From Flavisolibacter nicotianae (GTDB lineage Bacteria > Bacteroidota > Bacteroidia > Chitinophagales > Chitinophagaceae): a stretch of DNA of 64,000 nt. The stretch is from assembly GCF_003628535.1 (NCBI RefSeq), contig NZ_RBCI01000013.1, positions 62,001 to 126,000 on the forward strand, in the 5' to 3' direction. The position numbers and the translations under genes were made by a program. The notes under the pieces were generated by a model that did not search any database, had not been told where the DNA came from, and saw only the letters and a list, made by a program, of their open reading frames with translations. Position 1 is the stretch's first letter, and the number at the start of each line of letters is the position of its first letter. This document shows positions 1-64,000 of this stretch, piece by piece.

Positions 1-2885
1 GTTTCGATCTGAACTATCACAAAATTTATGGGGGCAAGGCCGACCTTCACGACGATATTGCCTGCATTTACAAAGACCGGGCTGGCACCTTGTGGGTAGG
101 CAATCGTTCTGGTTTACACAGGGTCGATGTAACCAGGGCTAAACCGGGACAACTTGCTCAGGTTCGCATAACCCATTACCAGAACGATCCGGGTAATCCA
201 TCTGGTTTGAGCAGCAATTATGTGGTGTCCGTGCTCGAAGACAAGGCAGGTGTTTTATGGGTGGCGACCGACAATGGTCTCAACAGCCTGGATAGAAAAA
301 CAGGGAGTTTCAGGCGCTTCTTTCACGACCCGAAAAATAAATACGCCATCAGCAGCAGCAATATGGTCTCATGGATAGGGACCAAATTGAAAGAAGACCG
401 GGAAGGAAATTTATGGATCTGTACCACGAATGGCCTGAATAGCCTCAACAAAGAACGAACGGTATTTACGGCCTATTGGCACGATCCGGATAACCCGAAC
501 AGTCTGAGTGCTAACCGCTTTTCTGCGCTGGAGATCGACCAGTCCAACACGCTTTGGGTCGGTACATTTTCCGGAAAGTTGAACAAGGCAAACCTGAACA
601 ACAAGGCGTTTCACCTCGTCCGGCACCAGCCAAAAAATAAGCAATCGTTAAGCAACGACCAGGTTACTGCCATAACGGAAGACGCAGCAGGCAATCTGTG
701 GATTGGCACGTTTGGAGGAGGAGTGAACGGTTGGGATAAAAAGAACAGGCAATGGAAGCAGTTTAAACATGATCCGGCTCGTCCGAACTCGCTCCGGTAC
801 AACGAGGTCCATGCAGTTTTGGAAGACCGGCATGGACACCTTTGGGTAGCGAATGGAGAAATGCTTTCCCGGCTGGATAGGCAGACGGGCGAATGCACAC
901 ACTACAACACCAATGCGGCCAACTTCCAGGATGAAGACCACAAAACGGTTTTCTCGATGACGGAAGACCGGCAGGGATTACTTTGGCTCGGAACGGGAAA
1001 TGGAGTAAAAAGCTTTGATGAAAAAACCGGGCGGTTTGTGCATTATTATTACGATCGGGCCGACACGACAGGGATTGTCGACTTCACGGTTCTCTCCGTT
1101 TTTGCCGATTCCCGGAACAACATCTGGATAGGGCACGGAAGCGTCGGTACCGATAAACTGGACAGGCAAACCGGGCGGTTTGTCCATTACAGGAACAATC
1201 CATCCGACTCCACAAGCATCAGTTCCAATATCATTAATTGTTTCTTCGAAGATGCCGGTGGCAGGATCTGGATGGGAACATCGGCCGGGGGCTTGTGCTG
1301 CTTTGATGCCGGAAAGCAAACCTTTTCAACCTACACGACAAAACAGGGGCTGCCGGGCAATACCATTTATTCCATTGTCGAAGACCAGCAGAAGAAATTG
1401 TGGTTGGGAACAATAAACGGGTTATCCTGTTTTGATCCGGTAACGAAAACCTTTACCAATTACGATTACAAAGATGGCTTGCAGGGGAATGCTTTTGCGG
1501 CGGGGTATAGAGACAGGGGCGCAGGCTGGAAAGGGAAAGACGGCACCTTGTATTTCGGGGGAACGAACGGATTTAATTTTTTCAATCCTGCTGATGTGAA
1601 GGCCAATAGCCCAATCGCACCCGTTGTCATCACGCAGTTTAAACTGTTCGACAAACCAGTTGAGGGTGCCGATGAAACCAGGGAAATGGTGTTGAACCAT
1701 AACCAGAATTATTTCTCTCTCGAATTCTCCTCGTTAAGCTTTTACAATCCGGCGAAAAACCAATATGCCTATCGGCTGGAAGGTGTCGACAAAGATTGGG
1801 TCTACAGCGGTTCGAGGCACTATGTCAGTTACACCAATCTTGACCCGGGTATCTATACGTTTCGGGTAAAGGGCACAAACAGTGATGGCGTATGGAATGA
1901 ACAGGGAACCTACATGACGATTATCATCAAACCGCCGTGGTGGCGTACCCGCTGGGCATACGCATTTTATGGCTTGTGTTTGATCGCCGGTGTGTTTGCT
2001 GTGGACCGTTTCCAACGCCGGCGCCTGGCCGCCAAAGAACGGGAGAGGGCGAGGGAGCGGGAGTTGGCGCATGCAAGGGAAATTGAAAAAACCTATACCG
2101 AATTGAAACGAACACAAACGCAGTTAATACAGGCAGAAAAGATGGCTTCCCTGGGCGAGCTCACTGCCGGCATAGCGCACGAGATACAGAACCCGCTCAA
2201 CTTCGTCAACAACTTCTCAGCAGTGAACAAAGAACTGGCTGCAGAAATGCAACAGGAACTCGACAGGGGAAACACGGAGGAGGCAAGGGCCATCGCCCGG
2301 GACATTGCAGCAAACGAAGAAAAAATTGGCGATCACGGCAGCCGCGCCGGCGCCATTGTCAAAAGCATGTTGCAGCACAGTCGCAAAAGCTCCGGGCAAA
2401 AAGAGCCCGCCGACATCAATGCAATGGTGGATGAATGGCTCCGCCTGAGTTATCACGGCATGCGGGCAAAGGACAAAGCGTTTTACGCTGTTACCAAAAC
2501 CCACTACGATTCTTCTGTCGGAAAAGTGGACGTGCAGCCGCAGGACATGGGACGGGTATTTCTCAATCTTTACAACAATGCCTTTTATGCCGTGCAGGAA
2601 AAGAAAAAACAGTTGAATGACTCCTTTGAACCCGTCGTCGAGGTCAGCACAAAGAAAGAAGGCAATCAGATCCTCATCACGGTGAAAGACAACGGCACCG
2701 GCATGTCTCCCAAAGTCGTCGATAAAGTGTTTCAGCCGTTCTTTACAACCAGGCCTGCCGGTGAGGGCACGGGCCTGGGTTTGTCACTGAGTTATGATGT
2801 CGTCACCAAAGGACATGGCGGTGAGTTGAAAGTGGAGAGCCGGGAAGGCACAGGCACCGAATTTATTGTTTCCATCCCTGCCTGA
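1..2885 (+). CDS. Propeller-sensor histidine kinase, 5' truncated by window edge
   Basis: A membrane sensor kinase that would autophosphorylate on histidine after a periplasmic signal. The reading frame is open from base 3, and the first possible start in the window (TTG at 90) lies inside a propeller blade, so the true start is upstream. Reading along: many Reg_prop blades of the LWVGT-x-GL type (to about 1,600), a Y_Y_Y domain (about 1,720-1,920), one transmembrane helix (about 1,950-2,000), a charged coiled coil, a HisKA H-box (GIAHEIQNPL, with the His codon at 2,178) and a HATPase domain with N-box, DNGTGM and a GTGLGLS box near 2,770. There is no receiver or HTH domain after the ATPase, unlike hybrid HTCS regulators, so it should need a separate response regulator. 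None is visible here. The ligand is unknown. Confidence 0.93.
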   Translation, partial: FDLNYHKIYGGKADLHDDIACIYKDRAGTLWVGNRSGLHRVDVTRAKPGQLAQVRITHYQNDPGNPSGLSSNYVVSVLEDKAGVLWVATDNGLNSLDRKTGSFRRFFHDPKNKYAISSSNMVSWIGTKLKEDREGNLWICTTNGLNSLNKERTVFTAYWHDPDNPNSLSANRFSALEIDQSNTLWVGTFSGKLNKANLNNKAFHLVRHQPKNKQSLSNDQVTAITEDAAGNLWIGTFGGGVNGWDKKNRQWKQFKHDPARPNSLRYNEVHAVLEDRHGHLWVANGEMLSRLDRQTGECTHYNTNAANFQDEDHKTVFSMTEDRQGLLWLGTGNGVKSFDEKTGRFVHYYYDRADTTGIVDFTVLSVFADSRNNIWIGHGSVGTDKLDRQTGRFVHYRNNPSDSTSISSNIINCFFEDAGGRIWMGTSAGGLCCFDAGKQTFSTYTTKQGLPGNTIYSIVEDQQKKLWLGTINGLSCFDPVTKTFTNYDYKDGLQGNAFAAGYRDRGAGWKGKDGTLYFGGTNGFNFFNPADVKANSPIAPVVITQFKLFDKPVEGADETREMVLNHNQNYFSLEFSSLSFYNPAKNQYAYRLEGVDKDWVYSGSRHYVSYTNLDPGIYTFRVKGTNSDGVWNEQGTYMTIIIKPPWWRTRWAYAFYGLCLIAGVFAVDRFQRRRLAAKERERARERELAHAREIEKTYTELKRTQTQLIQAEKMASLGELTAGIAHEIQNPLNFVNNFSAVNKELAAEMQQELDRGNTEEARAIARDIAANEEKIGDHGSRAGAIVKSMLQHSRKSSGQKEPADINAMVDEWLRLSYHGMRAKDKAFYAVTKTHYDSSVGKVDVQPQDMGRVFLNLYNNAFYAVQEKKKQLNDSFEPVVEVSTKKEGNQILITVKDNGTGMSPKVVDKVFQPFFTTRPAGEGTGLGLSLSYDVVTKGHGGELKVESREGTGTEFIVSIPA

Positions 2886-2989
2886 TACCGTTTTTGGTTT
2901 GATGACTGGACTTGCCTGCGGAGCAAAGCTTTGTCAGACCTGCGTTTCCCTGGTTGCCGATGGTAAATTGGTCGTAGTGGCAGTTTCTA

Positions 2990-3023
2990 AAAAAGAAAAG
3001 CCCCAAGTAAAATACTTGGGGGC
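2990..3023 (-). terminator. Rho-independent terminator after tRNA-Pro(CGG)
   Basis: A 10-bp stem GCCCCAAGTA with an AAA loop (3000-3023), followed on the minus strand by a T-rich run. It sits immediately 3' of the minus-strand tRNA. Confidence 0.8.
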
Positions 3024-3027
3024 TGGG

Positions 3028-3101
3028 TCGGGATGACTGGATTCGAACCAGCGGCCTCTTCGTCCCGAACGAAGCGCGCTACCGGGCTGCGCTACATCCC
3101 G
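3028..3101 (-). tRNA. tRNA-Pro (anticodon CGG)
   Basis: The minus strand folds as a cloverleaf. The acceptor is CGGGATG/CATCCCG, the D-arm is GCGC/GCGC, the anticodon stem CTTCG/CGAAG encloses loop TTCGGGA (anticodon CGG, decoding CCG), and the T-arm GCTGG/CCAGT encloses TTCGAAT. The discriminator is A (base 3028). CCA does not appear to be encoded. It lies just downstream of the remnant of a second tRNA-Pro, so before the element integrated the two proline tRNAs were probably adjacent and co-transcribed. Confidence 0.95.
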
Positions 3102-3130
3102 TAATGCGTGGTAAAGATATTCACCACAAG

Positions 3131-3167
3131 CGAAAAATAAAACAGGCCTTATACAATAAGACCTGTC
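3131..3167 (-). terminator. Hairpin terminator 3' of the tRNA-Pro remnant
   Basis: Stem ACAGG-CTTA / TAAG-CCTGT with one mismatch (3142-3166), then a minus-strand run TTTTATTTTT. It fits as the original terminator of tRNA-Pro(GGG) before the element was inserted, or as an attenuator between the two tRNAs. Confidence 0.6.
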
Positions 3168-3213
3168 TTTGTCGGGTGGACTGGATTCGAACCAGCGACC
3201 CCTTGCACCCCAT
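3168..3213 (-). repeat. att direct repeat, integrase-distal (tRNA-Pro 3' end remnant)
   Basis: These 46 bases are identical to 8542-8587. They contain the anticodon-loop-to-3'-end half of tRNA-Pro(GGG). The upstream half of the tRNA is missing here (the sequence diverges at 3214), so this copy cannot make a tRNA. This is the expected mark of a tyrosine recombinase that uses a tRNA 3' end as attachment site. Confidence 0.9.
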
Positions 3214-3310
3214 GGAAGAGAGTAATACCCTTGCAAATGTGTGCAAATGCATGATTTACAAAGCTTTTGTATGAAATGCTATTTTTAATACTGTTTACTT
3301 TTTAGAAATC

Positions 3311-3329
3311 TGACCCAAACCTGACCCAA
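3311..3329 (+). promoter_or_regulatory. Paired TGACCCA motif, candidate integrase arm site (left)
   Basis: Two copies of TGACCCAA start 11 bases apart (3311 and 3322), followed by TTGGTT. The same pair with the same 11-base spacing occurs at 8438-8456, at the other end of the element, about 100 bases inside the att repeat in both cases. Position and phasing of about one helical turn suggest arm-type sites bound by the integrase N-terminal domain. Confidence 0.6.
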
Positions 3330-3555
3330 TTGGTTAATAAATGATTTTCCTATTTCAAAAGTTACCTAAAAAGACAGACTTATGCTATTAAAAAATTAGT
3401 GCATCAATATTCCTTCCACATGGAAGAAATACCCTTTTAGATGCCATTTCTAGCAGGTCTGTTCTTTTTCAACTCTTATATGCAGTTACTTTTTATTTTT
3501 TTACAGAGGCAACCAGCGCCTTTATCTAAACTGCGATTTTCAAAGGCACGGGCTA

Positions 3556-3632
3556 CCCCAATTTGCTACGCAAAGCATCCGGGTGCTGACGTTGAGGTGG
3601 GGGGTGCTTTTGCACATCTGTAAAAATTGGGG
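3556..3632. repeat. Extended GC-rich stem-loop
   Basis: Outer arms CCCCAATTT / AAATTGGGG (3556-3564, 3624-3632). The inner arms GCAAAGCATCC / GGGTGCTTTTGC (3570-3580, 3602-3613) form 11 pairs, two of them at most wobble, with one bulged T. The loop is about 21 nt. It stands out in an AT-rich surrounding and lacks a T-run on either side, so it is not a simple terminator. Function unknown. Confidence 0.6.
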
Positions 3633-3684
3633 CAGAAATATATCAATGATGTTAATCAAATATGTTATAAAATGTTATTTATAA

Positions 3685-4023
3685 TTATTCCAATACAGCA
3701 GAGATTTCATCTGTACAACCAATTCTTTCAGCCATAATAAATACCTGAGTTAGAACAGCTGCGTATGCTTCTTCTAATGTTATTCTGCCAGCTTTAATCT
3801 TGAGACACATAATCTTGTTCTGCAAAGGCCATCCATATTCATTTATTCTTTGCATAATCTCTTCCCGGATAAAATGACTATGGGCTAATAACAATTCTTT
3901 GCTGTGTTGTTTGTAGGGTGATCTCTCAACCTGAAGCATTAATGACATTCCATTTGTAAATGCGTTTTCAAATGCTTTTCCTAGCTTGATGTATTCCGCT
4001 GAAGATTTGAATATTCCAAACAT
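3685..4023 (-). CDS. Unknown 112-aa cytoplasmic protein (element cargo)
   Basis: I do not recognise this protein. It has no signal peptide or membrane segment and looks largely alpha-helical. It is hydrophilic with two Cys (about 92 and 103). It starts with ATG at 4023 and stands alone, with 234 bases to the next gene on the opposite strand. Its codons are A/T-biased like the rest of the element, which supports transfer together with it. Its role as cargo, regulator or excision helper cannot be decided from sequence. It lacks an evident HTH motif. Confidence 0.65.
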   Translation of the reverse strand: MFGIFKSSAEYIKLGKAFENAFTNGMSLMLQVERSPYKQHSKELLLAHSHFIREEIMQRINEYGWPLQNKIMCLKIKAGRITLEEAYAAVLTQVFIMAERIGCTDEISAVLE

Positions 4024-4257
4024 TTTTAAAGTTTTGGTTTAGGGAATTAAGATATAATGAATTCTCTATTGCTGCAAGTCTGTAGTATTCTTCACTTTGA
4101 TAATGAAAGTATTTTGAACTTAATGAAATGGAAACTGACATTAAAACATTATGGCTTTTGGACGGGAATACAACATTTTAAGAAAGTCTGATGTTATGTC
4201 CATACGATAATCGAATGAAATCAAGAAAATAGTTTACATTGATATCACTTTAATTTT

Positions 4258-4416
4258 ATGACATATATAATTTTCACTCTTCTTCGCCTTGCTACCAAAG
4301 CTGATTTACCGACTGATATAGTGCTGTTTGTATTGTTCTTGATTATTGTGTTTATCGTGAAATACAATCAGAACGATGATAATGATAAGCCACCGAAGAA
4401 AATATATATTGAGTGA
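4258..4416 (+). CDS. Small single-pass membrane peptide, 52 aa (element)
   Basis: ATG at 4258 to TGA at 4414. The peptide has a mildly hydrophobic start, then a strongly hydrophobic stretch (about residues 22-34, VLFVLFLIIVFIV), then a charged tail rich in Asn, Asp and Lys (QNDDNDKPPKK). One helix with a charged cytoplasmic or periplasmic tail fits a toxin-like, regulatory or channel-associated peptide, but nothing specific can be claimed. It is the only plus-strand gene of the element and lies between two minus-strand genes. Support is modest because it is short. Confidence 0.4.
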   Translation: MTYIIFTLLRLATKADLPTDIVLFVLFLIIVFIVKYNQNDDNDKPPKKIYIE

Positions 4417-4502
4417 AAGGCTTTTTATTAGTTATAGATATTCTACTATTTATTTGACTTCTAAATTCTCTTGCAGGAGGCCTATTCTAAATGGATAGGC
4501 TT

Positions 4503-5252
4503 TTATTTTTTGTGCATTACAAACTTTTTGATTTCGCTATTTGGAATGATAGTAGCTGATCTAAGTGTATCGTTATACATGATAGAATAGTTATCGGTTT
4601 TCCCGATGAAGTAAAAGTGTGGAGTAGATACAAGGGAATCTTTATTGGTGATGATAGTGGTGCCAACGTATCTACCACTTTGAACATAATACGCATCAAT
4701 AGCAGAGTATAAAGCGATTAATAATGCAGCTATACATGCTGAAGAAACAAGCTTCAAAAGATGGCTATTTCTCTTTAAACCAGTTTGTTTTTCAATCCAA
4801 ACTTGAATTATAATAAGCGAAGTTATAATTGCCGAAAAAATCAATAATCCTAAAGAAGCAATTGTTAGTAGATAATTATTAGAAATGTAATAAATAAGTA
4901 AGGCCGGCAAAAAACAAAAAGGCAAAATCGTAACTATGAATTCGTCGAAACTGTCTCGTTTTTCTAATGTAGCGGAGTTTGCTGCTTTTGGAAAAGTCTT
5001 TTTTGTAGCAAAACCATATAACTCAAATTCAGAAAGGGAATCATTAGTCAGAAATGTTATAGTTAGGTAGATGGTTGTAATAATAGCGTACAAAATAATT
5101 TCATCTGCAAATAGCAATAAAGACTCCCCCGCTGAAATAAAATATTTGATTGGAAGGCTAAAATATCCATAGTAAACACTATATCTTATTATCCCCAAAA
5201 CAACTAACAATGCAGAGTAATAGGGTATCATACGTTTAAGTAGATTGAGCAT
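4503..5252 (-). CDS. Unknown polytopic membrane protein, 249 aa (element cargo)
   Basis: I do not recognise a family name. I count about five hydrophobic segments (about residues 10-28, 45-68, 107-124, 128-150 and 168-187). Between the second and third lies a polar loop, and the protein ends in a soluble domain (about 190-249) containing an HFYFIGKTDNYSIMY stretch. Such a tail, which looks like a small beta domain, is seen on other uncharacterised Bacteroidota membrane proteins. It starts with ATG at 5252, and the secreted-protein gene at 5299-6012 lies 46 bases upstream on the same strand, so the two are probably one transcription unit. Confidence 0.7.
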   Translation of the reverse strand: MLNLLKRMIPYYSALLVVLGIIRYSVYYGYFSLPIKYFISAGESLLLFADEIILYAIITTIYLTITFLTNDSLSEFELYGFATKKTFPKAANSATLEKRDSFDEFIVTILPFCFLPALLIYYISNNYLLTIASLGLLIFSAIITSLIIIQVWIEKQTGLKRNSHLLKLVSSACIAALLIALYSAIDAYYVQSGRYVGTTIITNKDSLVSTPHFYFIGKTDNYSIMYNDTLRSATIIPNSEIKKFVMHKK

Positions 5253-5298
5253 AGTTTTGGCTTAACATTTTGAAGTGAGAAATAGAAAGAGTTTGAAC

Positions 5299-6012
5299 TT
5301 ATTCTTGCTCCCTAAATGTTTTGTAGTTCATAACCTTTTGCTTTGCTTCTAAGCTATTTAATTCTTGTAGCGTTGTATTAGTAAAATAAATTGTGACGGC
5401 AGCAATGCATCCGTCATAATTATCCATATTTCCTTTTCCAGAGTTGTAATGACTTTCATACATACTACAATCAACACTTAAATACCTACTATCATTTATT
5501 CCACCCGTTACAACCCAAACACTTGTTCCCAAATGCTTTGATTTTATCTTCTTATATCCAGGTGTATCTTCAGGAGTATTTGTGATACATTCTTTTTCTA
5601 CATATGATATAGCATTTTGGGCATTCAAGGAGTTATATTCTTTCATACTTACCATACTACGGTCAGATTTCAAATCAGATAACAATTGTTTAAGCAATCT
5701 TTCGAATTCATTTTTTTGATTTGCTTTGAACTTAAATTCGATGCTGATACTTGAAAGCTTCTCTTTTACGAATTGGAATTCATAATCTGCTTCACCATAA
5801 ATATCAAATGGCGTTCTTGCATATTCGATATGGTAAGCTCCCAAAAAATCAGCTTGCAAAACAGTTGCTTCACCTTTGAACATAGATTTTATTTGTTTTG
5901 CGTCCTTAAAAGATATGCCTAAAGGGAAGCTATCTAAATCAGCCATTTTCAGTTGTGCTTGTACAATTGCAGAAGCAGAAATGACAAACACTGTTAGAAG
6001 AATTCGTCTCAT
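5299..6012 (-). CDS. Unknown secreted protein, 237 aa (element cargo)
   Basis: A classic signal peptide (MRRILLTVFVISASAIVQAQ) with probable cleavage after residue 18-20, and no lipobox. The mature part is about 215 residues, polar and mixed alpha/beta, with a conserved-looking core around SVWVVTGGINDSRYLSV and three Cys (about 141, 181 and 202). No catalytic motif is evident. It is the first gene of a probable two-gene unit with the membrane protein just downstream, so the pair may act together at the envelope. It may be a defence, immunity or adaptation cargo, but the sequence does not show which. Confidence 0.7.
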   Translation of the reverse strand: MRRILLTVFVISASAIVQAQLKMADLDSFPLGISFKDAKQIKSMFKGEATVLQADFLGAYHIEYARTPFDIYGEADYEFQFVKEKLSSISIEFKFKANQKNEFERLLKQLLSDLKSDRSMVSMKEYNSLNAQNAISYVEKECITNTPEDTPGYKKIKSKHLGTSVWVVTGGINDSRYLSVDCSMYESHYNSGKGNMDNYDGCIAAVTIYFTNTTLQELNSLEAKQKVMNYKTFREQE

Positions 6013-6657
6013 AAGAAGTAGCTTTAGTTTTAATTGATAGTCCTAATATACCTGTTTTATTATACCCATGCATACTGTATGGGCTTTCTTACTATTTCTT
6101 GTTTCTACCGGTCAGTATTTTGAAAGTGATAATAACTATTATCACTGTGAAAACGAACCCAGTTAAGCCAACAATGTCCTTTCCAACAATTCCACCAATG
6201 AGCATTGATTAAGACAATAGCCAAGCAATAAAAACAGCAACTTATCAGAACTATCCTCAATTAATGTCGATGTTCATTTGGTCAAAATACGGCTTCAAAT
6301 GGTCAGTGTTCTTGAACGAGCACAGCCCACTTAGTAAGTCCTAACTCAATTTCTACTTTTTTTCAACGCAGAAATCATTTAAATGATTCCTCATGGAAGG
6401 AGATATTATTTTTGGCATCGTGCATTAAGTTTTTTCAGGTACATTAGTTTAGTTAAGTCTTAGCATCGAAATACACTAAACGCGTGAAAAAATATTTTAA
6501 GAAATGATGTTGATAAGTTGTGAATATCAGCTACTTACCCTATCTTTAGGCGTTCTTTGAACTTCAGCTATGACTTATTCAATAATGTCAGTTTTGATAA
6601 CGCTTAAGATGTACTGAAGGATTTAAAGGCAATGGCTGTAGGCCATGTCAGAATAAT

Positions 6658-6713
6658 ATCATTAGCCCTGTTTTGGAGGCGGAAACGCCAAGGGCTGCAG
6701 GATTTCTAATGAT
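6658..6713. repeat. Three-tier hairpin with GAAA tetraloop
   Basis: Outer stem ATCATTAG/CTAATGAT (6658-6665, 6706-6713), middle stem GCCCT/AGGGC (6665-6669, 6691-6695), inner stem GGCG-GAAA-CGCC (6778-style tetraloop at 6678-6689). A GNRA-type loop on a GC clamp is typical of folded RNA. It has no adjoining T-run. Confidence 0.5.
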
Positions 6714-7061
6714 GTTCCCCAATAATTTACTGTGGGTTTTGCTGAAGCTTATGTAAGACATAAGCCTAAATGTTTATGACCTAAAAACCCCGAGAATAAA
6801 ACTAAAGTATCTAAGGGGTTAAACATTTTCTCCTAAGTGGAAAAGTTTGACCCTATGAGGAATAGTAAAGGCCAGTAATCAATCAAGGAGTCTGATAAAA
6901 ACTACACGGATTTTCTCTCATCTAGGGTAGGTTGAAAACCTACCTTAGCCCTGGCATGTAAAAAAGTGAATGAATACTTTGAACTGGTTATACTTTAATA
7001 GTGTTTTGGGGAAATTGCATCTACTCTACAAGGGTTTTCTATAAGCTAGCCTTTGATTTAA

Positions 7062-7106
7062 ATGGGAAAAACAAAAAAGCAGCAGCTATTTCTAACTACT
7101 GCTTTT
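7062..7106 (-). terminator. Terminator downstream of the integrase
   Basis: Stem AAAAGCAG/CTGCTTTT (7075-7082, 7099-7106), followed on the minus strand by a T-rich run. It is about 130 bases past the integrase stop. Confidence 0.6.
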
Positions 7107-7236
7107 GAGTTGCTTCAAGCTTCAACTTCTAGTTAAATTTGACAACTACAAATAACAAGTCAAACATACATAGAATTTGCTTTTCAATTCTCAAAAAGTT
7201 AGGTACAAAATTTTTTTCTATCCCTAAAATAGCCAT

Positions 7237-8445
7237 TTAGCCCAGCCTGCTTATAATAGGCAATGATGTCGCAGGCTTTGTTACGCTAACATAGTTTCTC
7301 ATTGTTGTTTCCACTGTACTATGGCCCATCAAGTAAGCAACCTCTGTCAGTACCATACCCTGTTGAACAGCCCTAGTGCCAAATGAATGCCTTGCAGCAT
7401 ATAAATCCCTATCACCTAATCCCAGTTTTTCCATTACAGGCTTTAAAACACGTCTTTTAAGCATTTTGTCATCAATGGTTAACCCCTTAGGTGAAACGAA
7501 GACAAAATCTTCAGATTTTTTGTTTTCTAATAATGGTTCCAGTAATATTGAAAGCTCTGTCGAAAGTGGTAAGTACCTGACATTCTGCATTTTAGTGCCT
7601 TTTTCTATCCTAGATGCATGATTAGTGCCTTTAATAGTGCGGGCAAAGGTTTCAGATATTTCTATCTGACTAGATTCAAAATCAATATGTTTAACCTTTA
7701 AGCCTATTGCTTCAGCATTTCTCACGCCTGTATGGAAGATAAATGCAAGGAAAGGATAGTAGTGGGAATGTTTGAATCTGCTGGAAGTGGGACAATGAGT
7801 ATCATTTTTAATTGCATCTAAAAAGGAAACTATTTCATTTTCCTGTAATGGGTTCCTTCTAGAGCATTTGATTTTTCTTTTCTCCCGCTTTTTACATACA
7901 TCTTTAAGGGGGTTTCGTTCAATGATACCAGAATCAACAAGCCAAGTGAGGAAGGTGTTTAGATAAGATAGCCGTCTGTTATAAGTAGTAACAGCCCAGA
8001 TTTCACTATTTAATCTTTCGGCAATGGAATAGATAGGAACTTGAATTCTCTTTTCTAGCCATTTCCTGATATATAAATAGTCTATAGAGTTATCAATGTC
8101 TACATTCCTGAAATGCTTAGCCCATTCATTGAACTTAGCAGCTAAATCATTGAGAAATAATAATTTTTCCTGCTTGGTGGCTTCTGAGAGGTCTTTTTTG
8201 GCTTTAATTGGCTTAGTTGTAGGCAAGTAGCCATACTTTTCTAAAGAAGTATCGAAACTTCTCCGAAGTATGTCTAGTTTGATTTCTGCAACCTTGACAT
8301 TAGCAAAATGGAGATTTTCAGGATTAAAGTAATATGGGAGGTTTAAAGAATATCTTTCTCCCGCATACCTCCACCTGAGCCTAATTCTTCCTTCGCAATT
8401 AGTAATACTGATTTCTCCCTTAGGAGTTTTTAATTTCTGACCCAT
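7237..8445 (-). CDS. Tyrosine recombinase / integrase with DUF3596-like arm domain
   Basis: A site-specific recombinase, 402 aa, of the phage-integrase family. The N-terminus (about 1-60, GxIRLRWRYAGERYSL) resembles the DUF3596 arm-binding domain. A SAM-like core-binding domain follows (about 90-200) and then the catalytic domain. Catalytic residues seen are Arg in TGVRNAEAIGL, a Lys-containing beta hairpin, H-x-x-x-x-R in AARHSFGTRA, His in LMGHSTVETTMRNY, and the nucleophile Tyr in NYV. It is full length. It starts with ATG at 8445, about 100 bases from the tRNA-Pro 3' end, and is transcribed away from it, the usual layout for tRNA integrations. One copy of the TGACCCA motif overlaps its start codon, so integrase binding could repress its own expression. 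Confidence 0.95.
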   Translation of the reverse strand: MGQKLKTPKGEISITNCEGRIRLRWRYAGERYSLNLPYYFNPENLHFANVKVAEIKLDILRRSFDTSLEKYGYLPTTKPIKAKKDLSEATKQEKLLFLNDLAAKFNEWAKHFRNVDIDNSIDYLYIRKWLEKRIQVPIYSIAERLNSEIWAVTTYNRRLSYLNTFLTWLVDSGIIERNPLKDVCKKREKRKIKCSRRNPLQENEIVSFLDAIKNDTHCPTSSRFKHSHYYPFLAFIFHTGVRNAEAIGLKVKHIDFESSQIEISETFARTIKGTNHASRIEKGTKMQNVRYLPLSTELSILLEPLLENKKSEDFVFVSPKGLTIDDKMLKRRVLKPVMEKLGLGDRDLYAARHSFGTRAVQQGMVLTEVAYLMGHSTVETTMRNYVSVTKPATSLPIISRLG

Positions 8446-8456
8446 TTGTGACCCAA
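8438..8456 (+). promoter_or_regulatory. Paired TGACCCA motif, candidate integrase arm site (right)
   Basis: TGACCCAT at 8438 and TGACCCAA at 8449, 11 bases apart, match the left pair at 3311/3322. The first copy covers the integrase start codon (8443-8445), which would couple site occupancy to integrase expression. The function is inferred from symmetry. Confidence 0.6.
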
Positions 8457-8541
8457 ACTGGTTTGTATCAGGTCAGTTGAGAGTGAGATTTCTTTAAGAT
8501 AAGGCAATAAAAAAGCCTTCAGTATCAACTGAAAGCCTTTT

Positions 8542-8587
8542 TTTGTCGGGTGGACTGGATTCGAACCAGCGACCCCTTGCACCCCAT
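8542..8587 (-). repeat. att direct repeat, integrase-proximal (inside tRNA-Pro)
   Basis: These 46 bases are identical to 3168-3213. They cover the tRNA-Pro(GGG) 3' half from the anticodon loop to just past the discriminator. The intact tRNA continues to 8619, so integration regenerated a functional tRNA at this end. Confidence 0.9.
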
Positions 8588-8619
8588 ACAAGTGCGCTAC
8601 CGGGCTGCGCCACCACCCG
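8546..8619 (-). tRNA. tRNA-Pro (anticodon GGG)
   Basis: Minus-strand cloverleaf: acceptor CGGGTGG/CCACCCG, D-arm GCGC/GCGC, anticodon stem CTTGT/GCAAG around loop ATGGGGT (anticodon GGG, decoding CCC/CCU), T-arm GCTGG/CCAGT around TTCGAAT. The discriminator is A. It shares its 3' half with the repeat at 3168-3213 and is the attachment site of the element. Confidence 0.95.
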
Positions 8620-8783
8620 AAAATTTCGGTCATTAAGCTCGCCAGCAGGGTACTTGCAAAGCAGGCACGCCTGTACTGTCAAACGGGGGCTGCAAATGTA
8701 AGGATCATTCCATTACAAAAAGGAGAAAAATTCTGCAACATCCGTCCGCTTTTGCAGACACTATTCAAGCCGAAAACGGAAGC

Positions 8784-8818
8784 CCTTAACCTCAACCTCA
8801 CCCCCAAACCTAAACCTT
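8784..8818 (+). repeat. AACCT-type intergenic repeat, copy 1
   Basis: A run of the degenerate unit YTMAACCT (CTTAACCTCAACCTCA..., AAACCTAAACCT) between tRNA-Pro and trmH. Related arrays lie at 11169-11192 (opposite orientation), 11642-11671 and 46874-46901. Confidence 0.6.
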
Positions 8819-8837
8819 TAATTCTTACCTTGCCGCC

Positions 8838-9437
8838 ATGACTCCCGAACGTATGCAGCGCATCCAGTCGGTCCTGCGGCACCGGCAAAACGACCTGACC
8901 GTCGTATTGGAAAACGTCTTTGATCCCCACAACATCTCGGCCGTCATGCGGAGTTGTGATGCCGTTGGTGTGCAGGAAATTTATGTGCTCACCACCAAAA
9001 TTCCACGGCACAAAAAATGGGGTAGTCGCAGCAGCAGCAGCGCAGCCAAGTGGCTTACCATCCACCAGTTCGACAATGCCGAAGACTGCTTTGCGGCCCT
9101 CCGTGAAAAATATAGCTCCATCCTGACTACGCATTTATCAGCCAACGCAAAAAATCTCTACGATATAGATCTGACCGGGAGTACAGCCCTGGTTTTTGGC
9201 AACGAGCACGCCGGCGTCAGCGACGAAATAAGGGCCATGGCCGATGGCAATTTCATCATTCCCCAGGTAGGTATGATCCAGTCGCTCAATATCAGCGTCG
9301 CCTGTGCCGTTTCCCTGTACGAAGCCTATCGTCAGAAAGCGGCGGCCGGCCATTTTGCCGGGCAAAAGCTTGGCGACGGCGAGTACGGCTCACTGGCAAC
9401 TCAATGGGGTATGTATCATGAAGAAAAAACGGCTTAG
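8838..9437 (+). CDS. trmH: tRNA (guanosine-18-2'-O)-methyltransferase TrmH
   Basis: A SpoU/TrmH-class (SPOUT) methyltransferase that would 2'-O-methylate G18 in the D-loop of tRNAs using S-adenosylmethionine. At 199 aa it is near the usual TrmH length. The three SPOUT motifs are visible: motif 1 NISAVMRSCDAVGV (32-45) with the catalytic Arg, motif 2 LVFGNEHAGVSDE (118-130), and motif 3 IPQVGMIQSLNISVACAVSL (141-160), which forms the trefoil knot. TrmH rather than TrmL or RlmB is preferred because of the MRSCDAVGV and NEHAGVS signatures and the absence of an N-terminal RNA-binding domain. It starts with ATG at 8838. Its end overlaps the start of the next gene by 20 bases, indicating co-transcription. 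Confidence 0.9.
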   Translation: MTPERMQRIQSVLRHRQNDLTVVLENVFDPHNISAVMRSCDAVGVQEIYVLTTKIPRHKKWGSRSSSSAAKWLTIHQFDNAEDCFAALREKYSSILTTHLSANAKNLYDIDLTGSTALVFGNEHAGVSDEIRAMADGNFIIPQVGMIQSLNISVACAVSLYEAYRQKAAAGHFAGQKLGDGEYGSLATQWGMYHEEKTA

Positions 9438-9915
9438 CAGCATGCTGCTCGCCGCGCTGGCAATGGGACTGTGGACCGAAGCCCAGACAGTCCCGCGCTG
9501 GTCAACAGCCGACCTGCAGCATGCAATCAACACCACCCGCGGACCGGTTATCCTGAACTTCTGGGCCACCTTTTGCAAACCCTGTATTGCTGAAATGCCC
9601 CGGTTCCAGGCAATGGCACGACGGTACAGGTCAAAAGGTGTAAAACTTATCCTTGTTTCGCTCGACATGAAAGAAAGTTATCCCAGGGAAATTGCCGCCT
9701 TTGTCAAAAAGCGGGAGATCAGGTCGGCTGTCGTTTTCCTCGATGAACAGAATGCCGACCGTTTCGTTCCTCTTGTCGACACCTCCTGGTCCGGCGCCAT
9801 CCCGGCAACACTTTTTCTTTACCCCGCAAAAAACTACCGGGCCTTTTTCGAAGAAGAGTTGTCCGGCGAAAAGCTCGATGCCGAAGTCCGGCGCATGCTG
9901 GGAAAAAACCAATAG
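9418..9915 (+). CDS. TlpA/ResA-like periplasmic thioredoxin
   Basis: A 165-aa exported thiol-disulfide protein. A signal peptide (1-23, MKKKRLSSMLLAALAMG) precedes a thioredoxin fold with NFWATFCKPCIAEMP carrying the CxxC active site (Cys53, Cys56; KP between the Cys) and a later cis-Pro region (SGAIPATLF). This places it with TlpA/ResA reductases that keep periplasmic or cytochrome c cysteines reduced. I chose ATG at 9418 rather than upstream codons because it alone gives a clean signal peptide. The start lies 20 bases inside trmH, suggesting translational coupling. No cytochrome c maturation gene is nearby, so the client is unknown. Confidence 0.88.
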   Translation: MKKKRLSSMLLAALAMGLWTEAQTVPRWSTADLQHAINTTRGPVILNFWATFCKPCIAEMPRFQAMARRYRSKGVKLILVSLDMKESYPREIAAFVKKREIRSAVVFLDEQNADRFVPLVDTSWSGAIPATLFLYPAKNYRAFFEEELSGEKLDAEVRRMLGKNQ

Positions 9916-10076
9916 CAGGCAGCTATAACCCATCGAACCGCACAAATGGCGGAAGCTTTTATTCAATTGTTCTAAGGATAACTCAACCGTGCGGGGAGAA
10001 ATGCACCGTTTTCCCTTTCCTACCCTCTGTCCACTTCAATCCAGTCAGCCGATTTTAAATAGTCAACGCCTTGGTA

Positions 10077-11162
10077 TTACAGGGCAATGATCTGTACCGG
10101 TTGCCCGATCGAATGAAGGCTGCCTTCCAGCCGTTTGCAGTTGGTATCGGTAATAAAGATTTGCGTGTCCTGGTCGCTGCATACACTTGCCAGCAAATTC
10201 GTGATCCGTTCTTCATCCAGTTTTTCAAACACGTCATCGAGAAGAAGCAGCGGCGAAAATCCTTTTTCCTTTTTCAGGATGTCCATTTCGGCAAGTTTGA
10301 GGGCAAACAGCAGGCTTTTGCGTTGTCCCTGCGAGGCGATGCTTTTGAAGGTTTGTGCACCAAGCTGGAACACCAGGTCATCGCGGTGGATGCCGGCACT
10401 GGTGCGTTGCACCACCATATCTTTTTGCCGGGTAATGCGCAGGAGCGAGGCCAGGTCCGCCTGGTGCAGTTCACTGTCGTACACAAGGTCCACCGGCTCT
10501 TCCTGCTGGCTGATCTCGCTGTAGCGTTGAGCCGCAAGGGGGAGGAAGGTGCGCAGGAACGCAGCCCGGGTGGCAAACACGATCCTTCCTTCTTTTACCA
10601 GTTGCTCATCCAGGATATCCAGTACCGAAAGGTCACGGCCAAACCCTTCGTTCAGCGACCGGAGAAACGAGTTGCGTTGTTGCAGAATCTTGTTGTAGTG
10701 GATCAGTGCCTGCAGGTAGGCCGGGTCGAGCTGGGAAAGAAGGGTGTCCACGAATTTCCGCCGCTCTTCGCTGCCGCCGATAATGAGTTCCACATCATCA
10801 GGAGCAATGACCACGCAGGGATAATGTCCAATGTGTTTCGAAAAGCGGCTATAGGGTTCGTCGTTCAGCGTAAATTCCTTCTTGCCCGTTTCCCGCAGGA
10901 TGCAAACGGCCTTTTCCGCCTTCCCGTTTAACGTCAGGTGTCCTTCGATCCGGAAGCCCTGCTGGCCGTGCCGTACGTTGGAGGCATCGCTTCTGTGGAA
11001 ATAGCTCTTGGTAAAACAGAGGTAGTGGATGGCATCGAGCAGGTTGGTTTTTCCCGCGCCGTTGCGGCCACAGATCCCAACAATCCGGTTGGAAAACGAA
11101 TAGTGTTCAAAATCATAATTCTTGAACTGGAACAGCGATATGGATTGAAGGGAGAGGGACAA
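10077..11162 (-). CDS. recF: DNA replication and repair protein RecF
   Basis: An SMC-like ATPase of recombinational repair that helps load RecA at gaps with RecO and RecR. At 361 aa it has the family length. It shows Walker A GRNGAGKTN (32-40), the ABC signature SQGQRKSLLFALK (277-289) and Walker B LLLLDDVFEKLD (about 305-317), plus a D-loop region. The only start that keeps the N-terminal strand (SLSLQSISLFQFKNY) is TTG at 11162; a stop lies three codons upstream. That TTG forms part of TAGCTTTG, a match to the -7 promoter consensus, so either the promoter is elsewhere or the message is leaderless. It lies 21 bases after the four-helix-bundle gene. Confidence 0.95.
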   Translation of the reverse strand: MSLSLQSISLFQFKNYDFEHYSFSNRIVGICGRNGAGKTNLLDAIHYLCFTKSYFHRSDASNVRHGQQGFRIEGHLTLNGKAEKAVCILRETGKKEFTLNDEPYSRFSKHIGHYPCVVIAPDDVELIIGGSEERRKFVDTLLSQLDPAYLQALIHYNKILQQRNSFLRSLNEGFGRDLSVLDILDEQLVKEGRIVFATRAAFLRTFLPLAAQRYSEISQQEEPVDLVYDSELHQADLASLLRITRQKDMVVQRTSAGIHRDDLVFQLGAQTFKSIASQGQRKSLLFALKLAEMDILKKEKGFSPLLLLDDVFEKLDEERITNLLASVCSDQDTQIFITDTNCKRLEGSLHSIGQPVQIIAL

Positions 11163-11168
11163 AGCTAT

Positions 11169-11192
11169 AGGTTAAGGAGAAGGTTAAGGTTG
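11169..11192 (-). repeat. AACCT-type repeat, inverted copy 3' of the four-helix-bundle gene
   Basis: On the minus strand this reads AACCTTAACCTTCTCCTTAACC. It supplies the stop codon of the four-helix-bundle gene and is inverted relative to the array at 11642-11671, so the two bracket that gene. Confidence 0.6.
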
Positions 11193-11585
11193 GGCAGTCG
11201 AATTTTTGTTGGAAGAACCACTCGGTGTAGACGATAGGTTTTTGATAATCTTGTTTAGTTCTTCAACAACTTTCAGGCATTTGGCATTGATAGATGAAAT
11301 AGCATCCAACGTAAAATAGCCCACTTTATGACCGACAAGTAAATGGCTTCTCACTTCATAGCTGCTACCACGGGCATAGAGATAAAAATTTGTTTTATCC
11401 TTTCCGTACAGGCGTCCAAATCCTTCCGCAATATTTCCGGTCATGCCAATAGCAGCCTCCCTAACTTGTCCGCGCAGGGCATAGTCTTCGCTGCGCGGCA
11501 ACAGGGCAGATAAGTCGTAAACCTCCTTTACGACTTCTGCTGCTAATTGCCATGCCGGCATTTCCGTAAAATCAAGGTAAGCCAT
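11184..11585 (-). CDS. Four-helix-bundle protein (S23/IVP, bAvd-like family)
   Basis: A 133-aa helical protein of the family found in 23S rRNA intervening sequences and related to the Avd accessory protein of diversity-generating retroelements. Family signatures seen are MPAWQLAAEVVKEVYDLS, the Arg-rich GNIAEGFGR turn (about residues 68-76), and a later helix with VVEELNKIIKNL. Its biochemical role is unknown outside DGRs. I prefer ATG at 11585; an in-frame upstream start at 11639 would add 18 residues without family similarity. It is free-standing, between osmC-like and recF genes. The gene is flanked by AACCT-type repeats in inverted orientation and the 3' copy provides its stop codon, so it looks like a discrete insertable unit. 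No reverse transcriptase is nearby. Confidence 0.85.
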   Translation of the reverse strand: MAYLDFTEMPAWQLAAEVVKEVYDLSALLPRSEDYALRGQVREAAIGMTGNIAEGFGRLYGKDKTNFYLYARGSSYEVRSHLLVGHKVGYFTLDAISSINAKCLKVVEELNKIIKNLSSTPSGSSNKNSTAQP

Positions 11586-11641
11586 GAGTTTTTTAAATTT
11601 AATGCCATACACTTTACTATACTCACTCACTGTTTGCACTA

Positions 11642-11671
11642 CCCCTAAACCTAAACCTCAACCTTAACCTC
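11642..11671 (+). repeat. AACCT-type repeat, 5' side of the four-helix-bundle gene
   Basis: CCTAAACCTAAACCTCAACC followed by TTAACCTC lies between the OsmC stop and the four-helix-bundle start. It is inverted relative to the copy at 11169-11192. Confidence 0.6.
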
Positions 11672-11677
11672 AAAATC

Positions 11678-12091
11678 CTACCCCCAGCTCCCCCAATCGA
11701 CCTTCACTTCAATATCGGGGTGAAGACTCAGTTGCACAGGGCAGGTAGTACCGGTATTCTTCAGGATTTGCCTGGTTTTATCATCCACGTTTTGCAGGGC
11801 ATCCGGGATATGAAAAAAGAGGTTGATACCACCAACACGCCGTGGATTGGCCTTCATGATTTTTTCCACTTCTACTTTGACGTCGTTCAGGTCAAATCCC
11901 ATCGTCCGGGCCTTGATACCCATGACGGTGAGCATGCAGGTGGCCAAGGATGTGGCCATCAGGTCAGTGGGAGAGAAGCGTTCGCCTTTGCCGTTGTTAT
12001 CGACAGGTGCATCGGTTTCGAAATGGTTGGCAGATTGTAAATGGGTGCAGGTTGTGCGCAGGTCGCCTTCATAAACCACAGTGGACGTCAT
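11678..12091 (-). CDS. OsmC/Ohr-family peroxide-reducing protein
   Basis: A 137-aa OsmC-like protein expected to reduce organic hydroperoxides with a thiol pair. It shows the N-terminal beta strands, the FSPTDLMATSLATCML helix with the first redox Cys (Cys52), and the second Cys in GTTCPVQ (Cys117). The neighbouring Arg/Glu residues expected of the family are present. ATG at 12091 gives the normal family length; upstream in-frame codons would add 60 unrelated residues that overlap the divergent gene. The start is 46 bases from that of the divergent barrel-protein gene, so both promoters share a short AT-rich spacer. It reads toward the four-helix-bundle gene. Confidence 0.9.
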   Translation of the reverse strand: MTSTVVYEGDLRTTCTHLQSANHFETDAPVDNNGKGERFSPTDLMATSLATCMLTVMGIKARTMGFDLNDVKVEVEKIMKANPRRVGGINLFFHIPDALQNVDDKTRQILKNTGTTCPVQLSLHPDIEVKVDWGSWG

Positions 12092-12137
12092 ACTTTTTTT
12101 GCCTAAATTTACGTTTGAACCATATATCTCTATCTCA

Positions 12138-12941
12138 GTGAAAAAATTTATTCTCTTCAGTCTTCTCGTTTCGACCGGTTTTGTTTCGATTGCACAGGAC
12201 AGCACAGCCAAGGCGCCTACCACAAAAGATCGCAAACAGGAGAAAAAAATACGCCGTGATGCCATTGTCAAACAGGAAGAAGAAGGTGTGTTGAGTTATA
12301 CCAGGCAAACAGCGTTTGGCCTGCAGCTGCGCACCAATGGTTACGGTCTTTTCCTGGAGATCGGACGTAGCCGGTCGCCCCGGTTCACCAATTTATACAT
12401 GCTCGAATTAACCGAGATTAAACATCCCAAAGAAGAAAAGGTGTCGAATGCCAGTACCTTTTTTTCCAATTCGTTCGTGTATGGAAAGATCAATAATTTC
12501 TACCAGGCAAAGCTTGGTTTTGGGCAGCAATACGTGTTTGGGCAAAAAGGCAACAAAAACGGCATTGCTGTTCTCGGCATCGTGCATGGAGGACTGGCGC
12601 TGGGGCTGTTGAAACCGTATTACATCCAGATCCAGGAGCAGCCCACCGGGGTTCGTGATATCAAGTACGACTCCAAAGACAGTGTTAACTTTTTATCCGG
12701 CAACATCATCGGCGGCTCCGGCTTCACCAAAGGCTGGAGCGAACTGCAGGTCAAACCCGGTGCGTTTTTAAAAGCTGCCCTGCGCTTTGATTTCGGCCGT
12801 TTTAACGAAACCATCCAGGCGCTCGAGATCGGCATGAGCCTCGATGCCTACGCGTCCAAAATTCCCCAGATGGTTTACAACGATCCCAAACAGCTCTTCT
12901 TCCAGGGCCATTTTGCCATTGTTTTTGGGCACCGGAAATGA
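12138..12941 (+). CDS. Exported probable outer-membrane beta-barrel protein, unknown role
   Basis: 267 aa. GTG at 12138 gives a good signal peptide (KKFILFSLLVSTGFVSIAQ), better than the in-frame ATG 19 codons upstream, which would overlap the divergent gene's promoter. After a Lys/Arg-rich stretch (KDRKQEKKIRR) come alternating hydrophobic/polar strands rich in Gly, Phe and Tyr (FGLQLRTNGYGLFLEIG, YQAKLGFGQQYVFGQ, AALRFDFGRF). It ends in a strand closing with FAIVFGHRK, all typical of a small outer-membrane barrel. I recognise no named family. It is monocistronic, with lipA 124 bases downstream. Confidence 0.7.
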   Translation: MKKFILFSLLVSTGFVSIAQDSTAKAPTTKDRKQEKKIRRDAIVKQEEEGVLSYTRQTAFGLQLRTNGYGLFLEIGRSRSPRFTNLYMLELTEIKHPKEEKVSNASTFFSNSFVYGKINNFYQAKLGFGQQYVFGQKGNKNGIAVLGIVHGGLALGLLKPYYIQIQEQPTGVRDIKYDSKDSVNFLSGNIIGGSGFTKGWSELQVKPGAFLKAALRFDFGRFNETIQALEIGMSLDAYASKIPQMVYNDPKQLFFQGHFAIVFGHRK

Positions 12942-12943
12942 CG

Positions 12944-12951
12944 TATTTTTG
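12944..12951 (+). promoter_or_regulatory. TAnnTTTG -7 element upstream of lipA
   Basis: TATTTTTG begins 2 bases after the stop of the preceding gene and about 115 bases before the lipA start. It matches the Bacteroidota -7 consensus. The leader that follows (12961-13051) contains repeated ACGTCAAA/TTTGACGT words in both orientations. Confidence 0.45.
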
Positions 12952-13065
12952 CCGGATGCCAAACGTCAAATGTGAGACGTTAGACGTGAAAAAGGAGCGC
13001 CTCCCAAAGCGAGGTAAATACCGGTTTCGCGTTTGACGTTTGACGTTTCACCATAAAGAATTACT

Positions 13066-13992
13066 ATGATCGAACTTCCGGTAGTGCCGAGTGAACAGAA
13101 ACGGACAAAACCCGATTGGTTGCGTGTGAAGCTGCCAATTGGCGAAAGCTACAAGCATGTGCGCAGCCTCGTCGATACGCATAAACTGCATACGATTTGC
13201 GAAAGCGGCAATTGTCCCAACATGGGCGAATGCTGGGGAGCTGGTACGGCCACATTCATGATCCTCGGAAATGTCTGCACCCGCAGTTGCGGCTTTTGTG
13301 CGGTGGCCACAGGTCGTCCCGATGCCGTGGATTGGGATGAACCCCAGCGTGTCGCGGAAGCCATTCACCTGATGAAAGTCAAACATGCCGTCATTACTTC
13401 TGTCGATCGCGACGAATTGAAAGATGGTGGCTCCATCATCTGGTACAATACCATCAAAGCGGTAAAAAGCCTGAACCCGGATACGACCCTCGAAACGCTG
13501 ATCCCTGATTTCAAAGGGGAAAAAGAAAACATCCGGCGGATCGTTGACGCGGCACCGGAAGTGGTTTCGCACAACATCGAAACAGTGGAACGACTGACCC
13601 GCCAGGTGCGGATCCAGGCCAAGTACTGGCGGAGCATGGAGGTGATCACCACGCTTAAGCAAGGCGGCATGCGCACCAAGAGCGGCATCATGCTGGGTCT
13701 CGGTGAAGCAAAGGAAGAAGTGGTGCAAACCCTTCGCGACCTCGCCAATGCCGGTTGCGATGTGGTGACACTGGGCCAATACCTTCAGCCCACAAAAAAA
13801 CACCTGCCGGTCCACCGCTTCGTTCATCCCGATGAATTTGCCGAGTATAGGGAGATCGGTTACAGCCTGGGTCTCGACTACGTGGAAAGCGGGCCGTTAG
13901 TACGTTCGTCTTACCACAGCGAACGCCACGTTTTTGCCGGCCTGGGAAGAAAAGAATGGGAAGCTACGCGTACTTCGGTTGACGTTAAATAA
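13066..13992 (+). CDS. lipA: Lipoyl synthase
   Basis: A radical-SAM enzyme inserting two sulfur atoms into octanoyl groups on E2 and H-protein domains to make lipoyl cofactor. At 308 aa it has the usual length. The auxiliary 4Fe-4S cluster motif C-x4-C-x5-C is at Cys45, Cys50 and Cys56 ([12 protein letters not shown]). The SAM-cluster motif C-x3-C-x2-C is at Cys71, Cys75 and Cys78 (CTRSCGFC). The C-terminal RSSY (in [13 protein letters not shown]) supplies the serine ligand of the auxiliary cluster. All key residues are present. The start ATG at 13066 matches the family N-terminus. It stands alone; lipB is not in the window. Confidence 0.97.
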
Positions 13993-13997
13993 AACTC

Positions 13998-14024
13998 GAT
14001 AAGATCGACGGGGATCTATCTTTT
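13998..14024 (+). terminator. Possible lipA terminator
   Basis: GATAAGATC...GATCTATC forms a stem with one bulge, followed by TTTTA. It lies 6 bases after lipA. Weak T-run. Confidence 0.4.
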
Positions 14025-14287
14025 ACTGCAAAGAAGCGCCCCGTTTATAGAACGACATTAGAGATAAAAAGGCGGATCTGCACGAGCCCCGTGTTTTTGG
14101 GCGTCTCGCAAAAAGAGCAGAAAGGGTTGATTGCTGCCCGTTTTACAGCGTTGAAATTTCCGCCGAAAAATGACCTGCCCAGGCATCGGAAAACCAATTT
14201 TCAAAATGCCACGACGGGTATACACGAACCGGCCTTTCTTCTAAATCCGCAACGAAATCCCCACCAATTTTTTCCTATTTTTAGCAA

Positions 14288-16195
14288 GTGAATGTTTTCT
14301 TATCCCGGAAACTGCTTATTGTTCTACTGCTTTTGATCGGCCGCCACGGCTTTGCCCAATATATCCTGAACGGGTCGGCACAAAAAATATCCTGCAATTG
14401 TTATACGCTGACCGACGAAAAAACAACGCAGAGCGGCAGCGTCTGGAACAGCAACAAGATCAGCCTTACCACCTCGTTTGATTTTTGGTTCAATGTATAC
14501 CTGGGATGTAAAGATGCCAACGGTGCCGACGGCATCGTTTTTATTTTGCAGCCGATCAGCACCAGCGTCGGTTCTTCCGGCGAGGGAATGGGCTTCGGTG
14601 GGGTTCAACCCTCCATCGGCATTGCCCTGGATACCTGGCAGAACTTCAACCTGAACGATCCCGATTACGACCATATCAGCATCCAGAAAAATGGGGTGAT
14701 TGACCACAACAGCGACCTTGCGGGGCCGGTTCCCATTTCGGCTACCAGCAACAACGTCGAAGACTGCAAGTGGCATGTACTGCGGATAGTTTGGGATGCC
14801 CAATCAAAAAAGCTGAGCGCCTTTTTCGACGGTGTGTTGCGGGTGGAAAAACAGGTCGACCTGGTCTCCACCATTTTCAACAATGACCCGAATGTGTACT
14901 GGGGATTCACAGGTGCGACGGGTGGCTCCGTGAACCTGCAGCAGTTTTGTACAGCTCTCAATCCGATATTTTCGGCGAATGGCTCTGTGAGTGGCGGGTG
15001 CGAAGACAAGCCCGTTCAATTCCTGGATGCCTCCGAATCGTTTGCGCCGATCGTTTCCTACAACTGGAATTTTGGCGACGGTACCACCAGCACCGTTCGC
15101 AATCCACCCCTTCATACCTATCCCGCACCGGGTAAATACCCCGTCAACCTGCGGATCCGGGGCCAGGACGGCTGCGAAAAAGACTCAACCATCTCTGTGA
15201 CGATCGGCTCCGTTCCGTCGGGCCGTTTGGAGGTGAACGATACCTGTTTCAAGTTGACGCCAGCGGTGCAGTTCTCCGATCAGAATATTGGTGTCGACTA
15301 TCATTGGAAACTGGATGGTGCCTCACTGACGACAGATCGCCAGCCCCAGTTGCCCTTGCTGAATGAAGGATCGCACAAGTTGGAGGTTGTCGTCAGCTCG
15401 CAGTTTGACTGCGGACCTCCGGCACAGGAAGCTGCCACCTTCCTTATCAAGCCCCTGCCGAAAATCGAAGCCGGGACAACGGACGGTTGCGTGGAAGACC
15501 GGTTCCCGTTTCGCGGCCTGCAAAAAGACAATGTCACAACCATTTCGGCATGGCATTGGGATTTCGGCGACGGCTCGGCGGCTCCAGCGCAAAATACTTC
15601 CCACCAGTACCGTGCGCCGGGCCAGTACACGGTGCAACTCTGGGCGAACGCAACGAACGGTTGCGTATCCGATACGCTGCTTTCGACCGTGGTGGTGAAT
15701 GCGGCAACTGCATTTGCGGGAAACGACACGGCCGTTATCAAAGACTTTCCGTTTCAACTGCGCGGATCTGGAAATGGCGAATTCGTATGGAGCCCGGCAA
15801 CGGGTTTGTCCAACCCGGCCGCGGCAGACCCGGTTGTAACCCTCAGCAGCGACCAGCAATTCGTATTAACCGTAACGACGGTCGAAGGATGTACGGCAAA
15901 CGATACCGTGGTGATTAAAACCTTCAAAGGGCCGGCCATCTATGTGCCTTCGGCTTTCACGCCGAATGGCGATGGGAAAAACGAAATTCTCCGGCCCGTG
16001 TATGTTGGTATAAAGGAATTGAAGCAGTTTGCGATTTTCAACCGCTGGGGCCAGCTGCTGTTTACTACCAGCAACATGCAAAAAGGCTGGGATGGCAAAG
16101 GCGCACCGGGTGAAACCTATGTCTGGGTGATCAAGGCCGTCAACAGCCTGGATCAAACCGTTGCGCTGAAAGGAACGGTAACTATTATCCGGTAG
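14288..16195 (+). CDS. Secreted lectin/PKD protein with T9SS type B sorting domain
   Basis: A 635-aa surface or secreted protein. Signal peptide about 1-24 (MNVFLSRKLLIVLLLLIG). The L-type/bacterial lectin-like fold spans about 25-225 (GADGIVFILQ, GIALDTWQN). PKD modules follow, the clear ones carrying YNWNFGDG (about residue 256) and WHWDFGDG (about 421), with a degenerate one between. The C-terminal CHU_C/gliding-motility-type domain runs from about 550 (VPSAFTPNGDGKNE, FNRWGQLLF, GETYVWVI) and directs export by the type IX system. It probably binds extracellular polysaccharide. The start is GTG at 14288; the nearby ATG at 14292 is out of frame. Preceded by a 295-base spacer with no other gene. 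Confidence 0.92.
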   Translation: MNVFLSRKLLIVLLLLIGRHGFAQYILNGSAQKISCNCYTLTDEKTTQSGSVWNSNKISLTTSFDFWFNVYLGCKDANGADGIVFILQPISTSVGSSGEGMGFGGVQPSIGIALDTWQNFNLNDPDYDHISIQKNGVIDHNSDLAGPVPISATSNNVEDCKWHVLRIVWDAQSKKLSAFFDGVLRVEKQVDLVSTIFNNDPNVYWGFTGATGGSVNLQQFCTALNPIFSANGSVSGGCEDKPVQFLDASESFAPIVSYNWNFGDGTTSTVRNPPLHTYPAPGKYPVNLRIRGQDGCEKDSTISVTIGSVPSGRLEVNDTCFKLTPAVQFSDQNIGVDYHWKLDGASLTTDRQPQLPLLNEGSHKLEVVVSSQFDCGPPAQEAATFLIKPLPKIEAGTTDGCVEDRFPFRGLQKDNVTTISAWHWDFGDGSAAPAQNTSHQYRAPGQYTVQLWANATNGCVSDTLLSTVVVNAATAFAGNDTAVIKDFPFQLRGSGNGEFVWSPATGLSNPAAADPVVTLSSDQQFVLTVTTVEGCTANDTVVIKTFKGPAIYVPSAFTPNGDGKNEILRPVYVGIKELKQFAIFNRWGQLLFTTSNMQKGWDGKGAPGETYVWVIKAVNSLDQTVALKGTVTIIR

Positions 16196-16240
16196 AAATT
16201 GGGTAATCCTGTACAAGTCTGCAACGAAGGGTAAGCACAA

Positions 16241-16303
16241 GACAAAAAAAACAGGAGCAAATGTTTCCGGTCCTGTTGGTAACCGGTGCCATTGCTCCTG
16301 TTT
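16241..16303 (-). terminator. Two-tier terminator of the ROK/MFS operon
   Basis: A perfect 12-bp stem AAACAGGAGCAA/TTGCTCCTGTTT (16249-16260, 16292-16303) encloses an inner CCGGT/ACCGG hairpin. A minus-strand T-run follows, so it terminates the ROK gene. It may also stop the opposing plus-strand gene. Confidence 0.8.
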
Positions 16304-16321
16304 GAAATACGATCAATAAAA

Positions 16322-17293
16322 TCACTCCCGCAGATCCCACACCAGCGCACTGGCGCCTAAGATGGCCGCATCGGCTTCTTTCAGTTCACTGAAGATCAGC
16401 TTTACCTTGTCCTGGAAAATCGGAAGGAGGTTTTTCTCCATGTGTTCCCGCGTGGGTAACATAATCAGGTCGCCGGCCTTGATCACACCGCCAAAAAGAA
16501 TGATCGCCTCGGGAGAAGAGAACATCACAAAATTGGCCAGTGCCTCGCCGAGGATTTGGCCGGTAAAGCGGTAAACCTCTTTGGCAATCGGGTCGCCTTT
16601 GACGGCGCATTCATAAATAATTTTCGAGGAGAGTTCATCTGGGTTAACCTGCCGCAGGCTGCTTTCTTCTTTGCTTTGCTGCAGCAATTCTTTTGCTGTG
16701 AGCACAATGCCGGTTGCGGAACAATAGGCTTCCAGCGAACCGTCGATATTGGTAGACCAGTGTTTACGGCCTCCCGGGCGGATCACGGTATGACCCAGTT
16801 CACCGGCAAAGCCGTCATGGCCGTAGATCAACTGGCCGTTTGCCACAATGCCGCTTCCCACGCCTGTGCCGAGGGTGATCATGATAAAATCTCGCATGCC
16901 GCGGGCTGCGCCGTAATTCATTTCACCAACGGCGGCTGCATTGGCGTCATTGGTCAGTGCGGCCGGCAAGTGGAACTTCTCGGTCACCAGTTTCACCAGC
17001 GGCACAATGCCTTGCCAGGTGAGGTTCGGTGCATAGTCGATCGTGCCCGTGTAATAATTCCCGTTGGGTGCGCCGATACCAATGCCTTTGACAACGCCAT
17101 CACCTTTGTGCTTTTCGATAATGGGAGATAGGACATCGTAGACTGCATCTATAAAGCTCTCCACATTTTCGTGCACGTCGGTGCGGATATCGCCTTTTTC
17201 AAGGATTTCACCGCGATGGTTTACAAGGCCGTACTTGGTATTGGTGCCACCAATGTCGATGCCGATGGCAAGTTCATTCGATAAATCGATCAT
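16322..17293 (-). CDS. ROK-family sugar kinase, probable glucokinase, zinc motif lost
   Basis: 323 aa, likely phosphorylating glucose or a related sugar with ATP. The phosphate-binding loop is GIDIGGTNTK (11-20), the catalytic pair TNDANAA places Asp116, and GTGVGSGIV is at about 142-150. Glu165 and His168 in GELGH are conserved. The ROK zinc motif that normally follows (CxCGxxGCLE) is replaced by GGRKHWSTNIDGSLEAY (174-190), with all three cysteines gone and one residue extra. It begins 9 bases after the permease gene on the same strand, so the permease imports what the kinase phosphorylates. The operon is divergent from glgA, giving glucose-6-phosphate toward glycogen. Confidence 0.88.
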   Translation of the reverse strand: MIDLSNELAIGIDIGGTNTKYGLVNHRGEILEKGDIRTDVHENVESFIDAVYDVLSPIIEKHKGDGVVKGIGIGAPNGNYYTGTIDYAPNLTWQGIVPLVKLVTEKFHLPAALTNDANAAAVGEMNYGAARGMRDFIMITLGTGVGSGIVANGQLIYGHDGFAGELGHTVIRPGGRKHWSTNIDGSLEAYCSATGIVLTAKELLQQSKEESSLRQVNPDELSSKIIYECAVKGDPIAKEVYRFTGQILGEALANFVMFSSPEAIILFGGVIKAGDLIMLPTREHMEKNLLPIFQDKVKLIFSELKEADAAILGASALVWDLRE

Positions 17294-17302
17294 GTTGTGT
17301 TA

Positions 17303-19303
17303 TCAGTTTTTCGTTGGTTCAATAAAGGCAGCTTCCGGTTCTATTGTAAGCGGAGAAACTTCTGCGTCGATTTCTTCATAGTTAATTCCTTGTTTCTTTA
17401 AGATACCCTTTACGGCAAATGCAAAGAAGGCCAGGTAGGCAAAACAGGCAACCGGCACCCAGTAGCTTTGATGGATGCCCACGCCGGGTTCTGTAGAACG
17501 GCTTTGCAAAAAGTCGGCGAGTTTGCCCTGGATGGGAGGAATGATTCCGCCACCAAGGATCATCATAATTAAAAAAGCCGATCCCTGCGTGGTGTATTTT
17601 CCCAGACCGGTAACTGACAATGTGAAAATGGCTGGCCACATGATGGAGCAAAAAAGGCCGCCGCTCAAAAACGCATAGATCGCCAACGATCCTGTAGAAA
17701 AAAGGCCGATCAGCATCGCCAGCATGCCAAGGCTTGCGAAAATTAAAAGTGTACGGGCTGGTTTGTCCTTGCTGATGTAAAAGGCCGCGATTTGGATCAG
17801 TACGCATACGATATAAAGGTAGAGAGGGCGAACGTCGTATTGGGAGATAGCATTCACGCCAACCACAATGCCGAAGGCAATGATCGGAACGATGATCGTC
17901 AACAGTTGCCGCGTGGAAGGCTTTAAATTGAAGACGGAAACGGAGCCCGCCCAGCGTCCAATCATCAGGCTACCCCAATACAACGAAATATACGGCGCAG
18001 CTAGCGAAGAAGGAATGGACCCGAATGCCGGCTGTTTCAGCAACTCGCTCAGGTTGGAGACGATACTGACTTCGACACCAACATAAACCAGGATGCCAAT
18101 CATACCCAGTACCAACTGCGGGTATTGCATGGCACCCCAGCCCGACGGGTTGCGTGTTGCACGGGCATTGGAAAACAAAAGGGTGACAAGCACAACAGCC
18201 AGCGCACCAAACAGCCAGTACATTCGTTTTTGTTCGAGCGGGTGTTTAAGAGCGGCGATTTCGGCAGCCCGTGAATCGTTACCCGTTTTGATGGCTTTGA
18301 CTTCGGTGATGTTCCCGGGATTGGCCGGACTGGTCGACAGAGAGTCCAACTGTTTAGTGATAACGGCATCCGTTTTTTCGCTGAAAAAACTTTTGGCAAA
18401 GGAACTGTCCGCAGGCGATACCATGCCACGCAACAGGGCAACCGCTTTTGAATTCTCGCTACTGATTTCGCTTTCTAATGCTTCGATACGTTTGGCTTCT
18501 TTGGAGTTGTAACTGCTGAAAACAGGCGCAAACATCACAATCAATAAGCCGGTCATCACCAGCAATGCTGTCAGGGCCTTGCTGCTTTTTTCCTGCCTTT
18601 CTGTAGAGATGCCGGACGGGACTTTTTTGGAAAAATAAAACAGGGCCGCAGCGGCAATAAATAACAACCCTACGCAGATGTATAGAATGATCACTTTACT
18701 CAAACCAAGCGATTGAATTTTTTCGTCGGAGACGGCCGCCGTTGTTCCAAACAGGGCGAAGGCAACCACAATGGGTCCAATCATTGTTCCAAACGAATTG
18801 ACGCCGCCGCCAAGGTTTACACGGCTTGTACCGGTTGCAGGATCGCCCAGCGAAATGGCAAAGGGTTGGGCTGCCGTCTGCTGCAGCGAGAAGCCCAACG
18901 CCACGATGAACAATCCAACCAGCATTCCCGCAAAAGCATTGGCATTAACGGCAACAATCATGGCAACCGCACCCAGGGCAGAAAACAAAAGGCCGTACAC
19001 GATGCTTTTTTTATAGCCCCACTTGGCCACCAGGTCGAGACCCCCGAATGCGCCGTAGAGATAAAGTCCAAGTGCACCAAAATAGTAAGCTGTATAAAAG
19101 GCAAAGTCCACCAACTGGCTTTGAAACTGGTCTAAATGGAAATAGTGTTTACAGAAAGGAATGAACACGCTGTTGCCGGCGGCAATAAAGCCCCAAAAGA
19201 AAAACACTGTAACCAGCGTGCCTAGCGCTCCATAATTGGTGGGAATCGCCGGCCCTTTGGTTGTCGAAATGGTTGGCCTGCTCGGGCCCATGGAAGTTGC
19301 CAT
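17303..19303 (-). CDS. FHS-type sugar MFS permease with extra central insertion
   Basis: A 666-aa inner-membrane transporter related to the glucose/galactose (GluP) and fucose permease group, probably a sugar:H+ symporter. The N-terminal half shows [20 protein letters not shown] (33-52) and the [15 protein letters not shown] signature (141-155). The second half ends with [17 protein letters not shown]. Relatives are about 400-450 aa. The extra length is a central segment (about 243-385) holding two added hydrophobic helices (243-262, 361-379) around about 98 polar, Lys/Glu/Ser-rich residues. It is the first gene of the operon with the ROK kinase, with a possible operator in the divergent spacer toward glgA. 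Confidence 0.88.
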
Positions 19304-19371
19304 AAAGAAGATAATTATTAAAGGCTGAAAGTAATAAGTTTAGTGCATAGAAAAATTACTGTTCTCTATTT

Positions 19372-19398
19372 GTTAGAAAAGATTTTAGTCTAACTTTC
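19372..19398. promoter_or_regulatory. Palindrome overlapping the glgA -7 element
   Basis: GTTAGA-N11-TCTAAC (19372-19394). Its right arm overlaps TAACTTTC (19391-19398), one base off the TAnnTTTG consensus and 19 bases before the glgA start. It lies between divergent glgA and permease/ROK genes, so a regulator bound here could control both. Confidence 0.4.
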
Positions 19399-19417
19399 GG
19401 CAAGGATGTAAATATTT

Positions 19418-20836
19418 ATGGAGATAATACATGTATCAGCAGAATGTTATCCGGTAGCAAAAGCAGGTGGGTTAGGCGATGTGGTCGGGGCGCTTCCCAA
19501 ATACCTGAACCAATTGGGGCACAATGCCAAAGTAGTGATGCCCATGTACCGCACCAAATTTCTCGCGGCCAATGAATGGGAGGTGGTGCACGAAAGCCAC
19601 CAGGACATGGACGGCTACCATTTTAAATATGCAGTGATCAGGGAAAAAACCAACAAGCTTGGTTTTGAATTATACCTTGTTGATATCTACGGTTTGCTCG
19701 ACCGCGACAAGATCTATGGCTATGACGATGACACCGATCGCTTTGTGGCGTTTCAGACGGCCGTATGCGACTGGATCGCCAGTTGGAGTCACAAGCCGGA
19801 TGTGATCCACTGCCACGATCACCATACGGGATTTATTCCTTTTATGCTGAAGCATTGTTTCGCCTTTCAGCGCCTGGCCGATGTGCCGACCGTGTTCACC
19901 ATTCACAACGGCCAGTACCAGGGACAATTCGGCTGGGAGCGTTCGAACCTGTTGCCGGCTTATGACTCCTATAAATGGGGCATGCTCGAATGGAACAATG
20001 CCATCAACCCCCTGGCCTCCGCTGTCAAATGTTGCTGGAAAGTCACCACGGTGAGTCCCAGTTACCTCGATGAATTACGCTACCAGGCCGCGGGGCTGGA
20101 GTTCCTGATGCAGTACGAGCAGGGGAAATGTGTGGGCATCCTGAATGGAATCGACAACGATGTGTGGAACCCGTCAACCGACACCTTCTTACCCAGGAAC
20201 TACGACGAACACGATGCAAAGGAAGGAAAGCGGAAAAACAAAAAAGAGCTTTGCCAGACCTTCAATCTTGATCCGGAAAAACCTCTGATCACATTTATTG
20301 GTCGGCTCGTGGGCGAAAAGGCTGCTGACGTTTTGCCCGATGCCATCCGCAGTTCTATCTATCACTACCACGGCAATGTCAATTTCCTCATTCTCGGTTC
20401 GGGAGAACCGGATGTTGAAGGCCGTTTGCAGGAAGTGCAAAGCCAGCTTGGCGGGTTTGTGAACACCTATATTGGCTACAACGAAGGCCTTAGCCACCTG
20501 CTGTATGCTGGCGCAGATTTTTTATTGATGCCCAGCCGTGTAGAGCCCTGCGGGTTGAACCAGATGTACGCGTTGCGCTACGGCACGGTCCCGATGGTGC
20601 GCAGCACCGGTGGATTGAAAGACACGGTGAAAGATTTTGGCGACTGGCAGGGTTTCGGTATCCGCTTCAACCATGCTGATGTTGCCGATGTGACCAACAG
20701 CGTTGGAAGAGCTGTCGACCTGTATTACAACAAGCGGGATCTTTTTACCTGGATGCGTAGCTATATGATGCACATCGATCATTCCTGGGAGGCGTCGGCG
20801 GGAGAATACGTCAGCGTCTACGAGTCATTGGCGTGA
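19418..20836 (+). CDS. glgA: Glycogen synthase (GT5)
   Basis: Transfers glucose from ADP-glucose to growing alpha-1,4-glucan. At 472 aa it is standard for bacterial GlgA. It shows the ADP-glucose-binding KAGGLGDVVGALPK (15-28) near the N-terminus, the HDHHTGFIPFMLK region, and a C-terminal GT-B signature SRVEPCGLNQMYALRYGTVP with the retaining-enzyme Glu. ATG at 19418 starts directly at MEIIHVSAECYPVAK, the usual family N-terminus. It is followed after 233 bases by glgC, which supplies its substrate. The spacing leaves room for separate control of glgC. Confidence 0.96.
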   Translation: MEIIHVSAECYPVAKAGGLGDVVGALPKYLNQLGHNAKVVMPMYRTKFLAANEWEVVHESHQDMDGYHFKYAVIREKTNKLGFELYLVDIYGLLDRDKIYGYDDDTDRFVAFQTAVCDWIASWSHKPDVIHCHDHHTGFIPFMLKHCFAFQRLADVPTVFTIHNGQYQGQFGWERSNLLPAYDSYKWGMLEWNNAINPLASAVKCCWKVTTVSPSYLDELRYQAAGLEFLMQYEQGKCVGILNGIDNDVWNPSTDTFLPRNYDEHDAKEGKRKNKKELCQTFNLDPEKPLITFIGRLVGEKAADVLPDAIRSSIYHYHGNVNFLILGSGEPDVEGRLQEVQSQLGGFVNTYIGYNEGLSHLLYAGADFLLMPSRVEPCGLNQMYALRYGTVPMVRSTGGLKDTVKDFGDWQGFGIRFNHADVADVTNSVGRAVDLYYNKRDLFTWMRSYMMHIDHSWEASAGEYVSVYESLA

Positions 20837-21069
20837 AGCTGAGCCGGTCGAACGGAAGCCGGAGAGCGAAAGGAACCTGCGACGTGCACGTTGTAACAAA
20901 CGCCCGGCAAGGTGGATGATCGGTGCTGAAGAGTGAACCGGATGCACGAGAGTGCGACGCAACGACAGCGCAAACGGCCTGCAGATGCTGGTCCAAAAAA
21001 ACAATTTTCAATATTTCGGATATGCTCCCCGAAGGAGTAATTTTAATGCAGTAAACCTGAATCAGAATT
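20837..21069. other. glgA-glgC spacer, purine-rich
   Basis: 233 bases with no credible gene. The first 160 are GC- and GA-rich, with recurring GAACGGAAGCCGG / GTGAACCGGATGC-like words. A small CTCC-CCGAA-GGAG hairpin (21024-21036) lies 34 bases before glgC. Confidence 0.5.
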
Positions 21070-22344
21070 ATGAGCAAACAAATGTTATCAGTCATTTTGG
21101 GCGGAGGAGCAGGCACGAGGCTTCAACCACTCACGACCAGCCGAAGCAAACCCGCTGTGCCCATTGCAGGAAAATACCGTCTCGTGGACATTCCCATTTC
21201 CAACTGTCTCAATTCCGGTATCACCCGCATGTTTGTACTTACGATGTACAACTCGGCTTCGCTCAACCGCCACATCAAAAACACGTATCATTTCAGTGCA
21301 TTCAGTTCGGCTTTTGTTGATATCCTGGCGGCGGAGCAAACCCCCGATAACCCGGCCTGGTTCCAGGGTACGGCCGATGCCGTTCGGCAGGGCCTGCGGC
21401 ACATCGCGCCATTTGACAGTGATTACATTTTGATCCTCTCGGGCGACCAGCTTTACCAGATCGATTTCCAGGAAATGCTTTTTCACCACAAGGAAAGCGG
21501 CGCGGATATTTCGATCGCCACCATCCCGGTTACGGCCAAGGAGGCCTCCGAATTCGGCATCCTGAAAACCGAGGACGGTATGATCACCTCTTTTGTGGAA
21601 AAGCCCAAATCGGGACTGGAAGACTGGGTGAGCGACACCGGCGATGAAATGCGCAGCATCGGGAAGGAATACCTGGCATCCATGGGTATCTATATTTTCA
21701 ATCGCCAGTTGCTGTTTGATATTTTGCAGGACGAATTCAAGAACGCGACCGACTTCGGAAAAGAAATCATCCCGCAATCCATTTCCAAGTACAAGGTGGC
21801 CAGTTACCAGTACGAGGGTTACTGGGAAGACATTGGGAATATCCCTGCCTTTTTTCATGCCAACCTGGCCCTAACGCAGGACATCCCGGAGTTCAACCTT
21901 TTCGACAATACCAAAACCATTTATACCCGTCCGCGCATGCTGCCGCCGGCAAAGATCAGCGGCACCCGCCTCGATCATGCCATCATTGCCGATGGTTGCA
22001 TCGTCAATGCGTCTAACATCGAGAATTCGGTCATCGGGATCCGTGCCCGCATCGGTCACGAAACAACGATCATCAGTTGCTACCTGATGGGTAGCGACTA
22101 TTACGAAACCATCCACGACATTCTCGAGATACAGGAGCAGGGGATTCCACAATTGGGTGTCGGCAATCGCTGCTTTATCCAGAATGTCATCCTCGATAAG
22201 AATGCCCGGATCGGCGACGATGTGCGCATCATCGGTGGCCCGCACCTGGCCGATGAAGACACACCGCTTTATACCATCAAAGAAGGGATCATCGTCGTTA
22301 AAAAAGGCGCTATCCTGCCCAACGGTTTTACGCTGGGAGCCTAG
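21070..22344 (+). CDS. glgC: Glucose-1-phosphate adenylyltransferase (ADP-glucose pyrophosphorylase)
   Basis: Makes ADP-glucose from glucose-1-phosphate and ATP, the committed step of bacterial glycogen synthesis. At 424 aa it has the usual length. It shows the nucleotidyltransferase loop GGGAGTRLQPLT (11-22), KPAVPIAGKYRLVDIPISN (28-46), GTADAVRQGL and a substrate-binding EKPKSG. The C-terminal left-handed beta helix (about 300-424) is visible as hexapeptide-like repeats. It starts at ATG 21070. Allosteric behaviour cannot be read from sequence. It is downstream of glgA and upstream of a maltose-type transporter. Confidence 0.96.
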   Translation: MSKQMLSVILGGGAGTRLQPLTTSRSKPAVPIAGKYRLVDIPISNCLNSGITRMFVLTMYNSASLNRHIKNTYHFSAFSSAFVDILAAEQTPDNPAWFQGTADAVRQGLRHIAPFDSDYILILSGDQLYQIDFQEMLFHHKESGADISIATIPVTAKEASEFGILKTEDGMITSFVEKPKSGLEDWVSDTGDEMRSIGKEYLASMGIYIFNRQLLFDILQDEFKNATDFGKEIIPQSISKYKVASYQYEGYWEDIGNIPAFFHANLALTQDIPEFNLFDNTKTIYTRPRMLPPAKISGTRLDHAIIADGCIVNASNIENSVIGIRARIGHETTIISCYLMGSDYYETIHDILEIQEQGIPQLGVGNRCFIQNVILDKNARIGDDVRIIGGPHLADEDTPLYTIKEGIIVVKKGAILPNGFTLGA

Positions 22345-22367
22345 ATTGCAACAAGCTTTATTATAGA

Positions 22368-22402
22368 AGAAGGAAGTGTGTAACAGATACACATTTCCTT
22401 CT
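22368..22402 (+). terminator. Possible glgC terminator
   Basis: AGAAGGAA-GTGT...ACAC-TTCCTTCT (arms 22368-22379, 22389-22402) with a 2-base bulge. The T-run is poor because the next gene's -7 element (TATCTTTC, 22403-22410) begins at once. Confidence 0.45.
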
Positions 22403-22410
22403 TATCTTTC
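22403..22410 (+). promoter_or_regulatory. -7-like element of the SLC45-type transporter gene
   Basis: TATCTTTC, one base off TAnnTTTG, 25 bases before ATG 22436. The following CGGCAA also follows the glgA element (TAACTTTCGGCAA), so the two promoters share a 10-base core CTTTCGGCAA. Confidence 0.4.
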
Positions 22411-22435
22411 GGCAATCAAATTCTAATGATTGCTT

Positions 22436-23833
22436 ATGGCAAATCCTGTCATTGAACGCACCGGCGCCACAGTCAAGCCGCGGTTGTCGCTATCCCAGAT
22501 CATCAACATGAGTGTGGGTTTTTTCGGAATCCAGTTTGGCTGGGACCTGCAGCGTGCCAACATGGGCCCCATCTACGATGTGCTGGGCGCCAAGCCTGAT
22601 GATATTCCGCTCTTGTTTTTAGCAGCGCCGTTAACAGGTTTGCTGGTTCAGCCGGTCATCGGTTATTTAAGCGACCGAACCTGGCATCCCAAATGGGGTA
22701 GAAGAAGACCTTATTTTTTTATTGGTGCGATCTTAAGCTCGATCGCCATCATCCTGATGCCGAACAGCAGTGCCCTTTGGATGGCGGCTGGTTTGCTTTG
22801 GGTGATGGATGTGTTTGGGAACGTCGCCATGGAGCCGTTCCGCGCCTTTGTGGCAGACAAACTACCCGACAGCCAATTGAACCGCGGGTTCATTATGCAA
22901 AGCCTGATGATCGGGTTGGGAGGAAGCATCGCCTCGGCTTCGCCCTGGGTTTTGCGCAATTGGTTTCATGTACAAAATACAGCGGCAAAAGGCGTGATAG
23001 CCGATAACGTTCGACTGTCTTTTTACATCGGTGCTTTCTTCTTCCTGGCCGCAGTACTCTACACGGTTTTCACCACAAAAGAATATCCGCCGGCTGACTT
23101 GCCGCACAAAGACAAAGTGCTTGAATCGCACAAGGGCTTCGGTGGCGGCATTCGCGAAATCACCGCGTCAATCCGCAATATGCCGCCAAAGATGCGGGTG
23201 ATCTCGCTGGTGCAGTTTTTTACCTGGCCCGGCTTGTTTTTAATGTGGTTCTACTACGCGGTAGCCGTTGCCTATAATATTTTCGGTGCCAAAAGCGACA
23301 CCGATGCGGCGTTTGGAAACGGAAAGGACTTTGCCGGACTGACGCTTGCCTATTACAATGTTGTCACGTTTGCCTTTGCCTTTGTTCTCCCGGCCATTGC
23401 CGATAAGCTCGGACGCAAAGCCACGCATTCGCTTTGCCTGCTGATCGGCGCGGCAGGACTGATCAGTGTTGCCTTTGTATCGGATAAAAACATGCTTTTC
23501 CTGTGCATGACAGGCGTTGGCATAGCCTGGGCTTCGATCTTGTCCATGCCCTATGCGATGCTGGGTGGTGTGTTGCCGGCGGATAAGATTGGGATTTACA
23601 TGGGCATTTTCAATTTCTTTATTGTGTTGCCGGAGATCATGGCCTCCCTGGGTTTCAAATGGGTGATGAACAATCTTTTGAACAACGATCGCTTACTGGC
23701 TGTTCAATGCGGCGGTTATTTGATGATCCTTGCCGCGGCCATCTGTTTCTTTTTTATCAAGGAAAAAAAGACTGAACGGACAGACGAAACATTGGTTGAT
23801 GAATTAAAAATTATTGAAGAACGATCTGTATAA
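22436..23833 (+). CDS. SLC45-type MFS transporter, probable maltose/maltodextrin importer
   Basis: A 465-aa, about 12-helix major facilitator of the sucrose/maltose:H+ symporter (SLC45/GPH-like) group. It shows FFGIQFGWDLQRANMGPIYD at the N-terminus, the loop PVIGYLSDRTWHPKWGRRRP (conserved D-R-x-GRRRP) and a second-half KLGRKATHSLCL loop. I start at ATG 22436 (MANPVIERTG); a TTG two codons upstream is also open. The gene ends 3 bases before the secreted amylase gene, so both are surely one operon: the amylase cuts maltodextrin outside the inner membrane and this carrier takes up the product. Substrate is inferred from that pairing. Confidence 0.88.
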   Translation: MANPVIERTGATVKPRLSLSQIINMSVGFFGIQFGWDLQRANMGPIYDVLGAKPDDIPLLFLAAPLTGLLVQPVIGYLSDRTWHPKWGRRRPYFFIGAILSSIAIILMPNSSALWMAAGLLWVMDVFGNVAMEPFRAFVADKLPDSQLNRGFIMQSLMIGLGGSIASASPWVLRNWFHVQNTAAKGVIADNVRLSFYIGAFFFLAAVLYTVFTTKEYPPADLPHKDKVLESHKGFGGGIREITASIRNMPPKMRVISLVQFFTWPGLFLMWFYYAVAVAYNIFGAKSDTDAAFGNGKDFAGLTLAYYNVVTFAFAFVLPAIADKLGRKATHSLCLLIGAAGLISVAFVSDKNMLFLCMTGVGIAWASILSMPYAMLGGVLPADKIGIYMGIFNFFIVLPEIMASLGFKWVMNNLLNNDRLLAVQCGGYLMILAAAICFFFIKEKKTERTDETLVDELKIIEERSV

Positions 23834-23836
23834 ACT

Positions 23837-25711
23837 ATGAAGAAAATTATTGCGATCATTACCTGCTTTTGCTTTCTCCAGATTTTAGCGGCGCAAGACA
23901 TTGCAGTTTACCCTTCTCACTGGTGGGTTGGCATGAAGAATCCCAACCTCCAGTTGATGGTGCGCCAAACGAATATTGCTTCCAGGATTCCATTGATGAA
24001 GCTTCCTGCTGCCGGCCTGAAGCTGGACCAGGGCGTGGTTTTAAAAGGCATGCATGCAGCCGAAAATCCCAATTATGTTTTTCTGGACCTGGTGATTGAC
24101 AAAACGGCGAAGCCTGGAATGAAAACCTTTTCGTTTCCTTCTCCAAGCGGCAAAACCGAGCTTCGGTACGAGCTCAAGGCACGAAGGCCGGGTAAGGGAA
24201 CCCAGTTTGCACAGGGGGTAAATTCGTCGGACTTCATTTACCTGCTGATGCCCGACCGCTTTGCCAACGGCGATCCCTCCAACGACAAAGTGCCGGGCTA
24301 CAGGGACCAGTCGCTCGATCGTGATTCCATCTTCCTGCGTCACGGCGGTGATCTGCAGGGCGTCATCAACCACCTCGATTACCTGCGTGATCTTGGCGTC
24401 ACAACGCTCTGGATGACTCCCGTGTTGGAAAACGACATGCCCAACCGCACGGAGCATGGTTATGCCATCACCAATCATTACCAGGTTGATCGCCGTTTGG
24501 GTGGCAACGAAATGTATAAGACGTTGAGCAATGAACTGCACAAACGTGGCATGAAACTGATCCAGGATGCGGTGTACAACCACTCAGGTTTGTACAATTT
24601 TTTCATTCAGGACATGCCGATGAAAGACTGGGTGCACCAGTGGCCCTCGTACACCAATACGACATATAAAGATCAGCCCCTGATGGATATTCATGCATCG
24701 GCATCAGACGAAAAGGTGATGAGCGACGGCTGGTTTACACGGCAGATGCCGGATTTGAACCAGGGCAATCCCTTCGTTGCCAATTTCCTGATCCAAAATG
24801 CCATTTGGAGCGTGGAAGAGTTTGGGGTGGATGGCTGGCGCATCGATACCTATATCTACAACGACCTGCCCTTCATGAACCGTTGCAACAAAGCCCTGAT
24901 CGACGAGTATCCCCAAATGACCATGTTCGGTGAAACCTGGGTTCACGGTACGCTGAACCAGGCTTATTTTACTGAAAACAACATTGCCAATGTGCGCTTC
25001 AAAAGCAACCTGCCCGGCGTGACGGATTTCCAAACCAATTTATACGGGATCAACCCGGCCCTGACGCAAAACTTTGGTTGGACCGAAGGGGTGAACAAAC
25101 TGTACCAGACGCTTGCAAACGATTTTGTTTACCAGCACCCGATGAACCATGTTGTCTTTCTCGACAACCACGACATGTCCCGTTTTCTTTCGCAGGTAGG
25201 AGAGGACGTCGACAAGCTGAAAATGGGTATCGGCTGGCTGCTGACGACCCGCGGTATTCCGGAAATGTATTATGGAACCGAAGCGCTGATGAAAGGCGTC
25301 TCCAATCCCGATGGCTGGGTGAGGCTTGACTTTCCCGGCGGCTGGCAGGGCGATAAGAAGAACTTTTTTACCCCGGAGGGCAGAAGCGGCCGCGAAGAGG
25401 AAGTTTTCAACTGGACACGCAGCATTGCCAATTTCCGCAAGGCCTCTTCCGCCATCAAAACCGGTAAACTGATGCAGTATGTGCCGGAAGACTGGGTGTA
25501 CACCTACTTCCGTTACGACAACAACCAAACCGTGATGGTCGTGATGAATACCGACAGTAAAGAAAAAACGATAAAACCGGCCCGATTTGCAGAACGCACC
25601 AGTGGCTTTACCAAGGCAAAGAATATTACTGCGGGTTGGGCCGCCGACCTGGCTGCAAAAGAATGGAAGGTACCCGGAAAGACGATCTGGATTTTGGAGC
25701 TGGCGAAGTAG
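23837..25711 (+). CDS. Secreted GH13 neopullulanase/cyclomaltodextrinase, SusA-like
   Basis: 624-aa periplasmic alpha-glucan hydrolase. Signal peptide 1-19. An N-terminal beta-sandwich (Cyc-maltodext_N type, about 20-120, HWWVGMKNP) precedes the catalytic barrel, and a C-terminal beta domain follows (about 545-624). The GH13 regions are all present: DAVYNH (Asp244), GWRIDTY with the nucleophile Asp337, FGETW with acid/base Glu366, and LDNHD with Asp446. The catalytic triad is intact. The family includes SusA, which cleaves pullulan, cyclodextrins and maltodextrins. It follows the SLC45-type carrier by 3 bases. No SusC/SusD pair is nearby. A bidirectional hairpin terminator closes the unit. 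Confidence 0.93.
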   Translation: MKKIIAIITCFCFLQILAAQDIAVYPSHWWVGMKNPNLQLMVRQTNIASRIPLMKLPAAGLKLDQGVVLKGMHAAENPNYVFLDLVIDKTAKPGMKTFSFPSPSGKTELRYELKARRPGKGTQFAQGVNSSDFIYLLMPDRFANGDPSNDKVPGYRDQSLDRDSIFLRHGGDLQGVINHLDYLRDLGVTTLWMTPVLENDMPNRTEHGYAITNHYQVDRRLGGNEMYKTLSNELHKRGMKLIQDAVYNHSGLYNFFIQDMPMKDWVHQWPSYTNTTYKDQPLMDIHASASDEKVMSDGWFTRQMPDLNQGNPFVANFLIQNAIWSVEEFGVDGWRIDTYIYNDLPFMNRCNKALIDEYPQMTMFGETWVHGTLNQAYFTENNIANVRFKSNLPGVTDFQTNLYGINPALTQNFGWTEGVNKLYQTLANDFVYQHPMNHVVFLDNHDMSRFLSQVGEDVDKLKMGIGWLLTTRGIPEMYYGTEALMKGVSNPDGWVRLDFPGGWQGDKKNFFTPEGRSGREEEVFNWTRSIANFRKASSAIKTGKLMQYVPEDWVYTYFRYDNNQTVMVVMNTDSKEKTIKPARFAERTSGFTKAKNITAGWAADLAAKEWKVPGKTIWILELAK

Positions 25712-25722
25712 TAATGGTGAAT

Positions 25723-25740
25723 AGGCAATGGGCAATTTGC
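25723..25740. repeat. CAATTGCCCATTGC-type intergenic repeat
   Basis: GGCAATGGGCAATTTGC after the amylase gene, related by inversion to TTGCCAATTGCCCATTGC at 52204-52221 and 56004-56021. Confidence 0.5.
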
Positions 25741-25778
25741 AATATTCAATAAGCATCGGGTTTATATAATATTTCAAT

Positions 25779-25815
25779 AAAAAAAACCTCCTGAAAAATC
25801 AGGAGGTTTTTTATT
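25779..25815. terminator. Bidirectional terminator
   Basis: AAAACCTCCTGA-AAAA-TCAGGAGGTTTT with A-run before and T-run after. It serves the amylase operon on the plus strand and the GLPGLI gene on the minus strand. Confidence 0.9.
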
Positions 25816-25948
25816 CTAAATGCGATTGATGCGTATATACAACTGCCGGTAAAATGAAACACGTGTCTTGGTAAAAAAACGCTGTTCTTTCGCTATGCGT
25901 ATCTGTCAACTCTCATCTGCTATCGAATGAAACCAGGGTCGTTTCGCA

Positions 25949-26683
25949 TCAGATCACAAAGTTCAGGATCATGTTCCGGCCAAACTTGCCCCAGTTCTTC
26001 AGTACATCGTCGAGCGCCGTAATCATTTTCTTACGGTCAACTTTTTTCCCCTTGGTGGCCGGCGAAAGGTTGTTGGTGGACACGCCATTCACTTCCACCT
26101 TGGTGGCAAACCAGGTCGTATGCAGGCGGGGCACACCCACGCCCAGGATCATGCCCGGCAAACCATGAATTCCTTCCGGGCCACCGGTTACCAGAATTTC
26201 GTCCGTGTAAAACGCAAAGACGGCCAGTGTGTCGTCAATAAACCCAAGTGCCTTGCGACAGTCGTAGCCGGCGATGGTGCGAGTATCGGCCGTCAGCTTC
26301 CACCGTATTCTCAAAAGGCTGTCTTCCATCAGGAAGGTTTCTTCGAACACCGGCTTTTGCGTGATCGTTTTCCCTGCCTTGTAGTCGTTGTATACGACGT
26401 TTTTGTCGGCAATGGGCTGATACCAGCTCCGTGGATTGACCGGTGCTTCCTTGGTTTCCCGGAAAACAGACCGGGTGGTATCGCCTAAAAATTCATAGTA
26501 ATTAACGGCCTGCTCGGGCATCTGGTTTTTAAACGTCTCGTACCATTCCGGGCTAAGCTCTTTATACTGCTGCCGCACGTACACCACTTTTTCAAATTCG
26601 ATTTTCACCGTATTGTGAAAAACCTGCTGCGCCCGAGCAGCAACAGCGAAAAGAATGACGAGGAGAAGGAAGCTTTTTTTCAT
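25949..26683 (-). CDS. GLPGLI-family exported protein
   Basis: A 244-aa protein with signal peptide (1-18, MKKSFLLLVILFAVAARA) and the family hallmark near the C-terminus, here HGLPGMILGVG (about residues 173-183). The mature part is beta-rich. The family is confined to Bacteroidota, has no settled function, and is nearly always next to an outer-membrane barrel gene. Here it begins 33 bases after such a gene on the same strand. The pair is therefore a likely envelope unit, perhaps for peptide or metal handling, though this is not established. Confidence 0.9.
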   Translation of the reverse strand: MKKSFLLLVILFAVAARAQQVFHNTVKIEFEKVVYVRQQYKELSPEWYETFKNQMPEQAVNYYEFLGDTTRSVFRETKEAPVNPRSWYQPIADKNVVYNDYKAGKTITQKPVFEETFLMEDSLLRIRWKLTADTRTIAGYDCRKALGFIDDTLAVFAFYTDEILVTGGPEGIHGLPGMILGVGVPRLHTTWFATKVEVNGVSTNNLSPATKGKKVDRKKMITALDDVLKNWGKFGRNMILNFVI

Positions 26684-26716
26684 AATTCGTTTCTGTTTTA
26701 GGTAACAGGTAAAGTG

Positions 26717-29464
26717 TTATTGGTCTCCGCCCATTTTGTTGAAGCTCCATTCGAGTTTCAGCATGAAGTATTGCCCAACACGCTGAAAGCGGTCTTCCGA
26801 AATAAAGTTGCTGTTGATGGTGCGGGTATAGCCACGGTTGCTGTTCAGGATATCGTGGGCCACCAACGAGATGATGCCTGAATTGTTCTTGAATACTTTT
26901 TTGCTGAATTCCGCATTCCAGATGGTCAGGTTCGGGTTGGCATCAAACGCGGAAATCCGTTGCCGCCAGTCCAGCTCGATGTCGGAACGAAGTTCCCAGG
27001 TCTTGCCGAAATTGACGCGGCCCTGGCTTTCGCCGCCATAAGTGAAGTAGTCCGTTTTTGCATTCTTATTCAGGCTGGAGAGCGAACGGCTATAACCGAT
27101 TTTGGGTTTGGCAAACAAGCTCCATTTTTGTTCGATCTCGTACCGAAGGCCATAGCCAAATTCAATCGTCGAGTAGGTAGTGCGGTTGGCCAGGCCATTA
27201 ATAAAATTGTTGGCCGTACCGCCATTGGCTTCTACCGAAGCGTTGTGGATCAGTTTTTTTTCACCCTCGCCCTTGTTCCATTCGCCCCAGAAATTCCAGT
27301 TATGGTTGCCGTTCACGTTCACCGGCATGGTGGTCTTTTTACCGTATTGGTCAATCGTGGTGATGTTGGTAATGGCATTGTGCGTGGTATTGTAGCTGAG
27401 CGACGTCCAGATGCCCGTTTGCTTCAGGAGCTTGTAAGAGTTATACGAGAGCCAGACGTTGTGGCGAAAGCCTACATCCAGGTTCGGGTTGCCGATCACG
27501 ATATTCAACGGGTCGTTGTTGTTGCGCAGCGGCTGTAATTGCTCCAGGTTGGGCTGAACGGTGGCGCCACGGTAATTCAGGCGGATGGAGTTATTGGGCT
27601 TGATCACATACGAGAAGCTCGACTGGGGGGTCAGGTTGAGAAAATTGTAGTGACGTTGGGTGTTGTTGTCCTTGTTCAGCAGGTTCAATGCTACGGCCGA
27701 TACGCCGGATCCAAACGAGGCCTGTATTTTTTTGGTAGCATACCGGCTGATCAGGGTGCCCGCATGCGAAAGCGCCGTCATGTCGAAATTATTGCTGAAG
27801 AGCGGGTTCAGTTGTTCGTATTTGCCGTTGTTGCCTTTTTCGTACGTGTTTCGATTCGATGTTGCCGTGTTGCGGTTGTAACTGTACTCCATCACCAGTG
27901 AAATCTTTGTGCTCAACGGTTCCGCATAGGTCAGTTTGGCGCCTATCGTTTCCGAATGTCCCTTGTTGACTTTTTGCTGATCGGAAGTTTCGGTAGAATC
28001 GGGAATGCCGTTTTTGTAAAAACGGTTGGTGTAAGCCAGTGTGCCCAACCCGTCATCATCTACCAGGTTGAAACGCAGGTTGGCGATCAGTTGACGGCCG
28101 GCTTTATTAAACAGGCGCTTGTATTGTAACGAGTTATCGTTTTGCAACCGGTTGTTTCTTCCCTCGGTTTCGCGGTCGCCGCTGTTTACCCGCAACTTTT
28201 CTTCCGAAAGCAGTTCCGTTTCCACGTTCGTGAGGTAGGTCGTCGACTTTTTTGTAAAGGCTGTAATAAAGCGCAGGGAATTGAGCGAGTCAATTTTCCA
28301 TTCCCATTTGCCGTTGTAGGCGTGTTGCTCGTTCAGGCTTCTCGACTGCGTGGTTTGGTTACTGTAGAATACCGTGTCCGGTAAAATGTTTTGCGTGATG
28401 TTGGTGCCCAGGTTGCTTGTGCCAAGGCGGTTGTACCGGTAAGAAGCATTCACACTTTGCTTTTCGCCGCTGAACTTGTTGGAATAAAGCCCGCCTGCCG
28501 AATAAGCGTCCGGCAAACCACGCAAATTCCAGTCGTTGAAGGTTTCGTCGTAGGAACCAAAACTCATATAATAACCGGAGACCTCGTCAAACTCGAAATC
28601 GTTCAGCCCCAGCTTGCGCTGGTCCTGCCAGTTGATCGAACCCGTGCTGGTGTTGCTCTTGGTGCCGTAAACGGAAAACTTTTTCCGGCCAACAAAACGG
28701 TTATACAAAAGCGTGGCATCGGTATACCTGCGGAAGTTGGACGCAACATTGAACCGCCCGAAACCGCCTTTTTTCTGGTCTTCTTTCAGTTTAATGTTGA
28801 CCGTCTTCCCATCGTTACCGTTGCTGATACCGGTGAGTTGCTGCTGGTCTGTCTTTGTATCGAATACCTGTACTTTGTCTACAGCTCTGGCCGAAATGTT
28901 CTTGGTGGCCATTGTGGGGTCATCTCCAAAAAACTCCTCCCCATCTACCAGTACCTTCTGCACCCGCTGTCCCTGCGCAGTTATCTCGCCCTTGCTGTTC
29001 ACTTGGAAGCCCGGCAGTTTTTTCAGCAGCTCTTCCACAGTGGCACCTTCCCGCACCTTAAAACTGTCGGCCACAAATTCAGTCGTGTCTCCTTTGATTC
29101 GGATGGCACCCGCACTGCGGATGATGACAGCCTGCAGCAACTGGGCCCGTTGGGTCATGGCCAGTTTTCCCACGTCTACAGGTTCTGTTTTCACCGGGAG
29201 ATCATCGGCAAAGTCGGCGAATTTGGGATAGGTCACCAGCAGGGTATATGCGCCCGGCCTGACATCGTTTAACTGGAACGAACCGGTTCTATCCGTACGG
29301 GTGAACTTGTAGAGAGTGGAGTCTTTTTGATAAAGCAGCGAAACAACCGCGTTGGAAAGAGACTTTTTTTCGGCTGTGTCGGTGACAGAGCCTTTAACGG
29401 TGGTTTGTGCGGAAAGGGTGTGTGCACAGAGCAGCACGGCGAAGGCAAAAAGCAGTCGTCTCAT
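26717..29464 (-). CDS. TonB-dependent-receptor-like outer-membrane barrel (GLPGLI partner)
   Basis: 915 aa. Signal peptide 1-20, then an N-terminal CarboxypepD_reg-like domain (about 21-100, VKGSVTDTAEKKSLSNAVVS, a common module of Bacteroidota receptors). A plug-like region follows (VREGATVEELLKKLPGFQV, GEITAQGQRVQKVLVDG, about 150-230), then a long beta barrel rich in Tyr, Asn and Arg ending in FMLKLEWSFNKM. No TonB box or SusC signature is evident, so it fits the OMP_b-brl_3 group. It is the first gene of the two-gene unit with the GLPGLI protein. Its cargo is unknown; proximity to glycogen genes may be accidental. Confidence 0.88.
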   Translation of the reverse strand: MRRLLFAFAVLLCAHTLSAQTTVKGSVTDTAEKKSLSNAVVSLLYQKDSTLYKFTRTDRTGSFQLNDVRPGAYTLLVTYPKFADFADDLPVKTEPVDVGKLAMTQRAQLLQAVIIRSAGAIRIKGDTTEFVADSFKVREGATVEELLKKLPGFQVNSKGEITAQGQRVQKVLVDGEEFFGDDPTMATKNISARAVDKVQVFDTKTDQQQLTGISNGNDGKTVNIKLKEDQKKGGFGRFNVASNFRRYTDATLLYNRFVGRKKFSVYGTKSNTSTGSINWQDQRKLGLNDFEFDEVSGYYMSFGSYDETFNDWNLRGLPDAYSAGGLYSNKFSGEKQSVNASYRYNRLGTSNLGTNITQNILPDTVFYSNQTTQSRSLNEQHAYNGKWEWKIDSLNSLRFITAFTKKSTTYLTNVETELLSEEKLRVNSGDRETEGRNNRLQNDNSLQYKRLFNKAGRQLIANLRFNLVDDDGLGTLAYTNRFYKNGIPDSTETSDQQKVNKGHSETIGAKLTYAEPLSTKISLVMEYSYNRNTATSNRNTYEKGNNGKYEQLNPLFSNNFDMTALSHAGTLISRYATKKIQASFGSGVSAVALNLLNKDNNTQRHYNFLNLTPQSSFSYVIKPNNSIRLNYRGATVQPNLEQLQPLRNNNDPLNIVIGNPNLDVGFRHNVWLSYNSYKLLKQTGIWTSLSYNTTHNAITNITTIDQYGKKTTMPVNVNGNHNWNFWGEWNKGEGEKKLIHNASVEANGGTANNFINGLANRTTYSTIEFGYGLRYEIEQKWSLFAKPKIGYSRSLSSLNKNAKTDYFTYGGESQGRVNFGKTWELRSDIELDWRQRISAFDANPNLTIWNAEFSKKVFKNNSGIISLVAHDILNSNRGYTRTINSNFISEDRFQRVGQYFMLKLEWSFNKMGGDQ

Positions 29465-29546
29465 GTGTTGGTTATTGGTAAAGCAATTTAATCGGTAAAG
29501 AGTTTTCGACTTGTTAACTTTACTTAAACGGTCAAAAATTCTTTAT

Positions 29547-31523
29547 ATGATGCAGAACGAGGGAATTTCCACAAATCAAAAAGTTAGTCGCTACGAGGAT
29601 CAGAATTTTGTGGATACCACGAAGTCAGTCTGGAACTATTCTATCCTTTACGATGACGACGTGGCCTACTTCCAGGCCGGTTCGCATTACAGTATTTACA
29701 AGAAATTCGGATCAAAGCGGCTGAGTGTTCTGGATCGGGAGGGGTATTATTTCTGTGTCTGGGCGCCCAATGCCACCCAGGTTTCCGTTATCGGCAATTT
29801 CAACGACTGGAACGCCGAATCGCATCCGTTGAATCCCCGGTGGGACAAGAGCGGCATCTGGGAAGGATTTATACCGGGCCTGAAAAAGGGCGAGTTGTAC
29901 AAATATCACATCACCGGTTTTGAAGGAAGGATTACGGTAAAGGGTGACCCGCTGGCCAATTTTTGGGAAAAACGTCCCCTCACATCCACCATCACGTGGG
30001 AATTCGATTATCAATGGGGCGATAGCAACTGGATGCAAAACCGCAAGGAGAAAAATGCGCTGGATGCGCCCTGGAGCGTGTATGAAGTGCACCTGGCAAG
30101 CTGGATGCGCCCCGACCCGGCAAACGAGGAAGAATACAATTCCTACGAATACATTACAGAGCGCCTCGTGAGCTATGTAAAAGAGTTGGGATTTACCCAC
30201 GTGGAACTTATGCCCGTGATGGAACACCCATTCGACGGAAGTTGGGGCTACCAGTGCACTGGCTATTTTGCACCGACCTCACGGTTTGGTCCACCCGAAG
30301 GCCTGATGCACATGATTGATCAACTGCACCAAAACGGGATCGGTGTTATTCTCGACTGGGTGCCGTCGCACTTCCCTTACGATGCACATGGTCTTTACAT
30401 GTTCGACGGAACGCATACCTACGAATACGCCGACATGCGCAAAGGCTTTCACCCCGACTGGAATTCGTACATCTTCAATTACAAAAGGGGAGAGGTCAAG
30501 TCCTTTCTCATCAGCAGTGCCCGTTTTTGGTTCGACCTTTTTCATATTGACGGGATTCGTGTGGACGCCGTTTCGTCTATTCTCCGGCTCGACTATTCGC
30601 GGACTGAAGGGCAATGGGAACCCAACGAATACGGTGGCAACGGCAACCTCGAAGCGATCGCATTCATCAAAGACCTGAACGAAACGATCTTCCGCGATTT
30701 TCCCGACGTACAAACCATCGCGGAGGAAGCGACCGACTGGCCAGGGATTTCAAAGCCAACATTCATGGGAGGCCTTGGTTTCGGGATGAAATGGATGATG
30801 GGCTGGATGCACGACACGCTGGACTATTTTAAGATCGATCCGTACTTCCGTTCTCATCATCAAAACAAGTTTTCGTTTAGCATGATGTATTTCTACGACG
30901 AAAACTTTATGCTCCCCCTGAGCCATGATGAAGTGGTGCACGGCAAAAGCCCCATGCTCTATAAAATGCCCGGTGATGAGTGGCAAAAATTTGCCAACCT
31001 GCGTGTGCTGTACACCTATATGTGGACCCATCCCGGCGCAAGGCTTCTTTTCATGGGCGATGAATTTGGCCAGACCAGTGAATGGAATTATAAATCGGAG
31101 CTGCAGTGGTATCTCCTCCAACACGATTCGCACAAAAAGCTGCAGGAATGTGTCAGGGAACTAAACCGTTTATTGCGACAGGAGCCGGCCTTGTATGAAT
31201 GCCAGTTCTCGCCCAACGGCTTTCAATGGGTTGACCTGAACCACCGGGATGCCTGCGTGCTGGTGTACAAGCGGATGGGGAAAACGGAAGACGACGATAT
31301 CCTGGTCGTCCTCAATACGAATCCCCTCCCCAAGGAACAGTGGCAAATCGAAGTGACAAGGCCATACAAAAAGGAAATCTTCAACAGCGACAGTGCCCAG
31401 TTCTGGGGCACGGGAAACTATTCCAACTCCAACCTGGTTTGCGAGCCGATTGGGGAAGGGGACGACAAACGGTACCGGTTGCTGGTAAATCTGCCGCCGC
31501 TGGCAGCGGTCCTGCTGAAATAA
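29547..31523 (+). CDS. glgB: 1,4-alpha-glucan branching enzyme (GH13)
   Basis: Cuts alpha-1,4 chains and rejoins them by alpha-1,6 bonds, giving branched glycogen. 658 aa from ATG 29547. An N-terminal CBM48 (about 65-155, FCVWAPNATQVSVIGNFNDW) precedes the GH13 barrel. Motifs are DWVPSHFPYDAHGL (region I), GIRVDAVSS with nucleophile Asp340, IAEEATDWP with Glu393/Glu394, and LSHDEVVHGK with Asp461. A C-terminal all-beta domain closes the protein. The upstream TTG at 29511 adds only 12 unlikely residues. Divergent from the receptor gene; the spacer has TAACTTTA (29517-29524), near the -7 consensus. Followed by a strong terminator. Confidence 0.96.
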   Translation: MMQNEGISTNQKVSRYEDQNFVDTTKSVWNYSILYDDDVAYFQAGSHYSIYKKFGSKRLSVLDREGYYFCVWAPNATQVSVIGNFNDWNAESHPLNPRWDKSGIWEGFIPGLKKGELYKYHITGFEGRITVKGDPLANFWEKRPLTSTITWEFDYQWGDSNWMQNRKEKNALDAPWSVYEVHLASWMRPDPANEEEYNSYEYITERLVSYVKELGFTHVELMPVMEHPFDGSWGYQCTGYFAPTSRFGPPEGLMHMIDQLHQNGIGVILDWVPSHFPYDAHGLYMFDGTHTYEYADMRKGFHPDWNSYIFNYKRGEVKSFLISSARFWFDLFHIDGIRVDAVSSILRLDYSRTEGQWEPNEYGGNGNLEAIAFIKDLNETIFRDFPDVQTIAEEATDWPGISKPTFMGGLGFGMKWMMGWMHDTLDYFKIDPYFRSHHQNKFSFSMMYFYDENFMLPLSHDEVVHGKSPMLYKMPGDEWQKFANLRVLYTYMWTHPGARLLFMGDEFGQTSEWNYKSELQWYLLQHDSHKKLQECVRELNRLLRQEPALYECQFSPNGFQWVDLNHRDACVLVYKRMGKTEDDDILVVLNTNPLPKEQWQIEVTRPYKKEIFNSDSAQFWGTGNYSNSNLVCEPIGEGDDKRYRLLVNLPPLAAVLLK

Positions 31524-31543
31524 GGCGTTGAAAAAATCCTGGA

Positions 31544-31580
31544 GGCCGCATACGCAAAATGCGGCCTTTTCGTTTTATTT
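31544..31580 (+). terminator. glgB terminator
   Basis: GGCCGCAT-N7-ATGCGGCC (31544-31566), then TTTTCGTTTTATTTT. It lies 20 bases after glgB and before the next gene's start. Confidence 0.9.
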
Positions 31581-31608
31581 TCGACCCGTAATCGAAAAAC
31601 ACTATCCT

Positions 31609-32637
31609 ATGCAAAAAAACCTGCTGGCTGCAGCCGCCATCTTCTTCTCTTCGGCTGCTTTTGCCCAAACCGACAGTTCCGCAATTTACCTGCAAAAAGC
31701 CCTGGACGAAAAAGCCAAAGGGCGAAGAATGGAGGTCGTCAAAGCCCTGGAGAAGGCGGAACGTTTGAACCCTAAAAATACCCAGGTTGTAAGCGAACTG
31801 GCCACGGCTTATCTGGATATTCGCCTGCTGGCCAAGGCAAAAGAAAAATTGACCCAACTGGAAAGCATGGGCGGCGCCACAGCTGCCACCTACAAGCAGT
31901 TGATGAATTTGAATTACAACATGCGGCAGTTCCCGGATGCCATCAAGTATGCCGGTTTGTTGCAGAAAGCCGATGCGGCAGAAAAGGTGGACTATATCCT
32001 GGGCCGTTCCTACTACGAAATGGAAGACTTGGCAAATGGCATCCGGTTCCTGGAAGCAGCAGCAAAGGCCGAACCGGAAAATGCTGAAATCCCGCATATC
32101 CTGGCAACCGCTTTCACCAACATGCAAAATATAAAGCAGGCCATACCGTATTTCCAGAAGGCCGTCGCGCTGGATCCAAAGAATGCCCGTTTAACTTATG
32201 AAATGGCGCTGGCTTATTATGCCATGAACGACGACCAGAATGCCCTGAAATACATGCTGGAAGCCGGTGAGAAAGGATATAAAAAAGACAACGAGTATAT
32301 GCAAAACCTGTCCACGGCCCTGATGAACGCCGGCAAGTTTGGTGAAGGTCTGGAGATGATGAAGCAAACCCTCGCCAAGCGTCCGACCGACCTTGGGTTA
32401 CTGGACATGATTGCCGAAGCCTGCTACGATGCCGGCAAATACGACGATGCCATTGGCTTCTACAACAAGATACTGGAGATCGACAATAAAAAGGCCGAAG
32501 CCATGTATATGATGGGAATGGCCTACCAGAAAAAAGGCAAGGTGGACAATGGCCGGGCCCTTTGCGACAAGGCAATTGCCATGGATCCAAGCCTGCGCAA
32601 CCTGAAAACGGAAAAGCAGATGCCGGGCGGATTTTAA
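31609..32637 (+). CDS. Exported tetratricopeptide-repeat protein
   Basis: 342 aa from ATG 31609, which gives a clear signal peptide (MQKNLLAAAAIFFSSAAFAQ); the open frame further upstream runs through the glgB terminator and is rejected. The mature protein is a row of TPR units across most of its length, with the usual W/L-G-Y-A-P pattern (for example AIPYFQKAVALDPKNARLTY and AIGFYNKILEIDNKKAEAMY). It is a periplasmic protein-protein scaffold. Its partners are unknown, and it appears monocistronic. The 275 bases downstream contain short repeat words but no gene. Confidence 0.85.
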   Translation: MQKNLLAAAAIFFSSAAFAQTDSSAIYLQKALDEKAKGRRMEVVKALEKAERLNPKNTQVVSELATAYLDIRLLAKAKEKLTQLESMGGATAATYKQLMNLNYNMRQFPDAIKYAGLLQKADAAEKVDYILGRSYYEMEDLANGIRFLEAAAKAEPENAEIPHILATAFTNMQNIKQAIPYFQKAVALDPKNARLTYEMALAYYAMNDDQNALKYMLEAGEKGYKKDNEYMQNLSTALMNAGKFGEGLEMMKQTLAKRPTDLGLLDMIAEACYDAGKYDDAIGFYNKILEIDNKKAEAMYMMGMAYQKKGKVDNGRALCDKAIAMDPSLRNLKTEKQMPGGF

Positions 32638-32912
32638 ACCAACGTCGGTTTGGTGGCCGGATGCTGGGTATCGGGGTGTTCGATATTGAGATAGTCAATA
32701 TTGGGATATTTCGCTGGTTTGTCTGCTACTACATAAATGCAAGATTCAATTTGAGCTGAATGAGACTGTTTCTCACAGATGGCACAGAAAGCACAGATAA
32801 ATATCCTGCGTTCATCCGTGCGGTCTGTGAGAAATATTGTCGCTCTGTGATAAAACAGCAAAGCCCCGCCATTGCAGGGCTTCACCGGGTGGGGTTTCCA
32901 GCGAAACAGAGG
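32638..32912. other. Gene-free spacer with repeat words
   Basis: Contains TCGATATTGAGATAGTCAAT/ATTGGGATATT words (32678-32705) and CACAGATGGCACAGAAAGCA (32773-32792), then the terminator at 32850-32882. No gene seen. Confidence 0.5.
32850..32882 (-). terminator. Terminator of the thioredoxin-family gene
   Basis: AAGCCC...GGGCTT with inner GC/GC pairs (32861-32882), then TGCTGTTTTATC on the minus strand. Confidence 0.7.
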
Positions 32913-33581
32913 TTAGCGAATGCGTTTAATGCCACAGCCGACTGAACGCGTTGTGTTGACACTAACTTCTTTGCCGGCAAGCATCTCTTCTATGGCGATG
33001 CGTAGGTGTTTGCGGGTAACAGTGGATTCGTCGGGGTTGTCGTCGATGGCACCCCGGTAAACCAGTTTGCCTTCCTTATTAAAGAGATAATTTTCCGGTG
33101 TGCGGGTAGCGCCGAAGACGTCGGCCAGTCTGTTCTTTTCATCCACAACATAAGGCCATTGGTAACCCTGCTCCGCAGCGTATCGCTGCATGGCTTCGAA
33201 GGAGTCGTCGCCGTCACGTTCAGCAGCATTGGCGTTGACCAGGATGACACCAATCTCGTTCGAAAGGGCAAGTTTCGCGATCTCCTTGGTGCGTTGCTGG
33301 TTTCGTCGCACATAAGGACAGGTATTGCAGCTAAACATCACCAGCAGCCCGTTCTTTTTTACCGACTCTTTCAGGGTGAATTCTTTTCCGCCTACATCTT
33401 TCATGGGCGGGTCTGCATTCGGGATATCGGCCCCGATCGGCAACTGCGTAGGTAGGGCAAACGCAAAAAGCGGTAAGGCCAGGAAGAGGTACCTATTTTC
33501 ATAACCAGGCGTTTTCGTAAGGTTCCGAAACTTTTTGGTGTTCCTTCCACCGCCTGTCTGGCTGTAACCAGGATTCATCAA
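32913..33581 (-). CDS. Exported thioredoxin/AhpC-TSA family protein, start uncertain
   Basis: 222 aa as an open frame. The core is a redoxin fold: MKDVGGKEFTLKESV, then GLLVMFSCNTCPYVRRNQQR with a C-x-x-C (CNTC), then GVILVNANAAERDGDDSFEAM and a cis-Pro-like ATRTPENYLF. This matches the thioredoxin-family proteins common in Bacteroidota, likely a periplasmic thiol peroxidase or oxidoreductase. The hydrophobic stretch NRYLFLALPLFAFALP looks like a signal peptide but has about 28 residues before it and no in-frame ATG nearby. An ATG-AAA-ATA in the next frame at 33502 would start a perfect signal peptide after a one-base shift. This may be a frameshift, a sequence error or an unusual start. Confidence 0.78.
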   Translation of the reverse strand: MMNPGYSQTGGGRNTKKFRNLTKTPGYENRYLFLALPLFAFALPTQLPIGADIPNADPPMKDVGGKEFTLKESVKKNGLLVMFSCNTCPYVRRNQQRTKEIAKLALSNEIGVILVNANAAERDGDDSFEAMQRYAAEQGYQWPYVVDEKNRLADVFGATRTPENYLFNKEGKLVYRGAIDDNPDESTVTRKHLRIAIEEMLAGKEVSVNTTRSVGCGIKRIR

Positions 33582-33605
33582 AACAGCAGTACAAAAATTT
33601 GCTGC

Positions 33606-34631
33606 TTACCGGGCCTGTGCCGCCTCTATCCGCTTTTTGTCTTCTTCCCTGTAGACATTCGCTTTTTTGACATGCTCTTCAAATGTCGAACTGAACAGGT
33701 GCCCGTTCAGCCGGCTGTTGGCAACGAAATAGAGATAGGGGGTTTGGGCAGGGTTCAGAACCGCATCGATGGTGATCTTGGAGGGTGTGCAGATCGGGCC
33801 CGGTGGCAGCCCTTTATTTTGATAGGTGTTGTAAGGAGAAGCAACATGGAGAATCGGCCCTGCGATCCGTTTCAGCGCAAACTCACGGGTGGCAAATTTG
33901 AGGGTAGGGTCGGCCTGCAGCGGCATTCCTTTTTTCAGCCGGTTCAGGTATACGCTGGCCACCGTGTCTTTTTCCTTGTTGTTGGTTGTTTCTTCTTCGA
34001 TGATCGATGCAAGGATATAGGCTTCTTTTGGCGTAAGGCCGATCGCTTCGGCTTTTGTTTTTCGGTCCTGGTTCCAGAATTTTTTTGCCTCCGCATGGAT
34101 CTTCCGGTACACCGCCGAAGGCGTGGTATTCCAGAAGTAGGTATAGGTATCCGGGATAACATTCCACAATGCCGATGCCGTATCCGCCCCATATCTCTGC
34201 AATGTGTCGGAATTGTTGAGAAAGCTGATCATCTGCGACGAGTCAAATTCGAAACGGGCACCGGTAAACCGGGCAAAGTCTTCTTTGGTGCGCAACTTGG
34301 TGATCACCAAATTAACCGGTGTTTGCCGGCCGTTTCGCAGCATGCGGGCAATGGTCAGCAGGCTCGTGCCTTTTTTGATCTCGTACTTGCCCGGCTTGAT
34401 GGCGGTCCAGTAATTCAGCCGGCTGGCAAGAAATTCAAACGCCGTTTTGTTGGAGACGAGTTTGTTTTTCTCGATAGAGTCCAACACCGCCTGTTTGGTG
34501 GCGGCATCAGAGCGGATATAGAGATATTCTTTTTGTGCGGAAAAGCCTGTGCCGGGACCGAGGAAAATCCAGCCGGCAACTGCAGCTGCCAGCAAAACCA
34601 AAAGAAGTCCGATCAAAAGAATCTTTTTCAT
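33606..34631 (-). CDS. mltG: Endolytic murein transglycosylase MltG (YceG family)
   Basis: Cleaves nascent glycan strands and so helps end peptidoglycan synthesis. 341 aa with one N-terminal membrane anchor (about 3-25). A LysM-like region follows (IKKGTSLLTIARML, about 87-100) and then the YceG catalytic core with EAYILASIIEEETTN holding the catalytic Glu and the PLQADPTLKF and PGPICTPS motifs. ATG at 34631 is preferred; the alternative upstream start is TTG. It lies 67 bases downstream of secG on the same strand, but a strong hairpin terminator lies between, so it probably has its own promoter. Confidence 0.94.
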   Translation of the reverse strand: MKKILLIGLLLVLLAAAVAGWIFLGPGTGFSAQKEYLYIRSDAATKQAVLDSIEKNKLVSNKTAFEFLASRLNYWTAIKPGKYEIKKGTSLLTIARMLRNGRQTPVNLVITKLRTKEDFARFTGARFEFDSSQMISFLNNSDTLQRYGADTASALWNVIPDTYTYFWNTTPSAVYRKIHAEAKKFWNQDRKTKAEAIGLTPKEAYILASIIEEETTNNKEKDTVASVYLNRLKKGMPLQADPTLKFATREFALKRIAGPILHVASPYNTYQNKGLPPGPICTPSKITIDAVLNPAQTPYLYFVANSRLNGHLFSSTFEEHVKKANVYREEDKKRIEAAQAR

Positions 34632-34642
34632 ACCGTTCAAAG

Positions 34643-34674
34643 TAACAAAAAACCCTGCCGTAAGAGGCAGGGTT
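34643..34674 (-). terminator. secG-operon terminator
   Basis: AACCCTGCC/GGCAGGGTT (34651-34659, 34666-34674), then TTTTTTG on the minus strand. It separates secG from mltG. Confidence 0.85.
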
Positions 34675-34698
34675 TCCGGAAATATCGTGAAGGAAAAC

Positions 34699-35034
34699 TT
34701 ACTTGGCTGGTTGTTGCGCAGGTGCCGGTTGCGGGTTCTGCACAGGAGCTGTCTGCTGCGTGTTGGTTACGCCGCTACCCAGGTTGTCGGCACGATTGAT
34801 GCTGCGGCCACCGGCAATAAACAAGGTAGAAGCGATACAAAGAATGGCAATAACACCGGCAAAAATCCAGGTGCCTTTTTCCAAAACGTCGGTGGTTTGT
34901 TTCACACCCATAAACTGGTTGCTGAAACCGGCAATATTCCCGGCCAGGCCACCGCCCTTGGGATTTTGCACCAATACGATCAGGGTCAGCACAACACAGG
35001 CAAGGATAATCAGAATGATAAATAAGGTGGTCAT
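34699..35034 (-). CDS. secG: Preprotein translocase subunit SecG
   Basis: 111 aa, two membrane helices (about 3-22 and 55-74) joined by the conserved loop VLVQNPKGGGLAGNIAG, which defines SecG. It forms part of the SecYEG channel. The C-terminal tail (about 85-111) is a low-complexity Gln/Pro/Ala extension (TAPVQNPQPAPAQQPAK) common in Bacteroidota SecG. Its start overlaps the stop of the upstream gene by 4 bases (35031-35034), so translation is coupled. It is the last gene of the minus-strand run that begins with miaB. Confidence 0.95.
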   Translation of the reverse strand: MTTLFIILIILACVVLTLIVLVQNPKGGGLAGNIAGFSNQFMGVKQTTDVLEKGTWIFAGVIAILCIASTLFIAGGRSINRADNLGSGVTNTQQTAPVQNPQPAPAQQPAK

Positions 35035-36140
35035 GATCCGCTTAGATTTTCAATTTTGGCAGCAAAATAAGCCTTTTTGGAGGGATTGAGCAAACTTAAT
35101 TTGTTATAGATTTCCCGGGCTTTTTCGGTTGCGCCTTGTTTGGCCCACACTTCGGCCATTGCTTCGGTTACCACATCGCTTTGCTCGACAGAGTGGCTGG
35201 CCATGGTTTCCACGTTCTTTTCGGCCGTGCTTTCGGGCCGTTTTGCCATTTCCGTGGCCGGCAACCGCTTCATGGTTTTCAGCCATTCGGTAAAGCTGCG
35301 CATCTGCTTTCCTAATCTGTCTTTCGGCAGTTCATCTGTCATGATTTTGATACCCTGCGAAGCAAAATAGTCGACGGCGTGATAGGGCTCAAAGGTCAGC
35401 GCTTCGCCCTGTTGCGGCGACATACCGGTTGCAGAAGGAATGGCTTTCGATGGATTGTCCCTTTCATTCGTTACATTCCCTTCAGCCGTAAGTTCACCGG
35501 CCGTTTGTTCTTCTGCTGTAACTGGTATGGCGCCGGTTGTTGTGCCGGAATCCACAGCCGGTTCCGTTTCGTCAGTCGCTGGCGTTTCATCTGCTGAGTC
35601 GTCGCTCTCACTTTCTTCCGTCAGGGAGAACGATCCAGTCATGGGTTCGTCGCGAATAGGTGTTTCGCCGTCTTCGTCGGTTGCCGGTAAAGCTTCTTCG
35701 TCTTGCTGCGCCAAGCCTTCCTGCACGTCAGCTTGTTCAGGCTCGTCCGCTAACCGGCCTTCTTGTTCGGTACTCTTCTGCACAGGAAAAATTGATTCGT
35801 CTGCGACAGGATCCAGGTCGGATTCCTGTTCCGTCAACCGGTCTGGTTTACCTGCATTTAGCGCCGTGCGGTTGAGCACAGCCGATTCGTCCATGTAAAA
35901 TTTCTCCGCAGAAACGAATGCTTCAAACTGCACGGGGTCGTGGAAATAAAGCACGGCTTTTCGCTGTTGCGCCTCCACTTCTGGAGAACCGGACTCCTTT
36001 AATTTCTGCAGCAAAAGAAACTGCGCGGGAGCGAAATAGGGATACCGCCTCGTGAGTTGTTGGATTTCATCTACACTATAATCGTCCAGTGAAGTTTTGC
36101 CAGGCAGGAGGTGAGCCAATCCATGTATTCTTTCGCTCAT
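35031..36140 (-). CDS. Unknown protein with acidic repeats, lptE-secG operon
   Basis: 369 aa with no signal peptide. The N-terminal block (about 1-80, DDYSVDEIQQLTRRYPYFAPAQFLL) is conserved-looking. A long Glu/Asp/Thr/Ser/Pro-rich, probably unstructured middle follows (about 95-240, ESESDDSADETPATDETE). The C-terminal region (about 245-369) includes PYHAVDYFASQGIKI, a Lys-Arg patch and a TPR-like ending (AEVWAKQGATEKAREIYNKL). I recognise no named family, but proteins of this shape occur at this spot in related genomes. It lies 17 bases downstream of lptE and overlaps secG by 4 bases, suggesting a role tied to envelope assembly. Confidence 0.82.
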   Translation of the reverse strand: MSERIHGLAHLLPGKTSLDDYSVDEIQQLTRRYPYFAPAQFLLLQKLKESGSPEVEAQQRKAVLYFHDPVQFEAFVSAEKFYMDESAVLNRTALNAGKPDRLTEQESDLDPVADESIFPVQKSTEQEGRLADEPEQADVQEGLAQQDEEALPATDEDGETPIRDEPMTGSFSLTEESESDDSADETPATDETEPAVDSGTTTGAIPVTAEEQTAGELTAEGNVTNERDNPSKAIPSATGMSPQQGEALTFEPYHAVDYFASQGIKIMTDELPKDRLGKQMRSFTEWLKTMKRLPATEMAKRPESTAEKNVETMASHSVEQSDVVTEAMAEVWAKQGATEKAREIYNKLSLLNPSKKAYFAAKIENLSGS

Positions 36141-36157
36141 AGAGAGGGCAAGTTACA

Positions 36158-36706
36158 TCACCAATTGGAAAAAATATGATTGAAAATTTCGTCCGTCAGG
36201 TTGCGAACCATCTCATCCAGCAGGCTCGACTCTGCTGCCTGCAACGACTGCGAGGCGGCGAAATCAAAACTCCGGCTGACATCAAATTCTTCCGGCTGGT
36301 TGCCGAATTTGCTCAGCGAAACATGCACTCGTACGGTTAGACGGTTGAGGGAAGATTGTTGCTGTCCGTTCGAACTGGTCACGCCTGTTGTGGCAACGGA
36401 ATAATCGGCAATGTAACCGGTGATATTGTAGTCGGCGTTTTCGTTATTGGTATTGGTCAGCTTTGTTTGGCTGACGATTTTTTGGCGGAGCCGGTCCGAC
36501 ATGGCCGGGCTTACCTGCGGGTTCACATAGGGTGCCTTGTTTTCGAACGTGGTCACTTTTACGGTGCGGGCACTGTCGGTGATCTGTCCTTTTTCGGAAA
36601 AGCCGTAAATGCCGCAGGACGAGAAAGGGAAAGTCAAAAGTAAAACGTAAAAAAGAGGAGCTGCCAAAAGGAGCAGTTTGTTTTTCCTGATGAAAGGTGG
36701 AAGCAT
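36158..36706 (-). CDS. lptE: LPS-assembly lipoprotein LptE-like
   Basis: 182-aa outer-membrane lipoprotein. A signal peptide ends in a lipobox with Cys about 31 (FSSCGIYGF), followed by an alternating beta/alpha domain containing VKVTTFENKAPYVNPQVSPAM, LTVRVHVSLSK and SFDFAASQSLQAAES. This matches the LptE family, the partner of LptD in moving lipopolysaccharide to the cell surface. The long N-terminal arm before the hydrophobic core (LPPFIRKNKLL) is a little unusual. It begins 27 bases after the sigma54 activator gene, in the same direction. LptD is not in the window. Confidence 0.85.
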   Translation of the reverse strand: MLPPFIRKNKLLLLAAPLFYVLLLTFPFSSCGIYGFSEKGQITDSARTVKVTTFENKAPYVNPQVSPAMSDRLRQKIVSQTKLTNTNNENADYNITGYIADYSVATTGVTSSNGQQQSSLNRLTVRVHVSLSKFGNQPEEFDVSRSFDFAASQSLQAAESSLLDEMVRNLTDEIFNHIFSNW

Positions 36707-36733
36707 AAAATTCTGGCTTTTGACTTTTAAAGT

Positions 36734-37975
36734 TTACTGGTCGATGTCGTACTCTTTTAGTTTGCGATAAAGGGTTCGTTCGCTGATGCCCAAGTCCATG
36801 GCGGCATCCTTGCGTTTGTTCTTGTGCTTTTTCAGCGCCTTGATGATCAGTTCTTTTTCCTTGTCCATGATGTTGAGGCTTTCGTCCACCTCTTCGTGGG
36901 CATGAATTTCACCGGTGTTGTGCATGAGCACAGGTTGTGAAGCCTGCGCTGCGTTGCCCATAATCAGCGGTGTGCTGACGCCGACTTGCTGGAGGTCTCT
37001 TACTTCGGCAAGAACGGAATGGTTTTGATTGGCAACGGCCGGATTTTGCACCATTTCTACGAAAAGCTTTTTCAATTCCGTCACGTCCCGCTTCATGTCA
37101 AAAAAGAGCTTGTACAGGATCTCCCGCTCGTTGCTGAACTCATGGGTTTCCTGCCCGTTGGTGTGTGCTAAAACCGGAAGGCGGTTAACCGGCGTATGTT
37201 CCGGCAGGAAGCGGTTCAGTTCTCTCGCTGAAACCTGTTTGTCACGGGCCAGGACAGAGATTTGTTCCGCCAGGTTTTTCAGTTCGCGAACGTTACCGGG
37301 AAAGGGGTGATTGGTCAATATGTTCCGGGCTTCTTCATCGAGTTGGACAGGTGTTGTTTTATAGCGTTCGGCAAAATCAACAACGAACTTGCGGAACAGT
37401 ACCACGATGTCCTCTTTCCGGTCTCGCAAGGCCGGCACCCGGATGGGAACGGTATTCAGCCGGTAGTAAAGGTCTTCGCGGAACCTGCCGTTTTGCACCA
37501 GTTGCAGCAGGTCCTTGTTGGTTGCGGCGATGACCCGTACATCGGTTTTTTGAACCTTGGAAGACCCCACCCGGATAAATTCGCCAGACTCCAATACCCG
37601 CAGCAGGCGGGCCTGCGTGCCCAGCGGCATTTCGCCAATTTCGTCGAGAAAGATGGTGCCGCCGTTTACGGTTTCGAAATACCCTTTCCGGCTATCGACA
37701 GCGCCGGTAAACGATCCTTTTTCGTGTCCGAATAATTCGGAGTCGATGGTGCCTTCAGGAATGGCACCGCAGTTCACAGCAATGAACGGGTTATGCTTCC
37801 GGGCCGAAAGAGAGTGAATGATATGCGAAAAGGCTTCTTTCCCCACACCGCTTTCACCTGCGATCAAAACAGTGAGATCCGTATTGGCGACCTGCACGGC
37901 CACTTCCAATGCATAGTTGAGGGCGGGAGAATTGCCAATGATTCCAAACCGGTTTTTGATGCTTTGTAAATCCAT
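36734..37975 (-). CDS. Sigma-54-dependent transcriptional activator (AAA+, Fis HTH)
   Basis: 413 aa. No receiver, GAF or PAS domain: it starts almost directly with the sigma54 interaction domain. Walker A GESGVGKE (40-47), the sigma54-contacting loop GSFTGA (87-92, with Ser at the second position), Walker B GGTIFLDEIGEMP (105-117), an arginine-finger region, and a C-terminal Fis-type HTH (DLGISERTLYRKLKEYDID, about 392-411). Lacking an input domain, it must be controlled in trans or by expression. It lies 9 bases downstream of miaB and 27 upstream of lptE, a gene order also known in other Bacteroidota, where it may control envelope genes. Targets are not shown here. Confidence 0.93.
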   Translation of the reverse strand: MDLQSIKNRFGIIGNSPALNYALEVAVQVANTDLTVLIAGESGVGKEAFSHIIHSLSARKHNPFIAVNCGAIPEGTIDSELFGHEKGSFTGAVDSRKGYFETVNGGTIFLDEIGEMPLGTQARLLRVLESGEFIRVGSSKVQKTDVRVIAATNKDLLQLVQNGRFREDLYYRLNTVPIRVPALRDRKEDIVVLFRKFVVDFAERYKTTPVQLDEEARNILTNHPFPGNVRELKNLAEQISVLARDKQVSARELNRFLPEHTPVNRLPVLAHTNGQETHEFSNEREILYKLFFDMKRDVTELKKLFVEMVQNPAVANQNHSVLAEVRDLQQVGVSTPLIMGNAAQASQPVLMHNTGEIHAHEEVDESLNIMDKEKELIIKALKKHKNKRKDAAMDLGISERTLYRKLKEYDIDQ

Positions 37976-37984
37976 TCGTTTTTT

Positions 37985-39406
37985 TTAAACTATGCTGCCA
38001 AATAGGGTTGCCTGCGAGCAATCCGCAATTCTGACGTTGACGTAATCGCCTGGTTTCAGGTCAAATGATTCCTTCGGAAAAATGACGACTTTGTTCTGCG
38101 AGTTTCGTCCCATCCAGGCTTCCTCGCTCCGGCGTGAATTTGCTTCGATCAGCACCCGGACTGTTTTTCCAATGTCTTTCTTGTTGCTTTGCAGCGAAAG
38201 CCGGTTCTGTGTTTCCACGATCTCCTGCAGCCTGCGTTTTTTAACGTCTTCCGGAATATCGTCCTGGTAACGGCGCTGGGCCAGCGTGCCGGGCCTTTCG
38301 CTGTAAAAAAACATATAGCTCATGTCGTAGCCGGCATATTCCATCAGGCTGACAGTGTCTTTGTGTTCGTCTTCTGTTTCGGTGCAAAAACCGGCAATGA
38401 TGTCGGACGAAATACCGCAGTCGGGCATGATCTCCCGGATGCGGTCAACTTTTGCCATGTACCATTCGCGGGTGTAGTTGCGGTTCATCAGTTGAAGAAC
38501 ACGGGTAGAACCGCTTTGCAGCGGCAGGTGAATGTATTTGCAAATGTTTTCATGCTTCGCCATCGTATGCAGCACATCGTCGGTAATGTCTTTAGGATGG
38601 GATGTGGAAAAACGCACACGCAAGTCCGGAGAGATAAGGGCAACCATCTCCAGGAGATTGGCAAATGTGACAGGCTTCGGCTCGCTGTCCGAAATATAAT
38701 AATAGCTGTCGACGTTTTGTCCCAACAGGGTTACTTCTTTGTAGCCGGCGTCAAAAAGTTCCTGGCATTCGTGGAGAATGCTGGCTGCATCCCGGCTCCG
38801 TTCGCGGCCCCGTGTAAACGGCACCACGCAAAATGAGCACATGTTGTTGCAGCCGCGCATGATGCTGACAAAAGCTGTAATGCCATTGCTGTTGAGGCGC
38901 ACCGGCGCAATATCGGCGTAGGTTTCTTCCCGGCTCAAAAGAACATTCACGGCTTTCTGGCCACCACCGGCTTCGGCGATCAGGTCGGGAAGAGTGCGAT
39001 ACGCATCGGGTCCCACCACGATATCCACCAGCTTTTCTTCCTCCAGGAATTTTGCTTTCAGCCGCTCGGCCATGCAACCCAATACGCCAACCAGCATCGC
39101 CGGTTTTGCTTTTTTCAGTTTTTTGAATTCGGAGAGTCGCTTCCGTACCGTCTGCTCCGCTTTTTCCCGGATGGAGCAGGTGTTGAGCAAAATCAGATCG
39201 GCTTCCTCGAAATTCCGGGTGGCGCCGTAGCCCTGGTCGTAAAGAATGGAAGCGACAATTTCACTGTCGCTGAAATTCATCTGGCAACCGTAGCTCTCAA
39301 TATAAAAATGGCGTTTGTAGGTGTTTGCGTCGCTTTGAAAGGGCGCATATGCCTCGCCTTGCCGTTTTTCGTCGTGTTGTTTATCAATAAGAAGTTCCTG
39401 CATCAT
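37985..39406 (-). CDS. miaB: tRNA-2-methylthio-N6-isopentenyladenosine-37 methylthiotransferase
   Basis: A radical-SAM enzyme converting i6A37 to ms2i6A37 in tRNAs reading codons that start with U. 473 aa. The N-terminal methylthiotransferase domain has the three cluster cysteines (Cys41 in YGCQMN, Cys77 in NTCSIRE, Cys111 in GCMAER). The radical-SAM motif is CNNMCSFC (Cys186, Cys190, Cys193), and a TRAM domain closes the protein (about 405-473). MiaB rather than RimO or MtaB is indicated by the GCQMNxxDSE and CSIREKAE signatures. It may start at either of two tandem ATGs. It is the first gene of the run to secG. Confidence 0.96.
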
Positions 39407-39419
39407 AGATAAGTGGGGT

Positions 39420-39427
39420 CAAAGATA
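39420..39427 (-). promoter_or_regulatory. TAnnTTTG -7 element of miaB
   Basis: The minus strand reads TATCTTTG, ending 13 bases before the miaB start codon, which gives a leader of only a few nucleotides. Confidence 0.55.
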
Positions 39428-39602
39428 AAGAATATGCTTTTTTGTGACAGGATGACAGCAACGGGTGTGCTCTTTTTACCAATCCGTTTGCAGATAGAAA
39501 CGGGTAAATCGCCAGGTAAAAAACAGTTGCGGCGGGCCTGGCTGCAATGAGACTGGCCCGGTCACACGGGTGCCTGAAGGATCAATTGGATTAAAAACTG
39601 GT

Positions 39603-40124
39603 TTAATGGCTGGAGCCAGCCGGCAGGGTTACTTTGCGGGCAAGCCAGGAATCTTTGATCGGAACAATCCAGGCATTTTCCAGTTCATTCCTGGTTTGCA
39701 CAAGATTGTTGAAGTAAAGCGTATTCCCGTCGATGAAATGATTTTGCAGGGCGTAGGAGAGCTGGCTTAGGGGCAGCAACTGAATTTTATTTTTGATATA
39801 AAACGCAAGGTGGGTGCGGTTGAAAAAGTCCACCTTGAACTGTTCGCCCAGGCTCTTGATGAAACGAACCGAGGAATCCGTGCTGCAGCCACTTACGCCG
39901 GCCTTTGTTTCATCCGCCATCAGCAACACAAACTGCCCGAAGAACAAATTGCCATAGGCTTCCACATCGGCGCCGTGGGAACGCCATTCGGCCGTAAACT
40001 TGTTTAACAGCGCCTCGATTTCCAATGCTTCTGAGAGCGAAAAAAGCCGGCTGCTCTGGTAAATCCATACGCGGCTGTTATCGGAAAAGTTATCGGGAAG
40101 AAGGTGCTTGTACTCGAGGTTCAT
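39603..40124 (-). CDS. Conserved Bacteroidota protein of unknown function
   Basis: 173 aa, soluble. Recognisable features include SRVWIYQSSRLFSLSEALEI, a central LLMADETKAGVSGCSTDSSVRFI with a CSTDSS motif (about 85-90), and a closing NNLVQTRNELENAWIVPIKDSW. These mark a family widespread in Bacteroidota that databases sometimes label 'ABC transporter ATPase'. I see no Walker motif, so that label is unsupported. ATG at 40124 is preferred over the upstream in-frame start. A TATTTTTG box ends only 4 bases before the start, so it may be leaderless. It is divergent from the M48 protease gene. Confidence 0.75.
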   Translation of the reverse strand: MNLEYKHLLPDNFSDNSRVWIYQSSRLFSLSEALEIEALLNKFTAEWRSHGADVEAYGNLFFGQFVLLMADETKAGVSGCSTDSSVRFIKSLGEQFKVDFFNRTHLAFYIKNKIQLLPLSQLSYALQNHFIDGNTLYFNNLVQTRNELENAWIVPIKDSWLARKVTLPAGSSH

Positions 40125-40128
40125 GGTG

Positions 40129-40136
40129 CAAAAATA
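40129..40136 (-). promoter_or_regulatory. TAnnTTTG element abutting the 39603-40124 gene
   Basis: The minus strand reads TATTTTTG, with 4 bases before ATG 40124. If used, the transcript would start at or next to the start codon. Confidence 0.45.
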
Positions 40137-40291
40137 CAAACACCTTTCGTTCTTTGGGCGGGCTTCCTTTCCGACCCGGGATTTGTCGGCGGAAGGATGC
40201 TGCAGCCTGATCCAAATGTAGCGGAGGGTTGCTTGCACGGGCAAAACAATTGCCTTATTTTGTGGCCCGATCCGTAATCTTTTGAATATTT

Positions 40292-41767
40292 ATGCCACCG
40301 ACTGCTTTTCTTCGTTTGCCAAAGGCGCTTCGCCTGTTTTCCCTGTTCTGTTGTTTGGCCGCTGTTCCGGCCCTGGCTCAAAAAGCCCAGTTGTATACCT
40401 ACCAGGACCTCTCTAAAACGGCTTATGCCAGGCAAAAGGACTCCCTGAAGAAATTTTGGATTTGCCCTACGCTTTATACCGAAAAAGAAACCCAGAAAAA
40501 ATACCGGGAAATCTGGGATGGCCGCGCTGCCTATATTGCCACGGCCATCGACAATAACAATTACGTAAAGGAGGATGAAGTTTACCGTTATGTCGACGGC
40601 ATCCTGGCCAATCTTGTTTCCGGTAACCAGGGTATGCTGCCACAAAAGCCCTTGCTGTTGATCGACCGGAGTGCCGCAGTTAATGCGTATGCGATTGGCG
40701 GAAATATCATTGCCGTTAATGCGGGCCTGATCAGCTTTGCTGAAAGCCGCGAGGAAATTGCCCTTGTCATTGCCCACGAACTTTCGCACAACATTCTGCA
40801 GCATCCCGATCAATCCATGCGGGAACAGGCGGAATATTTCACTTCGGCCGAATACAAAAAGTCGCTGGATGATGTTCTCAAAAATGAATACCAGCGGTTT
40901 TCCAAACTGAAAAAAATCTTCGAAGGATATTCTATCGACCGGAGTCGCCATCACCGTTACCACGAAAGCGACGCCGACTCTCTTGCCGTTGTGCTATTAA
41001 AGAATAGCCATATTGGCTTCGACGCCCGTTTCTTTCTTCGCCTGGACAGCGCCGACATGCAATACCGTCAGCCGCTGGCGCACCCGGTAAAAGCGTATTT
41101 TTCTCCCTACAACATGCAACTGGAAGATGCATGGACGCAAAAGCGGTCGAAAGGACTTTCCACCCGCAATTACAATTTCCAGGATAACAACAAGCTGGAA
41201 GATTCGCTGAAGACCCATCCTGACTGCGACGCACGGTATGCTGCGACTTTGAAAGCAACCGACGCAGGCCTGAACTTGACGGCCATCCCATTTTCCGTCA
41301 AAGAAAAAGCCAACCGCATTCTTATCTGGAACCTGTTTGACGACCTCAAACTGACAGCCTGCCTCTACCGCATTTTTTTGGAAAAGGACAAGGGCAACAA
41401 CGATCCCTGGTACGACTTTATGGTGCACAACATTGTGCAGGGATTGTATTACTCCGATAAACAACTCAATCGCTTCCGCTCTATCGCCATCGTTCCGAAA
41501 GAATATATTTCCAAAGACTATTATGCCCTGCAAACGGCGCTGGAGCAGATCCCACGGGAAAACCTGCAGCAGTTTTGCTCCGTTTCACGTTCGCTTGCCT
41601 TCTGGCAAAGCCTGCCTGCCGATGCGGTTGGGCTAAAGTCGCTGATGGCTGCTTTAAACACCGGGGAGAGCAATGAAGACAAGGCCAATGCCTCTGCCGC
41701 AAAAGCGTTCCTCGAAACCTATAGCAACAGCATGTATTGCGAATTTGCCAATCATTTTAAACAGTAA
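40292..41767 (+). CDS. Exported M48-family zinc metallopeptidase
   Basis: 491 aa. Signal peptide (about 1-29, ending ALAQ), then a peptidase M48 domain with ALVIAHELSHNILQH (HExxH, His162 and Glu163) and the downstream third zinc ligand in HESDADSLAV. The preceding VNAYAIGGNIIAVNAGLI is also characteristic of M48. A long C-terminal part (about 300-491) has no clear domain. It is likely a periplasmic BepA-like protease for outer-membrane protein quality control, though it lacks obvious TPRs. The next gene starts 28 bases on in the same direction, so they are probably co-transcribed. Confidence 0.9.
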   Translation: MPPTAFLRLPKALRLFSLFCCLAAVPALAQKAQLYTYQDLSKTAYARQKDSLKKFWICPTLYTEKETQKKYREIWDGRAAYIATAIDNNNYVKEDEVYRYVDGILANLVSGNQGMLPQKPLLLIDRSAAVNAYAIGGNIIAVNAGLISFAESREEIALVIAHELSHNILQHPDQSMREQAEYFTSAEYKKSLDDVLKNEYQRFSKLKKIFEGYSIDRSRHHRYHESDADSLAVVLLKNSHIGFDARFFLRLDSADMQYRQPLAHPVKAYFSPYNMQLEDAWTQKRSKGLSTRNYNFQDNNKLEDSLKTHPDCDARYAATLKATDAGLNLTAIPFSVKEKANRILIWNLFDDLKLTACLYRIFLEKDKGNNDPWYDFMVHNIVQGLYYSDKQLNRFRSIAIVPKEYISKDYYALQTALEQIPRENLQQFCSVSRSLAFWQSLPADAVGLKSLMAALNTGESNEDKANASAAKAFLETYSNSMYCEFANHFKQ

Positions 41768-41795
41768 AACCAGGACTAACATTTTAAAACCGCTT

Positions 41796-43364
41796 ATGAA
41801 AAAAACGATTCTCTCTTTACTTGGGTTGAGCGTAATGTACTTTTTTGCCGGTGCCCAGTCGAAAGTATTCAAAGAAGTGGGGGACGAGATCCGCTCACAG
41901 GTACAGTTGATCCGGCAGGACCAGTCGCTCGTCGGCTACCTCGCCCTGACCCAACTCGAAAAAGCCAGCGAGGACAGTTTCAACTACCGCCTTACCATCA
42001 TGGATGAAAATCTGAATGACATCGGTAAGCTGGAATTTCGCGAACAAAACCTCGACCTGCATTCGGTAGCCTTCGACCAGGATGTGATTTGCCTGGGATA
42101 TTTTAAAAGCTTCAACGGCAAAAGTTTCCCCACGAAAAAGGATTTTGAAGCCGCCAAAGCCAAAGGCGCCGGCAGTGTGTTTTTCCAGTTTGTAACGTTA
42201 GATGGCAAGATCCTGAAAACCGCCTCGCTGAAAAGCAAGGTCGACGCGGAGCTGCTGCCAACCTATGTTACCGGTAAAAAAAATACGGCTTCGGTCAGGC
42301 TGTCGAAATCCGTCCAACTCTCCAACGTAAGCCAAAAAGGGTTTGCCGCATATTTCCAGGACAGTGACAATGGCCACATCGCGGCATTTGACCTGAAAGG
42401 CACCCAACTATGGGACAAGAAGCTCGCCACCAAAAATCCGCAGGACTACCTGCTGGCTACAAACGAAGATGTGTATGTGCTTTCGCAGAAGTCGTCGAGT
42501 AGTGAAGGCGGCTGGGAAGCCAGGGGCTACAGTTTTGCCGATGCCACGGATTATGACAAACTGGACCTGAAAGACAAAAAAGGAAACAGTCTCCGGGTAA
42601 TTGGCTGGGGCAGCAATCCTGTCTCGGGCCGGCCTTACGTATCGGGAATGATCATCAATCCGGACAGGAGTGAAGGCGTGCAAACGATGAAAGGCGTAAC
42701 GAAGTCGCCTTACTTCGGTGTGTTTACCATCGATTTGAATGGCCGTAGCCGCAAGGATTTTAAAGAAACATTTTCGTACTGGAATGATGGCTCCAAACCG
42801 GGCATTTCGGAAAAAGGCCGGTTTGAAGAAAAGCAGGTGTATCCTTTTTTTGACCAGTCCTATAAAGATTACGATGGAAATACCGTTTTTGTTGGGTCGT
42901 CGGTAAAACGCAAATTACGCTGGGGCAGCATCGCCACCGGAGTCGTTTTGTCGCCGTTGATTGTTGTGAGCCCGATGATCTGGATGATGACAGGGTTTAA
43001 CAAGTACCAGGTTACCGACGCATCGCTGCTGAAGCAGTCGGGCAATGGTGAGTTAAAAATTTTGGATCCTATTGCCTGCAACAATACGGGAGGCCTTTTC
43101 GGCCGCGGACCAATCAGGGGCTACGGGATCAACAAAAGTTTTCATCGTGTGACCAACTCCGAAACAAAGACCGATTTCGTGGTGGTGGACGATATCAAGG
43201 ACATCGTGATTTACAACATGAACAAGCAAAAAACCGTTCGCACCATCCCGCACAAGGACGGTAACATCAACACGGGTGTCATGCCGGCAAAAGACGGTCA
43301 CATCATGGTGGTGGAATACAACAAAAAAGAAAAATACACCCGCGTTTCGATCGAGCAGATATGA
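41796..43364 (+). CDS. Unknown exported protein, 522 aa
   Basis: ATG at 41796 gives a signal peptide (MKKTILSLLGLSVMYFFAGAQ); the open frame upstream overlaps the M48 gene out of phase and is rejected. The mature part looks like repeated beta strands (FFQFVTLDGKILKTASL, IAAFDLKGTQLWDKKL, GHIMVVEYNKKEKYTRVS), perhaps propeller-like. One hydrophobic stretch (about 378-392) could span a membrane. I do not recognise a family with confidence. Likely in an operon with the M48 peptidase, possibly a substrate or partner. Closed by a bidirectional terminator. Confidence 0.78.
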   Translation: MKKTILSLLGLSVMYFFAGAQSKVFKEVGDEIRSQVQLIRQDQSLVGYLALTQLEKASEDSFNYRLTIMDENLNDIGKLEFREQNLDLHSVAFDQDVICLGYFKSFNGKSFPTKKDFEAAKAKGAGSVFFQFVTLDGKILKTASLKSKVDAELLPTYVTGKKNTASVRLSKSVQLSNVSQKGFAAYFQDSDNGHIAAFDLKGTQLWDKKLATKNPQDYLLATNEDVYVLSQKSSSSEGGWEARGYSFADATDYDKLDLKDKKGNSLRVIGWGSNPVSGRPYVSGMIINPDRSEGVQTMKGVTKSPYFGVFTIDLNGRSRKDFKETFSYWNDGSKPGISEKGRFEEKQVYPFFDQSYKDYDGNTVFVGSSVKRKLRWGSIATGVVLSPLIVVSPMIWMMTGFNKYQVTDASLLKQSGNGELKILDPIACNNTGGLFGRGPIRGYGINKSFHRVTNSETKTDFVVVDDIKDIVIYNMNKQKTVRTIPHKDGNINTGVMPAKDGHIMVVEYNKKEKYTRVSIEQI

Positions 43365-43377
43365 TACAGATACGCAT

Positions 43378-43410
43378 AAAAAAAGCTCCTTTACGAAGGA
43401 GCTTTTTTTA
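43378..43410. terminator. Bidirectional terminator
   Basis: AAAAGCTCCTT-TACG-AAGGAGCTTTT flanked by A- and T-runs, between convergent genes. Confidence 0.9.
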
Positions 43411-43415
43411 TGCAG

Positions 43416-44204
43416 CTATTTTTCCTGCGAAAGGCTTTGTGCCAGTATTTCCGCCACATCCAGCACCTTGACGCTGTCTTCTTTTTCGGCAGCCTTTACG
43501 CCGTCGGTCAACATGGTATTGCAAAAAGGGCAGGCGGCCGCCACAATGCTGGCGCCGGTTTCAATGGCCTCGGCACTGCGATCGAGGTTGATTCGCGTTG
43601 TTCCTTTTTCCTCTTCCTTGAACATCTGCGCACCGCCGGCACCGCAACACATGCCGAATTTGCGACAGCGCTTCATTTCAACCAGCTCCGCATCGAGGGC
43701 TTCCAGTACTTTTCGGGGCGCTTCGTAAATGCCGTTGCCGCGGCCGAGATAACAGCTATCGTGGTAGGTGATTTTTTTGCCTTTGAACGAGGTCGCGTCA
43801 GTCAGTTTGATTCTTCCTTCATCAATCAACTGCTGCAGAAACGTGGTGTGGTGCATCACTTCGAAATTGCCGCCCAGTTCGGGATATTCGTTTTTAAAAA
43901 TGTTGAAGCAGTGCGGGCAAATGGTCACAATCTTTTTGACCTCGTACATATTCAGGGTCTGGATATTTTGGTAGGCCATCATCTGGAAAAGAAACTCGTT
44001 GCCGGCACGGCGGGCAGGGTCGCCGGTGCACATTTCTTCCTTGCCCAGGATGGCAAATTTGATTCCGGCATGCTGCAGGATGGTGGCGAAAGCTTTTGTT
44101 ACTTTCTGTGCCCGCTGGTCAAAGCTCCCGGCGCAGCCAACCCAGAAAAGGATTTCAGGCGTTTCACCGGCTGCTATCATTTCGGCCATCGAAGGAACGT
44201 GCAT
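43416..44204 (-). CDS. CCG-domain Fe-S protein, heterodisulfide-reductase-like
   Basis: 262 aa with two cysteine-rich CCG domains of the HdrB/LutA/GlpC type. The first reads VGCAGSFD, then EEMCTGDPARR (where CCG is replaced by MCTG) and CPHC. The second has SCYLGRGN, then GMCCGAGGAQMF (a true CCG) and CPFC. Such domains bind 4Fe-4S clusters and take part in electron transfer to quinones or disulfides. The usual ferredoxin partner subunit is not adjacent in this window and may be elsewhere. A TATTTTTG element lies about 22 bases upstream (44226-44233). No signal peptide, so cytoplasmic or membrane-peripheral. Confidence 0.88.
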   Translation of the reverse strand: MHVPSMAEMIAAGETPEILFWVGCAGSFDQRAQKVTKAFATILQHAGIKFAILGKEEMCTGDPARRAGNEFLFQMMAYQNIQTLNMYEVKKIVTICPHCFNIFKNEYPELGGNFEVMHHTTFLQQLIDEGRIKLTDATSFKGKKITYHDSCYLGRGNGIYEAPRKVLEALDAELVEMKRCRKFGMCCGAGGAQMFKEEEKGTTRINLDRSAEAIETGASIVAAACPFCNTMLTDGVKAAEKEDSVKVLDVAEILAQSLSQEK

Positions 44205-44225
44205 AAACGATCATTTAGTAAGCGC

Positions 44226-44233
44226 CAAAAATA
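44226..44233 (-). promoter_or_regulatory. TAnnTTTG -7 element of the CCG-domain gene
   Basis: The minus strand reads TATTTTTG, 21 bases before ATG 44204. Confidence 0.5.
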
Positions 44234-44346
44234 CGGGGCGGAATGGCAATCGGCAAAAGTGGTCATTCAAAACAGGTTTGCGGAAGTGGAAGGATTTTGT
44301 TTTTTCACTTTTTCATTCTGCCTTTTGCCGTTTACTTTGCCCGCTC

Positions 44347-45405
44347 ATGCGTAACTGGAAACGTGTTTGGGAAAAACTGACGAACTGGGAACTCTGGCCT
44401 TTCAACCTGATATATGCGCCATTGGGTCCGTTGTGGTTGTGGTATGCGGTGAAGGCAAGGTGCTTTTGGTTTTTTACACCCACTGATCCAACGCTGACGT
44501 TTGCGGGTTTCGAAGGCGAAGGCAAGAAAGAGATGTACGACTTGTTGCCGGAAAATTCCTACCCCAAAACAGCTTACCTCCAGCCGAAGCAAACCTTTGA
44601 CGAAGTGAGGAAGGTGATTGCGCAAAACGGGTTTACCTACCCTTTGTGTGTGAAGCCCGAAAGTGGCCTGAAAGGCTTGTTGTTCCGGAAGGTAGACAGC
44701 GAAGAGAAACTAAAGTTCTACCACGATCATGTTCCTGTCGACTACATCATCCAGGAACTGATTGAAGCGCCACTGGAAGTCAGCGTGTTTTATTACCGGT
44801 ATCCCAACCGGCAAAGCGGTACCATCAGCGGCTTTATCCAGAAAGAAATGATGCATGTTTACGGCGATGGGAAAAGCAGCTTGTGGGACTTGATCCTCCA
44901 ACACCCTAAGGCAAAACACCGCCTGGAGGAAATGCGCATTAAGCACGAAAAGCAATTGGAGACGATTATTCCCAACGGCGAAAAATACATTCTGACCCAT
45001 GCGGCCAATCTGAACCGGGGCGCACGGTTTATCAATCTCCACGGTTTGATCGATCGCCGCCTCCTGGAGATCTTTGATCCACTGAGTCATCGCTGTTCAT
45101 TTTTCTACGGTCGCTACGACCTGAAGTGCAACAGCATTGAAGAACTGAAACAGGGGAAGTTTCGGATTCTTGAGTTCAATGGCACGGGAGCGGAGCCCAA
45201 TCATGTATACAATGCCGGTTTTTCCTGGTTCAAAGCGCTTTCTGTTTTTGCCCAACACTGGAAGGTGATGTACGAGATCGGCCGGTACAACAACCGTCAT
45301 AAGGGCGTTCGCTATTGGGGCAACAGGGAAGGCTACCGTTTCCTGCAGCAGGCCCGCAAACATGCGGCGCTCCTGGAACGGGCAGACAGGGAAATATTGA
45401 TTTAG
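44347..45405 (+). CDS. ATP-grasp-like protein (D-Ala-D-Ala-ligase-like), role unknown
   Basis: 352 aa from ATG 44347. The central part resembles ATP-grasp ligases: YPLCVKPESGLKGLLFRKV (ATP-binding Lys), DYIIQELIEAPLEVSVFYYR, and the magnesium-binding end FRILEFNGTGAEPNHVYN (Glu and Asn). N-terminally, it has a membrane-associating segment WPFNLIYAPLGPLWLWYAVK (about 17-36). Substrates cannot be told; similar proteins are often annotated as D-alanine-D-alanine ligase but lack its N-terminal domain. The long frame open upstream overlaps the CCG gene on the other strand and is not coding. It is followed after 90 bases by a LysE-like exporter. Confidence 0.8.
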   Translation: MRNWKRVWEKLTNWELWPFNLIYAPLGPLWLWYAVKARCFWFFTPTDPTLTFAGFEGEGKKEMYDLLPENSYPKTAYLQPKQTFDEVRKVIAQNGFTYPLCVKPESGLKGLLFRKVDSEEKLKFYHDHVPVDYIIQELIEAPLEVSVFYYRYPNRQSGTISGFIQKEMMHVYGDGKSSLWDLILQHPKAKHRLEEMRIKHEKQLETIIPNGEKYILTHAANLNRGARFINLHGLIDRRLLEIFDPLSHRCSFFYGRYDLKCNSIEELKQGKFRILEFNGTGAEPNHVYNAGFSWFKALSVFAQHWKVMYEIGRYNNRHKGVRYWGNREGYRFLQQARKHAALLERADREILI

Positions 45406-45495
45406 TAAGATGTTTAGCGGGAGATGTGAAACAGGCGTTTTGGTAATTGAAGGCCTTCTTTTCGTGTTTTCCGTTTCACTTGTTTAAAATCGTTT

Positions 45496-46209
45496 ATGCT
45501 AAAGCTTCTGCGCATATTTTTCGCCGGAATTTTAATTTCCTTTATCGGCATGCTGCCGTTGGGTACGCAGAATCTGGCGGCAATGCAAATCGCGATATCC
45601 GACGGGTTGCAACCGGCAATCATTTTTGCGCTGGGAATGGTGGTGCCTGATGTTGTTTACGTGATGGTCACCCTGTTGGCAATGCAGTGGATCCAAAAAC
45701 AGAAAACGCTTTTCAAAGCACTGGAATGGGTGACACTGGCGATTGTGGTAGCGTTGGCCCTTGCCAACTTCTATGCCGCTCTTCACCCGGCGGTGCACAA
45801 GAACGTGTTGTTGAGCAACGCTCTTCCGAAGTTTCTTTTGGGCATTGTCATCAACGGCGTCAACCCGATGCAGATCCCGTTTTGGTTTGGCTGGAGTACC
45901 GTCCTGTTTACCAAAAAAGTATTGGAGCCTCGCTGGAACCACTTTTTTATCTATACGGCCGGTGTCGCTATCGGCATGTTTGCCGGCACGGCCGTTTTTA
46001 TCTTTGGCGGTCGCCTGATTGCAGATCGGATCAGTAACAACCAGGACATTCTTTATTTCCTTGTCGGTGGGGTTTTCACGGTTACTGCACTGATCCAGGT
46101 CTGGAAGATGCGGAAGAGAAAAGACACCGTTCACAAACTCGAGCATCCGGAAGAAATCACCGCTACATTTGAAGACAGAATTGACGAATTCACTAACCAA
46201 ACCCAATAA
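45496..46209 (+). CDS. LysE-family exporter
   Basis: 237-aa inner-membrane protein with about six helices. The N-terminal GILISFIGMLPLGTQNLAAMQIAISDG matches the LysE/RhtB signature (PxGxxxL), and the later GVNPMQIPFWFGWSTVLF corresponds to the family's second conserved N-P block. These transporters export amino acids or similar small molecules; the substrate is unknown. It has a charged cytoplasmic tail (KMRKRKDTVHKLEHPEE). A DinB-family gene starts 1 base after its stop, so they form an operon. Confidence 0.88.
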   Translation: MLKLLRIFFAGILISFIGMLPLGTQNLAAMQIAISDGLQPAIIFALGMVVPDVVYVMVTLLAMQWIQKQKTLFKALEWVTLAIVVALALANFYAALHPAVHKNVLLSNALPKFLLGIVINGVNPMQIPFWFGWSTVLFTKKVLEPRWNHFFIYTAGVAIGMFAGTAVFIFGGRLIADRISNNQDILYFLVGGVFTVTALIQVWKMRKRKDTVHKLEHPEEITATFEDRIDEFTNQTQ

Positions 46210-46210
46210 T

Positions 46211-46702
46211 ATGCTCAATCAATCACTGATCCCGGAGTTTCAGCAGGAAACGGCATCCACGAAAAAAATGCTGGGCAAGGTACCCGACGGAAAATTCGAC
46301 TGGAAGCCACACGGCAAGTCAATGTCGCTAGGCAAACTTGCATCGCACATTGCCAATATTCCAAATTGGATGACCCTGGTACTCACAACTGACGAATTTG
46401 ACTTTGCAAAAGGAGGATACAAGGAAGAAAATGCGGCGTCCCAGCAGGAACTGGCATCAACATTTGAAAGCAATTACCAAAAGGCACTGCAAACCCTGCA
46501 AAATGCATCGGATGAGACCCTGCGGGGAAGCTGGACACTCCGCGGTGGCGACCATGTTTTCTTCACCCTGCCCCGCATTGCCGCGGTTCGGACCTTGGCG
46601 ATGAATCATTTGCTTCATCACCGCGGACAGCTTTCCGTTTACCTGCGCCTGCTGGATGTGCCGGTTCCGGGAATGTACGGCCCGAGCGCCGATGAAATGT
46701 AG
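46211..46702 (+). CDS. DinB-family four-helix metal-binding protein
   Basis: 163 aa from ATG 46211. Helical bundle with the three-histidine pattern of the DinB/YfiT-like superfamily: His in LASHIANIP (about 46), and two in AMNHLLHHRGQLSVYLRLL (about 139 and 143). These proteins bind a divalent metal and include thiol (bacillithiol-like) transferases; the reaction here is unknown. It starts 1 base after the LysE gene's stop. The upstream in-frame start inside lysE is unlikely because it lacks family similarity. Confidence 0.88.
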   Translation: MLNQSLIPEFQQETASTKKMLGKVPDGKFDWKPHGKSMSLGKLASHIANIPNWMTLVLTTDEFDFAKGGYKEENAASQQELASTFESNYQKALQTLQNASDETLRGSWTLRGGDHVFFTLPRIAAVRTLAMNHLLHHRGQLSVYLRLLDVPVPGMYGPSADEM

Positions 46703-46807
46703 ATCGCAGACGGATGGCTGACGGCAAAAGACAGTCGACAGGCAAAAGATGGTTGATGACGGCCTGGACTGTTATTGTGTCTTTTTTTGCAATACGTGTC
46801 TGTAAGA

Positions 46808-46833
46808 GGAACCGGCGAATTATCGCCGGTTCC
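46808..46833. repeat. Perfect 11-bp GC hairpin upstream of dnaK
   Basis: GGAACCGGCGA-ATTA-TCGCCGGTTCC with no T-run on either side, 174 bases before dnaK. It may be a terminator of weak type or a regulatory hairpin. Confidence 0.5.
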
Positions 46834-46873
46834 TGCTTGATAAACTGTTTCGTATTTTATTACCCCCTCCTTC

Positions 46874-46901
46874 GCCTCAATCTTAACCTCAACCTCAACC
46901 T
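46874..46901 (+). repeat. AACCT-type intergenic repeat, copy 4
   Basis: CTCAATCTTAACCTCAACC followed by TCAACC, related to 8784-8818, 11642-11671 and, inverted, 11169-11192. Confidence 0.6.
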
Positions 46902-47006
46902 GTCACCCCTCGCCACGTCTTTCTCCCGCCGACTGCCAAAATTTCACCCTTTTTCCATCAGGCATAATCATTGATAACCAATAATGAACTTTAAATTCAA
47001 TAAGCA

Positions 47007-48920
47007 ATGGGAAAAATAATTGGAATTGATCTGGGTACAACCAACAGTTGCGTGGCCGTCATGGAAGGTAACGAACCTGTTGTGATTGCCAACGATGAGG
47101 GCCGTCGTACCACGCCTTCGGTGGTGGCTTTTTTGAAAAATGGCGAACGCAAAGTAGGTGATCCTGCCAAGCGCCAGGCGATCACCAACCCGCAAAATAC
47201 CATCATGAGCGTCAAGCGTTTCATGGGACGCCGCTTTGATGAAGTCACAGAAGAAATCAGCCACTGGAGCTACAAAGTAGCGAAGGGTGACAATAATACC
47301 GTCCGTATCGACATTGATGGCAGGCTGTACACGCCGCAGGAAATTTCTGCGATGATCCTGCAGAAAATGAAGAAAACAGCAGAAGATTACCTGGGCCAGG
47401 AAGTAACCGAAGCGGTGATCACCGTTCCGGCCTATTTCAACGATGCACAACGGCAGGCAACCAAGGAAGCCGGTGAAATCGCCGGTTTGAATGTGCGCCG
47501 TATCGTGAACGAGCCGACAGCCGCCGCCCTTGCTTATGGCCTGGACAAAGGAGGCAAAGATCACCACGTTGCCGTATTTGACCTTGGTGGCGGTACCTTC
47601 GATATCTCGATCCTTGAACTCGGAGATGGCGTTTTCGAAGTCAAGTCAACCAACGGTGATACGCACCTGGGTGGTGATGACTTCGATAAGGTGATCATGG
47701 ACTGGCTGGCAGAAGAGTTCCGCAAAGACGAGAACGTAGACCTGCGCAAAGATCCAATGGCCCTGCAGCGTTTGAAAGAAGCTGCTGAAAAAGCAAAGAT
47801 CGAATTGTCTTCGTCGAGCGAAACAGAGATCAACCTGCCTTATATCACGGCCATCGATGGCGTACCGAAACACCTGGTGAAGAAACTTACACGTGCAAAG
47901 TTTGAGCAACTGGCCGATACGCTGTTTGAGCGTTGCCTGAAGCCTTGCGAAGCAGCGCTGAAAGATGCCGGCCTGAGTACGTCGCAGATCGATGAAGTGA
48001 TCCTCGTCGGTGGTTCTACCCGTATCCCTAAGGTACAGGAGATCGTAGAGAAGTTCTTTGGACGCAAACCGCACAAAGGTGTTAACCCGGATGAAGTGGT
48101 TGCTGTAGGTGCTGCTATCCAGGGTGCGGTGTTGACCGGTGAAGTGAAAGATGTGTTGCTCCTCGACGTTACGCCGCTGAGCCTGGGTATCGAAACCCTC
48201 GGTGGTGTCATGACAACCCTGATCCCGTCGAATACGACAATTCCAACCAAAAAATCAGAAGTGTTCTCAACAGCCAGCGACAACCAGCCCGGTGTACAAA
48301 TTCATGTACTGCAGGGCGAACGCGGCATGGCCAAGGACAACAAGAGCCTGGGTATCTTCAACCTTGACGGCATTCCGCCGGCGCCGCGTGGCGTACCGCA
48401 GATCGAAGTGATCTTCGATATAGATGCCAACGGTATCCTGCATGTAACAGCCAAGGACAAGGGAACAGGCAAAGAGCAAAAGATCCGGATCGAAGCCGGT
48501 TCGGGCCTGACCAAGGAAGAGATCGAAAAAATGAAAACAGAGGCTGCGGCCAACGCCGATAAAGACAAGGCTGAAAAAGAAAAGGTGGAAAAGATCAACC
48601 AGGCCGATAGCCTGATCTTCCAGACGGAAAAGCAATTGAAGGAATACGGTGAAAAAATCCCTGCTGATAAAAAAGCACCGATCGAAAATGCCCTGAACAA
48701 ATTGCGTGAAGCGCACAAGTCGCAGGACATTGCACAAATCGACGCGGCGGTAACCGAAATGAACAACGCATGGACGGCAGCCAGCGAAGAGTTGTACAAA
48801 GCAACACAAGGTGCCGGTGGCGCACAGCCCGGCGACCAGGGCGCAGAAAGTGCCGGTCAGCAAGGTGCAGGTGGTACAGGTGAAAATGTAACCGACGCCG
48901 AATTTGAAGAAGTGAAGTAA
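47007..48920 (+). CDS. dnaK: Chaperone protein DnaK (Hsp70)
   Basis: 637 aa, standard length. ATPase domain starts [16 protein letters not shown]; also present are the phosphate-2 loop [14 protein letters not shown] and the adenosine motif [14 protein letters not shown]. The hydrophobic linker [15 protein letters not shown] leads into the substrate-binding domain and a helical lid, ending in a Gly/Gln-rich tail and the acidic EEVK motif used for co-chaperone binding. It folds and refolds proteins with DnaJ and GrpE, neither of which is adjacent. Its promoter is not obvious; no CIRCE element is seen. Closed by a strong terminator. Confidence 0.98.
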
Positions 48921-48942
48921 TCGCCAAACATTTTCAGATAAC

Positions 48943-48975
48943 AAACCCACAACCCCGGTTGTGGGTTTTTCTTTT
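48943..48975 (+). terminator. dnaK terminator
   Basis: AAACCCACAACC-CC-GGTTGTGGGTTT followed by TTCTTTT, 22 bases after dnaK. Confidence 0.9.
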
Positions 48976-49161
48976 GGAAAAGAAGCCAGCGACTCCCAAC
49001 CCGGCAATTTAAATTGATCGTGAATGAAAAGCGGATGCGGTTTGTCTGCTTCCACCTGCCATTTTCAAAAATTTTGCGGATGGCAGGCAAAAAATAGCCG
49101 GCTGCAAGCCGGCTTTCGTTTACTATTGTATTCGATGAAATTGAAAATTAGAAAGATGACG

Positions 49162-49317
49162 TTACACAATATCCATTGCCAAAACAAAAAATGTAAAAAC
49201 AAACGGTAAGATAAGTGTCAGCCAGGGCCAATGCGTGGCTATCGCAAAAATGGTCAGCGCTACAGCGACTAAAAACAATATCCAGTATAAACCTTTATTT
49301 CTTTTTTGCATTTCCAT
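49162..49317 (-). CDS. Small two-helix membrane protein, 51 aa
   Basis: MEMQKRNKG, then two hydrophobic segments (about 10-27 and 31-50) split by a short THWP turn. ATG at 49317 or 49311; the in-frame upstream codon gives an unlikely Arg/Phe-rich lead. A TATTTTTG element on the minus strand (49333-49340) lies 15 bases upstream, which supports real expression. I recognise no family. It is convergent with dnaK and divergent from malQ. Confidence 0.5.
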   Translation of the reverse strand: MEMQKRNKGLYWILFLVAVALTIFAIATHWPWLTLILPFVFTFFVLAMDIV

Positions 49318-49332
49318 CTGGAAAAATTTTGG

Positions 49333-49340
49333 CAAAAATA
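49333..49340 (-). promoter_or_regulatory. TAnnTTTG element of the 51-aa membrane protein gene
   Basis: TATTTTTG on the minus strand, 15 bases before ATG 49317. Confidence 0.45.
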
Positions 49341-49470
49341 GGCGACGGGGCGGAAACAAAAAGGATATTTTTTGTCCTGTCTTGTGCTCAGGGTATTCTT
49401 AGAAAGCTTTTCTTATTTTCGCCGACGTGTGGCAGCGACACATTACATTAACCTTCTGCAATTGCGATCA

Positions 49471-52167
49471 ATGAAATTTGAATTTTATCTACGGTTTCGG
49501 ACACGGTATGGACAGGCAGTTTTTGTGAGCGGGAATCTGACAGCATTGGGGGAGAATGATCCGGCAAAGGCTTTTCCGCTCCAATACCTCAACGAGGAGT
49601 TCTGGTATGGTTCTATTGAGGTAGATCCTTCAGAAATAAATGCACTTCATTACCGGTATGTTTTTCTCACCGAAGCCGGGGAGTACGTCGTGGAAGGCGA
49701 AAAAGACCGCAAAGTGGATTTCCATTCTGCGAGCGGCGACATCTTGTTGATCGATAGCTGGAACGATGAAAGTTTTGTCGAAAATGCATTCAATACAGCC
49801 CCTTTTCATGAGGTGTTTTTTAAAGACAAAGGCAAAGGGAAGGCAAAAAAAGACGGCAAGGTAACGCATACGTTTAAGGTAAAAGCGCCCCTTCTCCATC
49901 CCGACGAAGCCGTATGCATGCTGGGAAGCACGGCTACTTTTGGTTCCTGGGATACGTCTGCACCGTTGCTGCTGACGAAAAAAGGCTCCTGGTGGAGTAT
50001 TGGCCTGAACCTCACGCAGTCGTCCCTTCCCGTATCATATAAATATGGTGTGGTGAAGAAGGACAGCGGCGAATTTCTTCGCTTCGAGAGCGGAGACAAC
50101 CGTGTGTTATTCAGCAACGACCTTACGAATAAACAGACGATCGTTCATGATGCCTTTGTGCACCTGCCAAACACAACCTGGAAAGGCGCCGGCGTGGCGA
50201 TCCCGGTTTTTAGCCTGCGCAGTGCCGGTAGTTTTGGCATCGGTGAATTTACCGACATCAAATTGCTCGCCGACTGGGCGAAGGAGACCGGCCTGAAATT
50301 GATCCAGCTTTTGCCAATCAACGATACGTCTGCCACATTTACCTGGAAAGACAGCTATCCTTATGCGGCCATCTCGGCGTTTGCGCTTCATCCCATTTAC
50401 ATCAACCTGCAGAAAGTGGGGGGCAAGAAGGGTTTACAAAAAGTAAAGTCGCTTACCAACAAACAAAAGCAACTCAATGAACTGGCTGAAATTGATTACG
50501 ACCAGGTCATCAAAATAAAGCTGGACACCCTGCAGGAACTCTATGCGGCCGACGACATGGCTTTCCTGGAAGAAAACAGTTTCCTGGAGTTTTTCGAAGA
50601 CAACCGTGCCTGGCTGGTGCCCTATGCAGCCTTTTGTTTTTACCGTGATAAATACAAGACCGCCGATTTTTCAAAATGGAAAACCGGTGCCGTTTACAAC
50701 GAAGCGGAGATTGCAAAACTGACAGGGGCTAAATCAAAAAGCTACAAGCAGATCGCCTTCTTTTATTTTGTGCAATACCACCTTCACCTCCAGTTGAAAG
50801 AAGCAGTGGACCATGCGCACAAAAAAGGTATTGCGATCAAGGGCGATATTCCGATTGGCATTTACCGTTATGGTGCGGACGCCTGGACAGCCCCGTCCCT
50901 GTATAACATGGACATGCAGGCCGGAGCGCCGCCAGACGATTTTGCGGTAAAAGGCCAGAACTGGGGCTTCCCGACCTACAACTGGCAGAAAATGGAGGAA
51001 GACCATTTTGAATGGTGGAAGCTCCGTTTTCACCAGATGAGCAACTACTTTGATGCGTTCCGCATTGATCATATTCTAGGATTCTTTCGTATCTGGAGTA
51101 TCCCGACAGAAAGCATCGACGGCATCATGGGGCGGTTTATTCCTGCGTTGCCGGTGTCGGCTCACGAATTCGGCGAACGCGGAATTTGGTTCGATTACGA
51201 TCGCTTCTGCAAACCGTTTATCATTGATGCCATCCTGTACCAAACGTTTGATGGCCTGGCGCAGTTTGTAAAAGAAAACTTCCTGGTCGCAAATGAAAAG
51301 GGGGGGTATGATTTACAGGAAGCCTTCAATACGCAGCGCAAAGTGCAGGACTATTTTGCGACGCAACCCCAAAGCGATGACAATGAAAAACTGCAGCGTG
51401 GGCTGTTTGACCTCGTGAGTAACGTGCTGTTGTTTGAAGAGGCGGGATCGAACGGGCAACAGTTTCATTTCCGCATTGCGATGGATACGACGTCCTCATT
51501 CCAGCACCTGGATGAGGCGACCAGGCATAAACTCAAAGACCTTTACGTCAATTATTTTTTCCGCCGCCAGGACGAATTCTGGAAGCAGGAAGCCCTGAAA
51601 AAATTACCGGCGCTGAAAGCAGCCACCGACATGCTTATTTGCGGTGAAGACCTTGGTATGGTGCCGCACAGCGTTCCCGAAGTGATGCAGCGCCTGGGCA
51701 TCCTGAGCTTGGAAGTGCAGCGCATGCCCAAAGATCACACTATAGAATTTTTCCATCCCCGCAATGCGCCATACCTGTCGGTAGTTACGCCGTCTACGCA
51801 TGACATGAGCACCATCCGTGGCTGGTGGGAAGAAGACAGGGAAAGGACCCAGCGCTTTTTCAACCGGGTGTTGGGAGAGTGGGGGCCGGCTCCTTATTTC
51901 TGCGAGCCGTGGGTAAACCGGGCTATCGTGTTGCAACACCTGTATTCACCAGCTATGTGGAGCATCTTCCAGCTACAGGATATTTTGGGTATGAGCGACA
52001 CGCTGCGGCGTGAAAACCCGGCCGAAGAGCGGATTAACCTCCCGGCCAACCCCCAGTACTACTGGAACTACCGCATGCATATTGGCCTGGAACAGTTGAT
52101 CGGCGAAACGGCCTTCAACCGTGAACTAAAGGATTACATCACCAACAGCGGAAGGGGAAATCAATAG
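49471..52167 (+). CDS. malQ: 4-alpha-glucanotransferase with two CBM20 modules (GH77)
   Basis: Disproportionates maltodextrins by moving glucan chains between acceptors. 898 aa, nearly twice the ordinary MalQ, because of two N-terminal starch-binding CBM20 modules (about 1-110 and 128-245), the layout of plant DPE2 and Bacteroidota MalQ. The GH77 domain has AIPVFSLRSAGSFGIGEFTD at its start, DAFRIDHILGFFRIW with nucleophile Asp533, CGEDLGMVP with acid/base Glu726, and STHDMST with Asp778. ATG at 49471 begins at the first CBM20 strand; upstream codons lack support. It is 18 kb from the glycogen genes. Adding it to them completes a maltose-to-glycogen route. Confidence 0.94.
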   Translation: MKFEFYLRFRTRYGQAVFVSGNLTALGENDPAKAFPLQYLNEEFWYGSIEVDPSEINALHYRYVFLTEAGEYVVEGEKDRKVDFHSASGDILLIDSWNDESFVENAFNTAPFHEVFFKDKGKGKAKKDGKVTHTFKVKAPLLHPDEAVCMLGSTATFGSWDTSAPLLLTKKGSWWSIGLNLTQSSLPVSYKYGVVKKDSGEFLRFESGDNRVLFSNDLTNKQTIVHDAFVHLPNTTWKGAGVAIPVFSLRSAGSFGIGEFTDIKLLADWAKETGLKLIQLLPINDTSATFTWKDSYPYAAISAFALHPIYINLQKVGGKKGLQKVKSLTNKQKQLNELAEIDYDQVIKIKLDTLQELYAADDMAFLEENSFLEFFEDNRAWLVPYAAFCFYRDKYKTADFSKWKTGAVYNEAEIAKLTGAKSKSYKQIAFFYFVQYHLHLQLKEAVDHAHKKGIAIKGDIPIGIYRYGADAWTAPSLYNMDMQAGAPPDDFAVKGQNWGFPTYNWQKMEEDHFEWWKLRFHQMSNYFDAFRIDHILGFFRIWSIPTESIDGIMGRFIPALPVSAHEFGERGIWFDYDRFCKPFIIDAILYQTFDGLAQFVKENFLVANEKGGYDLQEAFNTQRKVQDYFATQPQSDDNEKLQRGLFDLVSNVLLFEEAGSNGQQFHFRIAMDTTSSFQHLDEATRHKLKDLYVNYFFRRQDEFWKQEALKKLPALKAATDMLICGEDLGMVPHSVPEVMQRLGILSLEVQRMPKDHTIEFFHPRNAPYLSVVTPSTHDMSTIRGWWEEDRERTQRFFNRVLGEWGPAPYFCEPWVNRAIVLQHLYSPAMWSIFQLQDILGMSDTLRRENPAEERINLPANPQYYWNYRMHIGLEQLIGETAFNRELKDYITNSGRGNQ

Positions 52168-52203
52168 GCAATCGACCATGTGCAATTGTTAAGTTGGTTC
52201 GCT

Positions 52204-52221
52204 TTGCCAATTGCCCATTGC
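52204..52221 (+). repeat. TTGCCAATTGCCCATTGC repeat, copy 1
   Basis: 18 bases identical to 56004-56021, between malQ and aroK. It forms part of the short leader of aroK. Confidence 0.6.
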
Positions 52222-52236
52222 AAATTTTATAACGAC

Positions 52237-52743
52237 ATGCGCATTTATTTAATCGGCTTCATGGGTTGCGGAAAAACGCACTGGGGCAGGGAAATGAGCC
52301 GGAAGTTGCAGGTTCCTTTCTTTGACCTGGACAGCGTAATTGAAGAAAAGGAAGGCAAAGCGATCACTGCCATCTTTGCCGAAATGGGCGAGGAATATTT
52401 TCGCATGCTGGAAAAGGATGTTCTCTACATGCTGACTGAAAGCCACGAAAACTTTGTCATGGCAACCGGTGGCGGCACGCCTTGCTTTTTCAATAACATC
52501 GATTACATGAAGAGCCGGGGAACGACTATCTGGATCAACAGTTCGGTGGACACCCTTCACAACCGGCTGGTGAAGGAAAAAGCCCAGCGTCCCCTTGTCG
52601 CCTCTATTTCCGATGCAGACCTGCGGTCCTTTATCATCCGCAAATATTCCGACCGGAAAATTTTCTACCAGCAGGCCAACGTCATTCTTAACGAGGATGA
52701 TCTTACCTTAGGCAAATTGATTGAAACAACTTTTCACGCCTGA
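52237..52743 (+). CDS. aroK: Shikimate kinase
   Basis: Phosphorylates shikimate at O3 in the chorismate pathway. 168 aa. P-loop GFMGCGKT (7-14), the shikimate-binding FFDLDSVIEEKEG (Asp about 32), GGGTPC (about 78-83) with the conserved glycines, and the lid arginine in AQRPL. All key groups are present. ATG at 52237 is preferred; the upstream in-frame start lies within a dispersed repeat. The next gene begins 5 bases after its stop, so they are co-transcribed. Confidence 0.94.
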   Translation: MRIYLIGFMGCGKTHWGREMSRKLQVPFFDLDSVIEEKEGKAITAIFAEMGEEYFRMLEKDVLYMLTESHENFVMATGGGTPCFFNNIDYMKSRGTTIWINSSVDTLHNRLVKEKAQRPLVASISDADLRSFIIRKYSDRKIFYQQANVILNEDDLTLGKLIETTFHA

Positions 52744-52748
52744 GCCTT

Positions 52749-53135
52749 ATGCAAAAAATTTTTCTGATCATTGGAGCAGTACTGGCCGGACTGGCCGTTG
52801 CGCTTGGTGCGTTTGGCGCACACGGACTGAAAAAAGTGGTGTCGCCGGAGAATGTGGCCATTTACCAAACCGGTGTGCAGTACCAGATGTACCATGCGCT
52901 GGCGCTGATGCTGGTTGGCATTTTATCGGAACGAATCATCAATAATTACCTTTCTTACGCCGGCGTGTTGTTTGTCGCCGGGGTCATCTTTTTTTCGGGT
53001 TCGCTTTACCTGATCGTTTCCCTTTACGCCATGAACAAGTCGGTGCCGACGGCTGTTGGCATTTTGACACCCATCGGCGGACTTTTTTTCATACTGGGCT
53101 GGATTTGTCTGCTGGTGAGCCTTCTCAAAAAATAA
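52749..53135 (+). CDS. DUF423 membrane protein
   Basis: 128 aa, four hydrophobic helices. The N-terminal GAVLAGLAVALGAFGAHGLKK and the following YQTGVQYQMYHALALML are the DUF423 signature (YgdD group), an inner-membrane family of unknown function. Starts 5 bases after aroK. Confidence 0.9.
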   Translation: MQKIFLIIGAVLAGLAVALGAFGAHGLKKVVSPENVAIYQTGVQYQMYHALALMLVGILSERIINNYLSYAGVLFVAGVIFFSGSLYLIVSLYAMNKSVPTAVGILTPIGGLFFILGWICLLVSLLKK

Positions 53136-53189
53136 CGACAAAATTTTTGGAAAAGCCGCACCCGGCCTGTGATTCACCGGGTCAATGAT

Positions 53190-53197
53190 TATCTTTG
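53190..53197 (+). promoter_or_regulatory. TAnnTTTG element abutting ftsK
   Basis: TATCTTTG, 5 bases before ATG 53203. Transcription from it would begin at about the start codon, giving a leaderless or nearly leaderless message. Confidence 0.5.
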
Positions 53198-53202
53198 AAT
53201 TT

Positions 53203-55953
53203 ATGGCTAACGAGCTTAAATCCAAAACACCTAAAGTTGCTGAAAAACCGGAGAAGAAGGAAAAAGCTGACAAAGCGGAGAAGGTAGTTAAACCCAAAAA
53301 AGCGACGTCACCTGCCAAAAAAGCTACCGGTTCTGCATTCAGGAAAGAAAAAGAAGAGAAGATCGACTTAAAAAAACTGGCAAAAGATGAACGTACCCAA
53401 AAGATCATGGGCACGGTTTCACTGCTGGTTTCCGCTTTCCTGTTTATTTCATTTATTTCCTATTTTTTTACCTGGAAAGAAGACCAGTCGCAGATTTTCA
53501 ACAAAGGCATCGGCTTTCTGTTCGACAATGACACCCGTGTCTCCAACCTTCTTGGACGGCTCGGCGCCTATGTTTCCCATGGCCTCATTCGCCAGGGGTT
53601 TGGATTGGCTTCGTTTCTTTTCTGCTGTTTCTTTTTTGTCGTCGGCATTAATAAACTGTCGGCCCGTAACGTGTATTCCATCTGGAAAAACCTGCGTTAT
53701 GTGACGATCGGCCTGGTGATACTGTCTGTAACACTTTCTTTCCTCTTTTCATCGCTTGATTTCCCGTTCGGCGGCAGCGTGGGAGATATGATCAATGCCT
53801 GGCTGAAATCCTTTCTCGGCTCAGTCGGAACAGCCTGCCTTCTGTTGGCTGTTGGTGTTTCTTATTCCATCTGGCAGTTCAATCCCACTTTTGAAGTGCC
53901 CATTCGCAACAATTCAAACGAACCGGAAATAGAGGAGCTTACAGAAAACGAAGATGCCGTAAACGAAGAGGCGGAGACGGAAATCCTCTCGCCGATTCAA
54001 CTGGCGAAGCAGACGGCCACTATTAATGATCTGTATGCAGCAAGGGAAGAAGCGGCAGAAAAACCGGTGGCTCCCAATGCCCTGAACGGGAGCGGCGAAA
54101 TGGTGTTGAACATCAACCCGGCAAAAGACGAAAAGGATTATGGGTTCTCGGTCGTGGAGCGTGACGAGCCGGAAGAAGACGAAGAAGAGGAGATCGAGGA
54201 GCCGGAAGAAGACGTTCTGCCGGTGGAAGAACCAGCCGTCGAACCCCTGGTTGACGATATCCGGCACGAGGAAGAAGAAAAGATAACAAAGGAGCTTCCG
54301 ATCGAAGGGCCAAAACTTTTCATCGAAGAGCCGAAGCCTTCCAAACCGGGAAAGCTGGCTCCTGAAAACATTCAACTGGAGATAAAGACGGCTGAAGAAC
54401 CGCCGGTTGAAGAAGGGGAGGAGCGGCAAAAGGATTATAGTGACCTGCCACCCTATGAGCCGACACTGGACCTGCGGGATTACAAATACCCGACGGTGGA
54501 TTTGCTGGAGCAGCATGGCAGTGAGCGGATTGTGCAGGACCCCGCGGAACTCGAGGCCAACAAAAACCAGATCATCAACACGCTGAAGAACTACGATATC
54601 ACGATCCAGAAAATCAGTGCTACGGTAGGGCCGACAGTGACACTTTACGAAATCGTTCCGGCGGCCGGTGTGCGCATTTCACGCATCAAAAACCTGGAAG
54701 ATGACATCGCCCTGAGCCTGGCAGCGCTTGGTATTCGTATCATCGCACCAATCCCCGGAAAAGGAACCATCGGTATCGAAGTGCCCAATGTGAAGAAAAC
54801 GATCGTGAGCATGAAAACGCTCCTGTCGTCCGAAAAATTCATCCACAACACGCACAGTCTTCCGATCGCCATCGGGAAAAGAATCGACAACGAGAACTTC
54901 ATCGTCGACCTGGCTTCGATGCCCCACTTGCTGATGGCCGGTGCCACGGGGCAGGGTAAGTCGGTTGGGTTGAACGCCGTGCTGGTTTCGTTGCTTTATA
55001 AAAAACACCCCTCACAACTGAAGTTTGTGCTGATTGATCCGAAGAAGGTTGAATTGAGTGTTTACCGACATATCGAGAACCATTTTCTCGCCAAGCTTCC
55101 CGGCGAAGAAGATGCCATCATCACCGATACAAAAAAGGTGATCAATACGCTGAATGCCCTTTGTATTGAAATGGACAACCGCTACGATTTGCTGAAAGAA
55201 GCGGGCTCCCGGAACATCAAAGAGTACAACGAGAAATTTACGCGGCGGCGCCTGAACCCGCAGAAAGGGCACCAGTACCTGCCCTTTATCGTACTGGTTG
55301 TGGACGAATTTGCAGACCTGATCATGACGGCCGGCAAAGAAGTGGAAATGCCGATAGCCCGCCTGGCGCAGTTGGCCCGTGCAGTTGGTATCCACCTGAT
55401 CATCGCCACGCAGCGTCCGTCGGTGAACATCATTACCGGTACCATTAAAGCGAACTTCCCGGCGCGGATTGCCTTTAAGGTTTCGAGCAAAATCGACAGC
55501 CGTACCATTCTCGATGCCGGCGGTGCGGAGCAACTGATAGGTAAGGGCGACATGCTCATCTCCTATAACGGTGAAATTACCCGTTTGCAGTGTGCGTTCG
55601 TGGATACACCGGAAGTGGAAAAAATTGTAGACTACATCGCCGATCAGCGCGGCTACCCGCAAGCCTTTATGCTCCCGGAATACGTGGATGAAAAAGAATT
55701 GGAAGGAAAAGACTTCGATGCCAGCGACAAGGATCCCCTGTTTGAAGATGCGGCGAAGCTGATTGTTCAAAACCAGATCGGTTCCACCTCTCTTTTGCAG
55801 CGCCGGATGAAGCTCGGCTACAACCGGGCCGGCCGCCTGATGGATCAACTCGAAGCTGCCGGTGTGGTAGGACCTAACCTTGGCAGCAAGGCAAGGGAAG
55901 TGCTGATAAAAACAGATGCCGAGTTGATGGAATTTTTCGAAACGCTGAACTGA
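53203..55953 (+). CDS. ftsK: DNA translocase FtsK/SpoIIIE
   Basis: 916 aa. Lys/Ala/Glu-rich N-terminus, then about four membrane helices (about 70-225) that anchor it at the septum. An acidic, Glu/Pro-rich linker follows (about 235-425). The motor domain has Walker A GATGQGKSVGLNA (about 580-592) and Walker B LVVDEFADLI (about 700). The C-terminal winged-helix gamma domain contains TSLLQRRMKLGYNRAGRLMDQ, which recognises orienting KOPS-like DNA. It pumps the chromosome termini apart and activates XerCD. I choose ATG 53203 over 53185 because the -7 box lies between them. Confidence 0.96.
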   Translation: MANELKSKTPKVAEKPEKKEKADKAEKVVKPKKATSPAKKATGSAFRKEKEEKIDLKKLAKDERTQKIMGTVSLLVSAFLFISFISYFFTWKEDQSQIFNKGIGFLFDNDTRVSNLLGRLGAYVSHGLIRQGFGLASFLFCCFFFVVGINKLSARNVYSIWKNLRYVTIGLVILSVTLSFLFSSLDFPFGGSVGDMINAWLKSFLGSVGTACLLLAVGVSYSIWQFNPTFEVPIRNNSNEPEIEELTENEDAVNEEAETEILSPIQLAKQTATINDLYAAREEAAEKPVAPNALNGSGEMVLNINPAKDEKDYGFSVVERDEPEEDEEEEIEEPEEDVLPVEEPAVEPLVDDIRHEEEEKITKELPIEGPKLFIEEPKPSKPGKLAPENIQLEIKTAEEPPVEEGEERQKDYSDLPPYEPTLDLRDYKYPTVDLLEQHGSERIVQDPAELEANKNQIINTLKNYDITIQKISATVGPTVTLYEIVPAAGVRISRIKNLEDDIALSLAALGIRIIAPIPGKGTIGIEVPNVKKTIVSMKTLLSSEKFIHNTHSLPIAIGKRIDNENFIVDLASMPHLLMAGATGQGKSVGLNAVLVSLLYKKHPSQLKFVLIDPKKVELSVYRHIENHFLAKLPGEEDAIITDTKKVINTLNALCIEMDNRYDLLKEAGSRNIKEYNEKFTRRRLNPQKGHQYLPFIVLVVDEFADLIMTAGKEVEMPIARLAQLARAVGIHLIIATQRPSVNIITGTIKANFPARIAFKVSSKIDSRTILDAGGAEQLIGKGDMLISYNGEITRLQCAFVDTPEVEKIVDYIADQRGYPQAFMLPEYVDEKELEGKDFDASDKDPLFEDAAKLIVQNQIGSTSLLQRRMKLGYNRAGRLMDQLEAAGVVGPNLGSKAREVLIKTDAELMEFFETLN

Positions 55954-56003
55954 TTCCAATAAATAATGGGCGAGGGGCAAAGGTGTAATGTGTCAATCAC
56001 CGA

Positions 56004-56021
56004 TTGCCAATTGCCCATTGC
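56004..56021 (+). repeat. TTGCCAATTGCCCATTGC repeat, copy 2
   Basis: 18 bases identical to 52204-52221, in the ftsK-lolA spacer. Confidence 0.6.
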
Positions 56022-56111
56022 TTTTCGATTCGTTAACCAAAGCAAGTGTTAAGATGCATTTTACCAGTTAATCCCGGTACATGCATTGCCTTCTTAGTGT
56101 CGTTAATCGGC

Positions 56112-56119
56112 TATCTTTG
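56112..56119 (+). promoter_or_regulatory. TAnnTTTG -7 element of the lolA-like gene
   Basis: TATCTTTG, 29 bases before ATG 56149. Confidence 0.6.
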
Positions 56120-56148
56120 CCAAAGGATTTTTTACCAAATCATCAGTA

Positions 56149-56814
56149 ATGAAGAGACTATTTACGCTGTTCACGTTTGCATCCCTCACCTTATGTGCAT
56201 CGGCTCAAACCGCTAAGAACCCTACGAAGAGCGACCCCGACGCAAAAAAAATTCTCGACGCCGTCAGTGCCAAATTCAAAACATTTGCAGCCCCGCAGGC
56301 TGCGTTTACCTACCAGGTGGAAAATGCCCAGGGTAAGGCTCTTTCAACCAAACGCGGTACCGTGGTTATGAAGGGAAACAAGTTTAAAGTATCCATGGAC
56401 GGAATGGAGATTTTCTCCGACGGGAAAACGGTTTGGAATTACGACAAATCGGCCAATGAAGTGACCGTGAACAACCTCAACGAAGGTGGTAACGGCATGA
56501 CCCCGCAAAAGGTCTTTACGAATTTTTACGACAGGGATTTCTTTTACAAATTGAACGGTGCGAAAAGCGTCAGCGGGAAGTCTGTACAGGAGATCGAACT
56601 GACACCGACGGATAAAACCCGTCCGTATTATAAAGTGTACGTATGGGTTGACAAAGTGGCCAATACGATTTACAGCGCCAAGTTTTTGGAGAAGTCCGGT
56701 GGCCGTTACAGCTATATCATCAACAGCCTGAAGCCGGCATCTTCAGTTGCCGACGCGGAATTTGTTTTCAACAAAAGCAAATATCCCGGTGTGGAAGTGG
56801 TGGACTTACGGTAA
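56149..56814 (+). CDS. LolA-like outer-membrane lipoprotein carrier
   Basis: 221 aa. Signal peptide (MKRLFTLFTFASLTLCASAQ), then a LolA/LolB-type beta half-barrel: FKTFAAPQAAFTYQVENAQG, RGTVVMKGNKFKVSMDGMEIFSDGKTVWNYDKSANEV, and a C-terminal YYKVYVWVDKVANTIYSAKF. The family ferries lipoproteins across the periplasm from LolCDE to the outer membrane. Sequence similarity within it is low, so a related lipid-binding role is possible. It has its own -7 element and terminator, so it is monocistronic. Confidence 0.85.
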   Translation: MKRLFTLFTFASLTLCASAQTAKNPTKSDPDAKKILDAVSAKFKTFAAPQAAFTYQVENAQGKALSTKRGTVVMKGNKFKVSMDGMEIFSDGKTVWNYDKSANEVTVNNLNEGGNGMTPQKVFTNFYDRDFFYKLNGAKSVSGKSVQEIELTPTDKTRPYYKVYVWVDKVANTIYSAKFLEKSGGRYSYIINSLKPASSVADAEFVFNKSKYPGVEVVDLR

Positions 56815-56872
56815 TGCCGTTGATCCGGGACGAATAGGATTGATAAGTTTGAAAGGAACATAAATATTTTTT

Positions 56873-56905
56873 AAAAAACCGTTCAGAAATGAACGGTTTT
56901 TTTTA
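56873..56905 (+). terminator. lolA-like gene terminator
   Basis: AACCGTTCA-GAAA-TGAACGGTT followed by a run of eight T's, 60 bases after the stop. Confidence 0.9.
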
Positions 56906-56950
56906 TCTCATAAATCCCATGTATTCCGTCTATCCCAGTTCAGACTTTGC

Positions 56951-56958
56951 TACATTTG
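56951..56958 (+). promoter_or_regulatory. TAnnTTTG -7 element of tex
   Basis: TACATTTG, 34 bases before ATG 56993. Confidence 0.55.
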
Positions 56959-56992
56959 CTGCCCTCATTATTGAAGAACCACCATTTGTGTT

Positions 56993-59257
56993 ATGGAACT
57001 GAAGTATATCCAGAAAATTGCAGAAAAGCTTTCTCTTAGCATCAAACAGGTTACCAACATCGATAACCTGCAGGCCGAAGGCGCTACGATCCCCTTTATG
57101 GCCCGGTACCGGAAAGAAGCAACCGGTAATCTCGACGAAGTGGTCATTGGAGCCGTGGTAGAAGAAATTGCCTATTTCACCGATCTTGATAAACGCAAAG
57201 CCACTGTTTTAAAGACGATTGACGACCTCGGGAAACTGTCGCCGGAATTGAAGGCGAAGATTGAAGGCTGTTATAATGCGACGGAGCTCGAAGACATTTA
57301 CCTTCCCTATAAGCCGAAGCGTAAGACAAGAGCCACGCAGGCTATAGAAAAAGGCCTGGAGCCACTGGCAAAATTGCTGTTTGATCAGGCAATTGTGAAC
57401 ACCGAAGAAGAAGCGGCAAAGTTCATCACGGCCGATGTGAAAGACACGAAAGAAGCCCTCCAGGGTGCCAGGGATATCATTGCCGAATGGGTTAGTGAAC
57501 ACGAACAGGCAAGAGCAAAAGTGCGCCAGCTATTTGCCGAAACAGCCACGCTGACGTCCAAAGTGATGACGGCGAAAAAAGACGATGCGGAAGCGCAGAA
57601 ATACCGCGATTATTTTGAGTTCAGCGAGTCGCTGGGCAAGAGCCCTTCGCACCGCATTCTTGCCATCCGGCGGGCCGAGAAAGAAGGCTATCTCCTGATG
57701 GACATCAACATCGATAAAACCATCGCCGTTGAAGGCCTGGAAGAGATTTTTGTCAAGGCATCCAACCCGGCTGCAGCAGAAGTGAAGAAAGCAATCGATG
57801 ATAGTTTTAGCCGCTTGCTGAAGCCTTCGATCGAAAGCGAATTTCGCCTGGCCAGCAAGAGCAAGGCCGACGAGGAAGCCATCAACGTGTTTACCGAAAA
57901 CCTTAGGCAGTTGCTGCTGGCTTCACCCCTTGGTTCAAAAAAAGTATTGGCGATCGACCCCGGTTTCCGCACGGGCTGTAAGGTTGTTTGCCTCGATGCC
58001 CAGGGTGCACTGGTAAAGAATACAACCATCTACCCGCACCCGCCGCAAAACCAGTGGCAGGAAAGCGTTGCGGAACTGAAATCTCTCGTGGAGAAATACG
58101 GCATCGAAGCCATCGGCTTCGGAAACGGTACGGCCGGAAGAGAAACCGAAACCCTGGTTCGTTCGATTGATTTTGGCAGGCCGGTCAGCATCTTCCAGGT
58201 CAACGAAAGCGGTGCATCGATTTACTCGGCTTCGGAAGTGGCCCGTGAAGAATTTCCCGACCACGATGTAACGGTGCGAGGTGCGGTCAGCATCGGCAGA
58301 CGGTTGCTCGATCCGCTGAGCGAATTGGTCAAAATCGATCCCAAATCGATCGGCGTTGGACAGTACCAGCACGACGTGAACCAGACAAAACTGAAAACAG
58401 CCCTCGACCGAGTGGTCGAAAGCGCGGTGAACTTTGTGGGTGTGGACGTCAACACCGCATCCAAGCACTTGCTGCAATACGTGTCGGGCATCAGCGCCAC
58501 GCTGGCCAATAATATTGTGCAATACCGCAACCAGAATGGTGCGTTTCAAAGCCGCGAGGAATTGAAAAAAGTGCCGATGATGGGACCTAAATCGTTTGAG
58601 CAATGTGCCGGATTCCTGCGAATTGCCGGTGCGAAAAATGTGTTGGATTCATCCTCGGTTCACCCGGAGCGTTATGCGCTGGTGGAGCAGATGGCAAAGG
58701 ACGTGCAGGCTTCGCTGGAGGAGTTGATCAGGAATAGCGACGTTCGAAAGAAGATCAACAAAAAGCAATACATCAGTGAAGCCGTAGGAGAGTATACCAT
58801 CGAAGATATTTTGAAAGAACTGGAAAAACCCGGTCGCGACCCAAGGGCACAGATCGAAGAATTCCGTTTCGACGAAACCATCAAAAGCATCGAAGACGTA
58901 AAAGTAGGGATGACCGTTCCGGGTATCGTTACCAATATCACGGCCTTCGGCGCCTTTGTCGACATCGGCGTAAAGCAGGATGGGCTGGTGCACGTGTCGC
59001 AATTGAGCAACCGTTATGTTGCCGATCCGAAGGAAGTGGTGAAGTTGAACCAGCGTGTAACCGTCACGGTAACCGAGGTTGACGTGGCCCGGAAGCGGAT
59101 TGCCCTCACCATGAAAGATAAAAATGCAGCAAATGGTGAGCAGCGGTCGGGTAGTGGAATCGGGCTGTCCAAACAACCCAAACAGGGCAAACCGGCAGCG
59201 CCGCTGAATAGCTTTCAGAAAAGCCTGCTGGACCTGAAGAAAAAATTCAATGACTAA
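56993..59257 (+). CDS. tex: Tex-family transcription accessory RNA-binding protein
   Basis: 754 aa, the usual Tex length. In order: an HTH-rich N-terminal helical region (GATIPFMARYRKEATGNLDE), a YqgF/RNase-H-like domain (KKVLAIDPGFRTGCKVV, about 318-450), tandem HhH motifs (VSGISATLANNIVQYR, REELKKVPMMGPKSFEQCAGFLRI, about 495-560), and an S1 domain (VGMTVPGIVTNITAFGAFVDIGVKQDGL, about 640-712). It binds nucleic acid and influences transcription; in several bacteria it affects virulence-gene expression and rescue of RNA polymerase. A Lys-rich tail follows the S1 domain. Own promoter and terminator. Confidence 0.96.
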   Translation: MELKYIQKIAEKLSLSIKQVTNIDNLQAEGATIPFMARYRKEATGNLDEVVIGAVVEEIAYFTDLDKRKATVLKTIDDLGKLSPELKAKIEGCYNATELEDIYLPYKPKRKTRATQAIEKGLEPLAKLLFDQAIVNTEEEAAKFITADVKDTKEALQGARDIIAEWVSEHEQARAKVRQLFAETATLTSKVMTAKKDDAEAQKYRDYFEFSESLGKSPSHRILAIRRAEKEGYLLMDINIDKTIAVEGLEEIFVKASNPAAAEVKKAIDDSFSRLLKPSIESEFRLASKSKADEEAINVFTENLRQLLLASPLGSKKVLAIDPGFRTGCKVVCLDAQGALVKNTTIYPHPPQNQWQESVAELKSLVEKYGIEAIGFGNGTAGRETETLVRSIDFGRPVSIFQVNESGASIYSASEVAREEFPDHDVTVRGAVSIGRRLLDPLSELVKIDPKSIGVGQYQHDVNQTKLKTALDRVVESAVNFVGVDVNTASKHLLQYVSGISATLANNIVQYRNQNGAFQSREELKKVPMMGPKSFEQCAGFLRIAGAKNVLDSSSVHPERYALVEQMAKDVQASLEELIRNSDVRKKINKKQYISEAVGEYTIEDILKELEKPGRDPRAQIEEFRFDETIKSIEDVKVGMTVPGIVTNITAFGAFVDIGVKQDGLVHVSQLSNRYVADPKEVVKLNQRVTVTVTEVDVARKRIALTMKDKNAANGEQRSGSGIGLSKQPKQGKPAAPLNSFQKSLLDLKKKFND

Positions 59258-59260
59258 AGA

Positions 59261-59290
59261 ACGAGCCCTCAACCGAGGGCTCGTTTATTT
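59261..59290 (+). terminator. tex terminator
   Basis: ACGAGCCCTC-AACC-GAGGGCTCGT then TTATTTTG, 3 bases after the stop. Confidence 0.9.
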
Positions 59291-59385
59291 TGCGCCAGTC
59301 GCTGCAGAAAAGCTATCGATTTCTCTCTGCTGTTATCTGTCATCCGTCATCTCCAAAAGAGCTTCCAGCCTGAAGCGATGTGCCG

Positions 59386-60336
59386 TTACTCCAGTGGAAT
59401 TCGCTTTGCGTTTTTGCCCAGCCACTGTTCGAAATTTTGAAGTTCCGGATTGAGTTCTCGGGAATAATATACATCGCGAACGCTGTTGCATTCCTGTTCA
59501 AAATCGCGGTAGAACTGGAACATGTTTCCAAGATCGTCGGCACCCGGGAACCCAAAATTCCGGTAGGTTTCCGGCGAAACATTGTTGAAGAGCACTTCCT
59601 GTCCCAATGCTTTCGAAAGCGCCGCCGCCATTTCGTCGCCGGTCAGGTGTTCGCCGGCAACACCGACCGTTTTACCAACCAGTTCCTCGCCCTTTTTAAA
59701 GATGCCGTAGGCGCATTTGCCGATGTCTTCGGCGGCAATGCCGGCCATTTTTTTGTTGTCAAGCGGGAAGGTGAGGTAGTACTTGCCATCCGGACCTTTT
59801 TTCGGGCCGGAGCCGAAATAAATAAAATTGTCCCAGTAGAATGAGGCCCGGAAAAACGTGGTCGGCACACCTAGGTCCCTGAAAAATTTATCCGATGCAC
59901 CTTTGCCGTCGAAATGCGGCACTTTGTATTTTTCGTGGATCGTCGGCATGCGGTCATCGTCCAGTGGTACGTATTCCCGTGTGTCCTCCAACGTTGACCA
60001 GATCACGTGTTTGATGCCGGCTTGTTTGGCCGCTTCCGCCATGCGCTTTGCTTCCCCCATTTCTTTTTCCGGTGAAAAATGCGCCCAGAAAAACGTCACA
60101 AAATAAGCCCCGTAGGCTCCGTCGAGTAGGCGCTTTAAGGCATCGTCATCATCGATGTTGCCTTTGATAATTTCGGCGCCCATTTCCGCCAGTTCTTTTG
60201 CCTTGGGAGAGTCGGGGTCGCGGGTCAGGGCACGCACGGCGAATTCGCTGTTTTTGTCGGAAAGAATGGCGTGGGCCAGGCTGCCTCCCTGGGCACCTGT
60301 CGCGCCGACAATGGCAATAATCTTCTTTTGTGTCAT
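59386..60336 (-). CDS. NmrA-like NAD(P)-binding protein
   Basis: 316 aa, an atypical short-chain dehydrogenase of the NmrA/HSCARG group. It has the Rossmann nucleotide-binding GATGAQGGSL (11-20), the RALTRDPDSPKAKEL segment that contacts NADP, and AYFVTFFWAHFSPEKEM. It lacks the YxxxK catalytic pair of true SDRs, as is usual for NmrA proteins that sense NAD(P) redox state rather than catalyse. Monocistronic; the gap of 96 bases to the next gene on the same strand makes co-transcription possible but uncertain. Confidence 0.88.
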   Translation of the reverse strand: MTQKKIIAIVGATGAQGGSLAHAILSDKNSEFAVRALTRDPDSPKAKELAEMGAEIIKGNIDDDDALKRLLDGAYGAYFVTFFWAHFSPEKEMGEAKRMAEAAKQAGIKHVIWSTLEDTREYVPLDDDRMPTIHEKYKVPHFDGKGASDKFFRDLGVPTTFFRASFYWDNFIYFGSGPKKGPDGKYYLTFPLDNKKMAGIAAEDIGKCAYGIFKKGEELVGKTVGVAGEHLTGDEMAAALSKALGQEVLFNNVSPETYRNFGFPGADDLGNMFQFYRDFEQECNSVRDVYYSRELNPELQNFEQWLGKNAKRIPLE

Positions 60337-60432
60337 AAGCTGATTTTGAATTAATGAAGAGTAGGTCGCAGGTTGGTCAAACTAAAATTTCAGTATAAAT
60401 GTCAGGAAAGAAACGGGCGGCAACGGCCGGCC

Positions 60433-61341
60433 CTATCCCGCGGAAACCGGTGCCGGTTTTTTGAAATCAATCAACGCAGGATTTTCCATGTATTGTCGCA
60501 CATGCAAGTGCATGCTTTCCATGGCGCTGATCCAGGTCTCATCGTCGATGCTGGTAGAAGCCAGCCAGTCTTCATCCGGTTGCGATGCCCGCCATTGTAA
60601 AAGCGGTGCGGCATCGGGACCGGCCGGGTTACGAAACTTCTTGCTTTTGCCTTCGATGATTTCGGCAACAACATTCGCCACAACGCCTGGCTGCACATGG
60701 CTTTCAAGCGACGCGGCAAAAAAGGAAAGGAACCGTTTGAAATTGGGATACCGCGTTTCGAAGCTGACTTCTCCTTTCGAAAAAATTGGTGTTTCAATAA
60801 CGCCGGGTTCCACAAGTGCCACACGGATTCCAAAGGGCTGCACTTCCTGCGCCAGGCATTCGCTCAATGCTTCCACTGCGGCTTTGGTAGGGGCATAGGA
60901 GCCGTGGAAGTGGCCGTAAATTTTGCCGGCAATGGAGGATACGTTGATGATGATTCCCCTGCCTTTTTCCCGCATGGAGGGCAGAACGGCTTTTATACAC
61001 CGCAGTGTTCCAAAATAATTGGTCTCCATGTCGGATTGAAAAGCCTTCAGCGGCAATTCCTCTACGGCACCGACTGCAACGGTGCCGGCATTGTTCACGA
61101 GGACGTCGATAAAGCCTTCCTGGTCCATCACCTGTTTGACGGCTTTTTGGATGGACGCCTCGTCATTCACGTCCAGTAAAAGAATGTCGATCGGCAACAA
61201 CTCTTTTGTAACGATTGCGGGTAACTCCGATTTTGATGGATCCCGCATGGTGGCGTACACCTTATTGCCTTGCTTTGCAACATGAAGTGCGGTGGCCAGG
61301 CCAATGCCTGTGCTGCATCCGGTAATTAGGACAACTGACAT
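60433..61341 (-). CDS. Short-chain dehydrogenase/reductase (SDR)
   Basis: 302 aa from ATG 61341 (MSVVLITGCSTGIGL). Rossmann glycine motif GCSTGIG (8-14), NNAG at about 85-88, catalytic serine in INVSSIAGKIYG and the YxxxK pair in YAPTKAAVEAL. All residues of the classical SDR tetrad are visible, so an NAD(P)-dependent alcohol/ketone oxidoreductase is likely. The substrate is unknown. The open frame upstream of ATG 61341 adds 18 residues with no support. Confidence 0.92.
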   Translation of the reverse strand: MSVVLITGCSTGIGLATALHVAKQGNKVYATMRDPSKSELPAIVTKELLPIDILLLDVNDEASIQKAVKQVMDQEGFIDVLVNNAGTVAVGAVEELPLKAFQSDMETNYFGTLRCIKAVLPSMREKGRGIIINVSSIAGKIYGHFHGSYAPTKAAVEALSECLAQEVQPFGIRVALVEPGVIETPIFSKGEVSFETRYPNFKRFLSFFAASLESHVQPGVVANVVAEIIEGKSKKFRNPAGPDAAPLLQWRASQPDEDWLASTSIDDETWISAMESMHLHVRQYMENPALIDFKKPAPVSAG

Positions 61342-61690
61342 AAAAACGATTTTGAGGTGAGAAAAAGCAGCATTCAAAAAGGCCGTCGCCCTCAAAAGGT
61401 AGGAGCTATGCGGATAAAAAGGTACGCCAATTTGGTTGTGTAGTCAAGTAGATGACGGATGAAAAAAACATCGTGTTCGGGTTTTTGCCATCGTTTTTCT
61501 TTTCCGGTAGTCAGTCACCCGGTTGCCGGAATTTTTCAAATTGTAATCGCAAGAACCGGGGACTTGTACTGCTGCTTTTCAATTGTGGCAGGTATTGCAG
61601 GAGCACTACAGGTTTCAAAAAGGCAGTTGGATTCTGTCAGCCGCCGTCATGCCAGGCCCGGATTGGCACCACGGCATATTTTGTTGTTTT
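61342..61690. other. Spacer without supported gene
   Basis: 349 bases between the divergent-looking SDR start and the DoxX stop. Several short overlapping frames occur; none has a domain, signal peptide or favourable codon pattern. No repeats seen. Confidence 0.5.
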
Positions 61691-62074
61691 CTAGTGAGAA
61701 GTCGACCTGGTCTTCCTGTCAAGAGGTCTGAAATACCAGGATAAAACAATAATAAGCAATAAAAATAAGGACGGCATCGCTTCTGTAAACGGCTGGCCGA
61801 CCGCAAGATGAGAAATGGCTGCACCCGACATTGCAAAGAAAAATCCGGCATATGCCCACTCCTTCAGGAGGGGGAATTTCGGAATGAGAATAGTGATCAC
61901 CCCCAGGATTTTCCAAATCCCGATGATGGACAACAAATACAGGGGATAACCAAGGTTCGTCACTGTCTTGTTATAGCCACCTGTTTGAAGCATTTGTTGA
62001 GTGCCGCCTGCCGTCATTGCGATTGCAAGAAAAATAGTGACGGTCCAATAAATGATTTTGTTTCGCTTGCTCAT
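61691..62074 (-). CDS. DoxX-family membrane protein
   Basis: 127 aa, four hydrophobic helices with the DoxX-like pattern (IFLAIAMTAGGTQQML, GYPLYLLSIIGIWKILGVITILIP, AYAGFFFAMSGAAISHL). The family includes subunits linked to thiosulfate/quinone chemistry and membrane redox stress, but the role here is not established. Its start overlaps the SRPBCC gene's end by 4 bases, placing it last in an arsR-SRPBCC-DoxX operon, a set seen repeatedly in Bacteroidota. Confidence 0.88.
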   Translation of the reverse strand: MSKRNKIIYWTVTIFLAIAMTAGGTQQMLQTGGYNKTVTNLGYPLYLLSIIGIWKILGVITILIPKFPLLKEWAYAGFFFAMSGAAISHLAVGQPFTEAMPSLFLLLIIVLSWYFRPLDRKTRSTSH

Positions 62075-62544
62075 TGCTGGATGATTTGTTTTTTTGCAAT
62101 TTCCTGCAACCGGTTATGCGCCATATTTATGCCTTGTGCAAACGGCATTTGCAGAAGCTGGTTTCTGAATGCTACCGACTTGAACACGATGTGCATGGTG
62201 AGTTTGCTCCGTTCGTCAGTAAGCTTTTCAAACTCCAGGTATTCGAGTTGAACGGGAAAAGGCGAATTTTCCATTTCAAATGTTCGTGTGATTTTTTTGT
62301 TCGGGATGAATTCATGGATTGTCCCGTTTGCCGAAAAAACTACAGTCCCGTTATGCGACGTTTCAAAGCGGTAACCGCCGTGGATCCTATTTTCAAGTTT
62401 CACCACTTTGGTTCCCATCCATTGTTCTACCAGTTCGGGTTCTTCGTATGCTTTAAATAGCAATTCCAGGGGCAAATCAAATTCCCTCGTGATGACAATT
62501 TCCTGTTTGCCCTTTTCGGCAGCCACTTTTGTTTTTTGTTCCAT
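62071..62544 (-). CDS. SRPBCC (AHSA1-like) domain protein
   Basis: 157 aa, one START/Bet v1-like SRPBCC domain of the AHSA1 group. It shows EIVITREFDLPLELLFKAYEEPELVEQWMG at the start and MEN...YLEFEKLTDERSKLTMHIVF in the second half. The domain encloses a hydrophobic pocket for a small ligand. It sits between an ArsR regulator (5-base gap) and a DoxX protein (4-base overlap), so the three are translated together. A ligand-sensing or detoxifying role is inferred from this context only. Confidence 0.9.
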   Translation of the reverse strand: MEQKTKVAAEKGKQEIVITREFDLPLELLFKAYEEPELVEQWMGTKVVKLENRIHGGYRFETSHNGTVVFSANGTIHEFIPNKKITRTFEMENSPFPVQLEYLEFEKLTDERSKLTMHIVFKSVAFRNQLLQMPFAQGINMAHNRLQEIAKKQIIQQ

Positions 62545-62549
62545 TTGTT

Positions 62550-62873
62550 CTATTTTTTGGGTTTGTATTTTTTCATTACCGCTTCGAGTGTGTTAAACCT
62601 GTCGTCCCACATTTTTCGGAATGGTTCAATAAAGTCCGCCACTTCCTTCATTTTTTTTGCATTGAAATGATAATAAACTTCCCTGCCGTTTTGCTCCTGT
62701 TGCAGCAGTTCGCACTCGGTAAGAATTTGCAAGTGTTTGGAAACAGTTGGTCTCGCAGTGTCAAAGTTTGATGCGATGGCCCCCGCCGTCATTGATTGCG
62801 AAGCCACCAACAGGAGTATGGCTCTTCTTGTCGGATCGGCTATTGCTTGAAACACGTCACGTCTCAAATTCAT
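62550..62873 (-). CDS. ArsR-family transcriptional repressor
   Basis: 107 aa, winged helix-turn-helix. [16 protein letters not shown] and the recognition region [19 protein letters not shown] match the ArsR family; the wing follows (GREVYYHF). It has no cysteine metal-binding motif (ELCVCDL type), so it is not a classical arsenite or metal sensor and more likely responds to another ligand. It is first in the operon with the SRPBCC and DoxX genes. Two GTAGC-type repeats surround its -7 element, indicating autorepression. Confidence 0.92.
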
Positions 62874-63359
62874 TGTGTAGCTATTTGGCTACAAATATAA
62901 GCGTAGTCATTTAGCTACTCAAATTATTTTGAAGAAATTTTAGCTGCCTTTGCCTGCAGGACTATGCGATTGCGTGTTTTGTTGATTTGCCAAACCCTGT
63001 GAAGGACCGTCCTGCGAAGGGGAGCCGGAAAGGGATAGGCCGTTTGAAAGTAGTTGTGTCTGCCAGATAGCAGGTTGCCGGGTACAGTCCAGCGAAGGTT
63101 TTGTATGGATGGACCATGCGGCCGTTTAACCGTGCTGCCAATATTTGCGGGCTCTATGTGAATGTGGACCTGGTATTTTTGCAGATGACCGCTGTCCAAG
63201 ACATTTTGCAGAAGGTAAAACTAAACATATGGCTCTGTTTGTCTTCCCTAGCTGCAGGTTCGGCTTTACATTCAGCTGGAGCTTGCTTGCAGAGCAATAC
63301 GCACATAAACCCGCATATGATGTGTACGCCGGTCAAACAAAAAATCAGCCTGCAACAAA
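62874..63359. other. Spacer with ArsR operator, otherwise no supported gene
   Basis: 486 bases. The first 50 contain the operon promoter and operator. Beyond, overlapping short frames occur on both strands (for example 63101-63406 plus, 62924-63199 minus), none with recognisable features. Confidence 0.55.
62877..62922 (-). promoter_or_regulatory. Promoter and operator of the arsR operon
   Basis: On the minus strand TTTG-like box (TTG at 62920-62922), 20-base spacer, then TATATTTG (62892-62899), a full Bacteroidota promoter 18 bases from ATG 62873. Two dyad elements flank the -7 box: GTAGC-N6-GCTAC (62877-62892, perfect) and GTAGT-N6-GCTAC (62903-62918), centred 26 bases apart. They would let an ArsR dimer block transcription. 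Confidence 0.75.
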
Positions 63360-63743
63360 TTATATATTGGGCAATAAATAAAGCACCAGGAGAACCGCAC
63401 CGATAATAATACTAACCGTTACCAAAACGGTAAGCCACCGGGACGGGAAATAAGCATTGTGCTTTAATTGTTTTTCGATGTTGTGGTAACGGATGAATGC
63501 CAATGTAGCCATGAGGGCGCCGAATGCAACCATGGTCACTCCAATAATGGCAGAATACCCTTTTCCCTGTGATAATGGTTTTTCTCCAAGCGCAAAGGAA
63601 ATCTGGCGAATGAAAAGAGCAAACTTCACAATGACAAAACCAAAGCCCATAAGTGCAATACTGGTTCTTATCCAGGCAAGAAAAGTGCGTTCATTCGCTA
63701 AGTAGTCGGCTGCTCCGGCCGGCTTTGCGTTTTTTGTGTCCAT
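63360..63743 (-). CDS. DUF202 (YidH-type) membrane protein
   Basis: 127 aa with three helices (about 26-48, 64-86, 103-124). The N-terminal motif DYLANERTFLAWIRTSIALMGFGF defines DUF202, an inner-membrane family of unknown function. Starts at ATG 63743. Confidence 0.92.
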   Translation of the reverse strand: MDTKNAKPAGAADYLANERTFLAWIRTSIALMGFGFVIVKFALFIRQISFALGEKPLSQGKGYSAIIGVTMVAFGALMATLAFIRYHNIEKQLKHNAYFPSRWLTVLVTVSIIIGAVLLVLYLLPNI

Positions 63744-63854
63744 TTCTTTTTTTGCGAAGGTACCAAACCCTCCAGTGGAGGGTTCGCAAGTAATTTGAAC
63801 TGGTTTGTCACCAAAGCCGCCATGGATGGCAAACGAATGTCTATTAAGGTTGTA

Positions 63855-63984
63855 AATAGCGTAGAACGTATTGCTGTCAGTGCGGGTTATTCATAGCACT
63901 TCAGCTTCGCTAATGTACAACAGCGAAATAGATTTGTGAAGTTCAGCCTATGTTACTCAGCCCGCATTGCTGCAATACGCTATT
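63855..63984. repeat. 130-nt bulged stem-loop at the right edge
   Basis: Paired blocks from outside in: AATAGC/GCTATT, GTATTGC/GCAATAC, TGCGGG/CCCGCA, CATAG/CTATG, ACTTCA/TGAAGT, TTCGCT/AGCGAA, with a 10-nt loop. Each left block has its partner in the correct reverse order, so the whole is one long folded palindrome with bulges. No open reading frame lies in it. The flank may continue outside the window. Confidence 0.7.
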
Positions 63985-64000
63985 AGCGGCAGTTGTCATT

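Follow-up and report, generated by a model that had tools for sequence, protein, structure and literature searches.

A compact integrative element in tRNA-Pro(GGG) of Flavisolibacter nicotianae has paired 11-bp-period repeats inside both ends

The window analyzed here, 64,000 nucleotides of the Flavisolibacter nicotianae genome, contains a compact integrative element of 5.37 kb that carries an integrase gene and three cargo genes and is seated in a tRNA-Pro(GGG) gene (Table 1). The initial annotation had proposed such an element from a perfect 46-bp direct repeat of the tRNA 3' half, an integrase beside the intact tRNA and strong A+T enrichment, and we could confirm all three. The two att copies are identical over their full length, the integrase frame is open and adjoins the complete tRNA gene, and the G+C content falls from about 0.50 (about 0.48-0.55 in the flanks) to 0.30-0.38 in intervals wholly within the element. 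A search of the own genome with the stretch returned three matches, itself and two tRNA genes, and an Rfam scan of the region detected nothing besides the two tRNAs. By its position, the hairpin on the outer side of the distal att core may be the former terminator of the tRNA, and the hairpin and T run directly behind the intact tRNA may have replaced it. The terminator search returned five sites in the region compared with 3.7 expected from shuffles.

Table 1. Features of the element and of its insertion site, with positions in the window.
Feature	Positions	Strand	Basis and remarks
tRNA-Pro(CGG), next to the target gene where the site is empty	3026..3101	-	ARAGORN, and empty pairs in G003 and G012; outside the element
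Terminator-like hairpin at outer edge of distal att	3139..3169	-	terminator search
Distal att core	3168..3213	-	displaced copy of the tRNA-Pro(GGG) 3' part that starts in the anticodon loop and runs slightly beyond the 3' end; perfect 46-bp repeat of 8542-8587
Putative distal arm-type pair TTGGGTCAGGTTTGGGTCA	3311..3329	-	97 bp from att core
Cargo gene, 112 aa	3685..4023	-	orphan; weak library matches only
Cargo gene, 249 aa	4503..5252	-	hydrophobic stretches (by eye); nothing over cut-off in Pfam, PADLOC, PHROGs or NCBIfam
Cargo gene, 237 aa	5299..6012	-	signal-peptide-like start (by eye); PADLOC and PHROGs without a match, Pfam and NCBIfam without one over cut-off
Stretch without convincing gene	6013..7074		stop-to-stop pieces: weak matches only, best E 0.028, in the loci compared
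Terminator-like hairpin downstream of integrase gene	7075..7106	-	terminator search; fold z -4.8 vs 30 shuffles
Tyrosine integrase gene, 402 aa	7237..8445	-	Pfam Phage_integrase E 2.3e-20; Arm-DNA-bind_2 E 6.9e-5
Putative proximal arm-type pair TTGGGTCACAAATGGGTCA	8438..8456	-	across integrase start codon
Element-borne hairpin with T run, immediately behind the tRNA	8505..8544	-	read by eye; absent from terminator-search sites
Integrase-side att core	8542..8587	-	mostly inside intact tRNA-Pro(GGG); 46-bp perfect repeat
tRNA-Pro(GGG), complete target gene	8545..8619	-	ARAGORN; Rfam tRNA 56.5 bits

Further support for integration is provided by relatives within the genus. The empty GGG-CGG tRNA pair that the initial annotation had suggested looking for is present, without the element, in two of them (G003 and G012), while a third (G011) holds, in the same tRNA and with the same SpoU gene as neighbor, a different element whose integrase has 41-43% identity. 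None of the three cargo proteins was detected by tblastn in stretches from 16 relatives, about half of which contain the target site; thus empty alleles exist and no relative was found, in these stretches, to carry the cargo without the repeat. An integrase beside an intact tRNA, a displaced tRNA fragment and an unoccupied site in relatives are features of tRNA-targeted genomic islands, and together with the low G+C content they support the assignment well. The element has an unusually clear anatomy and is a small, clean representative of a mobile DNA type that is widespread.

Four cargo proteins had been counted previously; we find three ORFs longer than 100 aa (112, 249 and 237 aa), and the status of a few shorter ones (50-60 aa) is doubtful. 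The description of this cargo as wholly unknown stands for the 112-aa protein, which has no match in 343 other genomes, and has to be relaxed for the other two. Of 343 other genomes of the family, 9 contain weak relatives of the 249-aa protein, with no constant neighbor gene seen by eye among the matches listed. For the 237-aa protein, 393 other genomes yielded two weak relatives, and it is similar to the N-terminal portion of a longer protein with an aspartyl-protease domain at its end. Single-sequence structure predictions for the 249- and 237-aa proteins were too low in confidence to be of use (mean pLDDT 52.8 and 34.3, respectively). Weak or below-cut-off matches of the three cargo proteins in Pfam, PADLOC, PHROGs and NCBIfam were taken as chance, and no match to plasmids was found for any of them or, at E 1e-20, for the integrase. 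Consistent with the earlier reading of the locus, Pfam, PHROGs and NCBIfam identified no gene for transfer, replication or phage functions beside the integrase, nor did these libraries return a relaxase or mobilization gene. The 237-aa gene and the integrase gene are separated by about 1.2 kb in which no ORF exceeds 60 aa.

Inside both ends of the element we identified a feature new to the present analysis, a pair of short repeats with an 11-bp period (TTGGGTCAnnnnTGGGTCA), one of which spans the integrase start codon. The pattern has exactly two matches in the 6.09-Mb own genome, which are the two element ends, and the reversed control has none. A pair is also found near the integrase start at 35 of 39 integrase loci, compared with 0 of 32-39 at each of eight shifted positions, and the period of the GGG pair at these starts is 11 or 12 bp. 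Since the loci were picked by integrase similarity, the common layout partly reflects common descent. Related integrase genes have the pair in the same place with different letters, yet the letters match within the pair: the copies of the proximal pair agree at 3.65 of 4 letters (17 distinct pairs) versus 1.63 after re-pairing, and none of 5000 re-pairings reached as high a value. These results suggest that the repeat pairs at both ends are the arm sites of the integrase. With them comes a natural collection of integrases whose putative binding sites differ.

The repeat pairs also offer a simple rule that located both ends of related elements of up to 22 kb. Six further elements could be bounded by the pair pattern, all of them followed, outside the distal pair, by an exact tRNA repeat whose length ranges from 43 to at least 60 bp. 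Searching for the distal pair with each element's own letters recovered only the window's element and L104, because the letters at one end are often not those at the other, clearly so in 5 of the 11 bounded elements (L098, L102, G434, G439 and G441). A looser pattern outdid the own-letter search and missed L098, L125 and L150, which do have pairs. It gave a single match in 8 of 23 genomes and none in 7, so that the end rule is confirmed in 8 only, and its reversed control matched in 4 of the 23, with 32 matches in one (G364). The end analysis was run without the stretches from G435, G440, G433 and G426 (L165-L168). At the locus of the nearest integrase relative (L117, 64%) the proximal pair is present and no element was bounded.

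The elements form a tRNA-targeted family found mostly in Chitinophagaceae, and the window's integrase is 39-64% identical to 11 aligned relatives. A module encoding an AAA_24 ATPase, DUF3871, RadC and a 115-aa protein is present, whole or in part, in 8 of the 11 bounded elements, these eight being 8-22 kb in size. The 5.37-kb element shares with the family a related integrase with a GGG pair at its start and a second pair inside the distal att, and it lacks the module completely, as do two other compact elements. Probably, then, the family is represented here by a reduced form that is non-autonomous. The family thus offers a testable case for the origin of compact, gene-poor elements beside larger ones.

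We consider it likely that the locus holds a compact, probably non-autonomous integrative element of this tRNA-targeted family, whose integrase would act through the arm pairs at both ends. The integrase would bind a pair of TTGGGTCA-type arm sites (11-bp period) within each end and would recombine two copies of the att core, one in the anticodon loop of tRNA-Pro(GGG) and one on a circular form. Owing to the repeat the tRNA would stay whole, and the hairpin behind the tRNA would come from the element. As one of the arm pairs lies across the start codon of the integrase gene, integrase bound there may repress its own gene. Given that no replication, transfer or phage gene was recognized, movement between cells would depend on a helper or on passive DNA uptake.

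A stranded remnant, that is, a larger element of the same family that lost the module and left an immobile remainder, is a less probable reading that overlaps with the one above and differs from it only in whether the element is still live. The gene-poor 1.2-kb stretch would also fit a decaying element, and the integrase tree has compact forms in three separate positions, although shuffled labels do as well. In addition, L132 (4.35 kb, without the module) and L134 (with module genes nearby) occupy one chromosomal site and have integrase ends that are 86% identical and different interiors, which counts equally in favor of the main reading. Decay is harder to reconcile with an open integrase frame that keeps the residues invariant in 12 aligned sequences (itself among the 12), with the presence of both repeat pairs and both att cores, the latter identical, and with a gene-poor stretch in which the module proteins leave no clear trace, only weak matches.

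VapE is a gene type of some satellites, and a VapE-like domain in the larger relative L098, together with the small size, the tRNA-seated integrase and the lack of transfer genes, would fit a satellite with unrecognized genes that is packaged by a helper phage. We think this unlikely. The cargo has no convincing PHROGs match (best E 0.01, unknown function), and replication or packaging-interference genes of the satellite kind were not recognized with Pfam or PHROGs. Relatives of the integrase occur in just 8 of 50,697 phage records (E 1e-10), three of them covering more than 80% at 26-27% identity. Among viral contigs, neither the integrase nor the 237-aa protein had a match, and a single 44-residue match of the 249-aa protein (E 7e-4) was not accepted. 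The satellite suggested in the initial annotation thus gains no support as one with known phage genes. Its other suggestion, a defense island with cargo protecting against phages, is similarly doubtful: the context is mobile and in L131, a larger relative, one gene matches AbiH weakly, below the cut-off, but PADLOC found no family for any of the four proteins (integrase and cargo).

Least likely of all, compact elements may be satellites of larger elements of their own family, keeping integrase, arm sites and cargo and borrowing the module of a full-length relative in the same cell in order to replicate or transfer. The pairing of integrases with the elements they move could in that case depend partly on the arm letters, an idea weakened by the clearly different letters at the two ends of the five elements listed above. 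In the own genome the searches detected no pair beyond the element's own two and no intact DUF3871 gene, the only helper family sought there; a 68-residue DUF3871 fragment with a stop lies elsewhere in it.

Tycheposons are integrated elements that depend on others for transfer. NBU-type mobilizable elements of Bacteroides, which also belong to the Bacteroidota, share an integrase and a tRNA target with the present element, in which no mobilization gene was recognized. Riemerella anatipestifer is another member of the Bacteroidota. Its 10K genomic island, for which excision was shown (PMC6764341), is likewise small and tRNA-adjacent (Arg there), with a tyrosine integrase and a direct repeat (53 bp); compared by description rather than sequence, it has 10 kb and 12 ORFs versus 5.37 kb and three cargo genes here. 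Tycheposons and PICMIs are both named in PMC11389934. PICMIs, too, are integrated elements that rely on others for transfer, as the present element may do, and are described as having a reduced gene content, a position next to fis and three core proteins for excision and replication (PMC10803314), whereas no such set was recognized here. The Islander tRNA-targeted islands, of which 3760 are reported to have a 3' fragment and 159 a 5' fragment (PMC4383910), resemble our element in the tyrosine integrase and tRNA gene, the displaced tRNA fragment at the far end and the anticodon-loop crossover. The present element is very small by comparison, and repeat pairs over the start codon of the integrase gene, seen across the present family, have no mention in the portions of that source considered here. 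The proximal pair has a likeness in intS of the KplE1 prophage, where attL-side integrase sites overlap the integrase control region and the gene is repressed by its own product (PMC2951348). In both cases integrase sites, putative ones in our element, overlap the start or control region of the integrase gene, with repression likewise putative here, and the sites lie over the promoter in KplE1 and over the start codon in our element.

To explore how the element in tRNA-Pro(GGG) is built, we examined its ends and gene content. The perfect 46-bp direct repeat described in the initial annotation is present as two identical copies of TTTGTCGGGTGGACTGGATTCGAACCAGCGACCCCTTGCACCCCAT, which, read on the tRNA strand, extend from the anticodon loop to 3 bp beyond the tRNA 3' end (ARAGORN). 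The integrase gene does lie beside the intact tRNA, as had been claimed, and the A+T enrichment was borne out as well, with G+C falling from about 0.50 outside to 0.30-0.38 between the repeats. The element has three ORFs of more than 100 aa other than the integrase, all on the (-) strand. Library searches found no known family for the three cargo proteins. The 249-aa protein has relatives (22-33% identity) in 9 of the 343 other family genomes, and their surroundings vary among those examined; the 237-aa protein has a 28% match to the N-terminal portion of a protein of genome G253, which is 365 aa long and ends in an aspartyl-protease domain; and the 112-aa protein matched none of the 343 genomes. 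A GC-richer patch in this A+T-rich element contains a strong predicted hairpin (z -3.2), one among nine windows with z < -3 when both strands were scanned, and the patch has no Rfam match.

Features, related elements and GIY-YIG ORFs
Feature	Locus or genome	Coordinates	Strand	Remark
Att core, distal	window	3168-3213
Att core, proximal	window	8542-8587
Integrase	window	7237-8445	-	start 100 bp from tRNA
GC-richer patch, predicted hairpin	window	3514-3634	-
DUF3871 fragment	G000 (own genome), C2	1693-1896
Extra tRNA-Pro 3' copies	L060 (G009)	2043-2343
Bounded from tRNA repeat alone	window			5.37 kb
Bounded from tRNA repeat alone	L102/L132			4.35 kb
Bounded from tRNA repeat alone	L104			8.18 kb
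Bounded from tRNA repeat alone	L098			12.65 kb
Bounded from tRNA repeat alone	L125			2.98 kb
GIY-YIG ORFs	L170, L176, L188 (G009)
GIY-YIG ORFs	L173, L178 (G011)
GIY-YIG ORF	L175 (G037)
GIY-YIG ORF	L057	2384-2656
GIY-YIG ORF	L102	7952-8203

Our best account is a compact element able to insert by its own integrase, and perhaps to exit by it, without the module of its larger relatives (AAA_24 ATPase, DUF3871, RadC and a 115-aa protein) or a recognised transfer gene. The ends and the open integrase frame speak for continued mobility, and a gene-poor 1.2 kb speaks for decay. No description of this family was found in the titles and abstracts searched, a scope that mostly excluded subscription papers. 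A single scan of 84,980 species, which works by matching short peptide patterns and is bound to be incomplete, gave 40 related integrase loci, 37 from Bacteroidota and three cyanobacterial; the Bacteroidota loci in the tree mostly carry a Chitinophagaceae label and some a plain Bacteroidota one. A tRNA gene adjoins the integrase in 30 of these 37 (Ala 14, Pro 12, Met 3, His 1). In a sample of 394 genomes of the family, 16, including that of the window, have such an integrase at E 1e-40 or better.

Six of 11 bounded elements (13.5-22.1 kb) matched AAA_24 ATPase, DUF3871 and RadC, the last name being our own reading of the sequence and the other module names coming from a domain scan. Four of the six also matched the 115-aa protein, and in G438 the ATPase match is split over two frames. 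Two module parts each were matched in L098 and L104, and none in the window element, L102 or L125; L150, bounded on one side, likewise had no module match. Placing the three compact elements on the integrase tree takes three label changes, at least two of them required by starred branches; shuffled labels do as well, so the placement shows scatter and no more. L132 and L134 occupy one chromosomal place (flank 73% identical over 6.9 kb) and are 86% identical across a 2.1-kb stretch holding the tRNA, the integrase and an HNH gene. They have the tRNA-Ala site and integrase end in common and unlike interiors: within 9 kb, L134 has a RadC match and ORFs beginning like the remaining module genes, and L132 has neither. 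We infer that these genes belong to the L134 element, and the two loci form a natural pair for studying element shrinkage or cargo swap. Close to a contig end, the window's own genome also holds a DUF3871 match of 68 residues (E 1.7e-14) that contains a stop codon and may be left over from a larger element.

A GGGTCA repeat pair of 11-bp period, a putative arm-type integrase site, spans the start codon of the integrase gene; another pair, oriented alike, is found 97 bp inward of the distal att core. The pattern TTGGGTMWNNNNTGGGTMW has exactly two matches in the 6.09-Mb genome, these two pairs; its reversed control has none there and has matches in four of 22 other genomes, 32 of them in G364. 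A GGG pair (period 11 or 12, at least three of the next four letters alike) is found near the integrase start in 35 of 39 loci (36 from Bacteroidota, all of the 37 but the truncated L150, plus the window, L104 and L105), compared with none at each of eight shifted positions (32-39 loci apiece). The four letters after GGG in the second copy are of 14 kinds, and agreement within pairs is 3.65 of 4 (17 distinct pairs) versus 1.63 when re-paired, with 0 of 5000 re-pairings reaching 3.65. Because this test picks the best-scoring pair at every integrase start, it is biased towards agreement, and the elements are also related by descent. The shifted control answers the best-pair bias and does not cover relatedness. 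Proximal and distal letters are clearly unlike in L098, L102, G434, G439 and G441. In KplE1 (PMC2951348), integrase sites overlap the promoter of the integrase gene, which is repressed by its own product, whereas the pair of the window element sits on the start codon. By analogy, this suggests self-repression, in which integrase bound at the start-codon pair would repress its own gene.

The pairs also provide a rule for predicting element ends. Such a pair lies inside the distal repeat of all five elements bounded from the tRNA repeat alone; L134 was not counted, its repeat occurring only at 105 bp, ahead of the integrase. Two pattern matches flank one element in 8 of 23 genomes, namely that of the window, G254 (L104) and six newly bounded cases (13.5, 14.1, 16.4, 18.2, 20.6 and 22.1 kb), and all six new elements have an exact tRNA repeat past the distal pair, with lengths from 43 bp up to 60 bp or more, 60 bp being the limit of the search. 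The pattern gave no end in the other 15, with one match in eight and none in seven, three of which hold L098, L125 and L150, where the pairs differ from the pattern in letters or spacing. In L125, G437 and G439 it is the 5' half of the tRNA that is used, not the 3' half, as is also known from some genomic islands.

The tRNA-Pro(GGG) site itself is used repeatedly, with empty pairs in some relatives and other occupants or extra tRNA 3' copies in others. The empty-site comparison proposed in the initial annotation found tRNA-Pro(GGG) and tRNA-Pro(CGG) with no element between them in G003 (128 bp apart, the pair inverted relative to the SpoU gene) and G012 (125 bp); fusing the window flanks at the repeat reproduces this pair, 69 bp apart. 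G006 has 1.57 kb of other sequence between the two tRNA genes. G011, which like G014 falls in the same genus group as the window's genome, has a different element at the same tRNA, adjoining the same SpoU gene, with an integrase 41-43% identical to the window's and a 730-aa protein 31% identical to one of the large G441 element; a search for its far end found none. In G014 an imperfect second copy of the tRNA 3' end lies 342 bp downstream. Past tRNA-Pro(GGG) in G009 there are two additional copies, spaced 113 bp, and by eye a hairpin and T run follow each of them.

Small GIY-YIG nuclease ORFs also adjoin tRNA genes and tRNA 3'-end copies, some in tandem arrays of constant period. There are 20 matches in 7 of 19 genomes. 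G009 has arrays of 351-bp period with tRNA-Val 3' ends (five and three matches at two contig ends), and G011 one of 430-bp period with tRNA-Pro 3' ends (three matches at a contig end). Eight of 12 loci examined have a tRNA or tRNA 3' end, six of them more than one 3' end, and four have none; a 3' end lies within 250 bp in 13 of 13 matches, from loci that are tRNA-centred and partly duplicates. Literature searches listed nothing on this arrangement. A GIY-YIG ORF with its tRNA 3' end may represent a very small, separate mobile unit.

Follow-up and report, generated by a model that had tools for sequence, protein, structure and literature searches.

The window analysed here is a stretch of 64,000 nucleotides of Flavisolibacter nicotianae (contig NZ_RBCI01000013.1, forward strand, positions 62,001 to 126,000; this genome is labelled G000 below). 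Between recF (10077-11162) on one side and an OsmC gene (which ends near 11678) on the other, it contains a small gene enclosed by two inverted repeat arrays:

11169 to 11671, minus strand: the whole unit, made of an array, a four-helix-bundle (4HB) gene and an inverted array.
11169 to 11194, plus strand: left array AGGTTAAGGAGAAGGTTAAGGTTGGG, AGGTT-type on the plus strand and C-rich on the gene strand; it is the 3' arm relative to the gene and gives the stop codon.
11184 to 11585, minus strand: the 4HB gene (S23 or 23S_rRNA_IVP family, Avd-like), 133 amino acids from the ATG; the open frame reaches back to a GTG at 11639.
11642 to 11671, minus strand: right array CCCCTAAACCTAAACCTCAACCTTAACCTC, AACCT-type on the plus strand and G-rich on the gene strand; it is the 5' arm relative to the gene.

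The initial annotation had described an S23/bAvd-like gene bracketed by inverted AACCT-type arrays at 11169-11671, and these positions are the exact outer ends of the arrays. The family assignment agrees with the profile search (TIGR02436, E = 4e-23; PF05635, E = 2e-23) and with the predicted structure (mean pLDDT 91), whose nearest known structures are XCC0516 (2gsc) and BT_0352 (2rld), followed by the Avd proteins of diversity-generating retroelements; Foldseek gives a TM score to target of 0.84-0.86 against 4dwl and 8ube, which have the Avd-like fold. The stop codon does come from the 3' array, as had been claimed: both the TAA (11184-11186) and the terminal residues AQP of the protein are encoded by the array. 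The match between the inverted arms has a score of 16, a value that 5 of 2000 dinucleotide shuffles attain, and AACCTNAACCT occurs 8 times in the window for 0.03 expected. The sense transcript of the unit is predicted to fold into a closed RNA stem (z = -3.8). The repeat period is 6 at this locus and 7 at most others.

The gene is not kept in place by all relatives. Between recF and osmC, G008 has the orthologous gene with variant arrays, in G010 the place is taken by another 4HB gene (34% identity) whose arrays are of the AGTTATT kind, and in G005 and G015 the gene is absent and solo arrays are present.

The S23/IVP family is very widespread and uncharacterised, and its members are filed variously as ribosomal, CRISPR-associated or retroelement-associated. 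PF05635 is present in 235 of 296 sampled Bacteroidota genomes, many of which have at least 10 copies, and a profile search of the complete G000 genome finds about 15 such genes. The initial annotation had proposed to look for the array at the flanks of other 4HB genes. We compared each upstream flank with the reverse-complemented downstream flank and counted a match from a score of at least 15. Matched inverted arrays lie just outside the 4HB gene at 15 of 16 loci of G000, 22 of 25 loci of the same genus, 23 of 30 loci of other Bacteroidota and all nine loci of cyanobacterial plasmids; a genome scan queried with XCC0516 gave 72 loci that could be tested, spread over more than 20 phyla (Clostridia, Chloroflexi, Planctomycetes, Acidobacteria, Treponema and CPR among them), and 59 of these loci have them. 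Arrays therefore accompany 4HB genes almost everywhere, and their association is not confined to the window. Mismatched flank partners reach the array score in 9-16% of pairs (24% among the few cyanobacterial loci, which have similar arrays), and 20 of 643 other ORFs (3%) reach it, one of these being also periodic. About one in five 4HB loci has no clear arrays.

The build of the unit is constant: over about 0.45-0.55 kb, a G-rich 5' array of about four degenerate repeats of 6-9 bp (usually 7) is followed by a 4HB gene of 110-150 amino acids and by an inverted copy of the array. The units are intergenic, and their position often coincides exactly with a stop or start codon. Among 109 loci, 87 are best fitted by a repeat period of 7 and 15 by one of 8. 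The repeat itself differs from one G000 locus to the next (AGTTTGG, ACGTGAR, GAGTAGT, TTGAATG, AGTTCACG, AAAATGTG, CAATTGC and others). Read on the gene strand, 106 of the 109 loci have their G-rich arm on the 5' side of the gene. Ends that served as DNA only would not be expected to keep one orientation so strictly, which suggests that RNA, or one of the two DNA strands, plays a part. By eye, protein subfamily and repeat sequence seemed to be connected by a strong code; this idea was rejected, the overall correlation between protein similarity and array similarity being weak (rho 0.11, reached by 3 of 500 permutations) and carried by close relatives. Elsewhere, in the locus L169 (G017:C1), inverted GCTTGCAGC arrays alternate repeatedly between 11186 and 12706 with a spacing of about 500 bp, like tandem units.

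Paralogues located at unrelated loci (L004, L010 and L014 in one group, L005 and L012 in another) are 69-79% identical, and the homology between copies extends exactly as far as the outer array ends. The S23 genes of plasmids from Nostocales, Picosynechococcus and other cyanobacteria have the same architecture, with the heptamers AGGAGTC, GGGAACA, GGGTGTA and GGGAAAA, a type of repeat familiar from these bacteria for a long time, and related plasmids provide unoccupied counterparts of seven junctions (sites A to G) in which there is neither gene nor array. At site A, the empty sequence AAAAAGTAATTAACAAAT compares to AAAAAGTAAT-[unit]-GTAATTAACAAAT in the occupied plasmid, which is a clean 5-bp duplication of GTAAT; a third plasmid has this insertion too, with one arm shorter by two heptamers (L124 and L115 differ by exactly 14 bp). 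At site D, the place of the unit is taken in one plasmid (L132) by a hairpin without a gene. Since the empty sites lack both the gene and the array, the arrays are a part of the unit and not its target; pre-existing arrays as a target of insertion are ruled out by the same observation.

The initial annotation's reading of the locus as a mobile unit, perhaps a non-autonomous one, is thus supported, in that arrays and gene are gained and lost together at junctions of otherwise near-identical loci. The window locus is very probably a copy of such a unit, from a class of very small mobile elements that is widespread. A bolder reading goes further, and we give it a probability of about 0.45: these units may form a bacteria-wide mobile class that has no recombinase, integrase, transposase or reverse transcriptase, whose ends are recognised by their structure and by their match to each other rather than by a fixed sequence, whose sole gene, the 4HB gene, is the mobility factor, and which is the source of heptamer repeats and of rRNA intervening sequences.

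Three further features of the window are arrays without a 4HB gene:

8784 to 8818, plus strand: solo array of AACCT type that precedes a SpoU methylase gene; the same place has another solo array (ACTCATC type) in G010 and none in G008.
46874 to 46901, plus strand: solo array of AACCT type that precedes a conserved gene by about 100 bp; G008, G010, G016 and G005 lack it at the corresponding place.
12955 to 13054, no strand assigned: compact gene-less unit with inverted ACGTSAR arrays and a loop of about 30 bp; its array family is that of the 4HB units L005 and L012 of G000.

The first two had been read as empty sites of the mobile unit. They do exist without a gene, but each is a single arm with no inverted partner, and because true empty sites hold no array they are remnants or derivatives of units and not empty targets. 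A tyrosine integrase gene (7237-8445) and a tRNA gene (8546-8619) stand side by side close to the solo array at 8784-8818, a sign that an integrated island may end here.

The third feature belongs to a larger population. In a survey that covered an 864 kb sample of G000, inverted array pairs fall into two size classes, one compact, with a spacer of 6-158 bp, and one long, with 385-438 bp around a 4HB gene, plus one outlier. Three types of gene-bearing unit from G000 were compared with the 15 compact gene-less units; 13 of the 15 find their best match in the array family of one of these types, above the mean of the foreign sets, and 7 of the 15 beat every foreign set. In G002, a 7 Mb relative that has no S23 gene, inverted array pairs are nearly absent from 400 kb.

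Gene-less hairpins beside gene-bearing units resemble REPIN/RAYT or IS/MITE pairs (PMC3116915), and it may be that the units are non-autonomous and moved in trans by a conventional enzyme, either a REP-associated Y1 transposase, a DDE transposase or a reverse transcriptase of the type found in diversity-generating retroelements (DGR). The Avd fold, the occurrence of PF05635 near DGRs (PMC10053308) and the 5-bp duplication at site A all go in this direction; we nevertheless consider this explanation unlikely. The likeness to REPIN/RAYT extends to hairpin-forming inverted repeats, dispersed gene-less copies and a gene flanked by the same repeat, but RAYT is a single-copy Y1 transposase with conserved 16-mer REPs (PMC3116915), whereas the gene of the units is multicopy, has no known nuclease domain and is enclosed by ends that vary by copy. 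Such variable ends are unlike the substrates of one transposase, and the terminal inverted repeats common to all copies that characterise IS/MITE pairs are not found, the arrays being alike only in close paralogues. The units carry no transposase, and the helper enzymes looked for in G000, PF00078 reverse transcriptases and Y1 transposases, gave no partner. There is no PF00078 match in the complete G000 genome despite its about 15 units, which rules out dependence on a reverse transcriptase of this kind, and no reverse transcriptase lies beside the 4HB gene; of a DGR, with its reverse transcriptase and its template and variable repeats, the likeness found here is that of the Avd fold. G000 has three Y1 (PF01797) matches, and a REP-associated Y1 partner was rejected on the two that were examined, which are flanked by palindromes other than those of the units. 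These two genes, L108 (G000:C9) and L109 (G000:C2), have their own repeated palindromes (gctccgtaggagc and ccgaaggggcgg) and form a separate REP/RAYT-like system. Last, target-site duplication is not seen as a general feature: at the array ends of 113 loci, as far as these fuzzy ends allow, there is no excess over mismatched flanks, beside the clean 5-bp duplication at site A.

Another explanation, which we find quite improbable, is that the 4HB gene is a cargo with a function for the host, for example in defence or as a CRISPR accessory, and that the arrays are an independent repeat family that hosts the gene by chance. The existence of solo and gene-less arrays would fit, and so would the occurrence of PF05635 in cas loci, with one example between cmr2 and cmr3 (PMC3936711). 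A unit lies at the same place, the cas10-cmr3 junction, in Picosynechococcus PCC 7003 (L111), but this junction is free of the gene in pAQ6 of PCC 7002 (L136). The presence or absence of a unit at one junction gives a plain reason for these reports: judging from the sequences, the S23 genes described earlier in cas loci may be insertions like that of PCC 7003. Two other observations speak against a cargo: the long-loop pairs of G000 (385-442 bp) coincide with 4HB genes, and 4HB copy number varies widely within the genus, some copies being broken.

One intergenic site of Flavobacterium is occupied by a 4HB unit in about 20 species; other species have there a hairpin without a gene, about 96 bp long, or some other sequence. 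Two of these genomes, G042 and G317, are 99.8% identical in the right flank (about 100% over 1 kb) and 95% identical in the left flank (97-99% near the junction), and this identity runs up to the unit, while their 4HB genes are only 71% identical in DNA and 63% in protein and their arrays differ; by this comparison, one unit has been replaced by another. Over 190 species pairs at this site, the two flanks correlate with each other (rho 0.87) and the arms with the gene (0.70), against 0.39 for gene and flank and 0.42 for arm and flank. That gene and hairpin are ordinary chromosomal alleles, swapped by transformation and homologous recombination of the flanks, and that the arrays serve only as terminators or regulatory stems, is highly improbable: same-site replacement by different units is frequent and arrays often lie at gene ends, as terminators do, but the identity between G042 and G317 reaches the edge of the array, copies occur at unrelated loci with homology that stops at the arrays, and there are empty sites with neither gene nor arrays. 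Homologous recombination between flanks could account for a part of the swap and hotspot patterns. In another Flavobacterium genome (G382), the same site has a complete 4HB unit lying within what is left of another (L334).

For the movement of the units we propose, tentatively, the following mechanism. The unit would move in the form of a nucleic acid folded back into a hairpin. Its 4HB protein, a putative Avd-like ring that binds nucleic acids, would bind the stem of its own unit and pass it to enzymes of the host. Because the arms match within a unit and drift between units, something keeps them in step, and one arm may be re-copied from the other during movement or conversion; slippage by whole repeat steps would then make the arrays drift between loci. 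Transcripts that run through the unit would form a closed stem, like the one that RNase III cuts in rRNA intervening sequences, and this would let the unit sit in operons with little harm.

The 23S rRNA intervening sequences (IVS) of Coxiella and Leptospira that contain an S23 ORF have been suspected, but not demonstrated, to transpose (PMC4990558). They resemble the units in their gene family, their size (428 nt in Coxiella), their terminal inverted repeats, which form a long stem around the ORF, and their patchy distribution (PMC4990558); both the S23/IVP ORF and the stem-forming inverted ends are found in the units. On the other hand, the units lie between protein genes, have array ends that differ by copy, are present in many copies per genome and have empty sites. 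The window unit is located between recF and osmC, and no rRNA family is found at 20 further loci; being outside rRNA, the units are strictly not IVSs. Rather, the IVSs look like a special case, members of the class that would have landed in an rRNA helix.

The unit ties together two old puzzles, the S23 genes that are known from ribosomal RNAs in pieces and the heptamer repeats of bacteria, which have been described for decades but are of unexplained origin; these repeats are not known to have been linked to S23 genes. If the two are one mobile unit, this accounts jointly for the origin of rRNA intervening sequences, for the patchy spread of heptamers and for the presence of S23 genes in cas and conjugation operons; the movement of such a transposase-less unit is directly testable in cyanobacteria and flavobacteria. 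As far as the accessible text of the papers goes, the STRR or heptamer repeats of cyanobacteria, Beggiatoaceae and Xanthomonas are treated as regulatory or G-quadruplex elements, their origin is not stated as known, and they are not tied to S23 genes (PMC4679880, PMC4692102). So described, they have the same period as the unit arrays, the same intergenic placement and similar sequences, such as the GGGATTC type in Dokdonella (L218) and AGGAGTC, GGGAACA and GGGTGTA in Nostocales. A search of the open literature, with subscription journals and preprints outside its scope, found no paper linking heptamer arrays and S23 genes. Another short repeat, CCTTCGACTCCGCTCAGGGA, which occurs in many copies per Flavobacterium genome (for example at L198, 2570-2645), is apparently unrelated to the heptamer arrays.
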